From Nitrosomonas oligotropha (GTDB lineage: Bacteria > Pseudomonadota > Gammaproteobacteria > Burkholderiales > Nitrosomonadaceae), in assembly GCF_900106555.1 (NCBI RefSeq), contig NZ_FNOE01000018.1, forward strand, positions 1 to 64,000: a stretch of 64,000 nt of DNA. Direction: 5' to 3'. The notes under the pieces were generated by a model. That model made no database searches and had not been told where the DNA came from. It saw only the letters and a program-made list of their open reading frames with translations. Both the position numbers and the translations under genes were made by a program. Of this stretch, positions 1 to 64,000 are shown one piece after another (the first letter of the stretch is position 1; every line of letters begins with the position of its first letter).

Positions 1-248
1 CTCAATCCATCCGGTCCCCTCTGCCCATACAGCTTCCCAAAACACAGGCAGGTAGCCTCCTCTAGACTACTTAGTCACCTCACCACTGTCAAGGGATTTT
101 AGCTGACATGGTAACGTAGGAATAATTGGTATTAATCTTATCCGCTGATTTTGATTCAAAAAATCAAATTGCACCGCTTGATTCAACCACAACCTAAGCA
201 GTGCAATAGCGTAATCCGGCTTCCACCAATAAAAAGCCTGACCTCAGT

Positions 249-965
249 TTACGCTGAAGCTTCAGATGCCTTTTTGCGACGCACAAAATAGAATGCAGCG
301 CCGCCACCAGCAACTAGGACTAATACAGCAATTTCCATCACGCCAAGACCGCCGCCATGACTGCCATGACCGCCACCTTTACCAACGCCTAATGGAATTT
401 TAACGATTGTTTTGACATTGCCTGCGTCATCTTTTCTTTCCAGTTGTACTGCGTACTGACCTACTTCCTGAATATTGGCAGCTACCACAATAATTCCGGA
501 GCTATGCTTTTGAGCAGGCATATAAACAAGACCATGTTCTGCAGCAGCATGTCCTGCGTGCTCGTCATGATTCATTCCTTCGTGTCCTGCATGATCGCCG
601 GCATCCGCTGCATTTTGCTCCGCCGGTGCAGCTGGCTTGGCACCATGGCCTTCATGTCCATCCTTAACCAAGCGAACTGCCAAAGGAATTTCGCGTGCTT
701 CATGTGGTAATTCAATGGTCAAATTCACCTTGCCGGTATTTGGCAGATTCTCGCAGAATGAATGCATCGGTGGTATGCCGCCTTCCGGTACTTCGTACGC
801 GCTGAATGTCACCGGAAATTCACCGGTTTTGATCGTACAACCGCCAGCATCGTGATGACCTTCGTGAGCGAGCATTAACTGCGCATACGACGGTAGCGCT
901 ATAAAAGATGCCAATACTGCACCACCAAATTTTGCTACCCAACTACTTTTAGAAACTACCTTCAT
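249..965 (-). CDS. Histidine-rich exported protein with C-terminal membrane anchor
   Basis: I do not recognise the family. The 238-residue product starts with a signal peptide ending near SYAQ and is exported. A central stretch (about residues 100-145) is very rich in His, Gly, Ala and Glu (HEGHG, DHAGHEG, HDEHAGH) and could bind metal. Residues 35-100 and 145-195 look like beta-rich domains, with Cys at 'GGCTIK' and 'HSFCENLP' that could pair. A glycine-rich linker leads to one hydrophobic helix and a basic tail (FVRRKK), so the protein probably hangs in the periplasm from a C-terminal anchor. The gene stands alone, with its back to the glc operon. A copper or other metal role is a guess from the histidines. 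Confidence 0.75.
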   Translation of the reverse strand: MKVVSKSSWVAKFGGAVLASFIALPSYAQLMLAHEGHHDAGGCTIKTGEFPVTFSAYEVPEGGIPPMHSFCENLPNTGKVNLTIELPHEAREIPLAVRLVKDGHEGHGAKPAAPAEQNAADAGDHAGHEGMNHDEHAGHAAAEHGLVYMPAQKHSSGIIVVAANIQEVGQYAVQLERKDDAGNVKTIVKIPLGVGKGGGHGSHGGGLGVMEIAVLVLVAGGGAAFYFVRRKKASEASA

Positions 966-1097
966 ATTTTCTCCAATTGATTATCTATATGCCTGTTACT
1001 CATTTATGTATGCCCAGAAATTTCGCCCGAACAACTTAGCCAAGGATTGTATAACAAAAAATTTAGAATATTAATCGAAATGAAAACTTTTCGCCGT

Positions 1098-2345
1098 TCA
1101 GCTGCCGGATAACCGCTCATCCAGAAGCTCAATCCAGTGCTTGACTGATAATGTGGTACCGGTCTGCAAATGCATCAAACAACCGATATTCGCGGTGGCT
1201 ATCTGATCAGGTTTACCCGATTCCAGTGCTGTCACTTTATTTTTCAGCAGCTGCTGCGAAAGCTCCGGTTGTAGGATTGAATATGTGCCCGCCGAGCCGC
1301 AACACAGATGCGCATTGGGCACAGCAGTCAAATCAAAACCGGCGCTGTGCAGAATTTTCTCGACCACGCCGCGAATCTGCATGCCGTGCTGCAACGTACA
1401 GGGAGAATGAAACGACAATTTGGTCTTTCCAGCCTTAATACGCTGCTGAGCGAGCAATTGCTCAATCTTATCCAATTCCGCATGAACGATTTCGCCAATG
1501 TCTTTAGCAAGGGCCGAAACCTTAGCGGCTTTCCCGGCATAAACCAGATCATGCTGCAAAAAATGTCCGTATTCTTTCACGGTCACGCCGCAACCGCTGG
1601 CAGTGACCACAATCGCGTCGACTTCAGCCCGCTCCACCCATGGCCACCAGGCATCGATATTACGGCGCATGTAATCGAGTCCGTCCTGCTGCGCATTTAG
1701 ATGAAAAGCCACGGCCCCGCAGCACCCGGCATTCTCAGCTTTCATTAACGAAATGCCCAGATGATCCAGTACACGCGCGGTGGCGGCATTAATATTAGGC
1801 GCCAATGACGGTTGCACACACCCCTCTAACACCAGCATTTTCCGGGCATGACGCGACTCAGGCCAGGCTTTGGCGGAACTGAGTTTAGGCGGAATTTTTC
1901 TTTTTAAACTCTGCGGCAAAAACGGCCGCACAAGCTGACCTGCCTTGAACAAAGTATTAAATACCCAAGCATTGGGCAGTACTTTCCGCAATGTAAAGCG
2001 CAACACTTCCGATTGCGTGTCGCGTTTCACTTGTTGTTCAACCATAGCGCGGCCGATGTCGACCAAAGCGCCATAGCGCACACCAGACGGGCACGTCGTC
2101 TCGCACGCGCGGCACGTCAAACACCGGTCCAGGTGCAATTGGGTTTTCTGTGTAACCGGCTGTCCTTCGAGCATCTGTTTCATCAAATAAATACGCCCGC
2201 GCGGACTATCCAGCTCATCGCCCAGAATCTGATACGTCGGACAGGTTGCCAAGCAGAAACCGCAATGCACGCAACTGCGCAAAATGGCATCGGCTTCCTG
2301 CCCTTGTGGAGAATTTTTTATAAAATCAGCAAGCTTGGTTTGCAT
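1098..2345 (-). CDS. glcF: Glycolate oxidase iron-sulfur subunit GlcF
   Basis: Iron-sulfur subunit of glycolate dehydrogenase, which oxidises glycolate to glyoxylate and passes electrons to the quinone pool. The 415-residue product has two ferredoxin-type 4Fe-4S motifs near the N-terminus (CVHCGFCLATCP and CLTCRACETTCP) and two CCG domains (GCCGAVAF and CCGSAGTY), as in the family. It is the last gene of the operon glxR-glcD-glcE-glcF. Its ATG directly follows the glcE stop codon with no spacer, so translation is probably coupled. Confidence 0.95.
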   Translation of the reverse strand: MQTKLADFIKNSPQGQEADAILRSCVHCGFCLATCPTYQILGDELDSPRGRIYLMKQMLEGQPVTQKTQLHLDRCLTCRACETTCPSGVRYGALVDIGRAMVEQQVKRDTQSEVLRFTLRKVLPNAWVFNTLFKAGQLVRPFLPQSLKRKIPPKLSSAKAWPESRHARKMLVLEGCVQPSLAPNINAATARVLDHLGISLMKAENAGCCGAVAFHLNAQQDGLDYMRRNIDAWWPWVERAEVDAIVVTASGCGVTVKEYGHFLQHDLVYAGKAAKVSALAKDIGEIVHAELDKIEQLLAQQRIKAGKTKLSFHSPCTLQHGMQIRGVVEKILHSAGFDLTAVPNAHLCCGSAGTYSILQPELSQQLLKNKVTALESGKPDQIATANIGCLMHLQTGTTLSVKHWIELLDERLSGS

Positions 2346-3419
2346 TTAAATCTCGGAATAGAGTCGCCCGGGATTGAGAATCCCTGATGGATCAAATTTT
2401 TCTTTCAGCGCGCGATGGATTTTCATCATGCCGGAAGGTAAAGGATGGAATACGGAAATACCTGATTTATTATGACGAAACAACGTGGCATGACCGCCTG
2501 CCTCTTTCGCGGCGGCACGAATAGCTTCCGCGTCTTCTCCGTCATCAGTACTCAGCCAGCGCAAGCCGCCATTCCATTCCAGCAACTGTCTCCCTGCCAA
2601 CAATAAAGACGGCGTTGTTGATTTGATCGATAAACGCCACAGCGGTTTGTCCGGCTGAAAAAAGCCATGCGTATGTTCTCTCACCGATCGCCAAAAAACC
2701 ATATCATCCACCAGCGTTTCTCCGCCCAATTTCACTTGGGCCGCGCGCACTGCCGGTTCGGCGCCGGAAAGTCTGACAAATAATTGGCCATCGGCAAAAC
2801 ACGTTGCAGAAACCGGCAACGGTTTGCCAGCCCATTGGTTCATTTTCTCAATTGCAGCCGCTTCATCCATAGCCATGCATAGCGTCGTTTCAATCGCCGG
2901 TTTGGGCAAAACTTTCAGCGAAACTTCGAGCAAAACACCCAGCGTGCCCATCGATCCCGCCATCAACCGGGAAACATCGTAACCGGCGACATTTTTCATC
3001 ACCTGTCCGCCAAAATGCAAATCCTCGCCTTTCCCATCAAGCAACCGCACACCCAACACGAAATCACGCACACTACCGGCCGCAGCACGGCGCGGACCGG
3101 ATAGCCCCGCAGCAACGCAGCCCCCCAGCGTGGCAGCCGAACCGAAATGCGGTGGTTCGAATGCCAGCATCTGGCCATGTCGATCAAGCTCGACTTCCAG
3201 ATCGGCCAGCCGCGTTCCGGCGCGTGCGGTAATCACCAGCTCGGTCGGTTCGTAATCCACGATGCCGTTGTAATCGGTCATATCCAGCAACGTGCTGTTT
3301 TGTTCTGCTGCCGGATTACCGTAAAAGTCCTTGGTGCCGCCGCCGCGTATTCGCAGCGGGGTTTTGGACTCAGCCGCAGCGCGAATAACTGCCTGGTATT
3401 GATCAATCGTGGTTTGCAT
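2346..3419 (-). CDS. glcE: Glycolate oxidase FAD-binding subunit GlcE
   Basis: FAD-binding subunit of glycolate dehydrogenase. The 357-residue protein has the PCMH-type FAD-binding fold: LRIRGGGTKDFYG near the N-terminus, then GSAATLGGCVAAGLSGPRR and MKNVAGYDVSRLMAGSMGTLG. A longer reading from 3494 is open, but its extra 25 residues overlap glcD and do not look like family sequence. The ATG at 3419, five bases after the glcD stop, gives the normal N-terminus MQTTIDQY. It sits between glcD and glcF in one transcription unit. Confidence 0.93.
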   Translation of the reverse strand: MQTTIDQYQAVIRAAAESKTPLRIRGGGTKDFYGNPAAEQNSTLLDMTDYNGIVDYEPTELVITARAGTRLADLEVELDRHGQMLAFEPPHFGSAATLGGCVAAGLSGPRRAAAGSVRDFVLGVRLLDGKGEDLHFGGQVMKNVAGYDVSRLMAGSMGTLGVLLEVSLKVLPKPAIETTLCMAMDEAAAIEKMNQWAGKPLPVSATCFADGQLFVRLSGAEPAVRAAQVKLGGETLVDDMVFWRSVREHTHGFFQPDKPLWRLSIKSTTPSLLLAGRQLLEWNGGLRWLSTDDGEDAEAIRAAAKEAGGHATLFRHNKSGISVFHPLPSGMMKIHRALKEKFDPSGILNPGRLYSEI

Positions 3420-3424
3420 GGCAT

Positions 3425-4879
3425 TCAAAAGCGCGGCAATTCTGCAAATTTTTGCTCGCCGCGATGCACATGCATCGCGCCCATTTCCGCGCAACGGTGT
3501 AATTCAGGCACAGCCTTGCCCGGATTGAGCAAACCCGCCGGATCGAACGCCGCTTTCACGGCATGGAACATGGCCAGTTCTCCGGCTCCGAATTGTGAAC
3601 ACATCTGATTGATTTTCTCCATCCCCACGCCATGCTCTCCGGTGATCGTGCCACCGGCATGAATGCACATTTCCAGTATCTTGCCGCCGAATTCCTCGGT
3701 TCTTTCCAACTCGCCCGGTTTGTTCGCATCGTACAAAATCAGCGGATGCAAGTTGCCGTCCCCGGCATGAAACACATTCATGCAGCGCAATCCATATTCC
3801 TGTGAAAGTTCTTCGATGCCGCGCAGCACATCGGCCAGACGCTTACGCGGAATGGTGCCGTCCATGCAGTAATAATCCGGCGAAACCCGGCCCGCTACGG
3901 GAAACGCTGCTTTACGGCCGGCCCAGAACTTAAGCCGCTCGGCTTCATTATTCGACGTACTGATGTTGGTCGCGCCGCTTTGCTGCATGATGGCATGAAT
4001 CCGCCGGATTTCATCCGCCACTTCCTCGGTGCTGCCGTCCGATTCGCATAATAAAATCGCCTCGGCATTCAAATCATAACCGGCATGCAGAAATTCCTCT
4101 ACCGCATGGATCGTAATCTTATCCATCATTTCCATACCGGCGGGAATAATGCCCGCGCCGATGACACTCGCCACCGCACTGCCCGCTTTCTGCACATCGT
4201 CGAACGCCGCCATCACCAATTGCGCTTTTTCCGGTTTGGGAATCAGCTTGACGGTAATCTCCGTAACGATACCCAGCATGCCCTCGGAACCGGTCATCAG
4301 CGCCAGCAAATCATAGCCCGCGCTATCCAGGCTATCGCCGCCGATCTCCAGGCACTCGCCGTCGATGGTCAGCACCCGCAATTTGAGAATATTATGCACG
4401 GTCAGGCCGTATTTCAGGCAATGCACTCCACCGGAATTTTCCGCGACGTTGCCGCCGATCGAACAGGCGATTTGCGACGAAGGATCGGGCGCGTAATACA
4501 AACCATACGGCGCCGCCGCTTCGCTAATCGCCAGATTGCGCACACCGGGCTGCACGCGCGCGGTACGTGCCAGCGGATCGATGGCGATAATCTGTTTCAG
4601 TTTCGCCAGTGACAGCAAAACACCTTGCGCGTGCGGCAGCGCGCCGCCCGATAAGCCGGTACCCGCGCCGCGCGCCACCACTGGCGTTTGAGTCGCATAG
4701 CAAAGCTGCAAAATTTTGACGATTTGCTCTTCCGTTTGCGGCAACACCACGATCATCGGCAATTGCCGGTACGCGGACAAACCGTCGCATTCGTACGGTT
4801 TCAAATCCTCGGTTTCATGCAACACCGCGTCAGGCGGCAAAAAAGACCGTAGTTGATTGACAAGTTGTTGAGCAGACAT
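3425..4879 (-). CDS. glcD: Glycolate oxidase catalytic FAD subunit GlcD
   Basis: Flavin subunit that oxidises glycolate. From the ATG at 4879 the product is 484 residues, normal for GlcD; a longer reading from 4939 runs through the end of the upstream reductase gene and is unlikely. The N-terminal FAD_binding_4 domain shows VVARGAGTGLSGGALP and GGNVAENSGGVHCLKYG. The C-terminal FAD-oxidase domain carries FHAGDGNLHP and GEHGVGMEK, with histidines typical of the D-lactate/glycolate family. It starts four bases after the glxR stop and ends five bases before glcE. Confidence 0.95.
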   Translation of the reverse strand: MSAQQLVNQLRSFLPPDAVLHETEDLKPYECDGLSAYRQLPMIVVLPQTEEQIVKILQLCYATQTPVVARGAGTGLSGGALPHAQGVLLSLAKLKQIIAIDPLARTARVQPGVRNLAISEAAAPYGLYYAPDPSSQIACSIGGNVAENSGGVHCLKYGLTVHNILKLRVLTIDGECLEIGGDSLDSAGYDLLALMTGSEGMLGIVTEITVKLIPKPEKAQLVMAAFDDVQKAGSAVASVIGAGIIPAGMEMMDKITIHAVEEFLHAGYDLNAEAILLCESDGSTEEVADEIRRIHAIMQQSGATNISTSNNEAERLKFWAGRKAAFPVAGRVSPDYYCMDGTIPRKRLADVLRGIEELSQEYGLRCMNVFHAGDGNLHPLILYDANKPGELERTEEFGGKILEMCIHAGGTITGEHGVGMEKINQMCSQFGAGELAMFHAVKAAFDPAGLLNPGKAVPELHRCAEMGAMHVHRGEQKFAELPRF

Positions 4880-4883
4880 ACGA

Positions 4884-5798
4884 TTATTCTGAGTGTTTTT
4901 TAATTTCGTGGTTGGCCAGTTTTTCCAGCATTTTAACAATGGCGGAATTATCCCATGTTGCGCCGCCGTGCGCGAGACAAGCGGAAAACAATTCGCGCAC
5001 CGCCGCCGTTGTCGGCAGACTCACGCCCAATTCGGCGGCGCTTTGCAACGCAATATTCAAATCTTTATGGTGCAACTCGATGCGAAATCCCGGCTCAAAA
5101 CGCCGTTCGATCATGCGTTGGCCATGCACTTCTAGCGCCTTCGATGCGGCAAACCCGCCCAGCAACGCTTGCCGCACCTTGGCCGGATCGACGCCGGCCT
5201 TGGACGCGAACAGCAACGCTTCGGCCACCGCTTCGATCGCCGACGACACCACGATCTGATTGGCAACCTTGCACACCTGCCCGGCGCCGACATCGCCGAT
5301 ATGCGTCACCGTTTTGCCCATCAACTCCAGCACCGGTTTGATGGTTTCAAATCCCGCCGCGCTCGCACCCACCATAATCGTCAACGTGGCATTCTGTGCC
5401 CCCACATCGCCGCCGGAAACCGGCGCATCGACATAATCGTGCCCGAGTGCATTCAGCCGCACGGCAAATTCGCGCGTCGCTAGCGGCGAAATCGAACTCA
5501 TGTCGACGATGATTCGCTTCCGATCGGGATCGGCTTGCAACCCCTCGGTCACACCGTCTTCGCCAAACAGCACCTTCTCCACATCCGGCGTATCCGGCAG
5601 CATGGTAATAATCAAATCCGCATGCTGCGCAACCTTTTTGGGCGACGATACCGCACTGCCGCCCAGCTCGACCAACTCCGCCGGTACACCGCTGCGCGAG
5701 TGCAAAAACAGACGGTGCCCGCCTTTGATCAAATGCCCCGCCATGGGCTTGCCCATGATGCCGAGGCCGATGAAACCGATAGTGGTCATAGTTGTCAT
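4884..5798 (-). CDS. glxR: 2-hydroxy-3-oxopropionate (tartronate semialdehyde) reductase
   Basis: Beta-hydroxyacid dehydrogenase that reduces tartronate semialdehyde to glycerate with NAD(P)H. The 304-residue protein opens with the Rossmann motif GFIGLGIMGKPMAGHL, has the substrate-binding DAPVSGGDVGAQ and the catalytic-lysine region GQVCKVANQ. It is the first gene of the glycolate operon. Together they suggest glycolate to glyoxylate (GlcDEF), glyoxylate carboligase encoded elsewhere, then this reductase: the glycerate pathway that recycles 2-phosphoglycolate in autotrophs. 3-Hydroxyisobutyrate dehydrogenase is the main alternative, but the neighbours argue for GlxR. Met-4 (5789) is another possible start. 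Confidence 0.88.
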   Translation of the reverse strand: MTTMTTIGFIGLGIMGKPMAGHLIKGGHRLFLHSRSGVPAELVELGGSAVSSPKKVAQHADLIITMLPDTPDVEKVLFGEDGVTEGLQADPDRKRIIVDMSSISPLATREFAVRLNALGHDYVDAPVSGGDVGAQNATLTIMVGASAAGFETIKPVLELMGKTVTHIGDVGAGQVCKVANQIVVSSAIEAVAEALLFASKAGVDPAKVRQALLGGFAASKALEVHGQRMIERRFEPGFRIELHHKDLNIALQSAAELGVSLPTTAAVRELFSACLAHGGATWDNSAIVKMLEKLANHEIKKHSE

Positions 5799-5919
5799 TT
5801 TTTATTTAAGAAATTCCGCATGATGGTGGATGAAGCTACGCTCATCCACCCTACAAATCCAAACCCAATAAACCAAAACCCGCAGGGACTCCGCCCCTGC
5901 ATCCCGCAAATATCAAAGA

Positions 5920-7155
5920 TCAAAAATCTTTGGCGATGCGAAAACCGAAGATGTCGTATGCATCATCGGGTTTAAATCCAAGACGGATGGTCGACCGCAG
6001 ACCCTGCGATTCATTGACACACGATCCGCCTCGCACTATCCGGCGATTACAATCGCTGCCATCTCTTTTCAGCCACACCGAGCCATCTGCTGGTGCACCA
6101 CTATAGTTATCATGCCAGCAATCCTGCACCCATTCCCACACATTCCCTGCGGTATCATACAATCCGAATGCATTCGCCTTGAACGATCCCACTGGCGCGG
6201 TTTGTTGGTTATCCCATTGACTGCCGCAGCCATCGCATACTGCATTATTTTTGCCGATATCATCGCCCCACCAATAGCGGGTTTGCGTGCCGGCACGTGC
6301 GGCGTATTCCCATTCCGCCTCCGTCGGTAGCCGGTATTGCTTACCGGTTTGCTTGGATAACCATTGCACATAGTCATGCGCATCGTGCCAGGACACATTA
6401 ATCACCGGCCGTTTGCTTCGTCCCCAGCCATGATCATCCGGCAATGTGCGCTGAGTCGCTTTGGCAAACGCATCGTATTCATCGAACGTTACCGGGTATT
6501 TGCCGATTTCAAACTCGTAACCGATGGTAACCTCATGAATCGGTCGTTCACCTGGGTAATCATCAGATCCCATCAGAAATTTTCCTGCAGGAATACGCAC
6601 CATTTCGGGTTCGAAAGGCAATCTTGCTTCTGGCAGTTTTACTTCCAGTGATTGTGCAATATCAGTAACACTAGATGACTTAGAAGTTGCATTGGCTTGC
6701 AAATCTTTTTCCAAAACGCGAATGAGTTTATTAACATCCTCATGAAATCGCCGGTCGTTGATTTCATGCGCTTGCCGCCGCGCTATCGCCGCCAAGCTTC
6801 CTGGCAGTCGTGACGAATTGGGCACATTGGCACCACCCACCAGTAGCGGGATCAAGCGGATCTTGCGTGCCAGCAAAGCTTCGATTTCCAGCCGCACCCA
6901 ATCTTCGGGATTATCCAAGCGCCGTTGCCCGTTGGCATCGGTAATATCCAGCCACTGTTTGCCGATCAACGCCACAGCAACCTGCACCGCTTTCAGTTTT
7001 TCCTGAATGACTTCGACGAAATCTTCACCCGGTTCGATCTGATCGATGTCCATGAACACATGGTCATGGCCGAAATGACCAGCCAGCCGGTCATACAACC
7101 AGCCTGCGTACCCTCCGTTATCGTCGCGGCGGTAATTGATGAAAATTTTGGCCAT
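5920..7155 (-). CDS. TIR domain protein fused to a formylglycine-generating-enzyme-like (SUMF1) domain
   Basis: The 411-residue protein begins with a TIR domain (about 1-150): MAKIFINYRRDD, FMDIDQIEPG, and DWVRLEIEALL, a WxxxE stretch like that carrying the catalytic glutamate of NAD-consuming TIRs. A linker with coiled-coil tendency leads to an FGE/sulfatase-modifying-factor domain (about 205-411): GKFLMGSDD, PVINVSWHDAHDYVQWL, LPTEAEWEYAARAG, GNVWEWVQD, RIVRGGS and IFGFRIAKDF. Such FGE folds are C-type-lectin-like and often bind ligands rather than modify sulfatases. The start at 7155 gives a clean TIR N-terminus; an upstream reading to 7245 adds an unlikely 30 residues. It stands alone. 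A role in defence or signalling is inferred from TIR fusions in general. Confidence 0.85.
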   Translation of the reverse strand: MAKIFINYRRDDNGGYAGWLYDRLAGHFGHDHVFMDIDQIEPGEDFVEVIQEKLKAVQVAVALIGKQWLDITDANGQRRLDNPEDWVRLEIEALLARKIRLIPLLVGGANVPNSSRLPGSLAAIARRQAHEINDRRFHEDVNKLIRVLEKDLQANATSKSSSVTDIAQSLEVKLPEARLPFEPEMVRIPAGKFLMGSDDYPGERPIHEVTIGYEFEIGKYPVTFDEYDAFAKATQRTLPDDHGWGRSKRPVINVSWHDAHDYVQWLSKQTGKQYRLPTEAEWEYAARAGTQTRYWWGDDIGKNNAVCDGCGSQWDNQQTAPVGSFKANAFGLYDTAGNVWEWVQDCWHDNYSGAPADGSVWLKRDGSDCNRRIVRGGSCVNESQGLRSTIRLGFKPDDAYDIFGFRIAKDF

Positions 7156-7425
7156 GAAGCGGAGTGATCGAATGTTGTTTTTCAAACCGGCAATCATACT
7201 GGCAATCGATTTTGCCGGGCAAAAAATGTGCGGATGACAATTCAAAATTACTGCATGAATTTACAGTTCTGGCAGCGATCAGCGTATTCCCAGACTCTCA
7301 TTAGATACTTTAAATTGCAGTAGAAATACCCTGATTTGACATGATTAATGGTTGTGCCATCGTGAGAAATCTTGTAAATTGACTGTCATCGATCACATCG
7401 AATCTTTATGATCTTGTTGATTCTT

Positions 7426-8595
7426 ATGAATAAAAAATCAATATCGCTACTCCGCAGCGGCTTCGTCCTCGGCTTTTGCGCCGGTCTTTTTCTGTTGAGC
7501 GGTTGCCAGTCGCTACCGACGCAACAAGTGGCTGTACCGGCGCCGGTGGTCAAGCCTTTACCTATTCCGGTCGCCAGTCACGAATTCAGTTTTGATGCTG
7601 CACGCAACGATGTCGTCGGCACCTTGCAAGTGGTCACGGCCGGTAAAGATGACACGTTGTCTGACATCGCACGGCGCTTCAATCTGGGTTACGAAGAAAT
7701 CGTCAGCGCCAATCCCGGTGTCGATCCGTGGCTGCCGAAAGCGGGCACGAAGATCATCATTCCCACGCAATTCGTGCTGCCGGATGCGCCGCGCCAAGGC
7801 ATTGTCATCAATCTTGCTGCGATGCGGCTGTTTTATTACCCCAAAACCAAGCCCGGCAAACCACAGCGGGTAATCACGCATCCGGTCGGCATCGGCCGGG
7901 TGGAATGGAAAACACCCGTGGGGATGACACGCGTCGCTTCGAAAGTCGAAAATCCGAGCTGGATTCCAACACCTTCGATCCGCCGCGAGCACGCCAAAAA
8001 TGGCGACCCGTTACCGGCCGTGGTGCCGCCCGGGCCGGATAATCCGATGGGTACGCATGTATTGAAACTCGATTGGCCGAGCTACGCCATTCACGGTACC
8101 GATAAGCCGCCCAGCATCGGCCTGCGCGGAAGCCACGGTTGCCTGCGCATGTACCCGGAAGATATTGTGTACATCTACCAGAATGTCCCCGTCGGCACGC
8201 CGGTTCGCATCGTCAATCAACCGCGCTTGCTCGGCTGGCGCGATAACAAGCTGTATCTGCAAGCGTATTCCATCTTGGAAGATGACAAACGCAATCACGC
8301 CAACCTGTTCAAGAAATCATTGACCACCGTGCGCGCGACACCGAAAGGAAAACGCGATGGGCGGCGTCAGGCCAAGATCAATCAAGCGCTGCTGGATGAA
8401 ACGATCCGCACGCCCCGCGCCACCGCCACGCCGATCACCCAGCCGCAGTTGACGCTGCAAGCCTATCTGGATCGCGCCACGCGGGTGCAGAACACCCTAC
8501 CGTTCAATGCCACTTGGGATGGCGACATGAGCAGGCAGCTTTCGGCAAACGATGTATTGGAAATGGCGAACGAGGAATCCACCCGGGTTCGATAG
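7426..8595 (+). CDS. LysM-containing L,D-transpeptidase lipoprotein (YkuD family)
   Basis: Cell-wall enzyme that forms 3-3 peptidoglycan cross-links or attaches proteins to peptidoglycan. The start at 7426 (MNKKSISLL) gives a lipoprotein signal with lipobox LLSGC; an ATG at 7408 is also in frame. A LysM domain follows at about residues 60-105 (GKDDTLSDIARRFNLGYEEI ending in IIIPT). The YkuD domain has IHGTDKPPSIGLRGSHGCLRM, with the catalytic Cys in SHGC. The last ~100 residues are a basic, low-complexity tail. It resembles the ErfK/YbiS/YnhG group. Without a lysine after the lipobox Cys (C-Q-S), outer-membrane attachment is expected. Confidence 0.92.
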   Translation: MNKKSISLLRSGFVLGFCAGLFLLSGCQSLPTQQVAVPAPVVKPLPIPVASHEFSFDAARNDVVGTLQVVTAGKDDTLSDIARRFNLGYEEIVSANPGVDPWLPKAGTKIIIPTQFVLPDAPRQGIVINLAAMRLFYYPKTKPGKPQRVITHPVGIGRVEWKTPVGMTRVASKVENPSWIPTPSIRREHAKNGDPLPAVVPPGPDNPMGTHVLKLDWPSYAIHGTDKPPSIGLRGSHGCLRMYPEDIVYIYQNVPVGTPVRIVNQPRLLGWRDNKLYLQAYSILEDDKRNHANLFKKSLTTVRATPKGKRDGRRQAKINQALLDETIRTPRATATPITQPQLTLQAYLDRATRVQNTLPFNATWDGDMSRQLSANDVLEMANEESTRVR

Positions 8596-8665
8596 CAACA
8601 GCCCCCATCCCCCGTAAATCACACGTTAAACAGCAGAGGCGATACCGCCCCCGATTCTGTCACCC

Positions 8666-9661
8666 ATGACAACACAAATATCCAGCACACCCGCCAATCA
8701 TTCACCCATCCGCCTCATCATTCATGGCGGCGCGGGCGCGATCAAACGCAACCGCCTGACTGCGGAACGCGAACAGGCTTACCGGCAAGTGCTGGCAGAG
8801 TCGCTAACCGCTGGTCATGCCGTGCTCAAAGAGGGCGGCAGCAGTATCGATGCGGTGATTGCCGCGATTGTGGTCATGGAGGATTCGCCGTTGTTCAATG
8901 CCGGTAAAGGCGCGGTATTCAGTCACGAAGGCCGTAACGAGCTGGATGCATCGATCATGGACGGCGCTACACGCATGGCGGGCGCGATTGCCGGGGTCAC
9001 CACGATCCGCAATCCGATCCGCGCCGCGCATGCGGTCATGACGCAAAGCAAACATGTGATGCTGATCGGCCAGGGCGCGGAGACTTTCGCTGCCGGGCAT
9101 GGCACGGAAATCGTCGATTCATCCTATTTCTACACACAGCACCGCTGGGATCAGCTACAAAAAGCCATCGCGAAAGAACAAGTGGTGCGCGATCACGACA
9201 TGGATTCCGGCACGCCGTCGCCCGATGGCGATGAGAAACACGGCACTGTCGGCGCCGTAGCGCTGGATCGCTGCGGCAATCTCGCCGCAGGCACTTCGAC
9301 CGGCGGACTCACGAACAAGCGTTATGGACGCGTCGGCGATTCACCCATCATCGGCGCGGGCACTTACGCGGACAATCGTTCAGTCGCGGTATCCGCAACC
9401 GGCAGCGGCGAAATGTTCATCCAAACCGCAGCGGCGTTTAATACGGCGGCGCAGGTGCGGTTGCAACAAGTTCCTCTCGCCGAGGCTGCCGACCGTACAC
9501 TCGCGGAAGTCGCCGCGCTCGGCGGCGACGGCGGTTTGATCGTGCTGGATGCGCAAGGCCGCTTCGCGATGCGTTTCAACACCAGCGGCATGTTCCGCGG
9601 CAGCATCGGGGACGATGGCATTGCGCGAACGGGTATTTTTCCAGATGACGTAGATTATTAG
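8666..9661 (+). CDS. iaaA: Isoaspartyl peptidase / plant-type L-asparaginase
   Basis: N-terminal nucleophile hydrolase of the Ntn family that removes isoaspartyl dipeptides and has asparaginase activity. The 331-residue precursor shows LIIHGGAGAI near the N-terminus, FNAGKGAVF, ELDASIMDG, and the autocleavage site HGTVGAVALD with nucleophile Thr194. GGLTNKRYGRVGDSPIIGAGTYADN and SATGSGE complete the family pattern. There is no signal peptide, so it should be cytoplasmic. It converges with the ribonucleotide reductase gene; the two stop codons overlap by four bases. Confidence 0.93.
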   Translation: MTTQISSTPANHSPIRLIIHGGAGAIKRNRLTAEREQAYRQVLAESLTAGHAVLKEGGSSIDAVIAAIVVMEDSPLFNAGKGAVFSHEGRNELDASIMDGATRMAGAIAGVTTIRNPIRAAHAVMTQSKHVMLIGQGAETFAAGHGTEIVDSSYFYTQHRWDQLQKAIAKEQVVRDHDMDSGTPSPDGDEKHGTVGAVALDRCGNLAAGTSTGGLTNKRYGRVGDSPIIGAGTYADNRSVAVSATGSGEMFIQTAAAFNTAAQVRLQQVPLAEAADRTLAEVAALGGDGGLIVLDAQGRFAMRFNTSGMFRGSIGDDGIARTGIFPDDVDY

Positions 9662-11475
9662 TCCGGTTCCCGCTCCAGACCGCAGCAATGCGGCACCACG
9701 TGTTCTACATCCGGTTTATGCAAAATTTCTCCAGTCACCGCATTGGGCCGGAACGTGGTGCATCCCTTCAAACCGAGATCGTAAGCTTGCCGGTACAAAT
9801 CGAAAAAAGCCGCGAAGTCGTAATCCACTGGAACATTGATCGTCTTGGAAATCGCTTGATCGACGTACGGCTGAATTGCCGCCTGCATGCGCAAATGCTC
9901 GGCCGGTGCCAGTTCGTGCGCGGTGACAAAAGCCGGAGGAAAATCATCGCTGACGTGGTCCTTACGCCATAGAGCGACGGCATAATCGGTCACCGCATAA
10001 TCCGCGTAACAGCCGTCGCGGTTCAATACCCGGCGCGTGTAATCACTGCCAAATACCGGTTCTAATCCGCTCGAAACATTGTTGGCCAGCAGACTGATGG
10101 TACCCGCCGGAGCGATGGCGGTCAGGTGGCTGTTGCGGATACCGTATTGCGCGATACCGCTGCGTATGGATTCCGGCAAAGTGCGCACAAAAGCGCCAGC
10201 CAAATATTTTTCCTTATGGAACAGCGGAAACGCGCCTTTCTCGCGCGCCAGTTCTATCGAAGCCTGATAGGCCGCGTGACAGATGCGCTGCATAACTTGC
10301 TGAGCGATTTGCACCGCTTCACTGCTACCGTAGCGGATTTGCAGCATGATCAGCGCATCGGCCAAGCCCGACAGGCCCAAACCGATGCGGCGCGAGCGGT
10401 GCGCCTGTTCAGCCTGACGGGTTAAGGGAAAATGCGAAACATCGATGACATTATCCAGCAGCCGTACGGCAGTTGCGGCTGTCGCCCCAATCGCATCGAA
10501 ATCAAGCCACGCTTGCACGGTAAAAGGATCGCGTACGAATTGCGTGAGGTTGATCGAACCCAGATTGCAAGCACCGTACGACGGCAGCGGCACTTCGCCG
10601 CACGGATTGGTGGCTTGAATCGTTTCGCAGTAATACAGATTATTCAGCCGGTTGATGCGGTCGATGAACAACATGCCCGGTTCGGCGTAGTCGTAGTTGG
10701 CCTGCATGATTTTCTGCCATAACGTACGCGCCCGGATGCGTTTGTACACCTTGCACGGCACCGGATCATCGCAACCCGGCCAGGCACGCATGAGCAGCTC
10801 GCCACCGGCTTCACTTTCATTCGCAGGAAAAACCAGCAGCCAATCTTCGTCGCGGCTGATGGCGGCCATGAACGCATCGCTAACGAGCACGGAAACATTA
10901 AAATGCCGCAACTGACTGCGATCCTGCTTGGCGGCGATGAATTCCTCGATATCCGGATGATCGCAACGCAACGTACCCATCATCGCACCGCGCCGCGCGC
11001 CGGTCGACAGGATGGTCGCGCACATGCTGTCCCAGATGCGCATGAACGAAACCGGCCCGGAAGCTACCGACCCTACACTGGCGGCTGGCACGCCGCGTGG
11101 CCGCAACGTCGAGAAATCATAACCAACCCCGCCGCCCTGCTGCATCGTCAACGCGCCTTCCTTGAGCGCGTCAAAAATGCCGTCCATCGAATCAGCAATC
11201 ATCCCCATCACGAAACAATTGAACAACGTCACCTGATGTGCAGTGCCCGCTCCGGCTTGAATCCGCCCGCCGGGAAGAAATTTAAAATCGCGCAGAATGC
11301 TGTAAAAACGCGCCTGCCAATCATCCGGATTTTTCTCCGGCACGGCCAGCGCCTTCGCGACGCGCTGCCAAGTGTCTTCGACGCAAGTATCCAGGGCGAC
11401 ACCGTGCTCATAGTGGCGGTATTTGGTATCCCAGATGTGCTGCGCGATGGGGGGGGTGGAATAAGATTCTTTCAT
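9658..11475 (-). CDS. nrdJ: Adenosylcobalamin-dependent (class II) ribonucleotide reductase
   Basis: Makes deoxyribonucleotides with a coenzyme B12 radical instead of an oxygen-made tyrosyl radical, so it works with or without oxygen. The 605-residue product has FLPGGRIQAGAG, the active-site region TLFNCFVMG, STGARRGAMMGTLRCDHPDI, NPCGEVPLPSYGACNLGSINL and GCTTFRPN, then CC near the C-terminus as expected for the re-reducing cysteine pair. Codons 7-9 contain a run of eight C on the coding strand (G8 at 11449-11456 on the plus strand), which is in frame here. I see no cobalamin riboswitch in the ~110 bases upstream. Confidence 0.93.
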   Translation of the reverse strand: MKESYSTPPIAQHIWDTKYRHYEHGVALDTCVEDTWQRVAKALAVPEKNPDDWQARFYSILRDFKFLPGGRIQAGAGTAHQVTLFNCFVMGMIADSMDGIFDALKEGALTMQQGGGVGYDFSTLRPRGVPAASVGSVASGPVSFMRIWDSMCATILSTGARRGAMMGTLRCDHPDIEEFIAAKQDRSQLRHFNVSVLVSDAFMAAISRDEDWLLVFPANESEAGGELLMRAWPGCDDPVPCKVYKRIRARTLWQKIMQANYDYAEPGMLFIDRINRLNNLYYCETIQATNPCGEVPLPSYGACNLGSINLTQFVRDPFTVQAWLDFDAIGATAATAVRLLDNVIDVSHFPLTRQAEQAHRSRRIGLGLSGLADALIMLQIRYGSSEAVQIAQQVMQRICHAAYQASIELAREKGAFPLFHKEKYLAGAFVRTLPESIRSGIAQYGIRNSHLTAIAPAGTISLLANNVSSGLEPVFGSDYTRRVLNRDGCYADYAVTDYAVALWRKDHVSDDFPPAFVTAHELAPAEHLRMQAAIQPYVDQAISKTINVPVDYDFAAFFDLYRQAYDLGLKGCTTFRPNAVTGEILHKPDVEHVVPHCCGLEREPD

Positions 11476-11589
11476 GAATTTCAGGATAGCATCGAATTAA
11501 TCTGAAATATACGTCGCCCGAAATGATAAAGTTATCAATCGCTCCTCTATGATTTTTATCTCAAATCCGCTAGATAATAAAGAAACACA

Positions 11590-12408
11590 ATGAAAAACCA
11601 CCCAATAAAACCCGGCAGCAAGCTCGATCTGTCGCAATGTGATCCCGGTGATACCGGCGATTTCGAGAAAACCACGCAAGGTAAGGAAGACGCCAAAGTG
11701 GTCACGGAAAAATTGATCGGCAAGCTGGATGAATTACAGGAGCGTTTGTTCGCCAACGGCAACCGCGCGTTGCTGGTCGTGCTACAGGGCATGGATACCA
11801 GCGGCAAGGATGGCGTCATCAAGCATGTGATGTCGGGCGTCAATCCGCAAGGCTGCAAGGTGGTGACGTTCAAGACGCCATCGGCGGAAGAACTAAAGCA
11901 TGATTTTTTGTGGCGCGTGCATCAGAAAGCGCCGGAGAAAGGCCAGATCGGTATTTTCAACCGTTCGCATTATGAAGATGTGCTGATCACGCGCGTGCAT
12001 GGCTTGATTTCGGATAAGGTGGTGCAACAACGGTTTAACCAGATCAATGAATTTGAAGAACTATTGTCTGAAAGCGGCACGTGCATTCTGAAGTTTTTTC
12101 TGCATATTTCCAAGGATGAGCAGAAAAAACGACTGGAGGAGCGCATCAACAACCCGGAAAAACGCTGGAAATTCAACGAAGGCGACATCGAAGAACGTAA
12201 ATTCTGGAAAAACTATATCGAAGCGTTCGAAGCCATGCTCAGCGCCACTAGCACCGATCTCGCGCCGTGGCATATCGTGCCGGCCAACTACAAGTGGTAC
12301 CGCAATCTGGTTATTGCACAGCAGGTGGTCAATGCGCTGGAAAACATGAAACTGAAAACGCCGCCCGCACCCGCCGGAATCAATTTTGATACCTTGAAGA
12401 TTGAGTAG
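11590..12408 (+). CDS. ppk2: Polyphosphate kinase 2 family protein
   Basis: PPK2-type enzyme that transfers phosphate between polyphosphate and a nucleotide (AMP or ADP). The 272-residue single-domain protein has Walker A GMDTSGKDGVIKHV, the lid region, and Walker B-like GQIGIFNRSHYEDVLITRVH, followed by FFLHISKDEQKKRLEERI. The length fits one-domain PPK2 proteins; which class (AMP- or ADP-directed) cannot be decided by eye. The upstream gap holds an inverted repeat TGATAA-AG-TTATCA (11524-11537). The CYTH-CHAD gene follows 56 bases downstream in the same direction, which fits a shared polyphosphate role. Confidence 0.92.
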   Translation: MKNHPIKPGSKLDLSQCDPGDTGDFEKTTQGKEDAKVVTEKLIGKLDELQERLFANGNRALLVVLQGMDTSGKDGVIKHVMSGVNPQGCKVVTFKTPSAEELKHDFLWRVHQKAPEKGQIGIFNRSHYEDVLITRVHGLISDKVVQQRFNQINEFEELLSESGTCILKFFLHISKDEQKKRLEERINNPEKRWKFNEGDIEERKFWKNYIEAFEAMLSATSTDLAPWHIVPANYKWYRNLVIAQQVVNALENMKLKTPPAPAGINFDTLKIE

Positions 12409-12464
12409 TACAGTATCCGCTTCAGCCGCCGCCCGCAGCGGCATTATCCCAGTGAAAAGATTTT

Positions 12465-13955
12465 ATGGAAATCGAGCTCAAGCTGGCTTTGCAGCCACGC
12501 CATGCGACCCGCATCCGGCGCCATCCCCTGTTGAACGCCAGCACACCGCAACAGCATGCACTGCTCAGCATTTATTTCGATACCCCGAAGTTTGATTTGA
12601 TGCGGCGCGGCATCGCGTTGCGCGTACGCCGGGTGAACAATCAGTGGATTCAAACGTTGAAAGCCGAAGCACAATCGGTCGGCGCGTTGACGAGCCGGCC
12701 GGAATGGGAAATGGCCGTTGCAGACGGCAGCCATCCGGATTTCTCCGCATTGCCGCCAACGGCGCTGGATCTGCTCGCCGGAATCAAACTTAAGCGCATC
12801 GCACCGGTATTCACCACCGAGTTCCGGCGCACAACATGGCAAATCGGCGATGGTGCCACGCAAGCAGAAGTGGCGCTCGACACCGGCAAAATCTTCGCCG
12901 CTGAGTTATCGCGCGATATTTGCGAAGTGGAAATCGAACTCAAATCCGGTCCGGCGGAATTTTTATTTGATATTGCAACGCAATTGCTGCAGCAAGCGCC
13001 ATTGCATATCGAACCGCGCAGCAAAGCGGAACGCGGTTATATCCTGTGCGGCGCGCTTAGTCCCAGTCCGGTCAAAGCCATCCGCCCGGACATCGGCCGG
13101 AACCAACCAGCGGGTGAAGCATGGCATGCCATGGTGCAAGCGGCGTTGGTGCAGTTATCCGCCAACGTACCTGGCTTTCTCGAACAAGCAGAGAACATCG
13201 AGTACCTGCATCAGCTGCGCATTGCGTTGCGCCGTTTACGTGGCGGTGCGCAATTGGCGAAATCGCTGGGACAGGAAATACCTGTTTGGGAACAACCGTT
13301 GCGCGCATTGACCCACGCACTGAATCCAGCGCGCGACTGGGATGTGTTTCACCAAGAAATGCTACCCGGCATCCTGCCTGTTCTGGCTACATCAGCCGAA
13401 AATACCGCCGTTTCCGAAACCGCATTGGCTTTGTTGCACAATACCGCTGCGCAAGCAAGGCAACGGGCGCAAGCATTATTGCTGGCACCGGCACTCACCC
13501 AGCTCATGCTCGACATCGGCCGCAGTCTTTTGATAGCACCGGTCAATGAACACATGCGCACTACCGGAACATGGGCTGAAGTCATACTGGAGAAACGCTG
13601 GCAGAAGCTGCGCACATGCTGTCGCGGTTTTGCCCGGCTGGATCCGGCGGAGCGCCATTTTGCGCGTATCGCCGCCAAAAAAATGCGTTACTGCGTGGAA
13701 GCGTTTGCACCGCTATACGGAAAACGGGTGAATCGATTCTTGACCGCTTTGGCCGCTTTACAAGACGAATTGGGAATCGAGAACGACCGGCGTATCGCGC
13801 TGCAGTTACTGTACAAGCTACCGCATAAATCCGCCGCGCTCGGCTTTGAATTTGGCCGCCTCAGTGGCGTATTGGCATCCGAAGCCGCGCGGCATCCACG
13901 GTTATCTCCGGCCTTATGGCATCGCCTGGCGCGATCCAGATTGTTCTGGCATTAG
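12465..13955 (+). CDS. CYTH and CHAD domain protein (inorganic triphosphatase-like)
   Basis: The 496-residue protein starts with the CYTH signature ExExK (EIELKLAL, residues 2-9) of tunnel-fold triphosphatases, with YFDTPKFDLMRRGIALRVRR and KAERGYILCG further on. From about residue 210 a CHAD domain follows, a helical domain rich in conserved His, Arg and Lys (LHQLRIALRRLR, ALNPARDWDVF, RIAAKKMRYCVEAFAPLY) known to bind polyphosphate. The order matches the E. coli YgiF type. With ppk2 just upstream, triphosphate or polyphosphate metabolism is likely. The exact substrate is not shown. Confidence 0.92.
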   Translation: MEIELKLALQPRHATRIRRHPLLNASTPQQHALLSIYFDTPKFDLMRRGIALRVRRVNNQWIQTLKAEAQSVGALTSRPEWEMAVADGSHPDFSALPPTALDLLAGIKLKRIAPVFTTEFRRTTWQIGDGATQAEVALDTGKIFAAELSRDICEVEIELKSGPAEFLFDIATQLLQQAPLHIEPRSKAERGYILCGALSPSPVKAIRPDIGRNQPAGEAWHAMVQAALVQLSANVPGFLEQAENIEYLHQLRIALRRLRGGAQLAKSLGQEIPVWEQPLRALTHALNPARDWDVFHQEMLPGILPVLATSAENTAVSETALALLHNTAAQARQRAQALLLAPALTQLMLDIGRSLLIAPVNEHMRTTGTWAEVILEKRWQKLRTCCRGFARLDPAERHFARIAAKKMRYCVEAFAPLYGKRVNRFLTALAALQDELGIENDRRIALQLLYKLPHKSAALGFEFGRLSGVLASEAARHPRLSPALWHRLARSRLFWH

Positions 13956-13974
13956 TATCTAGCGATTAAGCGGA

Positions 13975-14904
13975 TCATCCATGCGCATGCACCAGCCAGG
14001 CGGCAGCGCAGATCGATAGGATGCACGCCGTCAAGGCGGCATAGCCACTCCGGCGGTATTTCCGCGCCAGCAGGGCTTGCGGATACATCGAGATAATAAA
14101 AGGCCGCGACGGATTGTTTGGTTTCGCCATGATGCTGGTATCCGGCTCCAGTGCCAGCTCATCGTGGATCTGCTGCGCTGCGGCGTGCGCTTCAGATCGC
14201 GCCACTTCCCATTCTTGCTGGTCGATGTTGCCGTCCTTGTTGCTGTCGAACCGGTCCCGCAACGCGGCTTGATCCTTTTTCCAATCGTTGATCACATTGA
14301 TCATCACGTCGCGCATTGATTTTTGTGTTGCAGCAGACCAGGTACTGAATTGCCCCAATATGTACAGCGGCTGCCCGGGCAGTATTAGCCACTCGCTGTA
14401 GCGGTAGTTGTTGGTCATGGCATGAACGATCGACTGGCTTTCCAGTATTTGCGTCCGGGTTGGCCATTCGCTATTGCCGTACCACACCAGTTTCTCGATA
14501 CCGTTGATTTCCGCGTGATCCGGATCGACATAACAACTGCTGACGCCATCGGTGAGCCTGAAGCGGTGATCACTGGTATTGGTGTACACCACATTCCAGC
14601 GCGTTTGCGTGCGGCCTCTTTCGGTAAATGTCTCTTGCTGTGCAATTTCACTGCGGTACCAAAGACAAGGATGATTGGATAACGGCGCGTAAATCGGCCG
14701 GTCATCGATGAATTGCCCCTTTCCTTCCAGTTCAACATAACCCTGATGCGCCGAGCGTAATTTAGCAGTCGGCGTATCCTCAATAATGCGCAGCCGTTTC
14801 CAGTTATGCATAAAAAAATAAAAACCGGTCAATGCCGCAACGATCACCGCACCCAGCACATAGGGATAATCCTGCGGCGGGATCTCAGCCAGTATTTGAT
14901 TCAT
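13975..14904 (-). CDS. GIDE-type membrane protein with an inserted EF-hand
   Basis: The 309-residue protein has an N-terminal membrane helix (about 18-32), then a GIDE/BAM-like domain (IEDTPTAKLRSAHQGYVELEG, APLSNHPCLWYRSEI, DPDHAEI), and a C-terminal helix (AALTACILSICAAAWLV). GIDE domains are known from eukaryotic mitochondrial RING ligases and from bacterial membrane proteins without RING, as here. At about residues 219-231 it carries a complete EF-hand loop, DSNKDGNIDQQE, with Asp1, Asn3, Asp5, Gly6, Ile8 and Glu12 all in place, so Ca2+ binding is likely. It lies 12 bases downstream of lemA in the same operon. A stress or envelope role is inferred. Confidence 0.82.
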   Translation of the reverse strand: MNQILAEIPPQDYPYVLGAVIVAALTGFYFFMHNWKRLRIIEDTPTAKLRSAHQGYVELEGKGQFIDDRPIYAPLSNHPCLWYRSEIAQQETFTERGRTQTRWNVVYTNTSDHRFRLTDGVSSCYVDPDHAEINGIEKLVWYGNSEWPTRTQILESQSIVHAMTNNYRYSEWLILPGQPLYILGQFSTWSAATQKSMRDVMINVINDWKKDQAALRDRFDSNKDGNIDQQEWEVARSEAHAAAQQIHDELALEPDTSIMAKPNNPSRPFIISMYPQALLARKYRRSGYAALTACILSICAAAWLVHAHG

Positions 14905-14916
14905 GCGTCCTCCACG

Positions 14917-15495
14917 TCAACCAAACAGCTTGCCGATATTGACATCCTGCTTATCGGTATCGCTGAATTCCAGCAGATCGCGCGGTTTGAATTTAAACCA
15001 ATTGGCGATGATGACATCGGGGAACTGCTCGATGCGCACGTTGTTGATTTTGACGGCTTCGTTGTAGTATTCGCGGCGGTCGGCGATGCTGTTTTCCAAT
15101 CCGCTGATGCGCGCCTGCAAGTGGCGGAATTTCTCGCTGGCTTTCAACTCGGGATAGTCTTCCGCGACGGCAAACAGATTGCCCAATCCCATGCGCAGCA
15201 TATTTTCCGCCGCGCCCAGCGCACCGATATTACCGGTTTCCCGCGCGCTAGCGACCTGCGAGCGCGCCGCAATCACTTGCTTCAGCGTTTCCTGCTCAAA
15301 ACCCATATACTGCTTGCAGGTCTCCACCAGCTTGGGCAGTTCATCATGGCGCTGCTTCAAAAGAATATCGATATTCGACCATGCCTGCGATACGCTGTGC
15401 TTAATATCCACCAAACTGTTATACAGCATGATGCCGTACACAAACACGATGGCAAATCCCGCCAGGAAAATATAAATCATGATATCCAACGTCAC
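14917..15495 (-). CDS. lemA: LemA family protein
   Basis: The 192-residue protein has an N-terminal membrane helix (IYIFLAGFAIVFVYGIMLYN) and the long helical LemA domain: YNSLVDIKHSVSQAWSNIDILLKQRHDELPKL, then ENMLRMGLGNLFAVAEDYPELKASEKF and SRREYYNEAV-like DRREYYNEAVKINNVRIEQFPDVIIA. The family is widespread and of uncertain function; most members are membrane-anchored with the helical bundle outside. Here it precedes the GIDE-type gene, so the two products may work as one membrane complex. Confidence 0.92.
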   Translation of the reverse strand: MTLDIMIYIFLAGFAIVFVYGIMLYNSLVDIKHSVSQAWSNIDILLKQRHDELPKLVETCKQYMGFEQETLKQVIAARSQVASARETGNIGALGAAENMLRMGLGNLFAVAEDYPELKASEKFRHLQARISGLENSIADRREYYNEAVKINNVRIEQFPDVIIANWFKFKPRDLLEFSDTDKQDVNIGKLFG

Positions 15496-15696
15496 ACCTC
15501 CTGTTAGTTACATTGCTGCAATATACAGCACCGATAATCCGGGAAGCCGTTTGAAAAGATGCCGGTAGTGGCTTTATTTCCTCCTATTGCCGCCATTATC
15601 TGGCCGAGCTTCGACGAATGCTATTGACGGGCGATACTGCGCTTCTCTATGCTAACCGGCTTTAAGAATACAATCCGTATGTATCAGGAGTCATCA

Positions 15697-16089
15697 ATGA
15701 GTGTCTGCAAAGAATTAAACCCGTTAACCCAAGCAGCAGTGTTCGTTTCAATCATCCTGGGCTGTACCGGCGCTTCAGCACAAACGGGCGAAGCTCCGCC
15801 GCAACCGGAAAAAACCAAAACCGTCACGATGGTGGTCGGTGAACAAGGTCCCGATGGATGCGAGTTACTCGGCAAAGTGAAGGGTTCCTCGAAAGAAAAT
15901 GAGAGCGGAGAGGACAATACCCCCTATGTGGACCGGCTGATCAAAGCCCGCAACAACTTAAGAAGCGAAGCGCAGCAACTGGGCGGCGACACCGTGCATA
16001 TCATTTACTCCAATAACTCAGGACGGTATGAAATACCCGGGGGTGATAAGGAAATCATATTTGTCGGTAATGTGTATCGCTGCGAATAA
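15697..16089 (+). CDS. Small secreted RcsF/DUF4156-like protein
   Basis: The 130-residue product starts with a signal peptide (AAVFVSIILGCTGASAQ). The start at 15697 is chosen because AGGAG lies six bases upstream; an upstream reading to 15649 has no such site. The mature part has TMVVGEQGPDGCELLGKVKG, a region of helices (ARNNLRSEAQQLGGDTVHI) and a final VYRCE. The spacing of 'C-x-LLG.V.G', 'A..LGGD.V' and a last Cys is like RcsF and DUF4156 outer-membrane stress sensors. No lipobox is clear, and the partner genes of the Rcs system are not here, so function is open. Confidence 0.75.
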   Translation: MSVCKELNPLTQAAVFVSIILGCTGASAQTGEAPPQPEKTKTVTMVVGEQGPDGCELLGKVKGSSKENESGEDNTPYVDRLIKARNNLRSEAQQLGGDTVHIIYSNNSGRYEIPGGDKEIIFVGNVYRCE

Positions 16090-16174
16090 TCCTGAAACAA
16101 TCCGCTGACAACTATTTCCATGCAGCGATACGCAAATGCAGAAAAATGTAAGTTATTATCCCGGCAGTAAGTTT

Positions 16175-16203
16175 TTGAACATGTGAGTAACTTGTCGTAT
16201 AAT
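16175..16203 (+). promoter_or_regulatory. Strong sigma-70-type promoter for the GGDEF-EAL gene
   Basis: TTGAAC (16175-16180) and a perfect TATAAT (16198-16203) are separated by exactly 17 bases. The predicted transcript would start near 16210 and leave an untranslated leader of about 85 bases before the ATG at 16296. Confidence 0.65.
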
Positions 16204-16295
16204 TCCGACCAACTCAGCTCATTTATTGACATCCTATCCGGCATTCAATCCATTGTTAATCCCTCATGAAACCTTGCTGGCAATGCTAACTGCGA

Positions 16296-18539
16296 ATGCG
16301 TAAGAATATTTCTGTGAATAAGGATTTATCCGGGCAGTTTTTTGCACCGACCAATTATTTTGACCTGACCAATACCGAACAGGGCAGGATCCTCCAATTT
16401 CAGCAAGAAATTCTTCAGTTGGTGGTCCTGGGAAATGACTACAAGGAAATTTGCGAGAAAGTCTGCTTGCTGATGGAGCAACTGCTGGATAACGCGGTGG
16501 CATCGGTCATGCTATTGGACAAGGAAAAGCAATGCATGAATGTGTTTGCCGCACCCAGTGTTCCCGAAGCGTGCATTGTGCAACTCAATGGCCTACGTCC
16601 GGGCCCGGGAGCCGGTTCCTGCGGCAATGCCGTTTTTCACCAGGAGCCGGTTTTTGTCGAAAGCACGCTGGACGATCCGCGCTGGCAGAATATCCGTCAA
16701 CTGGCCATCGATTTCAATATCCTTTCCTGCTGGTCCATGCCGGTACGCAGCAAAGGCGGCGAATGCATCGGATCGTTTGCGCTGTCCAGTTTCGAACATC
16801 GCTTACCCAGCACTTTTCACCGCAAGTTGCTGGAAATCGGTTCATTTATTATCGGAATCGCTCTGGAACAAAAGAAAGTCAACGAGCAGTTATATCTTTC
16901 CAGCAAGGTTTTTGAAAACAGCACCGAAGCGATCATGATCGCGGATGCAAACAAGATCATCATCTCGATTAACAAGGCACTGCACAAAATAACCGGTTAT
17001 GTGGATGAAGAGATCGTCGGAAAATCTGTAACCATCGTCACATCCATCAGGCACGGCAGCAATTTTTTTCAGAAAATCTGGCAAAGCGTCAAGCAGCATA
17101 ACCACTGGTATGGCGAAATCTGGAATCGCCATAAACAGGGGCGGGAGTATCCAGCGTGGTTCAATGTAATTCCGGTACGCAGCAAGGACGGCCGGATCAG
17201 CTATTACCTGATCAACTTTTCCGATATCACCAGCAAGAAAAAATCAGATGAAATTATCTGGCGGCAAGCCAATTACGATTCACTGACCGGATTACCGAAC
17301 CGCAATATGTTCTACGACCGGTTGAATCATGACATTAAAAATGCAGCCCGTATCGGCGCTGGATTGGCGGTGTTGTTTATCGATCTTGACCGCTTCAAGG
17401 AAGTAAATGATTCATTGGGGCATAGCGTGGGCGATGCGCTGCTGGCGGAAGCAGCAAAGCGGCTAAGCAGCTGCGTGCGGGAAACCGACACCGTGGCGCG
17501 CCTGGGCGGAGACGAATTTACCATCATCCTGAACGGGATCAGCGAGCAACGCAGCGCCGAAAAGATCATGCAAATGATCCTAATGGAATTGGCCAAACCG
17601 TTTCATCTCAATACCAAGCAAGCCTATGTTTCCGCGAGTATCGGAGCCACGTTTTTCCCCGATGATGCAAATAACGTTGAAATATTGATGAAGAATGCCG
17701 ACCAAGCCATGTATGCCGCCAAAAACAATGGCCGCAACTGCTGGAGCTGTTTCACATCGAATATGCGCGCGGCAACCGAAATCCGTTCGAGAACCGCGTA
17801 CGAATTGCGCAGCGCACTACGGGATCAGCAACTCTATTTGCTATACCAACCCATCGTGGAACTGGCAACCGGCAACGTCTACAAAGCCGAAGCCTTAATC
17901 CGCTGGCAGCACCCGGAACGGGGCACTGTATATCCGGGGGAATTTATCAGCATCGCGGAAGAAACCAATCTCATCACCGACATCGGCGATTGGGTTTTCA
18001 AACAAGCGGTCAATCAGGTCGCCCTCTGGCAAACCAATTTCAACGCCGGTTTTCAGATCAGCATCAATAAGTCACCCAAGCAATTCATCAGCAAAATGAG
18101 CGATTGGGTCAACCATCTCAATGAACGCGGCTTGGACGGACAAAGTATCATCGTTGAAATCACCGAAAACTTGCTGCTCGATGTGCACGAATTGGTGGTA
18201 AAACAATTATTAAATTACCGCGATGCGGGTGTTCAGGTAGCTATCGATGATTTCGGCACGGGTTATTCCTCACTGTCCTATCTGAAGAAATTCGACATTG
18301 ATTATCTCAAAATCGACCGTTCATTCATTTCCAACCTGGACAGCAAATCCAACGACAGAATCCTGTGCGAAGCAGTTATTACAATGGCGCACCGCCTGGG
18401 CATGAAGGTAATTGCCGAAGGCGTCGAAACCGATTTGCAAAAAGAATTATTGACTTCTATGGGCTGCGATTTCGGGCAAGGTAATTTTTTCAGCAAGCCG
18501 ATGACTGCCGATAAATTTGAAACACTCCTTCTACAATAG
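16296..18539 (+). CDS. GAF-PAS-GGDEF-EAL cyclic-di-GMP signalling protein
   Basis: The 747-residue cytoplasmic protein has a GAF sensor (about 35-195), a PAS domain (about 200-320), a diguanylate cyclase domain with intact RLGGDEF (about 330-490), and a phosphodiesterase domain with KAEALIRWQHP, DDFGTGYSSLSYLKKF and DYLKIDRSFI (about 505-745). Both catalytic signatures are intact, so it could make and break cyclic di-GMP, with the balance set by the sensor domains. There is no membrane segment. A good promoter lies at 16175-16203. The ATG at 16296 has no clear ribosome site; a GTG at 16313 is a weaker alternative. Confidence 0.93.
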   Translation: MRKNISVNKDLSGQFFAPTNYFDLTNTEQGRILQFQQEILQLVVLGNDYKEICEKVCLLMEQLLDNAVASVMLLDKEKQCMNVFAAPSVPEACIVQLNGLRPGPGAGSCGNAVFHQEPVFVESTLDDPRWQNIRQLAIDFNILSCWSMPVRSKGGECIGSFALSSFEHRLPSTFHRKLLEIGSFIIGIALEQKKVNEQLYLSSKVFENSTEAIMIADANKIIISINKALHKITGYVDEEIVGKSVTIVTSIRHGSNFFQKIWQSVKQHNHWYGEIWNRHKQGREYPAWFNVIPVRSKDGRISYYLINFSDITSKKKSDEIIWRQANYDSLTGLPNRNMFYDRLNHDIKNAARIGAGLAVLFIDLDRFKEVNDSLGHSVGDALLAEAAKRLSSCVRETDTVARLGGDEFTIILNGISEQRSAEKIMQMILMELAKPFHLNTKQAYVSASIGATFFPDDANNVEILMKNADQAMYAAKNNGRNCWSCFTSNMRAATEIRSRTAYELRSALRDQQLYLLYQPIVELATGNVYKAEALIRWQHPERGTVYPGEFISIAEETNLITDIGDWVFKQAVNQVALWQTNFNAGFQISINKSPKQFISKMSDWVNHLNERGLDGQSIIVEITENLLLDVHELVVKQLLNYRDAGVQVAIDDFGTGYSSLSYLKKFDIDYLKIDRSFISNLDSKSNDRILCEAVITMAHRLGMKVIAEGVETDLQKELLTSMGCDFGQGNFFSKPMTADKFETLLLQ

Positions 18540-18703
18540 AAACAAATCCGCTAGTATCTCGTCTCCGTCCTTCAACGATTCTGCTGAAAACCGGATAAGA
18601 AAGATAAAAAACGTTTCTCCTGTAAGTAATTGTCTGCAATTAAGCATTTTGCTTATTCAACAAAATCGATCAAAGTGCTAATGTTAATTTTTTTGGAGGT
18701 CAT

Positions 18704-19759
18704 ATGAAAATATTTTTATTCCTGGCACTCATAGTAAGTTCATACAGTTATGCTCAAAGCGGGCATGATCATCAAGGTGATGCGAAAAAAAAGGACGACC
18801 ATCATAGCGAAATGCATGATGACGGCCATCACGGAATGGGCGGCATGATGCACGGCGGCCACCACAAACTCGATAAAACCACCTTAAAACAATTCTTTGA
18901 ACCGCTGCCAGCAGCGATTATCGACGAAAAAAAGAATGCTGCTTTAATCGCATTGGGCAAAAAACTTTATCTTGATCCCAAACTATCAGTGAATGACACC
19001 ATTTCCTGTAATTCCTGCCATCAGCTGAATAATTTCGGTGTCGACAGCCAACCTACATCACCAGGTCATGAAGGAAAACGCGGCGGCAGAAATTCCCCCA
19101 CCACGTTCAATGCCGCGCTACATATCGCGCAATTTTGGGATGGACGCGCGAAAGACGTTGAAGAGCAAGCGTTGGGACCGATTTTGAATCCGATCGAAAT
19201 GGGCATGCCGAGTGAAGCTGCGGTTGTCGACAAACTGAAAAAAATCGACGAATACAAAGCCATGTTTGCCGAAGCATTTAAAGGTGAAAAAGATCCGATT
19301 CAATACAAAAATATTGGTAAAGCCATCGGCGCTTTTGAGCGCACGCTGATAACGCCATCGCGCTTTGACGATTTTCTCAAAGGCGATGAAAATGCATTGA
19401 ATGATGCCGAAAAAAGAGGCTTGCAAAAATTCGTCCATATGGGATGCGCCAATTGTCATAACGGTGTGGCCATCGGCGGCAATTCCTATAAAAAAATTGG
19501 TCTTGTCGAAGAATATAAAACATCCGATGAAGGCAGGTTTGCTGTAACCGGACTGGAAACCGACAAAAAAGTATTTAAAGTGCCCAGCCTCAGAAACATC
19601 ACCAAAACAGGACCGTACTTTCATGATGGCTCAGTCAAAACATTGGATGAGGCCATCGAGGAAATGGCGGAACATCAACTCGGCCGAAAAGTGGGCCCTG
19701 GTTTTATCGAGGATGTCAAAGCCTTCCTGGGCGCTTTAACCGCGAAAGATAGCAAATAA
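18704..19759 (+). CDS. Di-heme cytochrome c peroxidase with His-rich N-terminus
   Basis: Periplasmic enzyme that reduces hydrogen peroxide with electrons from cytochrome c. The 351-residue product has a signal peptide (ending near SYAQS), a His/Asp/Met-rich stretch (about 20-58) and the two heme sites CNSCH (102-106) and CANCH (248-252). FNAALHIAQFWDGRA, GPILNPIEMGM and VPSLRNITKTGPYFHDGSVKTLDEAI are typical of the family. GGAGGT precedes the ATG. The His-rich stretch between signal and catalytic domain is unusual and may bind metal. A terminator follows at 19798-19831. Confidence 0.93.
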   Translation: MKIFLFLALIVSSYSYAQSGHDHQGDAKKKDDHHSEMHDDGHHGMGGMMHGGHHKLDKTTLKQFFEPLPAAIIDEKKNAALIALGKKLYLDPKLSVNDTISCNSCHQLNNFGVDSQPTSPGHEGKRGGRNSPTTFNAALHIAQFWDGRAKDVEEQALGPILNPIEMGMPSEAAVVDKLKKIDEYKAMFAEAFKGEKDPIQYKNIGKAIGAFERTLITPSRFDDFLKGDENALNDAEKRGLQKFVHMGCANCHNGVAIGGNSYKKIGLVEEYKTSDEGRFAVTGLETDKKVFKVPSLRNITKTGPYFHDGSVKTLDEAIEEMAEHQLGRKVGPGFIEDVKAFLGALTAKDSK

Positions 19760-19797
19760 AACAACAACGTTTGATTGTTATTGGCTAACTTGACGGA

Positions 19798-19831
19798 TGC
19801 CGCTGCCAGATGGACAGGCAGCGGCATTTTT
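19798..19831 (+). terminator. Rho-independent terminator after the cytochrome c peroxidase gene
   Basis: Perfect 10-bp stem TGCCGCTGCC (19798-19807) and GGCAGCGGCA (19817-19826), nine-base loop, then TTTTT (19827-19831). Confidence 0.9.
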
Positions 19832-20010
19832 ACATGCATAAGTGATCACACTTCGTTTCATCGCAATTAAGCTTCCTCAACTCCCCTCTGCAATTTTCAA
19901 TCCGCATCGGCCGCTCTATCCGGCAGCTGCTTTCTTTGCAGAATAGTGAGCACCATAACCGCTATACTATCCACTCAGTCCGTATTATTTCTTCAACCGG
20001 AGGTGAAACA

Positions 20011-20442
20011 ATGAAATTGGGAATAACGTTGATCGCGGGATCGATCTTTCTGGGCTTATCGGCTTGCTCCAGCACCGGACCTGTTATATACCCTAACACG
20101 CATTTTCTATCTGTCGGCAAAGCAGCTGCTGAAAAAGATATTGAAATTTGCAAAAAAATGGCTGAATCAGCCGGCGCCAAGGAAGGCGGCGGTCAATTGG
20201 GTAATGTGGCTAGCAGCACCGCAATGGGAGCTGGTGTGGGGGCCGCAAGCGGTGCAGCAGGCGGGGCGATATACGGTGCGGCCGGGCAAGGTTCATTAGT
20301 GGGCGCGGCCAGTGGCGCGGTTGCGGGATTATTGCGAGGAATTCTGTTTTCTTCGAGATCCTCACAACCCAGCCAAGCGTATGCCAATTTTGTATCGCGC
20401 TGCCTGGAAGAAAAGGGTTATGAAGTGACCGGCTGGCAATAA
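20011..20442 (+). CDS. Glycine-zipper lipoprotein
   Basis: The 143-residue product starts at the ATG at 20011, which follows GGAGGTGA at 19999-20006; the longer reading from 19936 has no such site. It has a lipoprotein signal with lipobox LSAC and a glycine/alanine zipper (about 70-115: MGAGVGAASGAAGGAIYGAAG, in two membrane-crossing stretches), then a basic segment and a C-terminal FVSRCLEEKGYEVTGW with one Cys. Such proteins sit in the outer membrane; some are homologous to Rickettsia 17-kDa antigen or SlyB-type proteins. Function is not known. Confidence 0.82.
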   Translation: MKLGITLIAGSIFLGLSACSSTGPVIYPNTHFLSVGKAAAEKDIEICKKMAESAGAKEGGGQLGNVASSTAMGAGVGAASGAAGGAIYGAAGQGSLVGAASGAVAGLLRGILFSSRSSQPSQAYANFVSRCLEEKGYEVTGWQ

Positions 20443-20883
20443 CCGGAAACGATGATCGTTCAAACACCGCTAGCTATTCCGGCAATCAGCACAATCACTA
20501 TGCGGGATAATTGAACGATAGCGCCTTTAAGATGATGAACAATATCGCGTAATCATATTTTTGTTTCTTCGTCGATGAATTACACATCTATCCCAGATAC
20601 CAGCAGGCTCTATCAAACTATACTGTTTCTCATTACATAAATCGTAATAACCATCATACCTAATACCAGTAGCACTATTTCATGAGCAAACTTTCTCTTC
20701 CAGGAGAAATCAAATAGCGTATATTTACAATTAAGAAGCACTGCTTAGTGAATGATTTCTTGATGAATATTATTCAAACCTCAGAATTACCGGGAAAAAC
20801 CCCGGGTGATCTTTAATTGTTTCAACGGCAGGGTCTGTTATCAATAGCGTATCTTCAAAAATATTGACATGGAGGTAATGGCA
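20443..20883. other. 441-base intergenic region with small repeats
   Basis: No convincing gene. It holds an inverted repeat ATCGTTCAA (20455-20463) / TTGAACGAT (20511-20519), two copies of AATAGCGTAT (20713-20722 and 20843-20852) upstream of the acidic-protein gene, and a short stem CCGGG-AAAAAC-CCCGG near 20790-20806. An 11-codon open frame after a good ribosome site near 20681 (MSKLSLPGEIK) is possible but too short to call. Confidence 0.4.
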
Positions 20884-21114
20884 ATGATTAAAGAACTTTC
20901 TTTCGATGACGACGACGGCATCTATCCTATTGATAGCTTGAATGATGAGGAGGATGTTCTAACGGATAGCAAAATACCGCCCGGAAAATTTGCAAAAATA
21001 ATCGATGAATTTGAGACCGCCAAAGATGAATTTGACGATGACGAATTCGAGACCGTTAAAAATGATCTGGACGAAGATGACGATGTGACACTCGATACGT
21101 TAGGACTGCGTTAG
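20884..21114 (+). CDS. Small acidic protein, paralogue of the gene at 21966
   Basis: The product is 76 residues when started at the ATG at 20884, seven bases after GGAGGT (20871-20876); ATGs at 20869 and 20878 overlap or touch that site. It begins MIKELSFDDDDG and is extremely rich in Asp and Glu, with no Cys, Trp or signal peptide. It shares with the protein at 21966 the start K-x-LSFDD-x-D, a central D-x-VL-x-D-x-x-IP and IDE-x-E. I do not recognise the family. The next gene is a Nudix hydrolase 76 bases downstream. Confidence 0.75.
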   Translation: MIKELSFDDDDGIYPIDSLNDEEDVLTDSKIPPGKFAKIIDEFETAKDEFDDDEFETVKNDLDEDDDVTLDTLGLR

Positions 21115-21190
21115 CTCTAGCCGCTGCAATAGCACTGCTTGCGGCATAGCGAGCACAGCATGACAATTTTTCCGCATGGGATAAACCGCT

Positions 21191-21808
21191 GTGAGTGCAG
21201 ATGTAGAAATTTTAGAGAAAACGATTTGTTTTGAAGGTTTCTTCCGGATAGAAAAATACCGGTTGCGTCATCGGCTGTTCAATGGCGGCTGGAGCCGTCC
21301 GCTGAGTCGTGAACTGTTCGAGCGCGGCCATGCCGCCGCCGTCCTGCCGTATGATCCGATTCGCGATGCAGTCATCCTGATCGAACAATTCCGTGTTGGT
21401 GCGCTGACCGCACCGGGCGGGCCTTGGCTGCTGGAAATCGTCGCTGGCATGATCGAAAGCGGTGAAACTGCGCAAGACGTGGTCAAACGCGAAAGCATCG
21501 AAGAAGCCGATTGCATCATCACCGATTTGCTCCCGGTGTGCGACTTCCTGGTTAGCCCCGGCGGCACCAGCGAACGCATTGCCCTGTTTTGCGGCCGGGC
21601 CGATGCGACAAAAGCCGGCGGTATTCATGGCGCTCCCGAAGAAGACGAAGACATCAAAGTGCATGTCGTTCCGCTGGATACTGCATTCACATTTCTACAA
21701 TCGGGCCGGATCAATTCGGCCAGCGCCATCATTGCATTACAGTGGTTGGCCTTGAATCGCGAGCAAGTGCGAACCCAGTGGCTATCACAACCAATCCCCG
21801 GAACTTAG
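21191..21808 (+). CDS. nudF: Nudix hydrolase, ADP-ribose pyrophosphatase type
   Basis: Cytoplasmic hydrolase expected to split ADP-ribose or similar nucleotide sugars to AMP and a sugar phosphate. The 205-residue protein has the NudF layout: GGWSRPLSRELFERGHAAAVLPYD, EQFRVGAL, WLLEIVAGMIESGE and the Nudix helix VVKRESIEEADC, then LVSPGGTSERIALFCG. The Nudix box is GX5EX7REXXEE, but the usual Gly after EE-A is Asp (EEAD), so catalysis should be checked. The start is GTG at 21191. It is flanked on both sides by genes for related acidic mini-proteins in the same direction. Confidence 0.88.
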   Translation: MSADVEILEKTICFEGFFRIEKYRLRHRLFNGGWSRPLSRELFERGHAAAVLPYDPIRDAVILIEQFRVGALTAPGGPWLLEIVAGMIESGETAQDVVKRESIEEADCIITDLLPVCDFLVSPGGTSERIALFCGRADATKAGGIHGAPEEDEDIKVHVVPLDTAFTFLQSGRINSASAIIALQWLALNREQVRTQWLSQPIPGT

Positions 21809-21965
21809 CGGCACCACACTGAAATTATCCGGATTAGCCTTTATCTGAATGCTCTTTTCAAAGCCCGGAATTGTTACAAAGAATCCTTTCTAATCCTTAC
21901 TTTCCACTTTACCGCCATATGCTCTAATGTAAGTGTATTCAACCCACATCGCAAGGAGGTTTGCC

Positions 21966-22166
21966 GTGGCATTGAAAAGACTTTCGTTTGATGATGAGGA
22001 CAATGCTGATCCTTCGGATATTGATGATGACAGCGTATTAGCCGATGGCATGATTCCGGATAGCCGGATCGTGGGATTGATTGATGAATTGGAAGATAGC
22101 TGTGATCAACTCAATGCCGAGGATGAGGACGATGAAATCATAGCGGACTCCCAGGAATTGCATTAA
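21966..22166 (+). CDS. Small acidic protein, paralogue of the gene at 20884
   Basis: The product is 66 residues from the GTG at 21966, five bases after AAGGAGGT (21953-21960); a longer reading from 21933 has no ribosome site and would run through it. It starts MALKRLSFDDED and is dominated by Asp and Glu. Shared with the protein at 20884 are K-x-LSFDD-x-D, D-x-VL-x-D-x-x-IP and IDE-x-E. No family is recognised. It may be an intrinsically disordered acidic protein that binds cations or a basic partner. Confidence 0.72.
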   Translation: MALKRLSFDDEDNADPSDIDDDSVLADGMIPDSRIVGLIDELEDSCDQLNAEDEDDEIIADSQELH

Positions 22167-22210
22167 GTGCTGCCATTGAACCGATGGATCGGCATTTAAT
22201 GCCTTTATCC

Positions 22211-23914
22211 TCAATCGGATTGATCCGAGCACACGCAATTACGCCCCTGTTTCTTGGCGCGGTAAAGCTGTTGATCCGCCTGGGAAATCAATTCATCCAG
22301 CGATACATTAGTCACTAAGGTATGGGCAACGCCAAAACTGGCGGTAAATAAAAGCTTTTCACCTTTGATGCTTGTCAGTTGAATCGCGTTGACTTTGTTA
22401 CGCATCCGTTCCGCAATGGCAATCGCATCAGCTAAACGGGTTTCCGGCAGAAAAATCAGGAACTCCTCGCCCCCCCAACGCGCCAGGATATCCCCGCTAC
22501 GCGCTTCTTTCTGCAAGGTTTCCGCCAATTGCACCAAAACCCTGTCCCCCAGAGCATGGCCGTAAGTGTCATTGAGCAACTTAAAATTGTCGATATCCAG
22601 CATGATGACGGAGGTACTGCTCTTGCTGCGCAACCCCATGGCCCAGATCGGTTGAACATACTTATAAAAAGACCGCCGGTTATTCAGATTGGTTAGTGAA
22701 TCGATACCGGCCATTTTTTCCGCCAGTAATTTCTCGTTCTGATTGATATTGAAGCGTTCGGCCAATGCCAGCGCCAGTAAGATGGCGTCCATCATCATGC
22801 CGATATCGGTCGCCCGGTAAGTCCACTCGGTAAACGGAATAAATCCCCAAACGGCATTGGCGGTAATAGCACCGCCGCATATCGTGAAAATCGATGCCAG
22901 CAGAAAATACTTGGCGAATTGATTACCGGCTTGCAGCGAAATGACACCCAACACGATCGAAGAAATATAGAAAAAGAAGATGAACACCAGCGATATCAGC
23001 AGCGACACGACAAATTCGCCAGCCAGCATCGCTAGCAGCATAAATGTGCAAAAAACAGCCGAGCTGACAATGACAAAGCGATATACACGAGGCCAAGCCG
23101 CTTTGATATTCAGAAATTGCAATGCGAATGCAAATCCGCTGACAGTACAGGCCATGATCAATACCGGATTGGCCCATTTTTGCCATAGCGGCGATTCCGG
23201 CCACAACCACTGATAACCATGGCCGGTATAAGCGGTGTTCAACAGCAGAAAGAACAGCAGATACAGCGAATAAAACAGATAGGGGCCGGTACGCAATCCC
23301 ACATAGAGCATCACGTTGTAAGCAACCAAAGCCAAAATCACACCGTACATGAAACCATAGCTATATGCTTGCCATTGATCTCTATCCGCCAGTGCCTCGT
23401 TGCTGATGAAGTAAAGCGGCAAAACCATGTCATCATCGGATTCCACCCGGATCAACACGGTCGTCTCTCCGGCGCTAAAATCATGACCGGCGACGAAAAA
23501 CCGGTGATCCAGCGGGCGCTGGGAAAATAATAAACTGTCTCCCATATGATAGCTGCCAGTCAGCTCATCCTGGCGCAAAAAATAAATATCGACTTTATCC
23601 AGCCAGGAAGTTTCCAGCAGAAGATTCCGGTGCACCGCGTTATGTCCATCGTTTTTGACGCTAAATGCCAACCATACCGGTTTTGCGCCGATTCCGAAAT
23701 TGATCACTGAATTACCGGATTGTGAGAACCGGCCATCTCGATATGCTACCAAGGCATCCTGCATACGCCAGTGAGTATCTTCATCCTGATAGACCCGGAT
23801 ACGCTGACCGATCGTTTCCTTGTACTCTTCCGCCACATTAATTGCCGCACTTGCCGTCAGACACCAGAAAACTGACATGATCATCATGCTTAGCAGCACG
23901 AATAGCTTCTTCAT
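22211..23914 (-). CDS. 7TMR-DISM diguanylate cyclase
   Basis: The 567-residue membrane protein starts MKKLFVLL at 23914 with a signal peptide; an upstream ATG at 23959 would add a non-signal stretch. A periplasmic 7TMR-DISM extracellular domain (about 30-175, with FSVKNDGHNAVHRNLLLETSWLDKVDIY) is followed by seven membrane helices (about 180-375) and a GGDEF domain (about 400-565) with intact ARWGGEEF. It should make cyclic di-GMP in response to an outside ligand, by family a carbohydrate-like one. It is divergent from the antiporter gene and shares the intergenic region with a perfect palindrome. Confidence 0.93.
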   Translation of the reverse strand: MKKLFVLLSMMIMSVFWCLTASAAINVAEEYKETIGQRIRVYQDEDTHWRMQDALVAYRDGRFSQSGNSVINFGIGAKPVWLAFSVKNDGHNAVHRNLLLETSWLDKVDIYFLRQDELTGSYHMGDSLLFSQRPLDHRFFVAGHDFSAGETTVLIRVESDDDMVLPLYFISNEALADRDQWQAYSYGFMYGVILALVAYNVMLYVGLRTGPYLFYSLYLLFFLLLNTAYTGHGYQWLWPESPLWQKWANPVLIMACTVSGFAFALQFLNIKAAWPRVYRFVIVSSAVFCTFMLLAMLAGEFVVSLLISLVFIFFFYISSIVLGVISLQAGNQFAKYFLLASIFTICGGAITANAVWGFIPFTEWTYRATDIGMMMDAILLALALAERFNINQNEKLLAEKMAGIDSLTNLNNRRSFYKYVQPIWAMGLRSKSSTSVIMLDIDNFKLLNDTYGHALGDRVLVQLAETLQKEARSGDILARWGGEEFLIFLPETRLADAIAIAERMRNKVNAIQLTSIKGEKLLFTASFGVAHTLVTNVSLDELISQADQQLYRAKKQGRNCVCSDQSD

Positions 23915-24049
23915 GAAATGCTCGTTCTGACAGTTAAGAATGGGATAAATAAATCGCACGTGGATTGAATACAGAGTAACCTAATGATGTCGAAGGGGAC
24001 GATAGTAAATTACAATCTATAAAAATTGCAGATTATACCCCTTCTCCAC

Positions 24050-24070
24050 GATACGAAAAAATTTCGTATC
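24050..24070. promoter_or_regulatory. Perfect inverted repeat in a divergent promoter region
   Basis: GATACGAAA (24050-24058) and TTTCGTATC (24062-24070) with a three-base AAA centre form a perfect 9-bp palindrome. It lies 136 bases upstream of the diguanylate cyclase start and 136 bases upstream of the antiporter start, so it sits midway between the two divergent genes. It is a likely regulator-binding site; no regulator gene is adjacent. Confidence 0.55.
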
Positions 24071-24205
24071 CGTAACCCATTCATTTCCTACAGACCCTAC
24101 AACCCCAAAAGTATCCAGCATTTTTACTGGTTATAAAAAGTTTGATTATGCTGTAACAAAAGCATGTTATCTTCACGGCATACCTGACTATTTATACTCA
24201 TTACG

Positions 24206-25462
24206 ATGAATCCAACGACTATACAACTCATCGCCGCGGCGTTATTCGCTCTGGCTATCATTCACACCTTTTCAACCAAATTCTTTGAACATCTGGCGCA
24301 TCGTCAGCCGCAACACGCCGGTATCTGGCATTTGCTGGGCGAAGTGGAAGTCGTGTTCGGTTTCTGGGCGATGGTCTTGATCCTGTTTATATTCGCTGCA
24401 GACGGGAAGCATGAAGCAATAACCTACCTCGAATCCCGTGATTTCACTGAACCCATGTTTGTATTCGTCATCATGGTGATTGCCGGAACACGCCCGATTC
24501 TAGATTTTGCGGCGGCCTCTGTTCGAGGCGCGGCCATTGTTTTGCCAGTAAATACCGGCACAGCAATGTACTTTCTATTGCTGGCCTTTGTTCCGTTACT
24601 CGGTTCTTTCATCACAGAACCCGCCGCCATGACGCTGGCAGCGTTGATGCTACGCGACACGTTATTCAGCAAGGAAGTATCCACCCGCTTGAAATATGCC
24701 ACGGTCGGTGTGTTATTTGTCAACATCTCAATCGGCGGCACATTAACACCCTTTGCCGCACCGCCGGTATTGATGGTGGCCGGAAAATGGAATTGGGATA
24801 TTTGGTTCATGATGACCACTTTCGGCTGGAAAGCGGCATTGGCTGTTGCTGTCAATGCATTTGCGGTAACTTGGTTATTCCGCCGCGAACTGGGACACGT
24901 CAGTCAGAAGGATACTGTCGCGGCATCGCAAACTCCTTTGCCGGTGGTATTGATACATATCGTATTTCTAGCACTGATTGTTCTATTCGCACACCATCCT
25001 GCGGCATTTATGGGCATTTTTCTGTTTTTCCTGGGATTTACCGCCGCCTATCAGCAATATCAAAATCCATTGATTTTACGTGAAGCACTTCTGGTTGCCT
25101 TCTTCCTGGGAGGATTGGTGGTATTGGGCGGGCAACAACAGTGGTGGTTGCAACCGCTGTTGCTGGAAATGGATGATACGGCGGTCTTTTTTGGCGCTAC
25201 GGCATTAACCGCGTTTACGGACAATGCCGCGCTCACTTATTTGGGTTCGCTGGTTGAAGGACTCAGTGAGGAATTCAAAATTGCATTGGTTGCAGGCGCA
25301 GTAACCGGAGGTGGGCTGACGGTAATTGCCAATGCGCCGAATCCGGCAGGCTTTGCGATTCTAAAAGGCAAATTTCATGAACAATCCATTCATCCGCTGG
25401 GCTTATTAATCGCCGCACTGCCGCCAACCCTGGTGACTATCATTGCGTTTCGCGTACTCTAA
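24206..25462 (+). CDS. Putative Na+/H+ antiporter (Na_H_antiport_3 family)
   Basis: The 418-residue protein has about 10-12 hydrophobic segments and no signal peptide. Motifs ITEPAAMTLAALMLRD, NISIGGTLTPFAAPPVLMVAGKWNWD and TAFTDNAALTYLGSLVEG fit the family of predicted Na+/H+ antiporters related to NhaD-type transporters; ITEP and TDNA-type motifs with acid residues in helices are likely ion-binding sites. It would use the proton gradient to expel sodium. It ends in a shared terminator with the efflux operon that comes from the other side. Confidence 0.82.
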   Translation: MNPTTIQLIAAALFALAIIHTFSTKFFEHLAHRQPQHAGIWHLLGEVEVVFGFWAMVLILFIFAADGKHEAITYLESRDFTEPMFVFVIMVIAGTRPILDFAAASVRGAAIVLPVNTGTAMYFLLLAFVPLLGSFITEPAAMTLAALMLRDTLFSKEVSTRLKYATVGVLFVNISIGGTLTPFAAPPVLMVAGKWNWDIWFMMTTFGWKAALAVAVNAFAVTWLFRRELGHVSQKDTVAASQTPLPVVLIHIVFLALIVLFAHHPAAFMGIFLFFLGFTAAYQQYQNPLILREALLVAFFLGGLVVLGGQQQWWLQPLLLEMDDTAVFFGATALTAFTDNAALTYLGSLVEGLSEEFKIALVAGAVTGGGLTVIANAPNPAGFAILKGKFHEQSIHPLGLLIAALPPTLVTIIAFRVL

Positions 25463-25466
25463 ATAA

Positions 25467-25500
25467 AAACAGCGCTGCAAGATAGCTTGCAGCGCTGTTT
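25467..25500. terminator. Bidirectional terminator between convergent genes
   Basis: Perfect 15-bp stem: AAACAGCGCTGCAAG (25467-25481), loop ATAG, CTTGCAGCGCTGTTT (25486-25500). It serves the antiporter gene on one side and the RND gene (stop at 25513) on the other. T-rich ends occur on both strands. Confidence 0.88.
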
Positions 25501-25512
25501 ATCCATAGAACA

Positions 25513-28500
25513 TTAAGCTTCTTTGGCCGGGTTTTGCAATGTATCCGTTGAAGGTAGCGGTTCCGGCTGATTCTGTTCCGGTTCATTTTTCTTATCCGGT
25601 ATATCGTCAAACCAGCGATAAATCATCGGCATTACCACCATCGTCATCATTGTCGCAGTCATTAGCCCGAAAATCACGACGATTGCGAGCGGTTTTTGCA
25701 CTTCGGAACCCAGCCCTGTTGCTGTCAAAAAGGGCGCCAAACCGAGCACCGTTGTAGCGGCTGTCATCATAACGGGGCGAAAACGTTGCGCACAGGCTTT
25801 CCTCGCGGCTTCTTGCACGCTGAAACCTTTCTCACGCAACTCGCGCAGAAAAGAAATCAGCACCACACCATTCAAAATGGAAGTCCCCCACACCGCAATA
25901 AAACCTACCGACGCCGGAACTGATAAGTATTGACCGGTTACAAATAGCCCGACTATCCCGCCGACCGATGCAAAAGGCAGTGCCAGATAAATGAGTATGG
26001 CCATTTTGATCGAGTTAAACAGCATGAACAGCAGGAAGAAAATAGCGGCTAGCGTTATCGGCACAATGACCGCTAATTTCGTCATCGCACGTTCCATGTT
26101 TTCAAACTGCCCGCCCCAGGCAAAATAATAGCCTGGCGGTAATTTAATTTCTTTGGCCGTCCGTTGCTGGAGTTCGGCGACAAAACCACCCAAGTCGCGC
26201 TCATGCACATTGGCGCCAACAACTACGCGGCGTTTAGCAAACTCGCGCGAGATAATCGCGGGACCATCGATTACTTTAATTTCCGCTACCGCACTGAGCG
26301 GCACCAGCATGCCGCCAGCTCCCATTCCAGCTCGTGCGCCATCGATAGCTGGTCTAAGCAGCAATTCCTTGATGGCTTCCACATCATGGCGAAACTCTTC
26401 CGGGAATCTCAGCAACAGCGTAAAACGCCGCTCTCCTTCGAAAACCTGCGTAACTGCTTTGCCCCCCACGGCGGTGGCAATCATCTCATTGACATCCGAT
26501 ACATTGAGGCCATGACGGGCAATTGCACGACGGTCGATATTGATGGTTAATTCTTGTTGCCCTGACAAGCGTTCAATACGGATATCCCGCGCACCACGGG
26601 TTGATTTGACGATACGCGCGACTTGTTCGGACAATTTACGTAATTCTTCCAGGTCATCGCCAAAAATTTTGACAGCGACTTGCGAGCGCACCCCGGTAAC
26701 CATCTCATCCACCCGTTGCGCAATGGGCTGAGAGATCACGATATTGACGCCCGGCAACACAGTCAGCGCTTTACGGATATCCTCTTCGATTTCCGCCTGA
26801 GTGCGGCCGGATCCAATCAGATCGAGATTGGCAATCGGATCGGATTCGTTCTGCGAAGCCGGATCGGCAGGGGTATCGCCGCGCCCCAATTTGGAAACGA
26901 CTGATACAACACCGGGGACCGCAGCAATCGCCTTCATGGCCTCGGTTTCAATTTTGATGGCTTCGTCCAAAGAAATTGACGGCGCACGAATAATCACCGG
27001 TGTGATAGAACCTTCCTTCATGATCGGAATAAACGATTTGCCGAGTAACGGAAATAGCGCAAATGCCACCATCAATGCAGAAATTGCGATGATCATGGTC
27101 TTCTTCTGATTGCGGTTGGCCAAATCGTAAGTGTACAGATAGGCATTTTTCATCACAGCGATGATCTTGGTGTCTTGCTCACTGCCGCCTTTTAGCAGAT
27201 AGTCACAAAGCACCGGAGAAAGCGATAGTGATACCAGTAATGCAATAAACAACGAAATCGAAATAGTCACCGCCAATGGACTAAAGGTTTTTCCTTCCAT
27301 GCCTTCAAGCGTCATCAAAGGCAAAAATACCAGCACGGTTACGATTAAGCCGAAAATAACCGGCGTACCCACCTCAGCTGTCGCATCCACGATTACATTG
27401 AATTTGGATTTTCCGGTGTCTTTGGCTTCTCCCAGACGCTGATAAATATTCTCAACCACGACCACCGTCGGATCGACCATCATACCCAGCGCTATAGTCA
27501 ATCCGCCAAGTGACATCAAATTGGCGGGCATACCGTAATGATTCATCACCAGAAAAGTAATCAGTGGCGTGATAATCAGTGTGAAACACACGACAAAACT
27601 AGTGCGCACGGTACCGAGAAAAAGCGATAACACCACAATTACCAGAATTAACGACTCTATCAGGGTGCTTTGCACCGTCCCTAATGCGGCATCGACCAAA
27701 TCGGTGCGATCGTAAAACGGGATGATCTGCAAGCCGTCGGGTAGGATCCCACCCTCATTAATTTCTTTGACTCTCTCCTTGATTCTCCCGACGATTTCCT
27801 TGGCATTACCGCCGCGCAGCATCATCACGATGCCGGCGACCGATTCAGTGTCACCGTTTTTGATACTGGCGCCCTGACGCACTTCCCCGCCAAAAGTCAC
27901 ATGCGCAACGTCACGCACATAAACCGGTACGCCATCCATTTCTCTGAGCACAATATTGCGGATATCTTCCAAACTGGAAATCAGACCCACACCGCGAATC
28001 AGATATTGTTCATATTGCAATGCCAGAATATTACCGCTGGCATTAGCATTATTACTCGCCAAAGCGCGATCCACATCGGTCAACGTCAGGTCGTAGTGCC
28101 GCAACTTATTCGGATCGACGTACACCTGATATTCCTTGACATGCCCGCCGATAGAATTGATCTCCGCCACCCCTCGGATTGAACGTAGCATCGGACGCAC
28201 CACCCAATCTTGAACAGTGCGCCGCTCCATCAATTCTTCTTCAGTTAATGTCCGCTTACCATCATCCGGGTGTTCAATCGTATATTGATAGACTTCACCC
28301 AGACCGGTAGAAACCGCCCCAAGCACTGGCGTAATACCGGGTATCAGGCGCGGCGTGACATCTATAATTCGCTCCATCACTAACTGGCGCGCAAAAAACA
28401 CATCGGTCTGATCGGTGAATACCAACGTGATTAGTGATAATCCACTTTTGTTCATCGAACGCATTTCGACCAATCCCGGCAAGCCGGTCATGGCAATTTC

Positions 28501-28704
28501 CACCGGCACAGTCACCAAGCGTTCCATTTCTTCGGGGCTGCGGCCAATTGCTACCGTGGCGACTTGCACTTGAATATTGGTCACATCCGGAAATGCATCC
28601 ACAGTCAGTGTTTTAATCGCACCAACACCGGCAGCACACAATATCAACCCGATAATCAACACCAGCAAACGCTGGTTAAGCATTGCACGAACGATCGCGG
28701 TCAT
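25513..28704 (-). CDS. Heavy-metal RND efflux pump (CzcA/CusA family)
   Basis: Inner-membrane proton-driven pump that exports metal ions through a tripartite system. The 1063-residue protein has the RND layout: N-terminal helix, a large periplasmic loop with VDAFPDVTNIQVQV, helices 2-6 with GGLTIALGMMVDPTVVVVEN in helix 4, a second loop, and helices 8-12. In helix 4 CzcA has DFGIIVDGAVVMVEN with two Asp; here only the second Asp (VDP) is present. This points to a different subgroup from classical Co/Zn/Cd pumps, possibly Cu/Ag or divalent cations. The metal cannot be fixed by sequence alone. It is the last gene of an OMF-MFP-RND operon. Confidence 0.93.
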   Translation of the reverse strand: MTAIVRAMLNQRLLVLIIGLILCAAGVGAIKTLTVDAFPDVTNIQVQVATVAIGRSPEEMERLVTVPVEIAMTGLPGLVEMRSMNKSGLSLITLVFTDQTDVFFARQLVMERIIDVTPRLIPGITPVLGAVSTGLGEVYQYTIEHPDDGKRTLTEEELMERRTVQDWVVRPMLRSIRGVAEINSIGGHVKEYQVYVDPNKLRHYDLTLTDVDRALASNNANASGNILALQYEQYLIRGVGLISSLEDIRNIVLREMDGVPVYVRDVAHVTFGGEVRQGASIKNGDTESVAGIVMMLRGGNAKEIVGRIKERVKEINEGGILPDGLQIIPFYDRTDLVDAALGTVQSTLIESLILVIVVLSLFLGTVRTSFVVCFTLIITPLITFLVMNHYGMPANLMSLGGLTIALGMMVDPTVVVVENIYQRLGEAKDTGKSKFNVIVDATAEVGTPVIFGLIVTVLVFLPLMTLEGMEGKTFSPLAVTISISLFIALLVSLSLSPVLCDYLLKGGSEQDTKIIAVMKNAYLYTYDLANRNQKKTMIIAISALMVAFALFPLLGKSFIPIMKEGSITPVIIRAPSISLDEAIKIETEAMKAIAAVPGVVSVVSKLGRGDTPADPASQNESDPIANLDLIGSGRTQAEIEEDIRKALTVLPGVNIVISQPIAQRVDEMVTGVRSQVAVKIFGDDLEELRKLSEQVARIVKSTRGARDIRIERLSGQQELTINIDRRAIARHGLNVSDVNEMIATAVGGKAVTQVFEGERRFTLLLRFPEEFRHDVEAIKELLLRPAIDGARAGMGAGGMLVPLSAVAEIKVIDGPAIISREFAKRRVVVGANVHERDLGGFVAELQQRTAKEIKLPPGYYFAWGGQFENMERAMTKLAVIVPITLAAIFFLLFMLFNSIKMAILIYLALPFASVGGIVGLFVTGQYLSVPASVGFIAVWGTSILNGVVLISFLRELREKGFSVQEAARKACAQRFRPVMMTAATTVLGLAPFLTATGLGSEVQKPLAIVVIFGLMTATMMTMVVMPMIYRWFDDIPDKKNEPEQNQPEPLPSTDTLQNPAKEA

Positions 28705-28710
28705 AACCGG

Positions 28711-29877
28711 CTACTCCAGTTCAGCAAGCTTGCGCTCACTGTCTAAATGAAATGCACCGGCAGTCACAATTCGTTGATCGATCGTAAGTCCTTTTAGCAC
28801 GGGGCGTAAAGTTGCCACTTCTTTATCCAATTCAACCGGCACGCGCTGAAAATGATTATCGCTGATTACGGTAAAGACATAGTCCTGATTCAACTCTCGA
28901 ACCACGGCCGATTCAGGGACAACCAGTACTTTGTGCTGCGGATCCGTGATGTGCATATTCGCCAGCATATCCGGTTTCAGCTTCCGTTCAGGATTTTCCA
29001 CCATGACACGCGTCATCACCGTTCGTGTTAAGCGATTGACGGTATCCGAAACAAAAATGATCACGCCATCCAGAAGATGCGGTCCCAATGCAGGAACATT
29101 GATCTCAACATGTTGCTCCAATTCGACATCACGCGCGATTTGTTCAGGCACATCGCCAACCACCCAGACGTGAGATAGATCTGCAATCTGAAATAGCGGA
29201 TCAGCGGGTTGTACTATTTGACCTACAAGTACGTTACGCGCAATTATGTAGCCTTCTCGCGTTGACTTGATATCCAACCACGGCAGAATTTTTCCTTTTC
29301 GCTTGAGTTCTTTAAATTCCACCTCGCCCACACCAAATAACCTGAGTTGATCAGCAGCTGCGCCCAGTTCGGCTTGCGCAATTTCCAACTCGGATTGCCG
29401 CCGTTCCACTTCAGCCAGTGGTATGGCATCGGCAGTCAGTAAATGGTGCGCACGCTCAAGCGCTTTGGTAGTGACCACTACACGCGATAAAGCGCGCAAA
29501 TAAGCCAGTTGAGAATTGGTTAAATCAGGACTGGTAATGCGAGCCAGTTTCTGCCCTGGTTTGACGTAATCCCCCAGGATGACAAACAATTCAACGACAC
29601 GCCCGGTCACGTAGGAACCAACTTGCGCCGTTCTTTCCTCATCGACTTGAACCCGGCTCGGCACTTGGATCTTGTCCGCCAGATCGACCAGGAATGGCTG
29701 TCCGATTTGCAATCGGCTCAATACTTCCGGACGGGCGGTAATACTGTTGAAGTCTCGTTCTTCAGCCGGTTCTTGCTGAGCTTTGTCAGCGGAGTCAGTG
29801 GATTCGCTTTTATCACACCCTGTCAGCAATAAAGTTACAGCAACGGTAAAACCGGTAAAAATTATTTTGAAATTCAT
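28711..29877 (-). CDS. Efflux membrane fusion protein (CzcB/CusB-like), lipoprotein
   Basis: Periplasmic adaptor joining the RND pump to the outer-membrane channel. The 388-residue product has a lipobox (LLLTGC), a lipoyl/barrel-sandwich region (RVVELFVILGDYVKPGQKLARI), an alpha-hairpin (about 120-180) and beta-barrel parts (FQIADLSHVWVVGDVPEQIARDVELEQHVEI). There is no His- or Met-rich metal-binding N-terminal extension. Its ATG overlaps the stop of the outer-membrane gene (ATGA), and the pump gene follows after six bases. Confidence 0.92.
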   Translation of the reverse strand: MNFKIIFTGFTVAVTLLLTGCDKSESTDSADKAQQEPAEERDFNSITARPEVLSRLQIGQPFLVDLADKIQVPSRVQVDEERTAQVGSYVTGRVVELFVILGDYVKPGQKLARITSPDLTNSQLAYLRALSRVVVTTKALERAHHLLTADAIPLAEVERRQSELEIAQAELGAAADQLRLFGVGEVEFKELKRKGKILPWLDIKSTREGYIIARNVLVGQIVQPADPLFQIADLSHVWVVGDVPEQIARDVELEQHVEINVPALGPHLLDGVIIFVSDTVNRLTRTVMTRVMVENPERKLKPDMLANMHITDPQHKVLVVPESAVVRELNQDYVFTVISDNHFQRVPVELDKEVATLRPVLKGLTIDQRIVTAGAFHLDSERKLAELE

Positions 29878-31142
29878 TCTGAGACTAACTCCTTGGGATA
29901 ATGAGCGCGTATACGGTCAATTTCAGCAGCAGCGGTTTGTAGCTCAAAACGTGCCTGCATGGAATCGCTCAAGATTCCCCGGAGAATACGTTGCGAATCC
30001 AAAAACTCGATTAACCCGCGCTCACCAAACCGATAGGCGGTTTGCGCGACTTGCACCACATTTTCCGCTTCCTTGATCAAACCACCTTCAAATAAATCCA
30101 CGCGCCGTTGTGCAATCTGCAAGGCTTGCCAGGCTGCTTCAAATAGCTGACTGATCTCATAACGGCGAAACTCAAGTGTTTCGCGTATGCGCGCGGAGTC
30201 ATAAATAGCAGTATCGATTTCACCACGACGGCGATACCAGATCGGAATTCTGACGCTTGCACCAGCAATATTGGATGTGAATTGCGCGTCTTGATAATTG
30301 GTGTACAACACACTGATCTGCGGTAGTACTGAAGCTTTTTCCTGGGAGATTCGATGACTGGCTCGTTCCTGTTCCGCCTGCAGCCGCACTACCTCCGGAT
30401 TAACCTTGGGTACTTGCTCACGCAATTCTGTTAACGGCGGTAGCAGGATCGGATCTTTCAATGAGCCGCTAATCTCAAAATCAATTGGAATGGCGCCGGC
30501 TGTCAATTGCAGCAACATCACTCGGGCGCGCTGTGCAGTCAGGTGTGCTGCCTGTGCCCGATTTGCCGCGCTTTGCAATTCAGTCTCAGCACGAATCAAT
30601 TCAAACCGCGCGATTTCACCTCTTTCAACATTGGCGGCAATTCGATTCCGCAAATTTTCCAATAAGTCGTAAATACCCTGCTCAATCGTTGCTTGTTCCA
30701 GGCGTAGCATCAGCTCATAGGCTCTCACACGCAGCTGCGCCGCCAAATCGGCACGCACTTGATCTAAGCTTGCACGGCTTGCATCCACCCCGGCTTCCGA
30801 TGCATCTATGCGAGCACTCCGCATGTAAGGATTCTCGATCGGCTGATTGACCGTTAACGAACGTTGCATGGAAGTAGGCCCAGTAATAGCAAGCGAATAG
30901 CGATTACTATCAGGTCCAGCGGTTACAGTCACTTCCGGATTCAGGAATGCGGATGCGGCAACCACGCCAGCTTTGGCTATATTGACCTGCGAACGCGCAG
31001 CCTGAACGAGACCATTGGCTTCCAGTCCTATCCGTTGTATCTCTTCGATTGTAAGCTTGGCTTTCGATTGTCCTAATGCAGGCAGCGGTGAAATGGCTAA
31101 GAATATACTTAACACTAAATAAAAAGACGGGGAAATCTGCAT
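29874..31142 (-). CDS. Outer-membrane efflux channel (TolC/CzcC family)
   Basis: First gene of the efflux operon. The 422-residue product has a signal peptide (ending SPLPALGQS) and two TolC-type repeats with long coiled-coil helices (about 45-210 and 240-415), such as LTIEEIQRIGLEANGLVQAARSQV and FEAAWQALQIAQRRVDLFEGGLIKEAENVVQVAQTAY. AAGGAA precedes the start. Three 11-bp direct repeats lie 36-66 bases upstream, a likely response-regulator site. It overlaps the adaptor gene by four bases. Confidence 0.92.
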   Translation of the reverse strand: MQISPSFYLVLSIFLAISPLPALGQSKAKLTIEEIQRIGLEANGLVQAARSQVNIAKAGVVAASAFLNPEVTVTAGPDSNRYSLAITGPTSMQRSLTVNQPIENPYMRSARIDASEAGVDASRASLDQVRADLAAQLRVRAYELMLRLEQATIEQGIYDLLENLRNRIAANVERGEIARFELIRAETELQSAANRAQAAHLTAQRARVMLLQLTAGAIPIDFEISGSLKDPILLPPLTELREQVPKVNPEVVRLQAEQERASHRISQEKASVLPQISVLYTNYQDAQFTSNIAGASVRIPIWYRRRGEIDTAIYDSARIRETLEFRRYEISQLFEAAWQALQIAQRRVDLFEGGLIKEAENVVQVAQTAYRFGERGLIEFLDSQRILRGILSDSMQARFELQTAAAEIDRIRAHYPKELVSE

Positions 31143-31177
31143 AAATTCCTTTCAATTATTACGACAACATTATCTTT

Positions 31178-31210
31178 TTTACATATTCTTCACATAATTT
31201 TCACATAAAA
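31178..31210 (-). promoter_or_regulatory. Three 11-bp direct repeats upstream of the efflux operon
   Basis: On the plus strand three copies follow one another every 11 bases: TTTACATATTC (31178), TTCACATAATT (31189) and TTCACATAAAA (31200). The 7-bp core and 4-bp AT-rich spacer pattern resembles Pho-box-like sites for OmpR/PhoB-family regulators, where the repeat equals one DNA turn. The site lies between the efflux operon and the divergent RoxA-like cytochrome gene, so either or both could be targets. Confidence 0.5.
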
Positions 31211-31371
31211 TTAACTACTAATCATCATATATGAAATTTAAAATTCAGTACTCTGAATAACAGGAACAATTAATCTCTTCTTGTTATTTTTATAACCATC
31301 TATGAGTTAAGGACAATTGATTGTCAGTTACCAGGCATTTAAACAAAAGAATCCTGAATAATTGCTGAACA

Positions 31372-33462
31372 ATGACATATATCCCAATGTATCCCAAACC
31401 ATTTAGTCGTTATTTATCCCGAATAAAAATTTTATTGCTGATTTCTAGCTTATTAGTCATTGCCTGGCTTGTAACCGGCTTATCTTGGCGGCTATACGAG
31501 CTTCGTGACAATGATTCCAATCGTGGCGCGCCCATCAGCGGCGTCGATAAATTTGGCGGCCAGTTTTCCCGGATTGTCTATCTTGATCAAGGCTGGTCTG
31601 CCGCGGATAGTCTGTGGTTCTATACTGCAACGCAAGGCTCCAATTTGTTACCGTACAGTTTTTTCCTGGTATTGGAACAATCCGGTTCGTCCGCTTTGTT
31701 CCGCGCAGATGAAAACATAGATCGCTACGGTTATCTGCCGCAGCGCCAAACCAGTAGCAATCCCAATGGTTTGCCTGCCGGGATGGTACGGGATGAATAT
31801 CAGGGCAAAGCGTACATGGGATTTACTTGCGCAGCCTGTCACACAACCCAGATCAATTACCAGGGCACCGGAATCCGCATTGACGGTGGCCCGGCATATT
31901 CCGATATGGAAACATTCATGATCGATCTGGCTGAAGCCTTGTATGCCACTCTGAAAAATCCGGAAAAATTGGAACGCTTTGTAGCGAATGTATTGCAACA
32001 AGGTCATTACAATCATGCGGACGATATTCAAGCTGATCTCAAGCAATATGCGCAACGCATCAAAACCTACACCATCGTTAACAACCCAAGGGACATCCAG
32101 CGCCCACTGACACGATACGGCTATGCCCGGCTGGATGCGTTCGGACGCATCTACAACCGCGTGCTTGAGCACCTCATGAGTGCGCAGCAAATGCGTGAAT
32201 TGCTTGCCGGATTACTTTCCCCGGAAGAGCTGACGCAAGTGATGACAGACATGGAACCGGTTCTCAACAGCAGCGATCGCGACCATATTGTCGAACGGAC
32301 CCAAACGTACTTGACCAGGAAACAAAGCATTCAGTTGCGCAATAAAATCTATAATCCGGCCGATGCGCCGGTCAGTTATCCGTTTCTGTGGGATGTGCCG
32401 CAACACGATTATATTCAATGGAATGGCCGGGTCGATAACAGCGGATTGGGACCGATGGCGCGCAATGCCGGTCAATTGATCGGCGTATTCGGTACACTCG
32501 ATTGGCAGGAAAAGGATGGCTTTACCTTATCTTCAGTATTAGGCGGGCAGGGATTCGGCTCCAAACATATCGACTTTCAATCTTCCATTGATATCCGGAA
32601 TTTGCGCCGGGTGGAAAATCATTTGCGCAAATTAAAGTCACCACAGTGGCCGGAACACATCCTGCCCAAAATCGATACCTTACGAATGACACGAGGCGCC
32701 GAATTATTTTTACGTTATTGCTCCGCTTGTCACAGTGAAATTGACCGTGCCGCTCCCGATCGCCGTGTCGTCGCTAAAATGATCGATGTGTCTTTGGTCG
32801 AAACCGATTCTAAAATGGCGGCAAACACCATTGAGTTTACCGGCTATAGCGGTATCTTGCGGAATCAATACGTTAGTGTCGGCACGGGAAATATACTTTT
32901 GCAACAACAGGCACCCGTGGTTGCGCTGCTAACCGCCGCAACCCGCAATGTAGTGACAACCCCCGATAGCGATAAATGGTTTGCGCGCCGATGGATTGAG
33001 CGATCATTTGATTTTACCTACACCTTTTTTGATAACGAAGTACAGCCTTCTCTGAAAAACGGCTACTACACACCCGACACTACCGTGCAGCCTTTCGCCT
33101 CAGCCATGGCGTATAAAGCTCGCCCGCTAAATGGCATCTGGGCAACTGCCCCTTACTTGCACAACGGCTCGGTACCGACACTGTACGATCTGCTGCTACC
33201 GAAAAAAAAATTGGATGATCCAGTAGAGGAGGAATACCGCCCGGATGAGTTTATGGTCGGATCGCGCGAATTTGACCCGGATAAGGTGGGATTCAAATCA
33301 GCGGGTTATGACGGTTTTCTGTTCCGTACCAGCATTTGGGGCAATCACAACAGCGGTCATGAATATGCTTCCGGCCGCACACCGCTACCGGATGGAACAC
33401 TACTGCCCGCATTAACCAAGGAACAACGGCTGGATCTGCTGGAATATCTTAAGTCTTTGTAG
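31372..33462 (+). CDS. Large di-heme cytochrome c of the RoxA/peroxidase-like family
   Basis: The 696-residue protein has an N-terminal membrane anchor (about 15-42) and two c-type heme sites, CAACH (153-157) and CSACH (450-454). The opening SRIVYLDQGW...LWFYTATQGSNLLPYSFFLVLEQ and the end KARPLNGIWATAPYLHNGSVPTLYDLL match the family of large di-heme cytochromes that includes the rubber oxygenase RoxA and proteins labelled di-heme cytochrome c peroxidase. It should act in the periplasm. Rubber cleavage is not implied; the substrate is unknown. It diverges from the efflux operon. Confidence 0.88.
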   Translation: MTYIPMYPKPFSRYLSRIKILLLISSLLVIAWLVTGLSWRLYELRDNDSNRGAPISGVDKFGGQFSRIVYLDQGWSAADSLWFYTATQGSNLLPYSFFLVLEQSGSSALFRADENIDRYGYLPQRQTSSNPNGLPAGMVRDEYQGKAYMGFTCAACHTTQINYQGTGIRIDGGPAYSDMETFMIDLAEALYATLKNPEKLERFVANVLQQGHYNHADDIQADLKQYAQRIKTYTIVNNPRDIQRPLTRYGYARLDAFGRIYNRVLEHLMSAQQMRELLAGLLSPEELTQVMTDMEPVLNSSDRDHIVERTQTYLTRKQSIQLRNKIYNPADAPVSYPFLWDVPQHDYIQWNGRVDNSGLGPMARNAGQLIGVFGTLDWQEKDGFTLSSVLGGQGFGSKHIDFQSSIDIRNLRRVENHLRKLKSPQWPEHILPKIDTLRMTRGAELFLRYCSACHSEIDRAAPDRRVVAKMIDVSLVETDSKMAANTIEFTGYSGILRNQYVSVGTGNILLQQQAPVVALLTAATRNVVTTPDSDKWFARRWIERSFDFTYTFFDNEVQPSLKNGYYTPDTTVQPFASAMAYKARPLNGIWATAPYLHNGSVPTLYDLLLPKKKLDDPVEEEYRPDEFMVGSREFDPDKVGFKSAGYDGFLFRTSIWGNHNSGHEYASGRTPLPDGTLLPALTKEQRLDLLEYLKSL

Positions 33463-33523
33463 GAAAGTAATCTCAGCTGCTCAGAATCCGGAATGAATCG
33501 GGATCGATTTTCCTTCGATACCA

Positions 33524-33886
33524 TCACATTGCAAATGTCAGTTTCCGCGCAGGCACAACAATCTCTTGCACCACAATGGATTCCTGTGGATGGATTACTT
33601 CCTCCTCCGGTTCTATTCTCAAACGATTACCGGATGCGAATGCCATGATAAATTGATAGGCGGCCGGATCAACATCTTGCAGTATCTTTTCCACTCGCAC
33701 GCCTATCTTGCCTTGGCATATGACCGGCTGGGCATAATTCGAATACATCCACCGTCCTCGATTATCGTAGCTGGCCAATGCGCCGCAAAGCCGCTCCGCC
33801 CAGTCACTGGGGCGAAATGGCCGCCCCTCGGAGGTAATACCTAAAATGAGGAAGAATTCAGATCCGGCTTGCATACACAAAACCAT
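33524..33886 (-). CDS. DUF3579 family protein
   Basis: The 120-residue cytoplasmic protein fits DUF3579, a family of uncertain role found mostly in betaproteobacteria: ILGITSEGRPFRPSDWAERLCGALASY, then WMYSNYAQPVICQGKIGVRVEKIL, and AAYQFIMAFASGNRLRI. There is no signal peptide or helix. The first start could be 33886 or the Met at 33874. A weak 49-codon reading frame overlaps its 5' end (33858-34007). It converges with the large cytochrome gene. Confidence 0.78.
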   Translation of the reverse strand: MVLCMQAGSEFFLILGITSEGRPFRPSDWAERLCGALASYDNRGRWMYSNYAQPVICQGKIGVRVEKILQDVDPAAYQFIMAFASGNRLRIEPEEEVIHPQESIVVQEIVVPARKLTFAM

Positions 33887-34266
33887 ATCGAGAAGAAAAA
33901 TTAAGCGGATTTAAAAATGGAATAAATCGATGCCATAATGGTCTTTTGCACTGGCGCGCCAGCATGGTGTGAGAAAATCTTTCGCCAGCACGGCCTAAAT
34001 TCATCATGATCACCTTCTTTCCTTTTTAATCCAGATGCTTATATCGGCACCACTGGAGAAAAATAGAGAGTACCAATAGCAGATGCTTAAAAATTGCGAT
34101 GGAATTAACCGGAGAAATTAGAATCTGATGACTTCACAACCGGAATAGCACACAATTCAATTTAGATTTGATCTATCTCATTTATCGAGTTGAATCCCAT
34201 GAACATGATAACAGCGCTTACAAACGCAGCATTTACCCGAGCTGTATTATTCCGCCAGGAATCGAA
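33887..34266. other. 380-base intergenic region between divergent genes
   Basis: I see no firm gene. It contains a 12-base palindrome CTGGCGCGCCAG (33951-33962), a possible 49-codon frame on the minus strand (33858-34007, with AGAAGG upstream), and a 24-codon frame on the plus strand (34199-34273) whose stop overlaps the aminopeptidase start. None has convincing protein-like features. Confidence 0.4.
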
Positions 34267-35358
34267 GTGTTAGCACGCGTTCCACGCACCTTATTATTTG
34301 CCGCGATCATGAGTCTGATCATCTGGCTCAGCGCCTGCACCAATCTTCCTTATTACGCGCAGGCTGTCGACGGACATTTCGGCGTCATACACCGTTCGCA
34401 ACCGATCAGCAAAGTGATTGCAAACCCGGATATTGATCCAAAGTTGAAGCATTCGCTCACCAAGGTGGTGCAGTTGCGTGAGTTCGCCAGCCGCGAATTA
34501 AAGTTGCCGGATAATCTGAGCTATACCAGTTATGCCGATTTAGAGCGCCCCTTTGTGGTATGGAATGTTTTTGCAGCTCCCGAACTCTCCGTCAAGCTGA
34601 AAGAATGGTGCTTTGTGCAGGTCGGTTGCGTCAACTATCGCGGTTTTTTCTCACAAGAAAGCGCCGAGCGCTACGCGGAAGAACTCCGCAAGGAAGGCTA
34701 TGACGTGCATGTTGGCGGAATCCGTGCTTATTCCACGCTAGGTTGGTTCAGCGATCCGGTCTTGAATACTTTTATCGGTTACTCAGAAATGGATCTGGCG
34801 CGTTTGATCTTTCACGAACTGGCTCACCAGGTCATGTATGTATCCGGTGACACTGTTTTTAATGAATCCTTTGCCACCGCGGTGGAACATGAAGGTGTAA
34901 AACGCTGGTTTGAACGCAGCGGCACTGCTACGGAACAAATTGCTTTAACCGCGCGGCAGGAAAGAGAAACAATCTTTACCGGTTTGGTACTCAAACATCG
35001 CAAACGCTTGCAAGAACTTTTTCAGTCGGACTTGAGTGACACTGAAAAACGGACACGCAAGGCGCATATCTTCGACGAATTACGGGCCGAGTTCTTGCAC
35101 CTGAAAGCCGGACAAAACGATCTCAGCAGTTACGACCGATGGTTTTCGCAGTCACTAAATAATGCCTTGCTGGCAACGGTTTCGATCTATACGCAATTAC
35201 TACCGGCATTCCAGGGAATTCTGAAGCAGCATGACCGGGATATGGAACGATTCTTTGATACGATTACAAAACTAAGCAAGCTGCCGAAACATGAACGGAA
35301 TTTGATACTGCAAAAAGCTGCCGAAGGCAGTCAGTCATGGAAAACCGCTGAACAATAA
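34267..35358 (+). CDS. Predicted zinc aminopeptidase lipoprotein (COG4324)
   Basis: The 363-residue product is read from the GTG at 34267, which follows AGGA at 34257-34260 and gives the lipoprotein signal LLFAAIMSLIIWLSAC; an earlier TTG at 34168 would put 33 non-signal residues first. The mature enzyme has the zinc site HELAHQ (HExxH) followed by FNESFATAVEHEGV with the likely third ligand Glu, as in the predicted aminopeptidase family PF10023. It should be anchored in the outer membrane facing the periplasm. Its substrate is unknown. Confidence 0.82.
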   Translation: MLARVPRTLLFAAIMSLIIWLSACTNLPYYAQAVDGHFGVIHRSQPISKVIANPDIDPKLKHSLTKVVQLREFASRELKLPDNLSYTSYADLERPFVVWNVFAAPELSVKLKEWCFVQVGCVNYRGFFSQESAERYAEELRKEGYDVHVGGIRAYSTLGWFSDPVLNTFIGYSEMDLARLIFHELAHQVMYVSGDTVFNESFATAVEHEGVKRWFERSGTATEQIALTARQERETIFTGLVLKHRKRLQELFQSDLSDTEKRTRKAHIFDELRAEFLHLKAGQNDLSSYDRWFSQSLNNALLATVSIYTQLLPAFQGILKQHDRDMERFFDTITKLSKLPKHERNLILQKAAEGSQSWKTAEQ

Positions 35359-35398
35359 TCTTTACACTCCATTCCACCCTCCTTATTCACCGCACACT

Positions 35399-36751
35399 AT
35401 GCCACCCGCAGAACAACAAACCGGAACCCGGCCCGAACCGGTATCTTTCATGGAAGCGTTCGTTTATTGGTTAAAATTGGGTTTTATCAGTTTTGGCGGA
35501 CCGGCTGGACAGATCAGCATGATGCACCAGGAATTGGTCGAGAGACGGCGCTGGATTTCCGAGCAACGTTTCTTGCACGCACTGAATTACACCATGGTGC
35601 TGCCCGGCCCGGAAGCCCAGCAACTAGCGACCTACATTGGCTGGCTAATGCACGGCACCTGGGGCGGTATTATGGCCGGTGCACTGTTCGTACTGCCATC
35701 ACTGTTGATTCTGATCATTCTGACGTGGATCTACTTGGTTTATAGTGAAATACCGGCTGTCGCAGGTATTTTGTATGGCATCAAACCCGCGGTCACGGCT
35801 ATTGTGCTTTTCGCGGCTTACCGGATCGGTTCGAGAGCGTTGAAAAACAATCTGCTGCGTGCCATTTCGGTCGCGGCATTCATCGCCATCTTTGCATTCA
35901 ACATCCCCTTTCCCTATATCGTCCTGATAGCAGGCTTGATCGGATACATCGGATCGCACTATGCACCGGACAAATTCAGAGCAGGCGGACATCACGAAAA
36001 ATCAAAAAACACATACGGCCCGGCTTTGATTGATGATGACACCCCTAATCCGGAGCACGCCATCTTCCGGTGGAGCCAATTCATACTGCTTATCGTAATC
36101 GGACTGTTCATTTGGGGCGGCGTCATCGCACTGCTCGCCATGCAATACGGTTGGGATGGCACACTGACACAAATGGGCTGGTTTTTCACCAAAGCAGCAC
36201 TCATGACATTTGGCGGCGCTTACGCGGTGCTACCTTATGTTTATCAGGGTGGTGTCGAGCATTACGCGTGGTTGAATCCGGCACAAATGATCGACGGATT
36301 GGCGTTGGGTGAAACGACACCCGGCCCGTTGATCATGATCGTTGCATTTGTCGGTTTTGTCGGCGGCTGGACTAAAGCGCTTTTCGGACCCAATTTGCTG
36401 ATGTTAGCGGGAATTTGCGGCGCCGTTGTTGCGACGTTATTCACATTCTTACCGTCTTTTCTTTTTATTCTTTTGGGCGGCCCTGCGGTAGAAGCAACCC
36501 GTCACGACCTCAAATTTACCGCACCATTGACTGGCATCACGGCTGCGGTTGTCGGGGTTATTGTCAACTTAGCAATATTCTTTGCTTACCATGTCCTTTG
36601 GCCGCAAGGATTTAATGCTGGATTTGAATGGTTCTCCGCTTTGATCGGAGCCTGCGCATTCGTCGCTTTATTCAACTATAAAGCCGGAATTGTTACGGTC
36701 ATCTGCGCCTGCGCCGCTGTAGGGTTAGGATATACTTTGCTGCTGAATTGA
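35399..36751 (+). CDS. chrA: Chromate transporter ChrA (CHR family)
   Basis: Inner-membrane exporter of chromate. The 450-residue protein has two homologous CHR domains: the N-terminal one with FGGPAGQISMMHQELVERRRWISEQRFL, NYTMVLPGPEAQQLATYIGWLMHG, and the C-terminal one with FTKAALMTFGGAYAVLPYVYQGGVEHYAWL, GLALGETTPGPLIMIVAFVGF. This is the normal long-chain ChrA design with about ten helices. It lies 40 bases downstream of the aminopeptidase. No chrB regulator is nearby. Confidence 0.93.
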   Translation: MPPAEQQTGTRPEPVSFMEAFVYWLKLGFISFGGPAGQISMMHQELVERRRWISEQRFLHALNYTMVLPGPEAQQLATYIGWLMHGTWGGIMAGALFVLPSLLILIILTWIYLVYSEIPAVAGILYGIKPAVTAIVLFAAYRIGSRALKNNLLRAISVAAFIAIFAFNIPFPYIVLIAGLIGYIGSHYAPDKFRAGGHHEKSKNTYGPALIDDDTPNPEHAIFRWSQFILLIVIGLFIWGGVIALLAMQYGWDGTLTQMGWFFTKAALMTFGGAYAVLPYVYQGGVEHYAWLNPAQMIDGLALGETTPGPLIMIVAFVGFVGGWTKALFGPNLLMLAGICGAVVATLFTFLPSFLFILLGGPAVEATRHDLKFTAPLTGITAAVVGVIVNLAIFFAYHVLWPQGFNAGFEWFSALIGACAFVALFNYKAGIVTVICACAAVGLGYTLLLN

Positions 36752-36786
36752 ACCCGCACGCTTGAGTTAACCGCCAGCATGCTACT

Positions 36787-37899
36787 TTAATTACTCATGG
36801 CAATCGGCAGGGAAGCTATGGGTTGCTGGATTGAATTCTCGGTCAAATCTTTGTATTGCTCCCGTATCGCGATAATTTTATCGATATTCTCAATAAATAA
36901 TTTCACTAATTGAGGATCAAAATGCGTCCCCGCTTTACTCTCGATATATTCGATTGCTTTCTGCATCGGCCACGCTTCTTTATACGGCCTTTGTGACGTG
37001 AGCGCATCAAATACATCACTGATCGCTGTGATACGTCCTTCAATAGGAATCGACGCTGCTCTCAGTTGTTTGGGATAACCGTTCCCATCCCAATGCTCAT
37101 GATGCGACAGTGCAATACTCGCTGCCAGCTGCACCATCAGGGATTCGTGACTGGCCAGCAAATCGGCGCCCATTTGCGCATGATTACGCATTCTCTCCCA
37201 TTCCATATCGGTAAGCTTCCCTTGTTTGAGCAAAATATGGTCAGGGATACCGATTTTGCCTATGTCATGCAACGGCGCCGCTTTTTCGATCAAGTAACAA
37301 ATATGCGCGGGCAGACCCAATGCTTCCGAGAGGATACGCGCATATTTACCCACGCGTATGACATGCTTTCCAGTATCGTTATCACGCATCTCGCTGACTC
37401 TGGCCATGATGTTGATTAATGTATCCGTGGCTTTATCCAGCTCTGAAGTGCGCTCTTTTACTTTTTTCTCCAGTTCTTTTGCAATATCTTGCTTTACTAA
37501 ATAAGCAGCTCTTACCCGTAGCAAATTCTTTACGCGCAGCATTACTTCCACTTGATCGAACGGTTTATTCACAAAATCCTGCGCACCCAACAGCAGTGCT
37601 TTATTCCGTGTCTCGTTGCCCTGTTTTCCGGTTAATACCAGAATGGGCACGAGTTGTTCGCTGACCGGCGACGCATTAATCTGCCGCATCACCTCGAATC
37701 CATCCATTTTTGGCATTTCAATGTCGAGCAGTAGCAAATCGTAATTATTTTCCTGCATGGCAGGCAAAACCGGCGTGGGATCGGTCAAACTGGTATGATG
37801 ATAGTACCCTTCAGATTCCAATAACTTACTCAATATCAAAATATTAGTAACAGAATCATCACAAATCAGAATCTTTAAATGCGCTGTATCAATGGCCAT
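36787..37899 (-). CDS. HD-GYP response regulator (cyclic-di-GMP phosphodiesterase)
   Basis: The 370-residue protein starts at 37899 (MAIDTAHLKILICDDS), which gives a standard receiver N-terminus; a longer reading to 37944 is unlikely. The receiver domain (about 8-125) has the phosphate-accepting Asp in LLLLDIEMPKMDGFEV and the lysine NKPFDQVEV. A coiled-coil linker (about 140-165) leads to the HD-GYP domain: HDIGKIGIPDHIL and HHEHWDGNGYP are intact. It should break down cyclic di-GMP when phosphorylated. No histidine kinase gene is next to it; the kinase at 43157 is 6 kb away. Confidence 0.93.
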   Translation of the reverse strand: MAIDTAHLKILICDDSVTNILILSKLLESEGYYHHTSLTDPTPVLPAMQENNYDLLLLDIEMPKMDGFEVMRQINASPVSEQLVPILVLTGKQGNETRNKALLLGAQDFVNKPFDQVEVMLRVKNLLRVRAAYLVKQDIAKELEKKVKERTSELDKATDTLINIMARVSEMRDNDTGKHVIRVGKYARILSEALGLPAHICYLIEKAAPLHDIGKIGIPDHILLKQGKLTDMEWERMRNHAQMGADLLASHESLMVQLAASIALSHHEHWDGNGYPKQLRAASIPIEGRITAISDVFDALTSQRPYKEAWPMQKAIEYIESKAGTHFDPQLVKLFIENIDKIIAIREQYKDLTENSIQQPIASLPIAMSN

Positions 37900-38132
37900 A
37901 ATGCTTTGTTTCTTTATAGTTGTAATACCGCTTGATAACGACAAAATGACAGATTATTGAATGGTAATCGTCCGTTCATTCCTGGCATGACTGATCACTC
38001 CTCAACCGATATATCAGCTTATGCGCAGTAAAAAATTCGCTTGCCAAGCAATAAGCCAAAGTAACAATTCGCCAGCTGATATGATTCCGTACCCAACAAA
38101 ATTCCGGATATTCTGATTACGAAGGAATCAAC

Positions 38133-39411
38133 ATGAGCGAACCCACCATTCATTGCCCCAATTGTGCAACGGAAATCAAACTCACCGAATCACTCGCCGC
38201 ACCCCTGATTCAAGCTACACGACAGGAATTCGAGGCGAAATTGGCGCAAAAAGAAGCGGATGTTTCCAAACGCGAAGCCACACTCAAAGCCCAGCAGAGA
38301 TCACTGGAAGACGCGCAGAAAACTGTTGATGAGCAAGTCGCCAGCAAGTTGAAGGCGGAACGCACACTGATTGCTACCGAAGAAGGCAAGAAAGCAAGAT
38401 TGGCGATGGCAAACGACTTAGAAGCGAAATCAAAAGAACTGGTCGAATTGCAGGAAATTCTCCAGCAGCGCAACAACAAACTGGAAGAAGCGCAAAAAGC
38501 GCAGGTCGACTTGATCCGAAAACAGCGTGAACTGGACGATGCCAAGCGGGAATTGGATTTAACCGTCGAAAAACGATTGCAGGAATCGATCGCTCTGGTT
38601 CGTCAAAAAGCAAAACAAGAAGCCGAAGACGGTCTCCGGCTCAAAGTCAGTGAAAAAGAAGAGCAAATTGCGTCAATGCAGCGGCAAATTGAGGAACTGA
38701 AGCGCAGAGCCGATCAGGGCTCGCAACAACTTCAAGGCGAAGTTCTGGAACTCGAACTGGAAACCACGCTGCGGCTCAAATTCCCGTTGGATAGTATCGA
38801 GCCTGTTGCAAAAGGCGAATTCGGCGGCGATGTGCTACAGAGAGTCATGGGGCCATTGGGACAATGGTGCGGTTCGATTTTGTGGGAATCCAAAAGAACC
38901 AAGAATTGGAGTGACGGTTGGCTGGCAAAACTTCGTGGTGATCAACGCACCGCGAAAGCGGAGATCGCTGTGCTGGTATCCAGCACGTTACCGAAGGAGA
39001 TCGAAACATTCGGCCAAATCGATGGTGTCTGGATTACCGAATCCTCGTCTGGTGCTGCCGCTTGTCATCGCTCTACGCCAATCCCTGATCGAAATCGCCA
39101 GCGCGCGGCAAATCCAGGAAGGACAGGAAACCAAAATGGAGCTAGTCTATCAGTACTTGACCGGACCAAGATTCAAACATCGCATCGAAGCCATTGTTGA
39201 GAAATTCTCCGACATGCAGGCTGACCTCGACAGAGAACGCAAAGCCATGACACGGCTATGGGCCAAGCGGGAAATGCAAATTCAGGGCGTCATTGAATCC
39301 ACAGTCGGTATGTATGGCGATCTGCAAGGCATTGCAGGACGCGCACTACCTGCCATTGAGGGATTGGAATTACCGATGCTGGATTTGAAAGACTCCGGTA
39401 ACGAGCCTTAG
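38133..39411 (+). pseudogene. DUF2130 protein, disrupted by a single-base frameshift
   Basis: The first frame (38133-39200) has an N-terminal zinc-ribbon-like CPNCATEI, a long coiled coil (about 25-200) and the DUF2130 domain ending ...FGQIDGVWIT, then changes to non-family sequence. A second frame (ending at 39411) continues the domain: NPRLVLPLVIALRQSLIEIASARQ ... DLKDSGNEP. The join is near 39039, at ATTACCGAATCC, where one extra G would explain it. Read through, the protein has about 425 residues, normal for the family. DUF2130 proteins are nuclease-like and of unsure role. It is either a true mutation or a sequencing error. Confidence 0.82.
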
Positions 39412-39526
39412 CCAGCAATTTCATATCCACTGCAAAAAACTTCCTTACCCCACACACCACAATAGTTTCAGGAAATTTCATGCGGCCGATTAGGATTGAT
39501 CCCGTCAGAAAATTTACTCTTGTATC

Positions 39527-39553
39527 TAAAGAAATTTAACTAGCTTTCGTTAA
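39527..39553 (+). promoter_or_regulatory. Possible sigma-28 (flagellar) promoter
   Basis: TAAAGAAA (39527-39534) and TTCGTTAA (39546-39553) are separated by exactly 11 bases, the sigma-28 arrangement (TAAAGTTT, 11 bases, GCCGATAA). Each half matches 5 of 8 positions. The ATG of the flagellin gene lies 33 bases downstream. Weak as a match, but position and spacing are right. Confidence 0.35.
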
Positions 39554-39585
39554 AAAAGCGTACTTGTAACGCCATATGATAAAAA

Positions 39586-41307
39586 ATGAGTTTATCGATC
39601 AATACAAATCTAGGAGCGCTGAATAGTTCGCGGTATTTATCTGCAACTACAAACGATCTCGGCCGTTCATTAGAACGGCTGTCATCGGGTATGCGGATTA
39701 ACAGTGCTAGGGATGACGCGGCGGGCCTCGCCATCCCGGACCGGATGACATCGCAAATTCGCGGCCTAAATCAGGCAACCAGAAACGCCAGTGATGGAAT
39801 CTCGATGCTACAAACCGCCGATGGTGCATTGACTTCGATGACTTCGGCATTGCAACGCATCCGTGAACTCTCCATACAAGCAGCGAATTCAACCAATAGT
39901 CTCAGTGACAAGAAAGCATTACAAGAAGAAGCGAATCAACTGATTCAGGAAATAGAGAGCGTTTCCACCACGGCTACATTTAACGGCGACAAAATATTCG
40001 ATAATTCCGGCAGTAGTGTTCTCGGCAATTCCGATCAACTGGCTGTTATGTATGGATTACAAAATGGCTGGCTGGAAGATGCGGAAAGCAAGATCCAGCA
40101 ATATTTTGGCATTTCCGCCGACGGCGCTGATATGAATATCGAGCTGACAACGTTTACCGATGGTGCGGGCGGAACTGCTGCCCGGGTGGTAGGTTCGGTA
40201 CCCGGAAGCTATACGGGTAAGGCGACTAATGTCAAATTACAGATCGATATGAGCGACTTCACGCCACCCAATTTACCCGACGGCGGCAATGCGCCATTTT
40301 ATAACGACCGGATTATTGCGCATGAAATGGTGCACGCGGTGATGTACCGGAGCATGAATATCGGTTCGATGTTTGATCCCTCCGGAGATCAAACATGGTT
40401 TATGGAAGGCTCTGCGGAATTCATTCATGGCGCCGACGAGCGTTTGCAGTCCTCGATCAGCAGTGTCGGCATCGGCGGTGTCATGGCTAAAGCAGCCACT
40501 TTCGGCTCAGCCGGCGCAGCCTGGGGAGGAACTTCGGATGATTACTCCGCAGCCTACTCCGCCGTGCGCTACTTACATCAAGTCATCAAGGATAACGGCG
40601 GCTCGGGCATCAAGGACGTCATGGTTTACTTAAACCAGAATCAAAGCGCCACACTCAGCGATGCCATCAGTGCCGCGACCGGTGGCTTATATGCCACCGC
40701 CGATGCCTTTAATGCCGACTTTGTCGCGCACGGAGCCGCATACATTGCCAGTATGAATCTGACCGATACCGACACCGGAGCAATTGGCGGTTCAAATGCC
40801 GATGGAGGCGCAATCCAAACCGCTACAAGCGTTATTTCCGATACCGCCTCAAGAGGTGGTACCAATCCGCTCGGCGGATTTAACGAAATCTGGGAAAATA
40901 TAAACGCCGCCGCGGTCGGTAATAACAAACAACTGCAGGTAGGGGCAAACAAAACCGACACCATGAATGTCACTTTCGGAGCGGTCAATACTGCCGCGAT
41001 GAGTATCCAGAGTGTGGATCTAGTTAATAATGCGGGATTTGCCACCTACATGATGGATCTTGCATTGAATCATGTTAATGAGGAAAGATCGAAAATCGGT
41101 GCACAGCTGAACCGGCTGGAATCGGTCATTACCAACAACAATACCAGTGTCGAGTCTACCGTAGCCAGCCGGTCACGCATTCAGGATGCCGACTACGCGC
41201 AAGAAACGACTATGCTGACCAAAACACAGACTATGCAGCAGGCCGCCACTGCGGTATTGGCACAAGCCAATACATCGCCGCAAATGTTGATGGCACTACT
41301 CAAGTAA
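39586..41307 (+). CDS. Flagellin with inserted zinc metalloprotease domain (flagellinolysin type)
   Basis: The 573-residue protein has an intact flagellin N-terminus (about 1-150: SINTNLGALNSSRYLSATTN, RLSSGMRINSARDDAAGLAI, SDGISMLQTADGAL) and C-terminus (about 470-573: SRIQDADYAQETTMLTKTQ, ANTSPQMLMALLK). The normal variable middle is replaced by a ~320-residue enzyme-like domain with HEMVH at 246-250 and WFMEGSAEF with Glu274, a gluzincin-type HExxH plus Glu zinc site. Proteolytic flagellins of this kind are known from several phyla and build enzymatically active filaments. No flagellar genes are next to it, so export and assembly depend on genes elsewhere. Confidence 0.9.
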   Translation: MSLSINTNLGALNSSRYLSATTNDLGRSLERLSSGMRINSARDDAAGLAIPDRMTSQIRGLNQATRNASDGISMLQTADGALTSMTSALQRIRELSIQAANSTNSLSDKKALQEEANQLIQEIESVSTTATFNGDKIFDNSGSSVLGNSDQLAVMYGLQNGWLEDAESKIQQYFGISADGADMNIELTTFTDGAGGTAARVVGSVPGSYTGKATNVKLQIDMSDFTPPNLPDGGNAPFYNDRIIAHEMVHAVMYRSMNIGSMFDPSGDQTWFMEGSAEFIHGADERLQSSISSVGIGGVMAKAATFGSAGAAWGGTSDDYSAAYSAVRYLHQVIKDNGGSGIKDVMVYLNQNQSATLSDAISAATGGLYATADAFNADFVAHGAAYIASMNLTDTDTGAIGGSNADGGAIQTATSVISDTASRGGTNPLGGFNEIWENINAAAVGNNKQLQVGANKTDTMNVTFGAVNTAAMSIQSVDLVNNAGFATYMMDLALNHVNEERSKIGAQLNRLESVITNNNTSVESTVASRSRIQDADYAQETTMLTKTQTMQQAATAVLAQANTSPQMLMALLK

Positions 41308-41503
41308 ACCGGTCACGCTCCAGATTTCTCATTCCATTTTTATCCTGCTGTTTCTGTAAAAGAATCATTTCATTCGCCTGAAATCCGGTTGCTTATTACG
41401 TTTGAGCTGATACACTGAATTCCAGGAAATAGTTACAGCGGAATCATCCGCAATTTGATGTGCACCGCTCGAAACTCATTGTTAATCACACGAGAGGTTA
41501 ATC

Positions 41504-43117
41504 ATGACAGACATTGATTATAAAAGACGTCAGTTCCTGCAATATACCGCTTTAGGTACCCTGGCTGCCGCCATGCCCGGTTTCGCATTTGCCGAAAACC
41601 GCGTTATTAACAAAACGCCCGACCATTCATTCAAAGCCGACGTTGAAATTGCATTAACCGCCCAGACTGCCGATATTCCTATCTTGCCGGGTGCCCATAC
41701 GCATGTTTTCAAATACACTGGAAAATTACTCAAAGGGCCTCAGACCGCACTCAAGGAATTGCCCGGTTACTTAGGGCCAATCCTCAATTTTGAACAGGGT
41801 CAGAAAGTCCGGATATTCTTTCATAACCAATTACCGGAACCGTGCGTTACCCATTGGCATGGCATGCATGTGCCACAATTGATGGATGGCCATCCGATGT
41901 ATGCGATCCATCATGGCGAGCAGTATGTTTACGAATTTGAGGTAAAAAACCCAGCCGGTACCAACTGGTATCATTCACATACCCATGAATTAATGGCTTC
42001 TCAGGTATATCAAGGCTTGGCCGGATTGATCACCATTACGGACGAAGCTGAGCGTAGACTGGAATTACCCAGCGGTGAATATGACATTCCGCTGGTCATC
42101 CAGGATCGCAGTTTCTCGCAGGGCAATCAATTACGCTACATGCTGAACATGCATCAACGCATGCGCGGCTTTCTGGGCGACACAATCCTGGTGAATGGCC
42201 AAAGTGACAGCGCTATCGCCGTTAAAACACGGGCGTACCGCCTGCGCATACTGAATGGATCAAACTCCAGAATTTACAAGCTGGGTTGGGATGATGGCAC
42301 ACCGCTCATTGCGATCGGCACCGATGGCGGGTTACTGGAAAAACCGCAAACCTTCCCCTACATCATGCTCGCACCCGCCGAACGGGTCGAACTGTGGGTC
42401 GACTTCAGCGGCCGCAAACCCGGTTCCAATCTAACGCTGCAAAATCTGGCCTATCAGGGATCTGCCGCGCATATGGGAGGAGGCATGGGAGGCGGGCGCC
42501 ATGGTATGGGCCGGATGGGTATGATGGACGGGGCTTCAGGCCAGAATGACGTGTTTCCCGTCGTTAAATTCCGCATCACCGAGCAAATCGGCGATTCACC
42601 CGCATTACCGGCCACACTGGTTCCATTGCGCCGCTTGACTACCACGGATGTTACCCATCCCGACACCACGGTGCCGATTACCATCGGCATGCGGCATATG
42701 GCATTCAATCTCAACGGCAAAACGTTTGAGATGCAAAACTATTCCGAGCAGGAAAAAATTCCGCTGAATTCCGTTCAGAAAATCAAAATATCCCATGATA
42801 GCCAAGGAATGGGAGGAGGAATGCGCGGCGGCCGGGGTGGCGGCATGGGTATGATGATGGCATTGCCGCATCCCATCCACCTCCATGGCCAGCAGTTTCA
42901 GATTCTGTCGCGCAAGCAAAACAACCCGGGCGGTGCTTACGATACGGTCAAGGACGGATTCATTACCAGCGGCTGGAAAGACACTGTCTTGGTCATGCCG
43001 GGCGAAGAAGTGGAAATCATTAAACCCTTCAAGGACTATACCGGCTTATTTCTTTATCACTGCCACAACTTGGAGCACGAAGACATGGGCATGATGCGCA
43101 ATTTCTTTGTCAGTTGA
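41504..43117 (+). CDS. Tat-exported multicopper oxidase with Met-rich loops
   Basis: The 537-residue protein has a twin-arginine signal (KRRQFLQ then TLAAAMPGFAFA), so it is folded with copper before export. All copper motifs are present: HWHGMHVP, HSHTHE, HPIHLHGQQF and HCHNLEHEDMGMM, as in three-domain laccase-like enzymes (CueO/CotA type). Two glycine-methionine-rich loops (near residues 325-348 and 428-450) resemble the Met-rich regions of cuprous oxidases, so copper detoxification is plausible. It follows the flagellin gene but has its own 196-base upstream region. Confidence 0.9.
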   Translation: MTDIDYKRRQFLQYTALGTLAAAMPGFAFAENRVINKTPDHSFKADVEIALTAQTADIPILPGAHTHVFKYTGKLLKGPQTALKELPGYLGPILNFEQGQKVRIFFHNQLPEPCVTHWHGMHVPQLMDGHPMYAIHHGEQYVYEFEVKNPAGTNWYHSHTHELMASQVYQGLAGLITITDEAERRLELPSGEYDIPLVIQDRSFSQGNQLRYMLNMHQRMRGFLGDTILVNGQSDSAIAVKTRAYRLRILNGSNSRIYKLGWDDGTPLIAIGTDGGLLEKPQTFPYIMLAPAERVELWVDFSGRKPGSNLTLQNLAYQGSAAHMGGGMGGGRHGMGRMGMMDGASGQNDVFPVVKFRITEQIGDSPALPATLVPLRRLTTTDVTHPDTTVPITIGMRHMAFNLNGKTFEMQNYSEQEKIPLNSVQKIKISHDSQGMGGGMRGGRGGGMGMMMALPHPIHLHGQQFQILSRKQNNPGGAYDTVKDGFITSGWKDTVLVMPGEEVEIIKPFKDYTGLFLYHCHNLEHEDMGMMRNFFVS

Positions 43118-43156
43118 TTTGATTGATCACAAATCGGTTTGATGGACTTACCGCGC

Positions 43157-45535
43157 CTATTCCACTGGCAATTCAATCCAGAAAGTACTGCCCACACCCA
43201 ATTCACTGTCGGCACCGACCGTACCGCCCATTAACTCGACAATCTGGCGCGTAATGGATAGTCCGATACCGGTCCCTTCAATGCCGCTATTCGTAGCATC
43301 CAATCGATTAAACGGCTGGAAGAGTTCCGCCATTTTATGCGTCGCGATACCGTTCCCGGTATCGGTAATGAGGATCCGCAAATAGCCCGGATTGTCCGAT
43401 GATGCTCTCGCGTCGATATGCACTGCGCCGCCTTTGCGGTTGTATTTAACGGCGTTGGATATCAGGTTGAGAATGACTTGCTTAAACCGGACTCGATCGG
43501 TATGCAGAACCTTATCGGCCACGCCAACCTGTACCAGTTGAACACTCAGCTTATCCGCTTGGGTCTGCACCAGACTGATACACGCTTCGATAATCGGGCC
43601 AATCTCAACCGGCTCCAATTTCAGATCAATCCGCCCTGATTCGATTCTGGCCAAATCCAGCACTTCATTAATCAACGCCAGCAAATGCGTACCCGCATTC
43701 CTGATTTCTCTGATGTACTTCAAATGTTGATTGTCAGGGTCTTCCAGCTCAATTAACTGACTAAACCCCAGAATCGCATTCAGAGGTGTGCGTAACTCAT
43801 GGCTCATACTGGAAAGAAATTGGGATTTGGCCTGGTTGGCCCGCTCCGCTTCTTGCCGGGCATAAATGAGCGCCTCCTCGGCAGCCTTGCGCTCAGTAAT
43901 ATCTTCGGCGATACCCTCGATGCACAGATCGCTGTTCGCATCGCTAGCCGGATGCGCCGAGACCAGGATCGTGCGCTCGCTGCCATCCGGATGAACAAAA
44001 TTCATTTCGAATTGCACAAAATCAATTTTTCCTTGCGCAATCTGGGTAACGACAGAATAAGCATGATCCAGCGAGTCCGGATACCAATTAACGATGCCAT
44101 CCCAGAATTTTCCGATGGCCTCTTCCTTCGTAATACCAAAAACTTTATCGACACCGCTGCTGATGTAGGTGAGCTCCCCTGTCAGCGCTTTATGGCTATA
44201 AATGACAAATTTACCGCCGATGTCTTCCACCAAGCGTTGATATCGTTCCTGACTTTCCCGCAGCGCCTGTTCCGCCTGCAAGCGCGCGGTAATATCTTCG
44301 ATAATCGACCAGATCAACTCCCGACCGGAAGCATCGCGGATCACGACACCGTTGAGTTGAACCTGATACCGGCTACCGTCCTTGCGGATATATTCCTTCC
44401 GGTAAGGACCGAAACTGCCCATCGCTCGCAAACTCTCAAGCTGGCGCGCCTCATCGGCGGCATACTCCGGCGGTGTAATAGCCCAGTACGTCAGATTAAG
44501 AAATTCTTCGCGTGAATAACCGGTAGGCGCTAACAAAGCATCATTGAATTCGATGAATTGACCGGTAGCATAATCGTTTAAGGCGATACCAACCGGTGAC
44601 ATTACAAACAGCGCTCTCAGGCGTGTCTCACTATCCCGGTTTTTCTGATGAAATCTGGCAATCGCAACCAGCGGCAGGAGAATTAAAATGCCGCTCAGAA
44701 TCAGGCCCAACCGAAAAAAAATAGAATTGCCGCCCGCAGCGGCCCAGCCGCCTTTGGGGACTGCCGCCATCTGCCAGGAACCATTATCCGGCAAGGAGAT
44801 ATCGAGTAGTACAGGACGCTGATCGAAGATCTGACCGGTTCCGAAAAACACCTTGCCGTTTTCCGGCCCGCCGTTCCGCCGTAGCGCAATATCAAATTCC
44901 TCAGCAAGGGCCAGTAAACCGCTTGCCTGGTATAACTGCTCCACATCGATCACAGCGGAGATCACGCCCCAGAATACGTTACCCTCGCCAGACTGTTGAC
45001 GGTCGAGAAATACCGGAATACGCGCGATAAAACCTTGCCCACCTTGAACCAGATCAACCGGCCCGTCTAACAGAAGACTTTTATTGTCGCGCGCTTGTAA
45101 CACGGCTTGGAGTTGCTTGGGATGATCGCGGAAATTCAACCCGATGGCCGCTTCGTTGCCTTCGAGCGGATACATATACTTTATGATTAAATCGGGCGCG
45201 GCGCCGATATTGCGCAATTGCGAGCGGCCTTTGAACAGATATTGAGCCAATTGGGCAAATTTATCCGCCGGCAGATCCGGCTCAACCGAAACCGACGCGA
45301 CCAAACCTTGCACCAGTTGCGCATTACTGGTGATGTTACCTTCCAGGGTGGCACGCAACAGGCTAAGCCGGGTAAATACCGCATCACGCAGATCGCGCTC
45401 CTGGTTTCGCGAATGCAAATGATCGACATAGAATCCGACCGGCAGAAGGCAAATTCCAACCACGAATACCGGTAAATAAATGAATTGCCTATTGTGCAGG
45501 CAAGACAGGAAACGAGCGGCGGCGTTATGCATCAT
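43157..45535 (-). CDS. CHASE-PAS-PAS sensor histidine kinase
   Basis: The 792-residue membrane kinase has one helix near the N-terminus (about 18-36), a CHASE sensor domain in the periplasm (about 60-270; ALLLDGP-type NKSLLLDGPVDLVQGGQGFIARIP), a second helix near 275-297, two PAS/PAC modules (about 305-440 and 440-565), and a kinase core with the phosphorylated His in FLSSMSHELRTPLNAILGFSQ and ATP-binding LISNAVKYN, DTGNGI and GIEGTGIGLSITRQ. No receiver domain or neighbouring regulator is seen, so its partner is elsewhere; the HD-GYP regulator at 36787 is one candidate. Confidence 0.92.
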   Translation of the reverse strand: MMHNAAARFLSCLHNRQFIYLPVFVVGICLLPVGFYVDHLHSRNQERDLRDAVFTRLSLLRATLEGNITSNAQLVQGLVASVSVEPDLPADKFAQLAQYLFKGRSQLRNIGAAPDLIIKYMYPLEGNEAAIGLNFRDHPKQLQAVLQARDNKSLLLDGPVDLVQGGQGFIARIPVFLDRQQSGEGNVFWGVISAVIDVEQLYQASGLLALAEEFDIALRRNGGPENGKVFFGTGQIFDQRPVLLDISLPDNGSWQMAAVPKGGWAAAGGNSIFFRLGLILSGILILLPLVAIARFHQKNRDSETRLRALFVMSPVGIALNDYATGQFIEFNDALLAPTGYSREEFLNLTYWAITPPEYAADEARQLESLRAMGSFGPYRKEYIRKDGSRYQVQLNGVVIRDASGRELIWSIIEDITARLQAEQALRESQERYQRLVEDIGGKFVIYSHKALTGELTYISSGVDKVFGITKEEAIGKFWDGIVNWYPDSLDHAYSVVTQIAQGKIDFVQFEMNFVHPDGSERTILVSAHPASDANSDLCIEGIAEDITERKAAEEALIYARQEAERANQAKSQFLSSMSHELRTPLNAILGFSQLIELEDPDNQHLKYIREIRNAGTHLLALINEVLDLARIESGRIDLKLEPVEIGPIIEACISLVQTQADKLSVQLVQVGVADKVLHTDRVRFKQVILNLISNAVKYNRKGGAVHIDARASSDNPGYLRILITDTGNGIATHKMAELFQPFNRLDATNSGIEGTGIGLSITRQIVELMGGTVGADSELGVGSTFWIELPVE

Positions 45536-45922
45536 AAGTTACGAGTAATTTGCATGAGAAAGCATGGCTGAGCAACGAAGTAAAAGGTTATCTGACCGAT
45601 GATTATCCGCTCAATCGTATCAAACCGCGCACGCATTTCCGGTCAAAAGCATCAGGCGCTTCGGTATTTATCATCATAGCCACCCAGTCTCTCATAACAC
45701 CCGCAATTCGATCCCGCTCATCACGATAAACCACTGAGAAAACTAATTTTCATCGTCAGTATCGAGAGAATCGCGAAAAAGATTACCTTTCACATCGCTA
45801 TTTATCCTATAGAAACCACACCAGCTTTTTATAATGACACATCCTGGCATGCATTCCGGCCATCGATAATTTAATGATTTTGGAACGGCATCAATGTTAC
45901 GCATTAATAATAGGTAAACAAC
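45536..45922. other. 387-base intergenic region, nothing firm
   Basis: Lies between the divergent kinase gene and the HDOD gene. I see no ORF with protein-like features, strong hairpin or clear promoter. A long minus-strand frame (45743-46048) runs into the HDOD gene and looks like a chance frame. Confidence 0.4.
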
Positions 45923-46837
45923 ATGAATCAGATTGCATGCAATGAAATGAAATACCGGCCGGAAGAATCCGCCATATCCGGCCCTATCGATTTGGAACAA
46001 ATCCTCGCACGCATCAATACGCTGCCAGCCATGCCGGTCATTGCGCAAAAATTGCTCGGACTGGCGTTAAACACAGATCAAGGCGAAACGCAGATGCTCA
46101 AGCTGGTCGCACAAGACTCGCAGATCTCAGCCAAGATCATCGGATTATCGAATTCCGCTTTGTTCGCCACGCCTGGCATTATCACGTCGATCATCGATGC
46201 CGCCATGTATCTCGGCTTGACGCAAATTAAATCGGTCGCCATCGGCATGGCAACCGTTTCGGCATTGACCAAACCGCCTGAAGGCAAATTGAAATCCGCC
46301 GATCTATGGGCTCACAGCATGACCATAGCCTCAGCCATGCGCGTTATCGCCAAACACATGCCCGCAAAAACCAGACCGGTGGACGAGCAAATCTTCCTCG
46401 CGGGACTGCTGCACGACATCGGTTACAACGTGCTTAATATTATTGCCAAGGATACGTGCAACGCACTCTACGAAAAACTCAGCACACCATCGGATGCATC
46501 ACCGCTGGAAATAGAACATGCGCTGCTCGGCACGCATCATGGCGAAATCGGCGCACAACTCGGCATCCATTGGGGATTACCGGCTGAAATCATTGCCGTC
46601 ATCCGCTATCACCACATCCCCAACAGCGCGAACGCTGAAATCGGCCAACCGCTGGTAAGGCTCGTCAACTTGGCCGAGCGAATGCTGCCGGATTTTGCGA
46701 TAATCGAATCCACCGCGCAAGAAATTACTCCACAGGAATGGATCGCTCTTGGCATCGACCCTGGTAAAGCGGACAGCATCGCCGAGCAAATCAGCAGTGT
46801 CGCGGAGCAAGCTAAACAATTGATCAGCATCATCTAA
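45923..46837 (+). CDS. HDOD domain protein
   Basis: The 304-residue cytoplasmic protein has an HDOD domain (about 25-220), a degenerate relative of HD hydrolases: INTLPAMPVIAQKLLGLALN, VAQDSQISAKIIGLSNSALF, YLGLTQIKSVAIGMAT, AGLLHDIGYNVL and HHIPNSANAEIG. The usual HD pair survives as HD in LLHDIG, but the full metal site of active phosphodiesterases is not obvious. HDOD proteins usually act as signalling platforms with two-component or cyclic-di-GMP systems, in line with the kinase and HD-GYP genes nearby. Confidence 0.9.
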   Translation: MNQIACNEMKYRPEESAISGPIDLEQILARINTLPAMPVIAQKLLGLALNTDQGETQMLKLVAQDSQISAKIIGLSNSALFATPGIITSIIDAAMYLGLTQIKSVAIGMATVSALTKPPEGKLKSADLWAHSMTIASAMRVIAKHMPAKTRPVDEQIFLAGLLHDIGYNVLNIIAKDTCNALYEKLSTPSDASPLEIEHALLGTHHGEIGAQLGIHWGLPAEIIAVIRYHHIPNSANAEIGQPLVRLVNLAERMLPDFAIIESTAQEITPQEWIALGIDPGKADSIAEQISSVAEQAKQLISII

Positions 46838-47141
46838 TTCAAAGATAGCGGATTGATCATAGATTCGACAGGATGCTCACATGAAAACTGTAACGCCGGG
46901 AAACTGGATTTAATGGCATGATGAAGTAGGTCAATATCCTGTCACCCTCAATGGCAAACAATTTTCACAAAAATATCGTGCACAACAGTTCTTCGCTGTA
47001 AGTACTGAAAAATAGCTCAGGTTTATTTTTCTATGAACCTAAGTTGCCTTTTTTTAAAAAGGCACTTACTTAATCATTCTTTATCATCTCTGAAGAGTAA
47101 AATATATCTAATTGATTTGGATAAATTTACAGGAGATTAAC
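46838..47141. other. 304-base intergenic region with a weak hairpin
   Basis: It holds one inverted repeat, TGCCTTTTT (47045-47053) with AAAAAGGCA (47056-47064), which could act as a terminator for the HDOD gene, though the stem is A/T-rich. The rest is A/T-rich upstream DNA of the orphan gene at 47142. Confidence 0.4.
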
Positions 47142-47609
47142 ATGGATGTTTTTCTGACTATAATCAGTGGGGTTAGTGTATATGTAGCCGGACAGCTAAT
47201 TTCTAAGCTTGTGATAGAACCAGTTCATGAGATGAAAAAAATTATTGGAAAAATCTCTCATTCATTGATTGAAAATGGTCAAGTTATCGCAAATCCTGGA
47301 TTGATAGGCAAAGAAAGGGAAGAAGAAACATCTAGACATTTACGCTCATTATCATCACAACTTCAAGCATCGCTTTATCTTGTTCCAAAGTACGATTACT
47401 CATCTGCTTTGTTTGGACTTCCCTCGAGAGCTAAGGTTTTGTCTGCTTCTACAGATCTGATCGCTCTATCAAGTGTTTACCTGACCGCAGAAATAACCAG
47501 TTATCAACAAAGTGCTAAACGGAAAGAAAGTATTTGTGATTCTCTTGGTATCTTTATGTCAGAAGATGAGCGATATCCAAAAGACCTTCAAAAAAACCGC
47601 GATCAATAA
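47142..47609 (+). CDS. Orphan membrane-anchored protein in A/T-rich DNA
   Basis: I do not recognise it. From the ATG at 47142, chosen because AGGAG lies at 47131-47135, the product is 155 residues. It has an N-terminal hydrophobic segment (about 2-18: VFLTIISGVSVYVAGQLI) that is likely a membrane anchor, then a mainly helical cytoplasmic part with HEMKKIIGKISHSLIENG, GKEREEETSRHLRSLSSQLQASLY and a middle rich in Ser and Leu. The base composition is more A/T-rich than its neighbours and codon use differs, which suggests recent arrival. Nothing beside it suggests a function. Confidence 0.7.
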   Translation: MDVFLTIISGVSVYVAGQLISKLVIEPVHEMKKIIGKISHSLIENGQVIANPGLIGKEREEETSRHLRSLSSQLQASLYLVPKYDYSSALFGLPSRAKVLSASTDLIALSSVYLTAEITSYQQSAKRKESICDSLGIFMSEDERYPKDLQKNRDQ

Positions 47610-47619
47610 TAAAAATCCA

Positions 47620-48033
47620 TCAATCCACCGTGCTCACATTCTGCCTCGCCGCATAAACATATCCCCCAATCGCTCCCACAACCAGCCCTAGCGGCGCTGC
47701 GATAAAGAGTCCGATCATCGGCCCTTGGTTGGTGTCTTTGGAAATGGCCATCGGCCCGAGGAAACCCAGGGTAAAAAATAGTCCGCCCAGTATTAATGCG
47801 CCGCCGGTAACCGCAACCAAAGTACCTATTCTTTCTCCGGCAACCAGTTTCCAAGTAAACCACGCGGCGAAGGTTGCGCAGACAACCGAAATGGTGGCGG
47901 AAAGCCAGGCAGGAAAGCCGGTTGTAATCGTTAGAATCGTGCTGATAAAAAACAGTACAATCAAAAACATCAAAAAAGAGACGAGTGGTTTAAGGATCTG
48001 AATCATTGCAGCGTATATCCGTTGAGTGGTCAT
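47620..48033 (-). CDS. Small four-helix membrane protein
   Basis: The 137-residue protein has about four hydrophobic segments: LVSFLMFLIVLFFISTIL, WLSATISVVCATFAAWFTW, TLVAVTGGALILGGLFFTLGFLG and IGLFIAAPLGLVVGAIGGYVYAA. No family is recognised, and no catalytic or binding motif is visible. It converges with the orphan gene (10 bases between ends) and is divergent from the PhoX-like gene. Confidence 0.72.
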   Translation of the reverse strand: MTTQRIYAAMIQILKPLVSFLMFLIVLFFISTILTITTGFPAWLSATISVVCATFAAWFTWKLVAGERIGTLVAVTGGALILGGLFFTLGFLGPMAISKDTNQGPMIGLFIAAPLGLVVGAIGGYVYAARQNVSTVD

Positions 48034-48106
48034 TTAACAGCGCAGCATTGTAAACTATCTCCCGTGCACCTATCGCTTGGATTTACCACATGAGGCTATC
48101 GTCAGT

Positions 48107-49270
48107 ATGAATACATTTAATCCGCAGCGGCGCAAGTTATTGCAGTACGGTTTCATGGGATTGGGTGCGTTTGCTGGCAATGCCTTGCTGCCATCTGCTG
48201 TCCAGTCGGCAGCTTCGCTGGCAGGTCTGGGTGAACTCTTTCCGCCAGACCGGAACGGCGTGCGTTTACCCGCGGGCTTTACTTCGCGCATCGTCGCGCA
48301 TTCGGGTCAGAAGCTTTTCGATTACCGCTGGCATGCCGCACCGGATGGCGGAGCCACGTTTGCCGCCCCGGATGGCGGCTGGATTTATGTGTCCAATAGC
48401 GAGCTGGATAAACAGGCGGGCGGTGCAGGCGCATTGCGCTTCAATTCTCAAGGTGACATTGCCGATGCGTATCCGGTTCTGAGTCACACTAACCGCAATT
48501 GCGCGGGCGGGCATACGCCGTGGCAGACCTGGCTGTCATGCGAGGAAACCGATACCGGCCGGGTGTGGGAATGCGATCCGTTTGGCCGCCAGGCAGCGCA
48601 AGTCCGCAGCGCGCTCGGTGTATTCCGGCACGAGGCGGTCGCGGTGGATACGCAGAACAAACAGCTTTATCTCACCGAGGATCAGCCGGATGGCTGTTTG
48701 TATCGCTACACTGCGCGGACATTCGATGCCGCCGGAAATCCCAATCTCGATGACGGTGTGCTGGAAGTGGCCGAGGTCATCGATGGCCGCATTGGCGCAG
48801 TGCGTTGGCATACCCTGCCCGATCCGCTCGCCAACACCACGACAACGCGTAAACAGGTCGCCAGCAGCACCCGTTTTAACGGTGGCGAGGGCATCTGGTA
48901 TCACCACGGCATCGTTTACTTCTCAACCAAAGGCGACAACCGCGTGTGGGCGTACGATGCGCATCGGCAGCATCTGAGCATTCTCTACAACGCGGCTTCA
49001 TACCTCTTGCCGGTATTGACCGGCGTGGACAATATCACCGGCAATGCCGCGGGTGAATTGCTCGTGGCTGAGGATGGCGGCGATATGCAGATCGTGGTTC
49101 TGACCGCCGGAAAAGTTTTACCGCTCTTACAGCTGGTTGGTCATGACCGTTCGGAAATCACCGGCCCGGCGCTCAGCCCGGATGGTTCGCGTCTGTATTT
49201 CAGCTCGCAGCGCGGCAAAACCGGGCGCGCTGAGGATGGCATGACGTTTGAAATTTCCGGACCATTCTAA
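48107..49270 (+). CDS. PhoX-like (DUF839) Tat-exported protein
   Basis: The 387-residue product starts at the ATG at 48107, preceded by GAGG 11 bases upstream; a TTG at 48077 is also in frame. It has a twin-arginine signal (PQRRKLLQYGFMGLGAFAG), then a beta-propeller-type DUF839 domain with AGGHTPWQTWLSCEET, RHEAVAVD, LYLTEDQPDGCLYRYT, FNGGEGIWYHHGIVYFSTKGDNRVWAYD and DNITGNAAGELLVAEDGGD. PhoX enzymes are calcium-dependent phosphatases; acid and Cys/Glu-rich loops fit metal binding, but the protein is shorter than classical PhoX and phosphatase activity is unproven. Confidence 0.85.
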   Translation: MNTFNPQRRKLLQYGFMGLGAFAGNALLPSAVQSAASLAGLGELFPPDRNGVRLPAGFTSRIVAHSGQKLFDYRWHAAPDGGATFAAPDGGWIYVSNSELDKQAGGAGALRFNSQGDIADAYPVLSHTNRNCAGGHTPWQTWLSCEETDTGRVWECDPFGRQAAQVRSALGVFRHEAVAVDTQNKQLYLTEDQPDGCLYRYTARTFDAAGNPNLDDGVLEVAEVIDGRIGAVRWHTLPDPLANTTTTRKQVASSTRFNGGEGIWYHHGIVYFSTKGDNRVWAYDAHRQHLSILYNAASYLLPVLTGVDNITGNAAGELLVAEDGGDMQIVVLTAGKVLPLLQLVGHDRSEITGPALSPDGSRLYFSSQRGKTGRAEDGMTFEISGPF

Positions 49271-49422
49271 ATACGCGTCGATACTTGATAAATCGATACC
49301 ATGAACCCATGTAGCCTGAAACTGCGGCCGGTTTTATGGCCATGCATGAAACTTCATTTTCAGAGTGAAAGCGGCAATAATGCAGACACGCGGTAACAGC
49401 GTGATCAACGAGGGGGATTAAC

Positions 49423-50367
49423 TTGGAATTCAAGGATTACTACAAAACATTGGATGTCTCGCGCGATGCGACGGCGGAAGAAATCAAGAAGTCGTTCCGC
49501 CGCTTGGCGCGCAAGTACCACCCGGATGTCTCCAAGGAAACGGACGCCGAATCGAAAATGAAAGAAGTCAACGAAGCCTATGCCGTGCTTTCCGACCCGG
49601 AAAAACGCGCCGCTTACGATCAGCTCGGGCAAGGCGGATTTCAGCCGGGCAGTGATTTTCAGCCGCCACCCGGATGGGACAGCGGTTTTGAATTCAGCGG
49701 GCGCGGATTTGATGGTGCGCAGGCAGCGGATTTCAGCGATTTCTTTGCGCAATTATTCGGCGGAAAAATGGGCGCTGGCGCCCGCCACGCCCACCATCGC
49801 ATGCGCGGTGAAGATCATCACGCTAAAATCATGCTCGAATTGGAAGACAGTTATCATGGCGCCACGCGCAGCCTGACGTTGCGTATGCCGAAACTCGACA
49901 ATCAGGGGCGCACCGTGCTCGCCGAACATACCTTGAATGTGCGCATTCCCAAAGGCGTGCACGCCGGGCAAGTGATCCGGCTGGCCGGACAAGGCGGCCC
50001 GGGGCATGCCGGAGCAGCCGCCGGGGATTTGTTTCTGGAAGTGCACTTCAATCCGCATAACCGTTACCGGATCGAAAACAAGGATGTCTATGCCACATTG
50101 CCCATTGCACCGTGGGAAGCGGCACTTGGTGCATCGGTCAAAATACCGGTGCCGGATGGCGTAGTCGAAGTGCGCGTGCCGGAAAACTCCCAATCCGGAC
50201 GCAAATTGCGCTTAAAAGGCCGCGGCATTCCGGCGGCCACGCCCGGCGATTTGTATTTGGTGCTGGAAGTGGTGCTGCCGCCCGCCGCGACGGAAAAAGC
50301 GCGTGAATTTTACCAAACGATGGCGCAGGAACTCGCATTCAATCCGCGCCAGAATCTCGGAGTCTAA
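49423..50367 (+). CDS. cbpA: DnaJ-family co-chaperone CbpA
   Basis: Curved-DNA-binding protein and DnaK co-chaperone. The 314-residue protein has a J domain (1-70; KYHPD with the HPD motif) and C-terminal DnaJ_C substrate-binding parts (ILELEDSYHGATRSLTLRMP, GVHAGQVIRLAGQGGPG, LYLVLEV), without the zinc-finger of DnaJ, as in CbpA. The start is TTG at 49423 after GAGGGGG, a likely weak start. cbpM follows three bases after the stop, so the two are translated together. Confidence 0.93.
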   Translation: MEFKDYYKTLDVSRDATAEEIKKSFRRLARKYHPDVSKETDAESKMKEVNEAYAVLSDPEKRAAYDQLGQGGFQPGSDFQPPPGWDSGFEFSGRGFDGAQAADFSDFFAQLFGGKMGAGARHAHHRMRGEDHHAKIMLELEDSYHGATRSLTLRMPKLDNQGRTVLAEHTLNVRIPKGVHAGQVIRLAGQGGPGHAGAAAGDLFLEVHFNPHNRYRIENKDVYATLPIAPWEAALGASVKIPVPDGVVEVRVPENSQSGRKLRLKGRGIPAATPGDLYLVLEVVLPPAATEKAREFYQTMAQELAFNPRQNLGV

Positions 50368-50370
50368 GCC

Positions 50371-50688
50371 ATGCCGCATGAAATCGATGCTGTTTTACTT
50401 GAAGATGCTCTGTTCAGTTTGGATGAACTGGCGCACAGCTGCCACGTTAGCCGGGAATGGGTCATCGAACGCGTGCAGTGGGGTTTATTGCTGAATGACG
50501 GCGCGACCGGCACCGATCCGGATATCTGGCTATTCGATAGCCGCAGTTTTATGCGCGTCAAAAGAATCATCATGATTGAGCGCGATTTCGAAGGCAATCC
50601 CGAATTGGCCGGTCTGGTCGCCGATCTGATCGAAGAAATCGATTCGCTGCGCGCCCGGCTGAAAGCATCCGGCTTGGATGCAGATTAA
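50371..50688 (+). CDS. cbpM: Chaperone modulator CbpM
   Basis: The 105-residue MerR-like protein inhibits CbpA by binding its J domain. Visible are the helix-turn-helix-like start (LFSLDELAHSCHVSREWVIERVQWGLL), PDIWLFDSRSFMRVKRIIMIERDF and a C-terminal helix (LVADLIEEIDSLRARL). It lies three bases after cbpA in the normal order for this pair. Confidence 0.92.
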   Translation: MPHEIDAVLLEDALFSLDELAHSCHVSREWVIERVQWGLLLNDGATGTDPDIWLFDSRSFMRVKRIIMIERDFEGNPELAGLVADLIEEIDSLRARLKASGLDAD

Positions 50689-50730
50689 GTAATCTCCGTC
50701 CGATCGATAAACTACACAGGAAATCCCGCC

Positions 50731-51162
50731 ATGTCTTTACATATCGTGTGCCCGCATTGCCATGCCACCAACCGCGTTCCGGCAGACCGCCTCGGCGCAT
50801 CGCCTAAGTGTGGTGCTTGCCACCAGCCATTGTTTACCGCGCAACCGGTTGAGTTAACGGAGAGTCATTTCAACCGGTACATTGCCAATAACGACATTCC
50901 ACTGCTGGTAGATTTCTGGGCGCCGTGGTGCGGTCCATGCCGCATGATGGCTCCAGCTTTTGCCGAAGCAGCCGCTATGCTGGAACCCGGCATGCGCCTG
51001 GTCAAAGTCAATACCGAAGAAGAGCAAGGATTGGCCGCACGTTATAACATTCGCAGTATTCCAACTTTGGTACTATTTAAAGGCGGCCGGGAAATCGCCC
51101 GGCAATCGGGCGCGATGAGCGGACACGATCTGATACGATGGGCACAAGCCTATAATAAATAA
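50731..51162 (+). CDS. trxC: Thioredoxin 2 (TrxC) with N-terminal zinc ribbon
   Basis: The 143-residue reductase has the TrxC-type zinc-binding N-terminus CPHC and CGAC (residues 7-32) followed by a thioredoxin fold with active site WCGPC and cis-proline SIPTLVLFKGG. It reduces disulfides in the cytoplasm and is usually linked to oxidative stress. AGGAAA lies upstream. It forms part of a stress cluster with cbpAM and the DegS-like protease. Confidence 0.95.
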   Translation: MSLHIVCPHCHATNRVPADRLGASPKCGACHQPLFTAQPVELTESHFNRYIANNDIPLLVDFWAPWCGPCRMMAPAFAEAAAMLEPGMRLVKVNTEEEQGLAARYNIRSIPTLVLFKGGREIARQSGAMSGHDLIRWAQAYNK

Positions 51163-51193
51163 TGAAAAATAATCAACAAAGGAGCGAATATTC

Positions 51194-52348
51194 ATGCCCA
51201 ACGGATTCTTTTCCCGTTTAATCTGGTACACGCTGGCCGGTGTATTGCTGGTGTTATTTTTTCACAGCTTCCTTTACCACTATTTTCCGAATATTTTTCA
51301 TTTCAATCTCTTTTCCGGTCAAAACCAGCAAGAGAGCGCGGAACCGCGCGTCGTTCAGGCGCGCGGCAATCTGGCCGAGGATGAGAAAAGCACCATCGAA
51401 TTGTTTGAAAATTCACGCGATTCTGTAGTGTTTATCACCACCCGCCAGCGCGTCATGGATGCCTGGTCGCGCAATATTTTTTCCGTCCCTAGCGGCACCG
51501 GCTCAGGGTTTATCTGGGATGATAGCGGGCACATCATCACCAATCTTCACGTAGTTAAAGGCGCCAGCGAAGCCACCGTGCGTCTGGCCGACGGACGCGA
51601 TTACAAGGCTTCCCTGGTCGGCGCAAGCCCGGCGCACGACATCGCCGTGCTGAAAATCGGCATCGGCTTCCAGCGGCCAGCCCCGGTGCCAATCGGCACA
51701 AGCAACGACCTTAAAGTGGGACAAAAAGTATTCGCCATCGGCAATCCGTTCGGTCTGGACTGGACGTTGACCACCGGCATTGTCTCCGCGTTGGATCGTT
51801 CCTTACCTGGCGGCGATGGCCGCACTATCGACAATCTGATTCAAACCGATGCCGCCATCAACCCCGGCAATTCCGGCGGCCCGCTGCTCGATTCCGCCGG
51901 CCGTCTGATCGGTATCAACACCGCCATTTACAGCCCGAGCGGCGCCAGCGCGGGGATTGGCTTTGCCGTGCCGGTCGATACCGTCAACCGCGTCGTTCCG
52001 CAAATCATCAGCCGCGGCAAATATATCCGTCCGGCCATGGGCATCACTGTCGACAGCAAACTCAATAACCGCCTGACGCAACACTTGAAAGTAACTGGCG
52101 TCGTCATCTTAAGCATCGGCCCCGGCTCCGCAGCCGATACCGCCGGACTGATAGGCGCCGTATTGACACCGGAAGGCAACATCATCGCCAATGACATCAT
52201 TGTTGCCGTTGACGGAAAACCGATGGACTCAGTAGAAAAATTGCTGAACCGTATCGATAATTACAAGGTCGGCGACACCATCATGCTTACGGTGCTACGC
52301 CGAGGTGAGAAAATTGAAGTGCCGGTTACACTGCAACCGGGTGAGTGA
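51194..52348 (+). CDS. HtrA-family serine protease with one PDZ domain (DegS/AlgW-like)
   Basis: The 384-residue protein has an N-terminal membrane helix (about 5-27), a trypsin-like domain with catalytic His in ITNLHVVKG, Asp in HDIAVLKI and Ser in NPGNSGGPLLD, and one C-terminal PDZ domain (about 285-380). One helix plus one PDZ is the DegS/AlgW layout, the sensor proteases that start the envelope-stress response by cutting an anti-sigma factor; DegP-type enzymes have two PDZ domains. AAGGAG lies nine bases upstream. It follows trxC after 31 bases in the same direction. Confidence 0.92.
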   Translation: MPNGFFSRLIWYTLAGVLLVLFFHSFLYHYFPNIFHFNLFSGQNQQESAEPRVVQARGNLAEDEKSTIELFENSRDSVVFITTRQRVMDAWSRNIFSVPSGTGSGFIWDDSGHIITNLHVVKGASEATVRLADGRDYKASLVGASPAHDIAVLKIGIGFQRPAPVPIGTSNDLKVGQKVFAIGNPFGLDWTLTTGIVSALDRSLPGGDGRTIDNLIQTDAAINPGNSGGPLLDSAGRLIGINTAIYSPSGASAGIGFAVPVDTVNRVVPQIISRGKYIRPAMGITVDSKLNNRLTQHLKVTGVVILSIGPGSAADTAGLIGAVLTPEGNIIANDIIVAVDGKPMDSVEKLLNRIDNYKVGDTIMLTVLRRGEKIEVPVTLQPGE

Positions 52349-52573
52349 TTTTGGTGACTAGCTTTTTTGTCAGTAAAGCGATAAAAAGATTGGATAACTA
52401 ACTCGAAGAAAGATTTGATTTTCTCATTTCCATCCGAGTATTCTCCAAATTGGGCAGTGAGAATCATGTCTAATAGTCTTTGTCGATGCCATTGAAGTCT
52501 GTACTTACTTAATCCGGTTAATTAGAGTGGCATCGTTTTGATTCATACTTCACTCAAAAGATAGGAGTAAACA

Positions 52574-53227
52574 ATGAAAAATCTCATACATAAATTTATG
52601 GCAGTCATTGGTATTACTGCAACGTTAATAAGTATTCCTTCTCAAGCAAACACTGTTATTACATTCGATGATCCGGCAAGTAATGCAGAAGTAGGTCTTT
52701 TATTTGATTCTATGGTTCCTGGTAGAGGTTTTTCTCACTTTACTGATGGCTTTATCTTTACAAGTCGCGGTGGTTTTATGACTATACAGGATGGTTCCAT
52801 ACCAAACAGTAACGGAACCAACAGTTTGACTTTTAACTCATGGATCCCCGATTCGTGGATTCCCGTTGGAGGTCCATACACTGGTGTCCATATTACAAGA
52901 ACTGGAGGCGGTGTGTTCGATCTGATCAGCATCGATATGACAATTTCTGAGTGCTTCTACGACTGCAGCACACCTAAAACAATTTTCGCCAATGGATCAC
53001 CCATTGTAATTACCGAAGGAATGCGAACTTTCACGCTTGAATTAACCGATGTATCTGAAGTCACCATTTCCGGCAGTAGCAGCATAAGATGGGCACTGGA
53101 TAATGTAGTAGCTGCTGTCCCTGTACCAGAACCGAGAACCTACATTATGTTATTAATAGGCTTGGGCTTGATAGGTTTTACAGTACGACGCAAAAAATCT
53201 ACTGCTTGCATGGCTACACATATCTAA
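52574..53227 (+). CDS. PEP-CTERM sorted exported protein
   Basis: The 217-residue protein has a signal peptide (ending near SQANT), a beta-rich body (about 25-180) with VITFDDPASNAEVG and a Cys pair (ECFYDCSTP), and the PEP-CTERM tail: VPVPEPRTYIMLL, a hydrophobic helix and the basic RRKK. Such proteins are sorted by the EpsH/exosortase system to the outside, often with exopolysaccharide. No exosortase gene lies in this window. TAGGAG precedes the ATG. An imperfect hairpin follows (53259-53291). Confidence 0.88.
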   Translation: MKNLIHKFMAVIGITATLISIPSQANTVITFDDPASNAEVGLLFDSMVPGRGFSHFTDGFIFTSRGGFMTIQDGSIPNSNGTNSLTFNSWIPDSWIPVGGPYTGVHITRTGGGVFDLISIDMTISECFYDCSTPKTIFANGSPIVITEGMRTFTLELTDVSEVTISGSSSIRWALDNVVAAVPVPEPRTYIMLLIGLGLIGFTVRRKKSTACMATHI

Positions 53228-53258
53228 TGAAGTTCTGAATGATTTAATAAACTAACTG

Positions 53259-53291
53259 CCTCCGGGAATTTTATGGTTTTATTCCTGGAGG
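53259..53291 (+). terminator. Imperfect hairpin after the PEP-CTERM gene
   Basis: CCTCCGGGAAT (53259-53269) and ATTCCTGGAGG (53281-53291) pair over 11 positions with one G-T. No run of T follows, so it may be an RNA-stabilising stem or a weak terminator. Confidence 0.45.
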
Positions 53292-53380
53292 TTGCCGCAT
53301 CATCTTCGTTCTGCGTAACTTCATCCTGACATATAAGTTATTCTCTAAAAAAAGAAAAATGCCGGAAATGGACATTTTCT

Positions 53381-54928
53381 CTATTTTTTCCCTGAAACTT
53401 CTTTTCCCGCACCATCCCATATACGCATAACCAGCTCGGATGTGGAGATGCCGGGGGTATAGGTCAGTTCCTGAATCATCTCCGGCGGTAAGGATTCGCA
53501 CAGTTTATATTTATCCCGGCGTTCTTGTTCCGAGGCGCAGGCGAAAGTATAAATATCGAAGCCGTTCTGTTGCATGAATTCCGGGGTAACACTCGCGGGG
53601 GTTTCCGTCATGACGGCGTCGACATACTTGCAGGCGGCCACGACCGCGGCGCGTTCCGCTTGCTTCATGACGGGCAATTTGCCTTTGTTTTCCACCACCC
53701 GTTCATCGGAAACCACGCAGACGGTTAAATGCGTACCCAGTGCACGCGCCGCACGCAAGAAACTCACGTGTCCTTCATGAAACAGGTCGGCCACCATGCG
53801 GGTATACACGCGTTTTTGCTGCCGATTTTTCGGCCACACGGGAATTTCCCGGTTTAGGCGCGTCATGGCGCGTTCCATCCACTGCCGACTGCGCAGTGCA
53901 AGTACGTCGTCGGGGTCCTTCATGACAATCTGGTGCGCGTAACACCATGCTTTGGCCAAGTCTCCCAGCAGCCAGCGTTGTATCAGTCTATGGTAGGCAT
54001 AGCAACGCACGAGCTGGGTAAAGTTTTCCAGATTACATGCGGATATCACGGTATCCCAGTTGGGATTTGGCGTGCGCCAGTCACCGTAGAATGCGGTCAA
54101 AATTCTTTCCGGCTGACGCGGAAACCAGGCTGTGCCAAAGTCTGTATCGCGCTGCGTCAGATCGAACTTGGGAAAAACCGATACCCGCTGATATTCATCG
54201 GGATAACCTGGCAACGCAAACCCGCCGACGATCTGTTTGCCCCGAGCTTGCAGACCGCAAACATCGAGCGTAATTCCCAACTCCGGGTGCACGTAATCGC
54301 GATAATTGGCATATTCGATCCGCATCGGTGCACGCGCCCAGCCCGCCTGCTCCAATGCCGCGCAACAAGTGTCCCAGAATTCCATTTGCACGGCGATGTC
54401 GAGATCTTTATCGAAATCGAGTAAACATCCATTTCGAATCAGGCCCAACAGCGTGCCCGCAAAAGGAAATACCGGAATATCCTGCCGAGCTAATTCCGCA
54501 CAGGTGCGCCACAGCAATTTTTCCGCTTCTCCGGAAGCGAACGCATTCGCATCGGCTTGGCCAGGTTTGACTTGTTCTTTTTGCGGCGGGATTTTTCCGG
54601 ATTTGGCCAGCGCCATCAGATGATTCAGCGCGTAGGTAAAATGCGCATGCGCGGTGGATAAATCCAGCAAAATAAAACTCGCGGTTCCGAGCACATGCGC
54701 CCAGTGTGCTTTGTGAAAATCACCTTGCACATGCGCATAAATTTTTGCGGCGTATGCAGGCACATCGTCCGCTCGGCCCGTGCGCATCGCCAACGAACAC
54801 CACACGCGCGCAACCTCCGGGGATAGCGGATATTCACTTTTCAACGGCTCGAGAATCCCGTCGGCATCGTTGTACTTGCCAGCGATGATTAATTCCTTTG
54901 CCTTCAATAACAATTCATCAAGTTTCAT
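53381..54928 (-). CDS. LicD-type nucleotidyltransferase fused to an ECT-like cytidylyltransferase
   Basis: The 515-residue cytoplasmic protein has an N-terminal helical, TPR-like part (about 1-105), a LicD-type domain (about 130-330) with GTLLGLIRNG (158-167) and DFDKDLDIAV (171-180), and a C-terminal cytidylyltransferase (373-515) with HEGH (384-387) and VVSDERVVENKG, and ISTSEL near 494. The last domain most resembles CTP:phosphoethanolamine cytidylyltransferase and the first resembles phosphocholine transferases. One chain could therefore make a CDP-activated group and transfer it to a glycan. Substrates and acceptor are unknown, and no other glycan genes adjoin it. Confidence 0.88.
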   Translation of the reverse strand: MKLDELLLKAKELIIAGKYNDADGILEPLKSEYPLSPEVARVWCSLAMRTGRADDVPAYAAKIYAHVQGDFHKAHWAHVLGTASFILLDLSTAHAHFTYALNHLMALAKSGKIPPQKEQVKPGQADANAFASGEAEKLLWRTCAELARQDIPVFPFAGTLLGLIRNGCLLDFDKDLDIAVQMEFWDTCCAALEQAGWARAPMRIEYANYRDYVHPELGITLDVCGLQARGKQIVGGFALPGYPDEYQRVSVFPKFDLTQRDTDFGTAWFPRQPERILTAFYGDWRTPNPNWDTVISACNLENFTQLVRCYAYHRLIQRWLLGDLAKAWCYAHQIVMKDPDDVLALRSRQWMERAMTRLNREIPVWPKNRQQKRVYTRMVADLFHEGHVSFLRAARALGTHLTVCVVSDERVVENKGKLPVMKQAERAAVVAACKYVDAVMTETPASVTPEFMQQNGFDIYTFACASEQERRDKYKLCESLPPEMIQELTYTPGISTSELVMRIWDGAGKEVSGKK

Positions 54929-55003
54929 GGTTATATTTAGCAGCTATTGCTTTATTTCCAGCCACTTAATCTTTCCAATTCCAATAATCGGCAATAATAA
55001 AGA

Positions 55004-55031
55004 TTGCATTTTAACCATTATTTACTATAAT
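55004..55031 (+). promoter_or_regulatory. Promoter of the RTX gene
   Basis: TTGCAT (55004-55009), 16 bases, TATAAT (55026-55031). Transcription would start near 55038, inside the Fur-like site that begins at the next base. The same -35, spacing and -10 sequences occur in front of bfd. Confidence 0.72.
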
Positions 55032-55050
55032 AGGAATCATTCTCATTATT
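55032..55050 (-). promoter_or_regulatory. Fur-box-like operator upstream of the RTX gene
   Basis: On the minus strand AATAATGAGAATGATTCCT matches the 19-base Fur consensus (GATAATGATAATCATTATC) at 13 positions. It is adjacent to the -10 element and covers the predicted start, the classic position for repression. It differs by one base from the site at 62415. Confidence 0.72.
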
Positions 55051-55138
55051 ATTTATTCAATATAATGAGACAAGGCAGAAAAATCACCGCATTTATTTGT
55101 TAAATGCACACATCAGATTAGAAATAGGAGGCAACATC

Positions 55139-55795
55139 ATGGCAGTCACCACTAGACCTCGTCCCAATCTAGGATCGGGATCGGTCAAATTTATCGATGG
55201 TTTTCCTTTTGAAGGGATTGGTTCCGCCGGGTTCACCGACAATGATTTACTGTATATAGGCGATGACTTAGACAATGCCATCACGGGGGGTACAGGGCAT
55301 GACGAGTTTGAAGGCAGAAACGGTAATGACACGCTGAAAGGTGGGGATGGCAATGATACGCTGAAAGGCGGAGATGGCAATGACGATATCGACGGCCAGG
55401 AAGGTACTGATAAATTATTTGGCGGCGCAGGCGACGATATCCTGAGAGCGGGTGGCAGCAAGCCGGTCATCATCACTGTAGAAGGCGGCAGAAGAACACT
55501 TGTGCAGGGTGATCTCGACCGGCTCACCGGGGAAAGCGGCAACGATACCTTTGGCTTCTATGGTTATGGAAGGTTTCAAGTCACGGATTTCACGATTGGT
55601 GAAGACCGGTTATTTTTCGATTCACAAGCCCTCGGAATCGATTCGGTACCGCAACTGCTTTCTTTTATCACGAATATCACCGATAACGGTGACGCCGGTT
55701 TTACCGCTGAATTTCTCAATGGCGCGGCTTCCATTGAGCTGGTTGGCGTCAACGTAAATGCGATTACCGCCGACATGATTGTATTCAATCTGTAA
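55139..55795 (+). CDS. Small RTX calcium-binding protein
   Basis: The 218-residue protein is read from the ATG at 55139, which follows AGGAGG near 55127. It has four or more RTX nonapeptides ([36 protein letters not shown]) at about residues 60-105 that form a calcium-bound beta-roll, then a C-terminal region (about 130-218: [38 protein letters not shown]) like those of RTX proteins exported by type I secretion. There is no N-terminal signal peptide. The promoter and operator indicate iron repression. No type I secretion genes lie near. Role: probably a small extracellular calcium-folded protein of unknown job. Confidence 0.82.
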
Positions 55796-55834
55796 GCTTC
55801 ATTCTCAATTCTCCTTTAGTTCTTCCTTACTCAT

Positions 55835-55869
55835 AATGGCCAACCCCGGATCTTCCAGGGTTGGCCATT
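55835..55869. terminator. Strong terminator between convergent genes
   Basis: Perfect 12-bp stem AATGGCCAACCC (55835-55846) and GGGTTGGCCATT (55858-55869) with an 11-base loop, followed by a T-rich run. It separates the RTX gene from the multicopper oxidase gene that ends at 55895. Confidence 0.88.
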
Positions 55870-55894
55870 TTCTTTTCTTCTTTAAAGATAAGTT

Positions 55895-56968
55895 TTATTC
55901 AACGATGAAGTTCGTCATCATGCCAGCATTGATATGATCATTGACATGACAGTGATACATCCATCGTCCAAGGACATCGGGTTGCATATCCAGGGTCTTG
56001 GTAGCCGCTGGCAATACTTCCGTCACATCCAGGCGATTACCGTTGTGCAACAACGTGGCGCCGTGCCAATGCGGGGAATGCAAATCGACTTCGGTTCCCA
56101 TACCCAGAATGTACCAGCGCACCCGCTCCCCTTTACGCATGGAATAACCGAGATTATTACCATAAACCAAGCCATTGATGCTATGCATTAAATTACTCTC
56201 TTGGAATTCGTCCACACCGGGATCGCAAATTCCGCTGCAGGCGGCAAGATTGGTTGCCAGATGCACGCTGGCATTCTCGTCAAATACGGTAAACAGCGAT
56301 ATAAATTCACGGTTAACATCTCTGGGCACTCCATCCTGGCTTGCAAATTCACGCTTGGCAATAATTATCGGGCCGATCAATCCAGCATTGGTATCAGCCG
56401 CTTCATCGACATGACTGTGATAAATCCAGGCAATCGATGAGGGATCATTCGGACCTGGTCCAGCACGTTCAGGTACATCCCACGAATAGGTAAATTCCCC
56501 ACCCGGCGCGACTACACCGTCCGGTTGATGTTCGTTACTTGCTACATGTGAATGCGGCGCACCTTCATTGGCAGCGGTATAGCGCACCCCATGCGGATGG
56601 ATACTGGCAGGAAAGCGGGTGTTATTTCTAAAGTGCACGACGATCCGGTCACCGACCGCGGCACGGATGACCGGCCCCAAGATCCCCAGATGCATTTCTT
56701 CCGCGCGGCGTGGTTTTAACGCGCGGAATCCTGCGGTATATTCACGGTAAATCGATTTCAGATACCGGCGGCCGATTCCTTGCTCGATAAATACCCGTTG
56801 CTCGGCGGCAAATTCCTTGCCTGTCATCGGATTGATAGGAAATGCAGGAGCATAATCCCATTGCACTTCATCTGCCGCTATCCAATATTCCCGAGCTGCC
56901 AATACCGGACTGGCAACTAATGCCAGCCAGACGATAACAGCGACCATAGAACCAAATTTTTTCTGCAT
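55895..56968 (-). CDS. Two-domain ceruloplasmin-like multicopper oxidase
   Basis: The 357-residue exported enzyme has a signal peptide (ending SPVLA) and opens REYWIAADEVQWDYAP, close to the starts of ceruloplasmin and hephaestin repeats. Copper motifs HPHGVRY, HSHVDEA, HSPHWHGATLL and HCHVNDHINAGMM are present. The first domain has HSH instead of HCH, so it lacks a type 1 copper; the second has the Cys. This is a type-1-in-domain-2 arrangement, as in small laccases and some two-domain oxidases. Ferroxidase activity is plausible from the relatives and from the iron-linked neighbours, not shown. No Fur-like site lies in its own 245-base upstream gap. Confidence 0.88.
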   Translation of the reverse strand: MQKKFGSMVAVIVWLALVASPVLAAREYWIAADEVQWDYAPAFPINPMTGKEFAAEQRVFIEQGIGRRYLKSIYREYTAGFRALKPRRAEEMHLGILGPVIRAAVGDRIVVHFRNNTRFPASIHPHGVRYTAANEGAPHSHVASNEHQPDGVVAPGGEFTYSWDVPERAGPGPNDPSSIAWIYHSHVDEAADTNAGLIGPIIIAKREFASQDGVPRDVNREFISLFTVFDENASVHLATNLAACSGICDPGVDEFQESNLMHSINGLVYGNNLGYSMRKGERVRWYILGMGTEVDLHSPHWHGATLLHNGNRLDVTEVLPAATKTLDMQPDVLGRWMYHCHVNDHINAGMMTNFIVE

Positions 56969-57031
56969 GACAATAACGTCCTTTTATTAACCATCTTTCA
57001 CTGCATGTAATCGTTACATTTAGCGCTAGCA

Positions 57032-57131
57032 GCGATCGCTTATATTCTGCGATCGCACCTGTGATAAGAATGGCTAGCTATAGACAGGGGGTGTCGTGGC
57101 TGGCTACGGCTGGCTCCGCGATCGCGGAGCC
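57032..57131. repeat. Three GCGATCGC octamers and a 20-base palindrome
   Basis: GCGATCGC occurs at 57032-57039, 57049-57056 and 57118-57125. The third is the centre of a perfect 20-base palindrome, GGCTCCGCGA followed by its mirror TCGCGGAGCC (57112-57131). The region lies between the multicopper oxidase gene and the end of the 748-residue gene. No T-run follows, so it does not look like a terminator. Confidence 0.7.
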
Positions 57132-57213
57132 GGATCTGAAATACCGCGAGTAAATCTCTTTAACACAATTCCCCCTCACAGAAGGGCTAAGACTGCGAGG
57201 GAGGAAGTCTGTC

Positions 57214-59460
57214 CTACAACAACTTACTCTCGTATTCCGCAAGAATTCCGGTCATTATTGACCGCAATGCAACGGCTCTATCTGCATTGCCGTTATTGAT
57301 CGCGTCTTTCAGGTCGCGAATTGAATTTTCCAGACTGGCGCGTTTCGATGCATTCAAGCGCTGACCGAGATCGGCCAAGAAAACGCCGGTATACAGCGAC
57401 AATCTTTCCAAGGCCAACATCGCTTGATTCTTATCGGCTGTGAAATTGGCTTCGATTTGATGAATACTTCTTTCTACCTGCCCCAGGATACCTTTGCTGA
57501 TCTCACTGACGATCTTATCGGCAACGACATTGGACAGTGCACCCGTGAACTGAGCTTTGATCTGATTGCTTCCCGATAGATTATCCTGGGCGATAAAACC
57601 TTCCACGATGCGGTAAAAATATTCGCCTTCGATTTGTTTTTCCCTGGCTTCGTCCACGTCGGCGGTTCTATTTTCGATAATACCTTGAACTTCCCGCAGT
57701 ACACCGATCAGAAAACTCCTGACCAAGGGAACGACGATATTTTCTCTCGCCAGCGCCAATGTTTGCGCATCGCCTGTGTCGGTTTTATCGAATGCTCGTT
57801 TACCTTGAATAAAGGCGGCGGTGATTTGATAGTCGAGATCCGGATCGCTACCCGACACAATCGATTGTTTGTCTGAAGAAAGTACTTTGTCTTCCTTATT
57901 CGCCGTTTTGGCAATCGCCGAGTAAGCGGTATACGCTCTATCCCATTCGAGCGCAAGTGCATCCGCCGATAAATTGCCGAACTGCTCCTGAACCAGCGTG
58001 ACACGGTTGTATACAACCAACGCAAACATTTTCTGCAGCGACTTATCGATCACTTGCAAAGCCAAAGGAACCTGATCGCCGGATTTAACTTGTGCAATGG
58101 CTGCCGAAACATCTAGATCGATTGTTTGCCCATAGATTTGATCGACCAGTTGTGTCAGTTGTTGCAGATCTGCGCCATATTTTGTTGCGATAGCATCGGC
58201 ATCGATCGGCACTTGATTCCGCAGACTGTCGATTGCCTGATAATCGGCAAGCGCATTCTCAACGATGGGGGTATGTTGCGCTACTTCATATTGAGCACGA
58301 TTCAGCGCGTTTTCATACTTTGTCAGAATAGCCGATATGGCATTGCGCGCCAGCTCGGATTTAGGTGCACTGAGTTCATTGCTGGCAGTCATTAAATTTT
58401 CCAGCTCTTTTTCCAGGCTGCCACGGTCAGCGGCACCCAAGCGCAATTCGAGATCGGGCAACAGGACTCTGGCAAAATATTTCGCACCCGCCGCTTCGGC
58501 CACGGCATGTGGGCGGTCTTTTTCCGTGATAGCACTTGCTTGACCATTCATTTCAGCAACGACGCGGCCAATAAAACCTTTCCCTAACTCGCTGACAATC
58601 TCATCGGCAACGACTTTTGATGAGTCCCCTGTCAATTGCGCTTTTATCCTCAGGCTACCAGCAGGGTTTCCTCTAGCCACCAGCGATTCAATAACACGAT
58701 AGAAAATTTCTCCTTCCTTGAGCTCAATGCTGGTTTCTTCCGGATCCGCGGCTCTATTCGCAATGGCACCGGCAACTTCACGTAATACCGCAATGTAGTA
58801 AGCGCGTGCAAGTGACATCCGTATTGCGTAACGGGCGATTTGCACCGTGACAAAGTCTTCTTCCGGATTACTTTTATTTAATGCTGTTCTAATTCTGGAA
58901 AAGTGATCGTTCACTTCAACATCGAGTCCTGGATTGCTGCCAGCTTCAAGCGCTTGACGATCAGTTGTCAATATTTGATTTTCTCTGGCCACAGTAGCGG
59001 AGATGGCTTGAAATGCAGCCACCGATTCGTCCAGCATGGCTATTAAAGCAACTGATGTTCCGGTTTCAAATTGATCGCGGATAGCGGCGATACGATTCCA
59101 GATCGATTGATAAAACACGCGCTGCAACGTCTTGTCGACGACTTGCGCCGCGAGTCTTGGCGCATAATCGTTTTTAATATCGTCAATGGCCGCCAGCACA
59201 TCGCTGTCCAGACTTAACGAATTGGCAGTATCGATCTCTTGCGTCAGCGTTTGCAAAGCGCCTGCATAAGCATTTGCAATGGCATCACCGTTAATCGACA
59301 CTTCTCTGCGCAACGTTCCAATTGTCCTGTAAGCAGTGACCGCGGATTCAATGGCCGCAGTATTTGAAGCCGCAACCGCATTATTAATTACAACCATGAA
59401 ACATAAACTCACGATCAACAACATACTTAGTGAATTTATGAGTCTCCTCAATAAATACAT
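57214..59460 (-). CDS. Exported protein of two tandem ~355-residue repeats, unknown function
   Basis: I do not recognise the family. The 748-residue product has a signal peptide (ending NNAVAAS). Residues ~40-390 and ~394-748 are related: YRTIGTLRREVSINGDAIA / YQAIDSLRNQVPIDADAIA, GEIFYRVIESLVAR / GEYFYRIVEGFIAQ, SKVVADEIVSELGKG / SNVVADKIVSEISKG, and LLPDLELRLGAADRGSLE / FLADLGQRLNASKRASLE. The units are mostly helical with no Cys and few His; conserved Glu and Tyr could bind a ligand. GAGGAG precedes the ATG, and a Fur-like site lies 38 bases upstream. It lies between a ceruloplasmin-like oxidase and a siderophore receptor, so a periplasmic iron-handling role is inferred. Confidence 0.82.
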   Translation of the reverse strand: MYLLRRLINSLSMLLIVSLCFMVVINNAVAASNTAAIESAVTAYRTIGTLRREVSINGDAIANAYAGALQTLTQEIDTANSLSLDSDVLAAIDDIKNDYAPRLAAQVVDKTLQRVFYQSIWNRIAAIRDQFETGTSVALIAMLDESVAAFQAISATVARENQILTTDRQALEAGSNPGLDVEVNDHFSRIRTALNKSNPEEDFVTVQIARYAIRMSLARAYYIAVLREVAGAIANRAADPEETSIELKEGEIFYRVIESLVARGNPAGSLRIKAQLTGDSSKVVADEIVSELGKGFIGRVVAEMNGQASAITEKDRPHAVAEAAGAKYFARVLLPDLELRLGAADRGSLEKELENLMTASNELSAPKSELARNAISAILTKYENALNRAQYEVAQHTPIVENALADYQAIDSLRNQVPIDADAIATKYGADLQQLTQLVDQIYGQTIDLDVSAAIAQVKSGDQVPLALQVIDKSLQKMFALVVYNRVTLVQEQFGNLSADALALEWDRAYTAYSAIAKTANKEDKVLSSDKQSIVSGSDPDLDYQITAAFIQGKRAFDKTDTGDAQTLALARENIVVPLVRSFLIGVLREVQGIIENRTADVDEAREKQIEGEYFYRIVEGFIAQDNLSGSNQIKAQFTGALSNVVADKIVSEISKGILGQVERSIHQIEANFTADKNQAMLALERLSLYTGVFLADLGQRLNASKRASLENSIRDLKDAINNGNADRAVALRSIMTGILAEYESKLL

Positions 59461-59498
59461 ACAAACTCCTCTATAAAATAAAGATTAACGATAATACA

Positions 59499-59517
59499 AA
59501 TGATAACTATTATTATT
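59499..59517 (-). promoter_or_regulatory. Fur-box-like operator upstream of the 748-residue gene
   Basis: On the minus strand AATAATAATAGTTATCATT matches 13 of 19 Fur-consensus positions. It is 38 bases upstream of the start codon. Confidence 0.5.
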
Positions 59518-59558
59518 TACAGCTGCAACTAAAAAATATATCGTTTTATTTTTGTGAG

Positions 59559-61962
59559 CTAAAAATTGGCAATCAAAGTCGCTCTGATCGCAATGGGTGA
59601 ACCTGGAGCAATGTTAAAATCGTTTTGTGCGGAAGCGAAATATTTCGTATTAAATAAATTTTCTATATTTAACTGACCGCGGAAACTTTTGGTGAATTGC
59701 GTAAAAAGCGCTGCATCCACGCGAGTAAAATCAGGCAAAGTAACGCGATTCGTCAATGAAGCAAGCATGCTATCCCGGTGAATCACACCAAATGCTGCGC
59801 CGATACTCGGCGTAATATCGTAACGGCTCCACATTGAAAAAGTATGACGCGGAAGCTCCGCTACCGACGCGCCTTTCTTCGCAACGCCTTGGATGTCGCT
59901 GGTGATTTCGCCGACTTGATAGGCATACCCCCCCCATCACGCTCCAATTTGAGGTCAACTGTCCGGACAAACTGACTTCAACACCTTCGGTACGTTGCCC
60001 TTTGGTCAGAAAAGTTTGTCCGCCGACCACCGAGTTGATGACATTAGTGCGATCCAGCTGATAAACCGCAGCAGTAAACGCTAAATCCGGCCGCATATCC
60101 CATTTCACCCCTGTCTCCAGCGTTGTGAATTTTTCCGGTTTTAGTGTTTCAGTCGTGACGTTCAAGGCTGTCAGCTGATCACCGGCACGCGGTACATAGG
60201 CCTGACTATACGTTGCATAAAATGAAACAGGAGTGATAGGTTTATAGATCAAACCAAAACGGGGTGCGATCAGATCGTCTCTCGTCTTTAAATGCTCTCT
60301 CAAGCCATTTTTCTGCTGGAAATCCACTTCAAACAGGTCATAACGCACCCCCACAATCGCTTGCAGCTGCGGAATGATTTCGATCTGATCCTGAATATAA
60401 AGCGAAGTCACGTTGACAACGCTACGGTTCAATGCATCAACATCCCCGTCCCTGCCGCCATTCCTGGTTCTAAAAGTAATGGGAACATGAGTGATCGGAT
60501 TACTGAAAGAAACCGGCAGGCTTGTCATAGCCAGACTATTATTAAATAAGCCCGTTGCACGCCGGTTATGGGTTTCCTGGCGCCCCACTTCGATACCGGC
60601 CATCAGCGTATGCGCAATAGGACCTGTGTTTAAGGAATACAGCAAGTTTGTTTGATTAAAAACATTTTCTCGTTTAGTCGCATTGCTATAAGCCCCCAGC
60701 GAAACTTCATTGAGCACATCATCCAATCCGCCGCTGGCAAACACATTCTGATAGAACTTATCATAAGTCGCATAATTCGTGCGATTCTGCAGTGTAACGC
60801 CGGTATCGAATTTATGTTCGATCAAAGAATTAAATGCGAGTACATCGACATTCGCATGGCTGCGTCGCGGATCCCCGAAGAATTGCGATCGATCCACATC
60901 GACAGGCCGCCCCATGAATGAAGTAATGCCTCGATCTGCGGTGCGATCGTCGTGATATCGTTCCATACCGGCAATAATCTTGGTGCGATGCGTCGGTTTT
61001 AGCGTAACCGTCGGGGAGATACCCAGCCTTTCCATGCTGACACCGTCCCGGAAGCTGCCAGCATCCTCGTAAAGCGCATTCAAGCGAACCGCAGCCATAT
61101 CATTAATCACATACCCGACATCGGCGGTCATTCTTTTCAGATTAAAGGATCCCCCTTGGAAAGAGAATTCATTCGTCGGATTCCAATTCGCCTGCTTGCT
61201 GACACGATTAACCACACCACCCGAGCCACCCCGGCCAAAAATCATGCCGTTGGCGCCTTTGAGCACTTCAACGCGCTCAATGTTATAAAGATCTCGGTAA
61301 TATTCCACATCATCACGGATACCATCGGTAAAAAAATCACCGGTTGAGCGATTACCGCGAAATACCAGCGCATCGCGATTGCCTTCGCCCTGCGAGATAC
61401 CGACGCCGGGCACATAACGGACCGCATCGCCGATGCTTCGGACCGATTGATCTTTAATCAATTCATTGGTTATCACCGAGATAGCTTGCGGTACATCCCG
61501 CAGCAATGTATTGGTTTTTGTCGCCGTACTGGTGCTCACTGCCGCGTAGCGATTGGTATTGCTCGCCGTGACTTGTATTGCTGGCAATGTGGTGACGGCC
61601 GGTTCAGGAGAGGCCGAAGGTACTACGACGATGGCAAAACCATCGTCGCGCTGCGCCACTTGCAAACCAGAACCAATAAGCAATTGATCGAGCGCTGCTT
61701 TGATCTCAAAATCACCCGTCAAACCATGCGTGACTTTCCCCTGCAATAGCGCAGGATCCAAGGCAAGTTTAATTCCGGCTTGTTGTGAGAATTGCGTGAG
61801 TGCGTCGTGCAGATAGCCGGCAGAAATATCGTAGGTCCGCACTGCCGCTGAAGTGTTTATTGATTGTGCAACGCTAGGTTGAGGCAAGAAAACTGCGGCT
61901 AGACACACACTGACGAATACTGCACAAAAACAGATGTATCTAGTAAAACCACGAATAGTCAT
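59559..61962 (-). pseudogene. TonB-dependent siderophore receptor, frameshifted at a G8 run
   Basis: Outer-membrane receptor that imports ferric siderophores with TonB energy. The chain has a signal peptide (ending PSVAQ), an STN signalling domain (about 40-100: YDISAGYLHDALTQFSQQAGIKLALDP), a plug (LLRDVPQAISVITNELIKDQ, RGNRSTGDFFTDGIRDD, RVEVLKGANGMIFGRGGSGGVVN) and a barrel. At 59928-59935 the coding strand has eight G where seven would keep frame (NWSVMGG then YAYQVGE). The rest (to 59559) ends in the normal LIANF. Total length 2404 bases is one more than a multiple of three. An STN domain suggests a sigma/anti-sigma partner, but no fecIR genes adjoin. Confidence 0.9.
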
Positions 61963-62010
61963 ATCAAGAGTGAGTGCAAAATTATTTTTGCAGTGCTTAC
62001 CCGATTCGAG

Positions 62011-62029
62011 GGTAAATATTATTATTAAA
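62011..62029 (-). promoter_or_regulatory. A/T-rich Fur-like site upstream of the receptor
   Basis: On the minus strand TTTAATAATAATATTTACC matches 13 of 19 consensus positions, 49 bases upstream of the receptor start. The match is less specific than the others because the DNA is A/T-rich. Confidence 0.35.
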
Positions 62030-62124
62030 ATGCGGTGAATTGAATAACTAACCCGGATTCACCGGCAAGATTCCACAATCTGCCGGGAAATCCTTATTGC
62101 GCCAAAACTATTCTTGGATTTCCC

Positions 62125-62349
62125 TCAGACCACTGTTTCGCACACGCGAGTTGATTGAGGAGTAAAATTTTGCAGCTGAGATTTCTGCACCAATGTCTGA
62201 TCCAGAACCTCTTTTGCATGGCACGCGCACAGACCACATTGCTCCGTTACTCCCAAGCTGGCTTTTAAATCCCTCATCCGGCCCGCGCCTTGGTAAACTG
62301 CCTCACGCAGCGCGCTTTCCGTTACACCTTTGCAAATACATACATACAT
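62125..62349 (-). CDS. bfd: Bacterioferritin-associated ferredoxin
   Basis: The 74-residue 2Fe-2S protein reduces the iron in bacterioferritin so that it is released. It shows the BFD Cys pattern CIC (4-6) and CGLC with nearby Cys (38-41), and VTESALREAVYQGAGRMRDL with the usual helices. Low iron is when it is needed, and a strong Fur-like operator plus promoter lie upstream. No bacterioferritin gene is in the window. Confidence 0.92.
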   Translation of the reverse strand: MYVCICKGVTESALREAVYQGAGRMRDLKASLGVTEQCGLCACHAKEVLDQTLVQKSQLQNFTPQSTRVCETVV

Positions 62350-62414
62350 TTTAAATACCTTGCGATCTATATTTAAAAAATTCTTGTCTTTAAAATAACG
62401 ATCTAATGATCATT

Positions 62415-62433
62415 AATAATGAGAATGATTCTT
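62415..62433 (-). promoter_or_regulatory. Fur-box-like operator upstream of bfd
   Basis: AATAATGAGAATGATTCTT matches the Fur consensus at 13 of 19 positions and the site at 55032 at 18 of 19. It lies 66 bases upstream of the bfd start and just downstream of the -10 element. Confidence 0.72.
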
Positions 62434-62434
62434 A

Positions 62435-62462
62435 ATTATACTCATTTCTTTATGAAATGCAA
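62435..62462 (-). promoter_or_regulatory. Promoter of bfd
   Basis: On the minus strand TTGCAT (62462-62457), 16 bases, TATAAT (62440-62435). Same elements and spacing as the RTX promoter, and again followed by a Fur-like site. Confidence 0.72.
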
Positions 62463-62643
62463 GATATCCAGCAAACCCGCTATCACTGAATATAAAATAC
62501 CTGATAGTCAGTCCTATCTTGGTTATCAACAAAAATTTGTTGAGTCGGTGCAAGACATATAGCATACTTACTGCGCTTCGATTTTCAGTACGCACTTTCC
62601 GCGGAACATCACTCAGATCCTCTAAATTTTCACAGGCAATTTA

Positions 62644-64000
62644 ATGTTTATCAGCGTTCTTGATCTTTTCAAAATAGGTGTAGGCCCCTCCAGTTCGCAC
62701 ACCATGGGTCCCATGGTTGCAGCCAAGGATTTTCGCGGCCGCATTCAGACTTTTGTCACTAGTCATCCAATTCCGGATTTCCTGCAAGTACGCTGTACTT
62801 TGCGCGGATCATTGGCGTTTACCGGTAAGGGTCACGCCACCGACCGCGCGGTGACTTTAGGCATGCACAATCACACCCCGCAAGGACTTGCCAAACTAGA
62901 CGTCAATGAACTATTCCAGAAACTCTGGCAGCAAAATACGCTGCCGATCAACGAATCGGTCACCGTTCATTTCAATCCACCCGAAGACATTATTTTCGAT
63001 CGTGGCGAGCCGCTGCCGGAGCATCCGAACGGTATGATTTTTCAGTTGCTGGATGGAACCGGCAAGACGCTGCTGACAGAAACTTATTTCTCAATCGGCG
63101 GCGGTTTCATCTCTACTTTGTCCGAGATTGGCCAGATCGTCGCGCCAATCAAAATGGAAGCAACCAGTTCGTGCGGTTTTCCTTTCGATTCCGCCAATCA
63201 AATGATGAAAATGTCCGCCGACAGCGGCCTATCGATTGCCGCCATGAAACGCAGCAATGAGCTTGAACGCATGAATGAAAAAGCATTGAACGACGGTCTG
63301 GACGCCATTTGGGACGCGATGCACACCTGCCTGGAAAAAGGTTTGGTGGCCGAAGGCCGGTTACCCGGCGGACTCAACATCAAACGGCGCGCGCACGCTT
63401 TGTATCTGCAATTACAGAATAATCCGCAGAAAGCCAACCTGAACGACTGGCTGTGCGCTTACGCGATGGCGGTCAATGAGGAAAATGCTGCGGGCCATAT
63501 GGTCGTCACCGCGCCGACCAACGGCGCTGCGGGCGTCATTCCAGCGGTCATTTATTATGCCGTGAAACACGAAGGTGCGACGCAGGAACAAGTACGCGAT
63601 TTCTTATTGGTGGCCGGTGCGATCGGTGGCTTGATCAAGCATAACAGCTCGATTTCCGGTGCCGAAGTGGGCTGTCAAGGCGAAGTCGGTTCCGCTTCCG
63701 CGATGGCGGCGGCCGGTTTATGCGCGATCAAAGGCGGCTCGACGGCACAAATTGAGAATGCGGCGGAGATTGCATTGGAACATCACTTGGGCATGACTTG
63801 CGACCCGGTAGGCAGCCTGGTGCAGGTACCCTGTATCGAACGCAACGGCTTCGGCGCGATCAAGGCATACACCGCGTCATCGCTGGCCATACGCGGCGAC
63901 GGCCAGCATTTTATGTCGCTGGATAATTGCATCGCTGCGATGAAACAAACCGGTCTGGAAATGTCAGTAAAATATAAGGAAACGTCGCTCGGCGGCTTGG
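62644..64000 (+). CDS. sdaA: L-serine ammonia-lyase (dehydratase) SdaA, cut at window end
   Basis: Single-chain iron-sulfur enzyme that turns L-serine into pyruvate and ammonia. From the ATG at 62644 ([20 protein letters not shown], the family's opening) 452 codons are visible without a stop, so only the last few residues are missing. SHTMGP, the metal-cluster region [18 protein letters not shown] and [16 protein letters not shown] are present. It is single-chain with an N-terminal beta and C-terminal alpha part, as in E. coli SdaA. The ammonia product could be useful to an ammonia oxidiser, but this is speculation. Confidence 0.93.

Follow-up and report, generated by a model that had tools for sequence, protein, structure and literature searches.

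The flagellinolysin family was published in 2017, and its described members are flagellins with a protease domain in the centre (PMC5595980). For C. haemolyticum, the assembly of the protease into the filament and the proteolysis by purified filaments are both reported (PMC5595980). The features given for its FliA(H) are His233-His237, Glu262 and Ala265, and its domain is inferred there to have been inserted into a clostridial flagellin; the paper leaves the origin of the protease domain undetermined. The recombinant protein of Hylemonella gracilis is proteolytic, requires calcium and zinc for full activity and is blocked by EDTA (PMC7643111).

Here, we analyze a gene of this kind in a window of 64,000 nucleotides, the whole stretch of Nitrosomonas oligotropha DNA under study. 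The ORF reading of the window gives an uninterrupted frame at 39586-41307 on the + strand, encoding 573 aa, with the following parts:

39586..41307, + strand: flagellinolysin gene, a flagellin with a central gluzincin metallopeptidase, 573 aa (NF033876, 437 bits versus cut-off 205)
39598..40008, + strand: flagellin D0/D1 N-terminal helices, residues 5-141 (PF00669)
40024..40860, + strand: predicted gluzincin peptidase domain, about residues 147-425
40321..40335, + strand: HEMVH zinc-binding and general-base motif, residues 246-250 (sequence reading and conservation)
40405..40407, + strand: Glu274, predicted third zinc ligand, with Ala277 as the predicted 'basement' residue (motif match to C. 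haemolyticum FliA(H))
41050..41301, + strand: flagellin D1/D0 C-terminal helices, residues 489-572 (PF00700)

Both flagellin ends are present, as the preliminary description had claimed, and match above the Pfam cut-offs as Flagellin_N (PF00669, residues 5-141, E 1.6e-41) and Flagellin_C (PF00700, residues 489-572, E 9.9e-20). The N-terminal 137 residues are 59% identical to the ordinary flagellin of the same genome, and the C-terminal 112 residues are 44% identical to the ordinary flagellin FliC. The positions it had given for the zinc site, HEMVH at 246-250 and Glu274, are also correct in the ORF translation, where WFMEG begins at residue 271. The NCBIfam equivalog for flagellinolysin, NF033876, covers residues 112-504 with 437.1 bits, more than twice its cut-off of 205. 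Peptidase_M9 (PF01752) reaches 22.6 bits at residues 245-334, below its gathering cut-off of 26, and is the sole collagenase domain among the Pfam matches of the 573-aa protein.

The structure prediction of the centre, a check set beforehand, yielded a zinc-protease-like gluzincin fold with a pLDDT of 86, and this predicted fold is collagenase-like, matching collagenase and other gluzincin peptidases. Its top-ranked solved folds are the M9 clostridial collagenase peptidase domains 4ar1, 7z5u and 4ar8, but the identity is 10–14% and the Pfam M9 score stays below the cut-off. The model of the full-length protein matches flagellins. A sequence search of solved structures with the single centre sequence finds none at E <= 1, and the centre profile finds 19 flagellin chains, the best of them through the C-terminal portion of the centre, which is flagellin-like, plus one unrelated chain at E 0.42.

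From the NF033876 score and the fold matches of the centre model, the gene product is, as judged by its sequence, a flagellinolysin and a further member of the published family. The same two results speak against an ordinary structural flagellin, whose variable centre has no catalytic domain. The gluzincin protease that had been proposed in the flagellin variable region is thus backed by the family profile, the motif conservation and the predicted fold.

By motif, HEMVH 246-250, Glu274 and Ala277 are the counterparts of His233-His237, Glu262 and Ala265 of FliA(H) (PMC5595980). The two proteins have in common the flagellin ends, the central gluzincin HExxH, the third-ligand Glu, the basement Ala, the collagenase-like predicted fold and a second, ordinary flagellin in the genome. 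The present gene differs from the C. haemolyticum one in its ammonia-oxidiser host and in not being among flagellar genes. With HgrFlaMP of H. gracilis, also betaproteobacterial, it shares the architecture and the position apart from flagellar genes (PMC7643111). The Nitrosomonas protein is likened to HgrFlaMP by description; the activity of HgrFlaMP has been shown, and that of the Nitrosomonas protein is predicted.

The zinc residues, whose conservation in close relatives had been named as decisive, are kept in every intact gene of the genus. A whole-family profile search, a fairer test of conservation than searches by motif pattern, finds HEMVH and WF(M/L)EG in 21/21 full-length genus genes. 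His246, Glu247, His250, Glu274 and Ala277 are also invariant in 43 aligned sequences, most of them found via the HEMVH motif itself. HEMVH is present in the named loci as well (best 80 of 124), but the search patterns contained the motifs, so the conservation in these and in the IMG/VR loci is not independent evidence. Acidic residues, possible calcium ligands, are conserved before and around HEMVH.

Purifying selection acts on the centre and on both ends. Over those of the 210 pairs with dS of 0.03 to 1.5, the median dN/dS is 0.049 for the N-terminal part (32 pairs), 0.049 for the centre (31 pairs) and 0.07 for the C-terminal part (30 pairs). The architecture is not a product of chance, because the motifs are kept in all 21 full-length genes and the dN/dS of the centre is low. 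Three further copies are incomplete. The gene in G052 is split over two contigs with both motifs in the piece read; the G019 copy shows both motifs together with an internal deletion and a frame break; and the G055 copy has lost a zinc His (HEMVP) and is also frame-broken.

Catalysis might have been lost from the domain, which would then merely shape or coat the filament, and the activity of the Nitrosomonas protein is indeed a prediction. However, His246, Glu247, His250, Glu274 and Ala277 stand in all 21 full-length genes while the loops vary, and the only copy short of a zinc His, that of G055, is frame-broken in a genome where neither ordinary flagellin nor FliG is found. We hence regard the loss of catalysis as improbable.

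It is quite likely, in our judgment, that the flagellinolysin is exported via the flagellum, packed with FliC and displayed as a surface zinc peptidase cutting nearby proteins, with a promoter that expresses it with the late flagellar genes and a leader that keeps it a minor subunit. By analogy with the relatives, the terminal helices would direct export through the flagellum and packing into the filament core beside FliC, and the central zinc peptidase would act from the filament surface on the proteins around it. The sigma-28-like promoter described below may couple its expression to the late flagellar genes, and the leader may keep it a minor subunit, so that an otherwise ordinary filament would contain a few copies of a proteolytic flagellin. 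This proposal is built on the architecture, the zinc site, the predicted fold, the selection, the promoter-like motif, the leader contrast and the co-occurrence with flagellin.

The filament assembly and the Zn/Ca-dependent proteolysis are carried over from the relatives, so a filament that cuts proteins, as the preliminary description had suggested, is plausible by analogy. The copy number is presumably low, and the protease might serve to scavenge peptides, turn over biofilm or attack the surface proteins of neighbours. A flagellum-borne protease would be of interest in a chemolithoautotroph, where protein feeding is not the obvious use.

Alternatively, the protein may work in solution as a secreted protease, leaving through the flagellar export channel or by autolytic release of the centre. 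The recombinant Hylemonella protein cleaves itself, and its authors suggest the same (PMC7643111). Against this, both filament-forming ends are selected about as strongly as the centre (medians 0.049 and 0.07), the unbroken genes occur only in genomes with ordinary flagellin, and the full-length C. haemolyticum protein sits in the filament (PMC5595980). This soluble role is therefore unlikely, though less so than the loss of catalysis.

The flagellinolysin gene keeps company with an ordinary flagellin. The window's genome carries one on contig C41, in answer to the suggested check for other flagellins, and FliG on contig C36. An ordinary flagellin, taken as a Flagellin_C match above 60 bits that is not part of a flagellinolysin, is present in 68/85 genus genomes. 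These include all 22 in which no break of the flagellinolysin gene was detected, and none of the 17 flagellin-less genomes has an unbroken gene (Fisher p 0.0045, with the kinship between genomes ignored).

The broken copies suggest decay of the gene after loss of the filament, because G055 (99% complete) and G019 (66%) yielded no ordinary flagellin and no FliG, the latter being searched in 12 genomes. A counter-case is that G016 and G045 have lost the gene yet keep flagellar genes. PMC5595980 remarks on motif conservation instead of loss by pseudogenization, but decayed copies do exist in Nitrosomonas. The genus offers a natural experiment, as relatives carry the gene, lack it or hold decaying copies, two of the latter in genomes where the tested flagellar genes were not found. 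Separately, G068, a genome lacking a Flagellin_C or FliG match, has a short flagellin-like fragment with an internal stop (L033; G068:C79:11523-11654).

Two features precede the start codon:

39527..39553, + strand: sigma-28 (FliA)-like promoter motif TAAAG-N16-CGTTAA, 32 bases before the start codon (pattern match)
39564..39585, + strand: leader without a Shine-Dalgarno-like 4-mer (comparison of leaders)

TAAAG-N16-CGTTAA, which resembles the sigma-28 (FliA) consensus, is the sole match in the window, versus a mean of 0.05 in shuffles (5/100 with a match); the pattern was composed once the site had been seen. Of the 21 full-length genes, 13 are preceded by this motif with the same spacing and one more by a version with an extra base, while seven give no match. 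The ordinary flagellin gene is preceded by TAAACTTT-N11-TCCGATAA, equal in overall length to the flagellinolysin site. A pattern covering both flagellin sites occurs six times in the whole genome and not at all in the reversed control. Two of the six sites precede the two flagellins and the ORFs taken after the other four are not recognised as flagellar, so that these other sites lend the promoter weak support.

The last 22 nt before the start hold AGGA, GGAG, GAGG or AAGG in 0/21 full-length flagellinolysin genes, whereas such a Shine-Dalgarno-like 4-mer is present in 29/29 ordinary flagellin genes read (20 distinct leaders; 30 loci, one a start-less fragment). From this contrast, we infer weak translation and a minor, low-copy subunit. 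The C. haemolyticum protease is that species' second flagellin, with an estimated share of up to 10% (PMC5595980).

The gene stands apart from flagellar genes, as had been noticed, with no flagellar Pfam match in the 16 nearby ORFs scanned, two of which are halves of one gene. The view that this position is unusual is not supported, since non-flagellar genes also surround the characterised gene of Hylemonella (PMC7643111). Within the window's clade, a multicopper oxidase follows the flagellinolysin gene, and upstream of it lie a DUF2130 gene, a chromate transporter and a PF10023 putative aminopeptidase; the marina/aestuarii group and some others have different neighbours. At 38133-39411 of the window, the DUF2130 gene is in two overlapping frames; it is a single frame in L034, L036, L038, L039 and L042, and only a short end was matched in L035.

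The multicopper oxidase was found in 66/85 genus genomes, and 30 of its loci were fetched with 1.5 kb on each side. The flagellinolysin lies directly upstream in 11 and downstream in two, a remnant is left in one (G016), 15 have none, and G015 is uninformative as its contig starts there. In four of the 15 gene-less loci, the aminopeptidase gene ends 160 bases or less from the oxidase, and in a fifth about 800 bases. A 49-aa flagellinolysin fragment adjoins the oxidase in G045. The remnants of G016 and G045 (L054, about 8113-8364, and L055, about 6222-6344) stand beside the multicopper oxidase in genomes that retain ordinary flagellin and FliG. Judging from this survey and the differing neighbours, the gene is one that has been kept, lost and moved within the genus.

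A match above the NF033876 cut-off was found in 24/85 genus genomes by profile search, 22 of them without a detected break, and 71/85 match at E <= 0.001, mostly with ordinary flagellins. Of 14 control genomes, four match the family at E <= 0.001 and none above the cut-off. At the family level, 24/125 genomes match at E <= 1e-40, all within one of four genera. Named carriers, among the matches listed, are N. marina Nm22 and Nm71, N. aestuarii Nm36 and Nitrosomonas sp. Nm51. The flagellinolysin thus appears by sequence search to be a recurrent though patchy feature of the ammonia-oxidising Nitrosomonas. The claim that such a gene is unusual in an ammonia-oxidiser-like genome is only partly right because of the 24 above-cut-off genomes of the genus.

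The 87-row tree of flagellin ends places the 16 genus flagellinolysins in a single clade (100/99) and the 13 ordinary genus flagellins in a second one (99/98), whereas the Cytobacillus flagellinolysin groups with its own ordinary flagellins. The clade pattern fits acquisition of the whole gene during the history of the genus. These ends of their own clade differ from the insertion of a domain into a clostridial flagellin in C. haemolyticum (PMC5595980). In the tree of the centre, Spongiibacter sits among the genus sequences at an unresolved fork.

The patchiness (24/85) and the non-flagellar neighbours would also suit a recently arrived foreign gene with no established use. This is very improbable and already disfavoured, as the ends of the 16 genus sequences make one clade apart from the 13 ordinary flagellins (100/99), the members of the window's clade share synteny, G016 and G045 hold remnants at that site, and the dN/dS is 0.049.

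Among the papers searched, we found none naming Nitrosomonas with flagellinolysin, though the species list of PMC5595980 may already name the genus. Both the family and the location of a member gene outside flagellar surroundings are published; the new details are the sigma-28-like motif, the missing Shine-Dalgarno 4-mer, the co-occurrence with ordinary flagellin and the broken copies. More novel is a finding beyond the window, a homologous protease domain on phage-tail and RTX proteins:

L177:2768-4846, L178:1774-3873, L179:1726-3822 and L180-L205: flagellinolysin-like gluzincin domain at the C-terminus of phage tail proteins (phrog_1887/DUF5048), in plasmids and IMG/VR contigs

The Nitrosomonas centre has no match in 50,697 phage records or, at E <= 0.001, in BFVD, and among plasmids it has only distant homologues, nine records below 60% identity, of which three were examined and three others come from Vagococcus. 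A mobile-element origin of the Nitrosomonas gene was rejected on the phage and plasmid results. The homologous domain ends the 692–699 aa plasmid proteins of Bacillus velezensis, Limosilactobacillus mucosae and L. reuteri. On the B. velezensis plasmid, its gene is beside a phage tail tape measure gene; the tail domain of this plasmid likewise has no match in the same phage collection. The three plasmid proteins score 107–191 bits with NF033876, below the cut-off of 205, so they are homologues and not flagellinolysins. Because they carry tail genes, the plasmids are probably phage-plasmids.

IMG/VR holds 26 loci with the homologous domain, found by a motif-containing search pattern. HExxH is in 29/29 and WxxEGxAE in 28/29 tail-type ORFs, both partly by selection, and phrog_1887 'tail protein' is in all 16 scanned. 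The tail domain aligns with the flagellinolysin centre at an hhalign probability of 100 (E 1.4e-50, 261 columns). Homologous as the protease domain is, the plasmid and IMG/VR proteins are tail-protein fusions without flagellin ends: profiles of the ends built from genus genes match none of the 29. Moreover, the centre tree, which is midpoint-rooted with a long-branch warning, unites the 25 distinct phage-type sequences (100/99) apart from the flagellinolysins. The literature searched gave nothing linking DUF5048 with phage. The L. reuteri tail protein is annotated 'flagellin' though Pfam finds no flagellin domain in it.

These relatives bear on the origin of the protease domain and hint that the class of gluzincins displayed on surfaces is wider. 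Tentatively, the protease could be a mobile surface-display module, carried on tails, apparently of Gram-positive hosts, and on RTX proteins, with the flagellin version captured from a tail or the reverse, and its dose in Nitrosomonas set to that of a minor subunit by a flagellar promoter together with the lack of a Shine-Dalgarno sequence in the leader; we hold this to be possible but doubtful.

On the RTX side, a giant RTX/Ig-repeat ORF of more than 3,700 aa in Cellvibrio sp. UBA7671 (L143:1146-12530) carries the homologous domain. It has 40% identity over 281 residues and reaches 221 bits with NF033876, above the cut-off, without flagellin ends. In Paenibacillus thermotolerans (L125:5587-7274) and an Alteromonadaceae MAG (L135:582-2551), the C-terminal flagellin part of a flagellinolysin is in a separate ORF, so these two genes look frame-broken.
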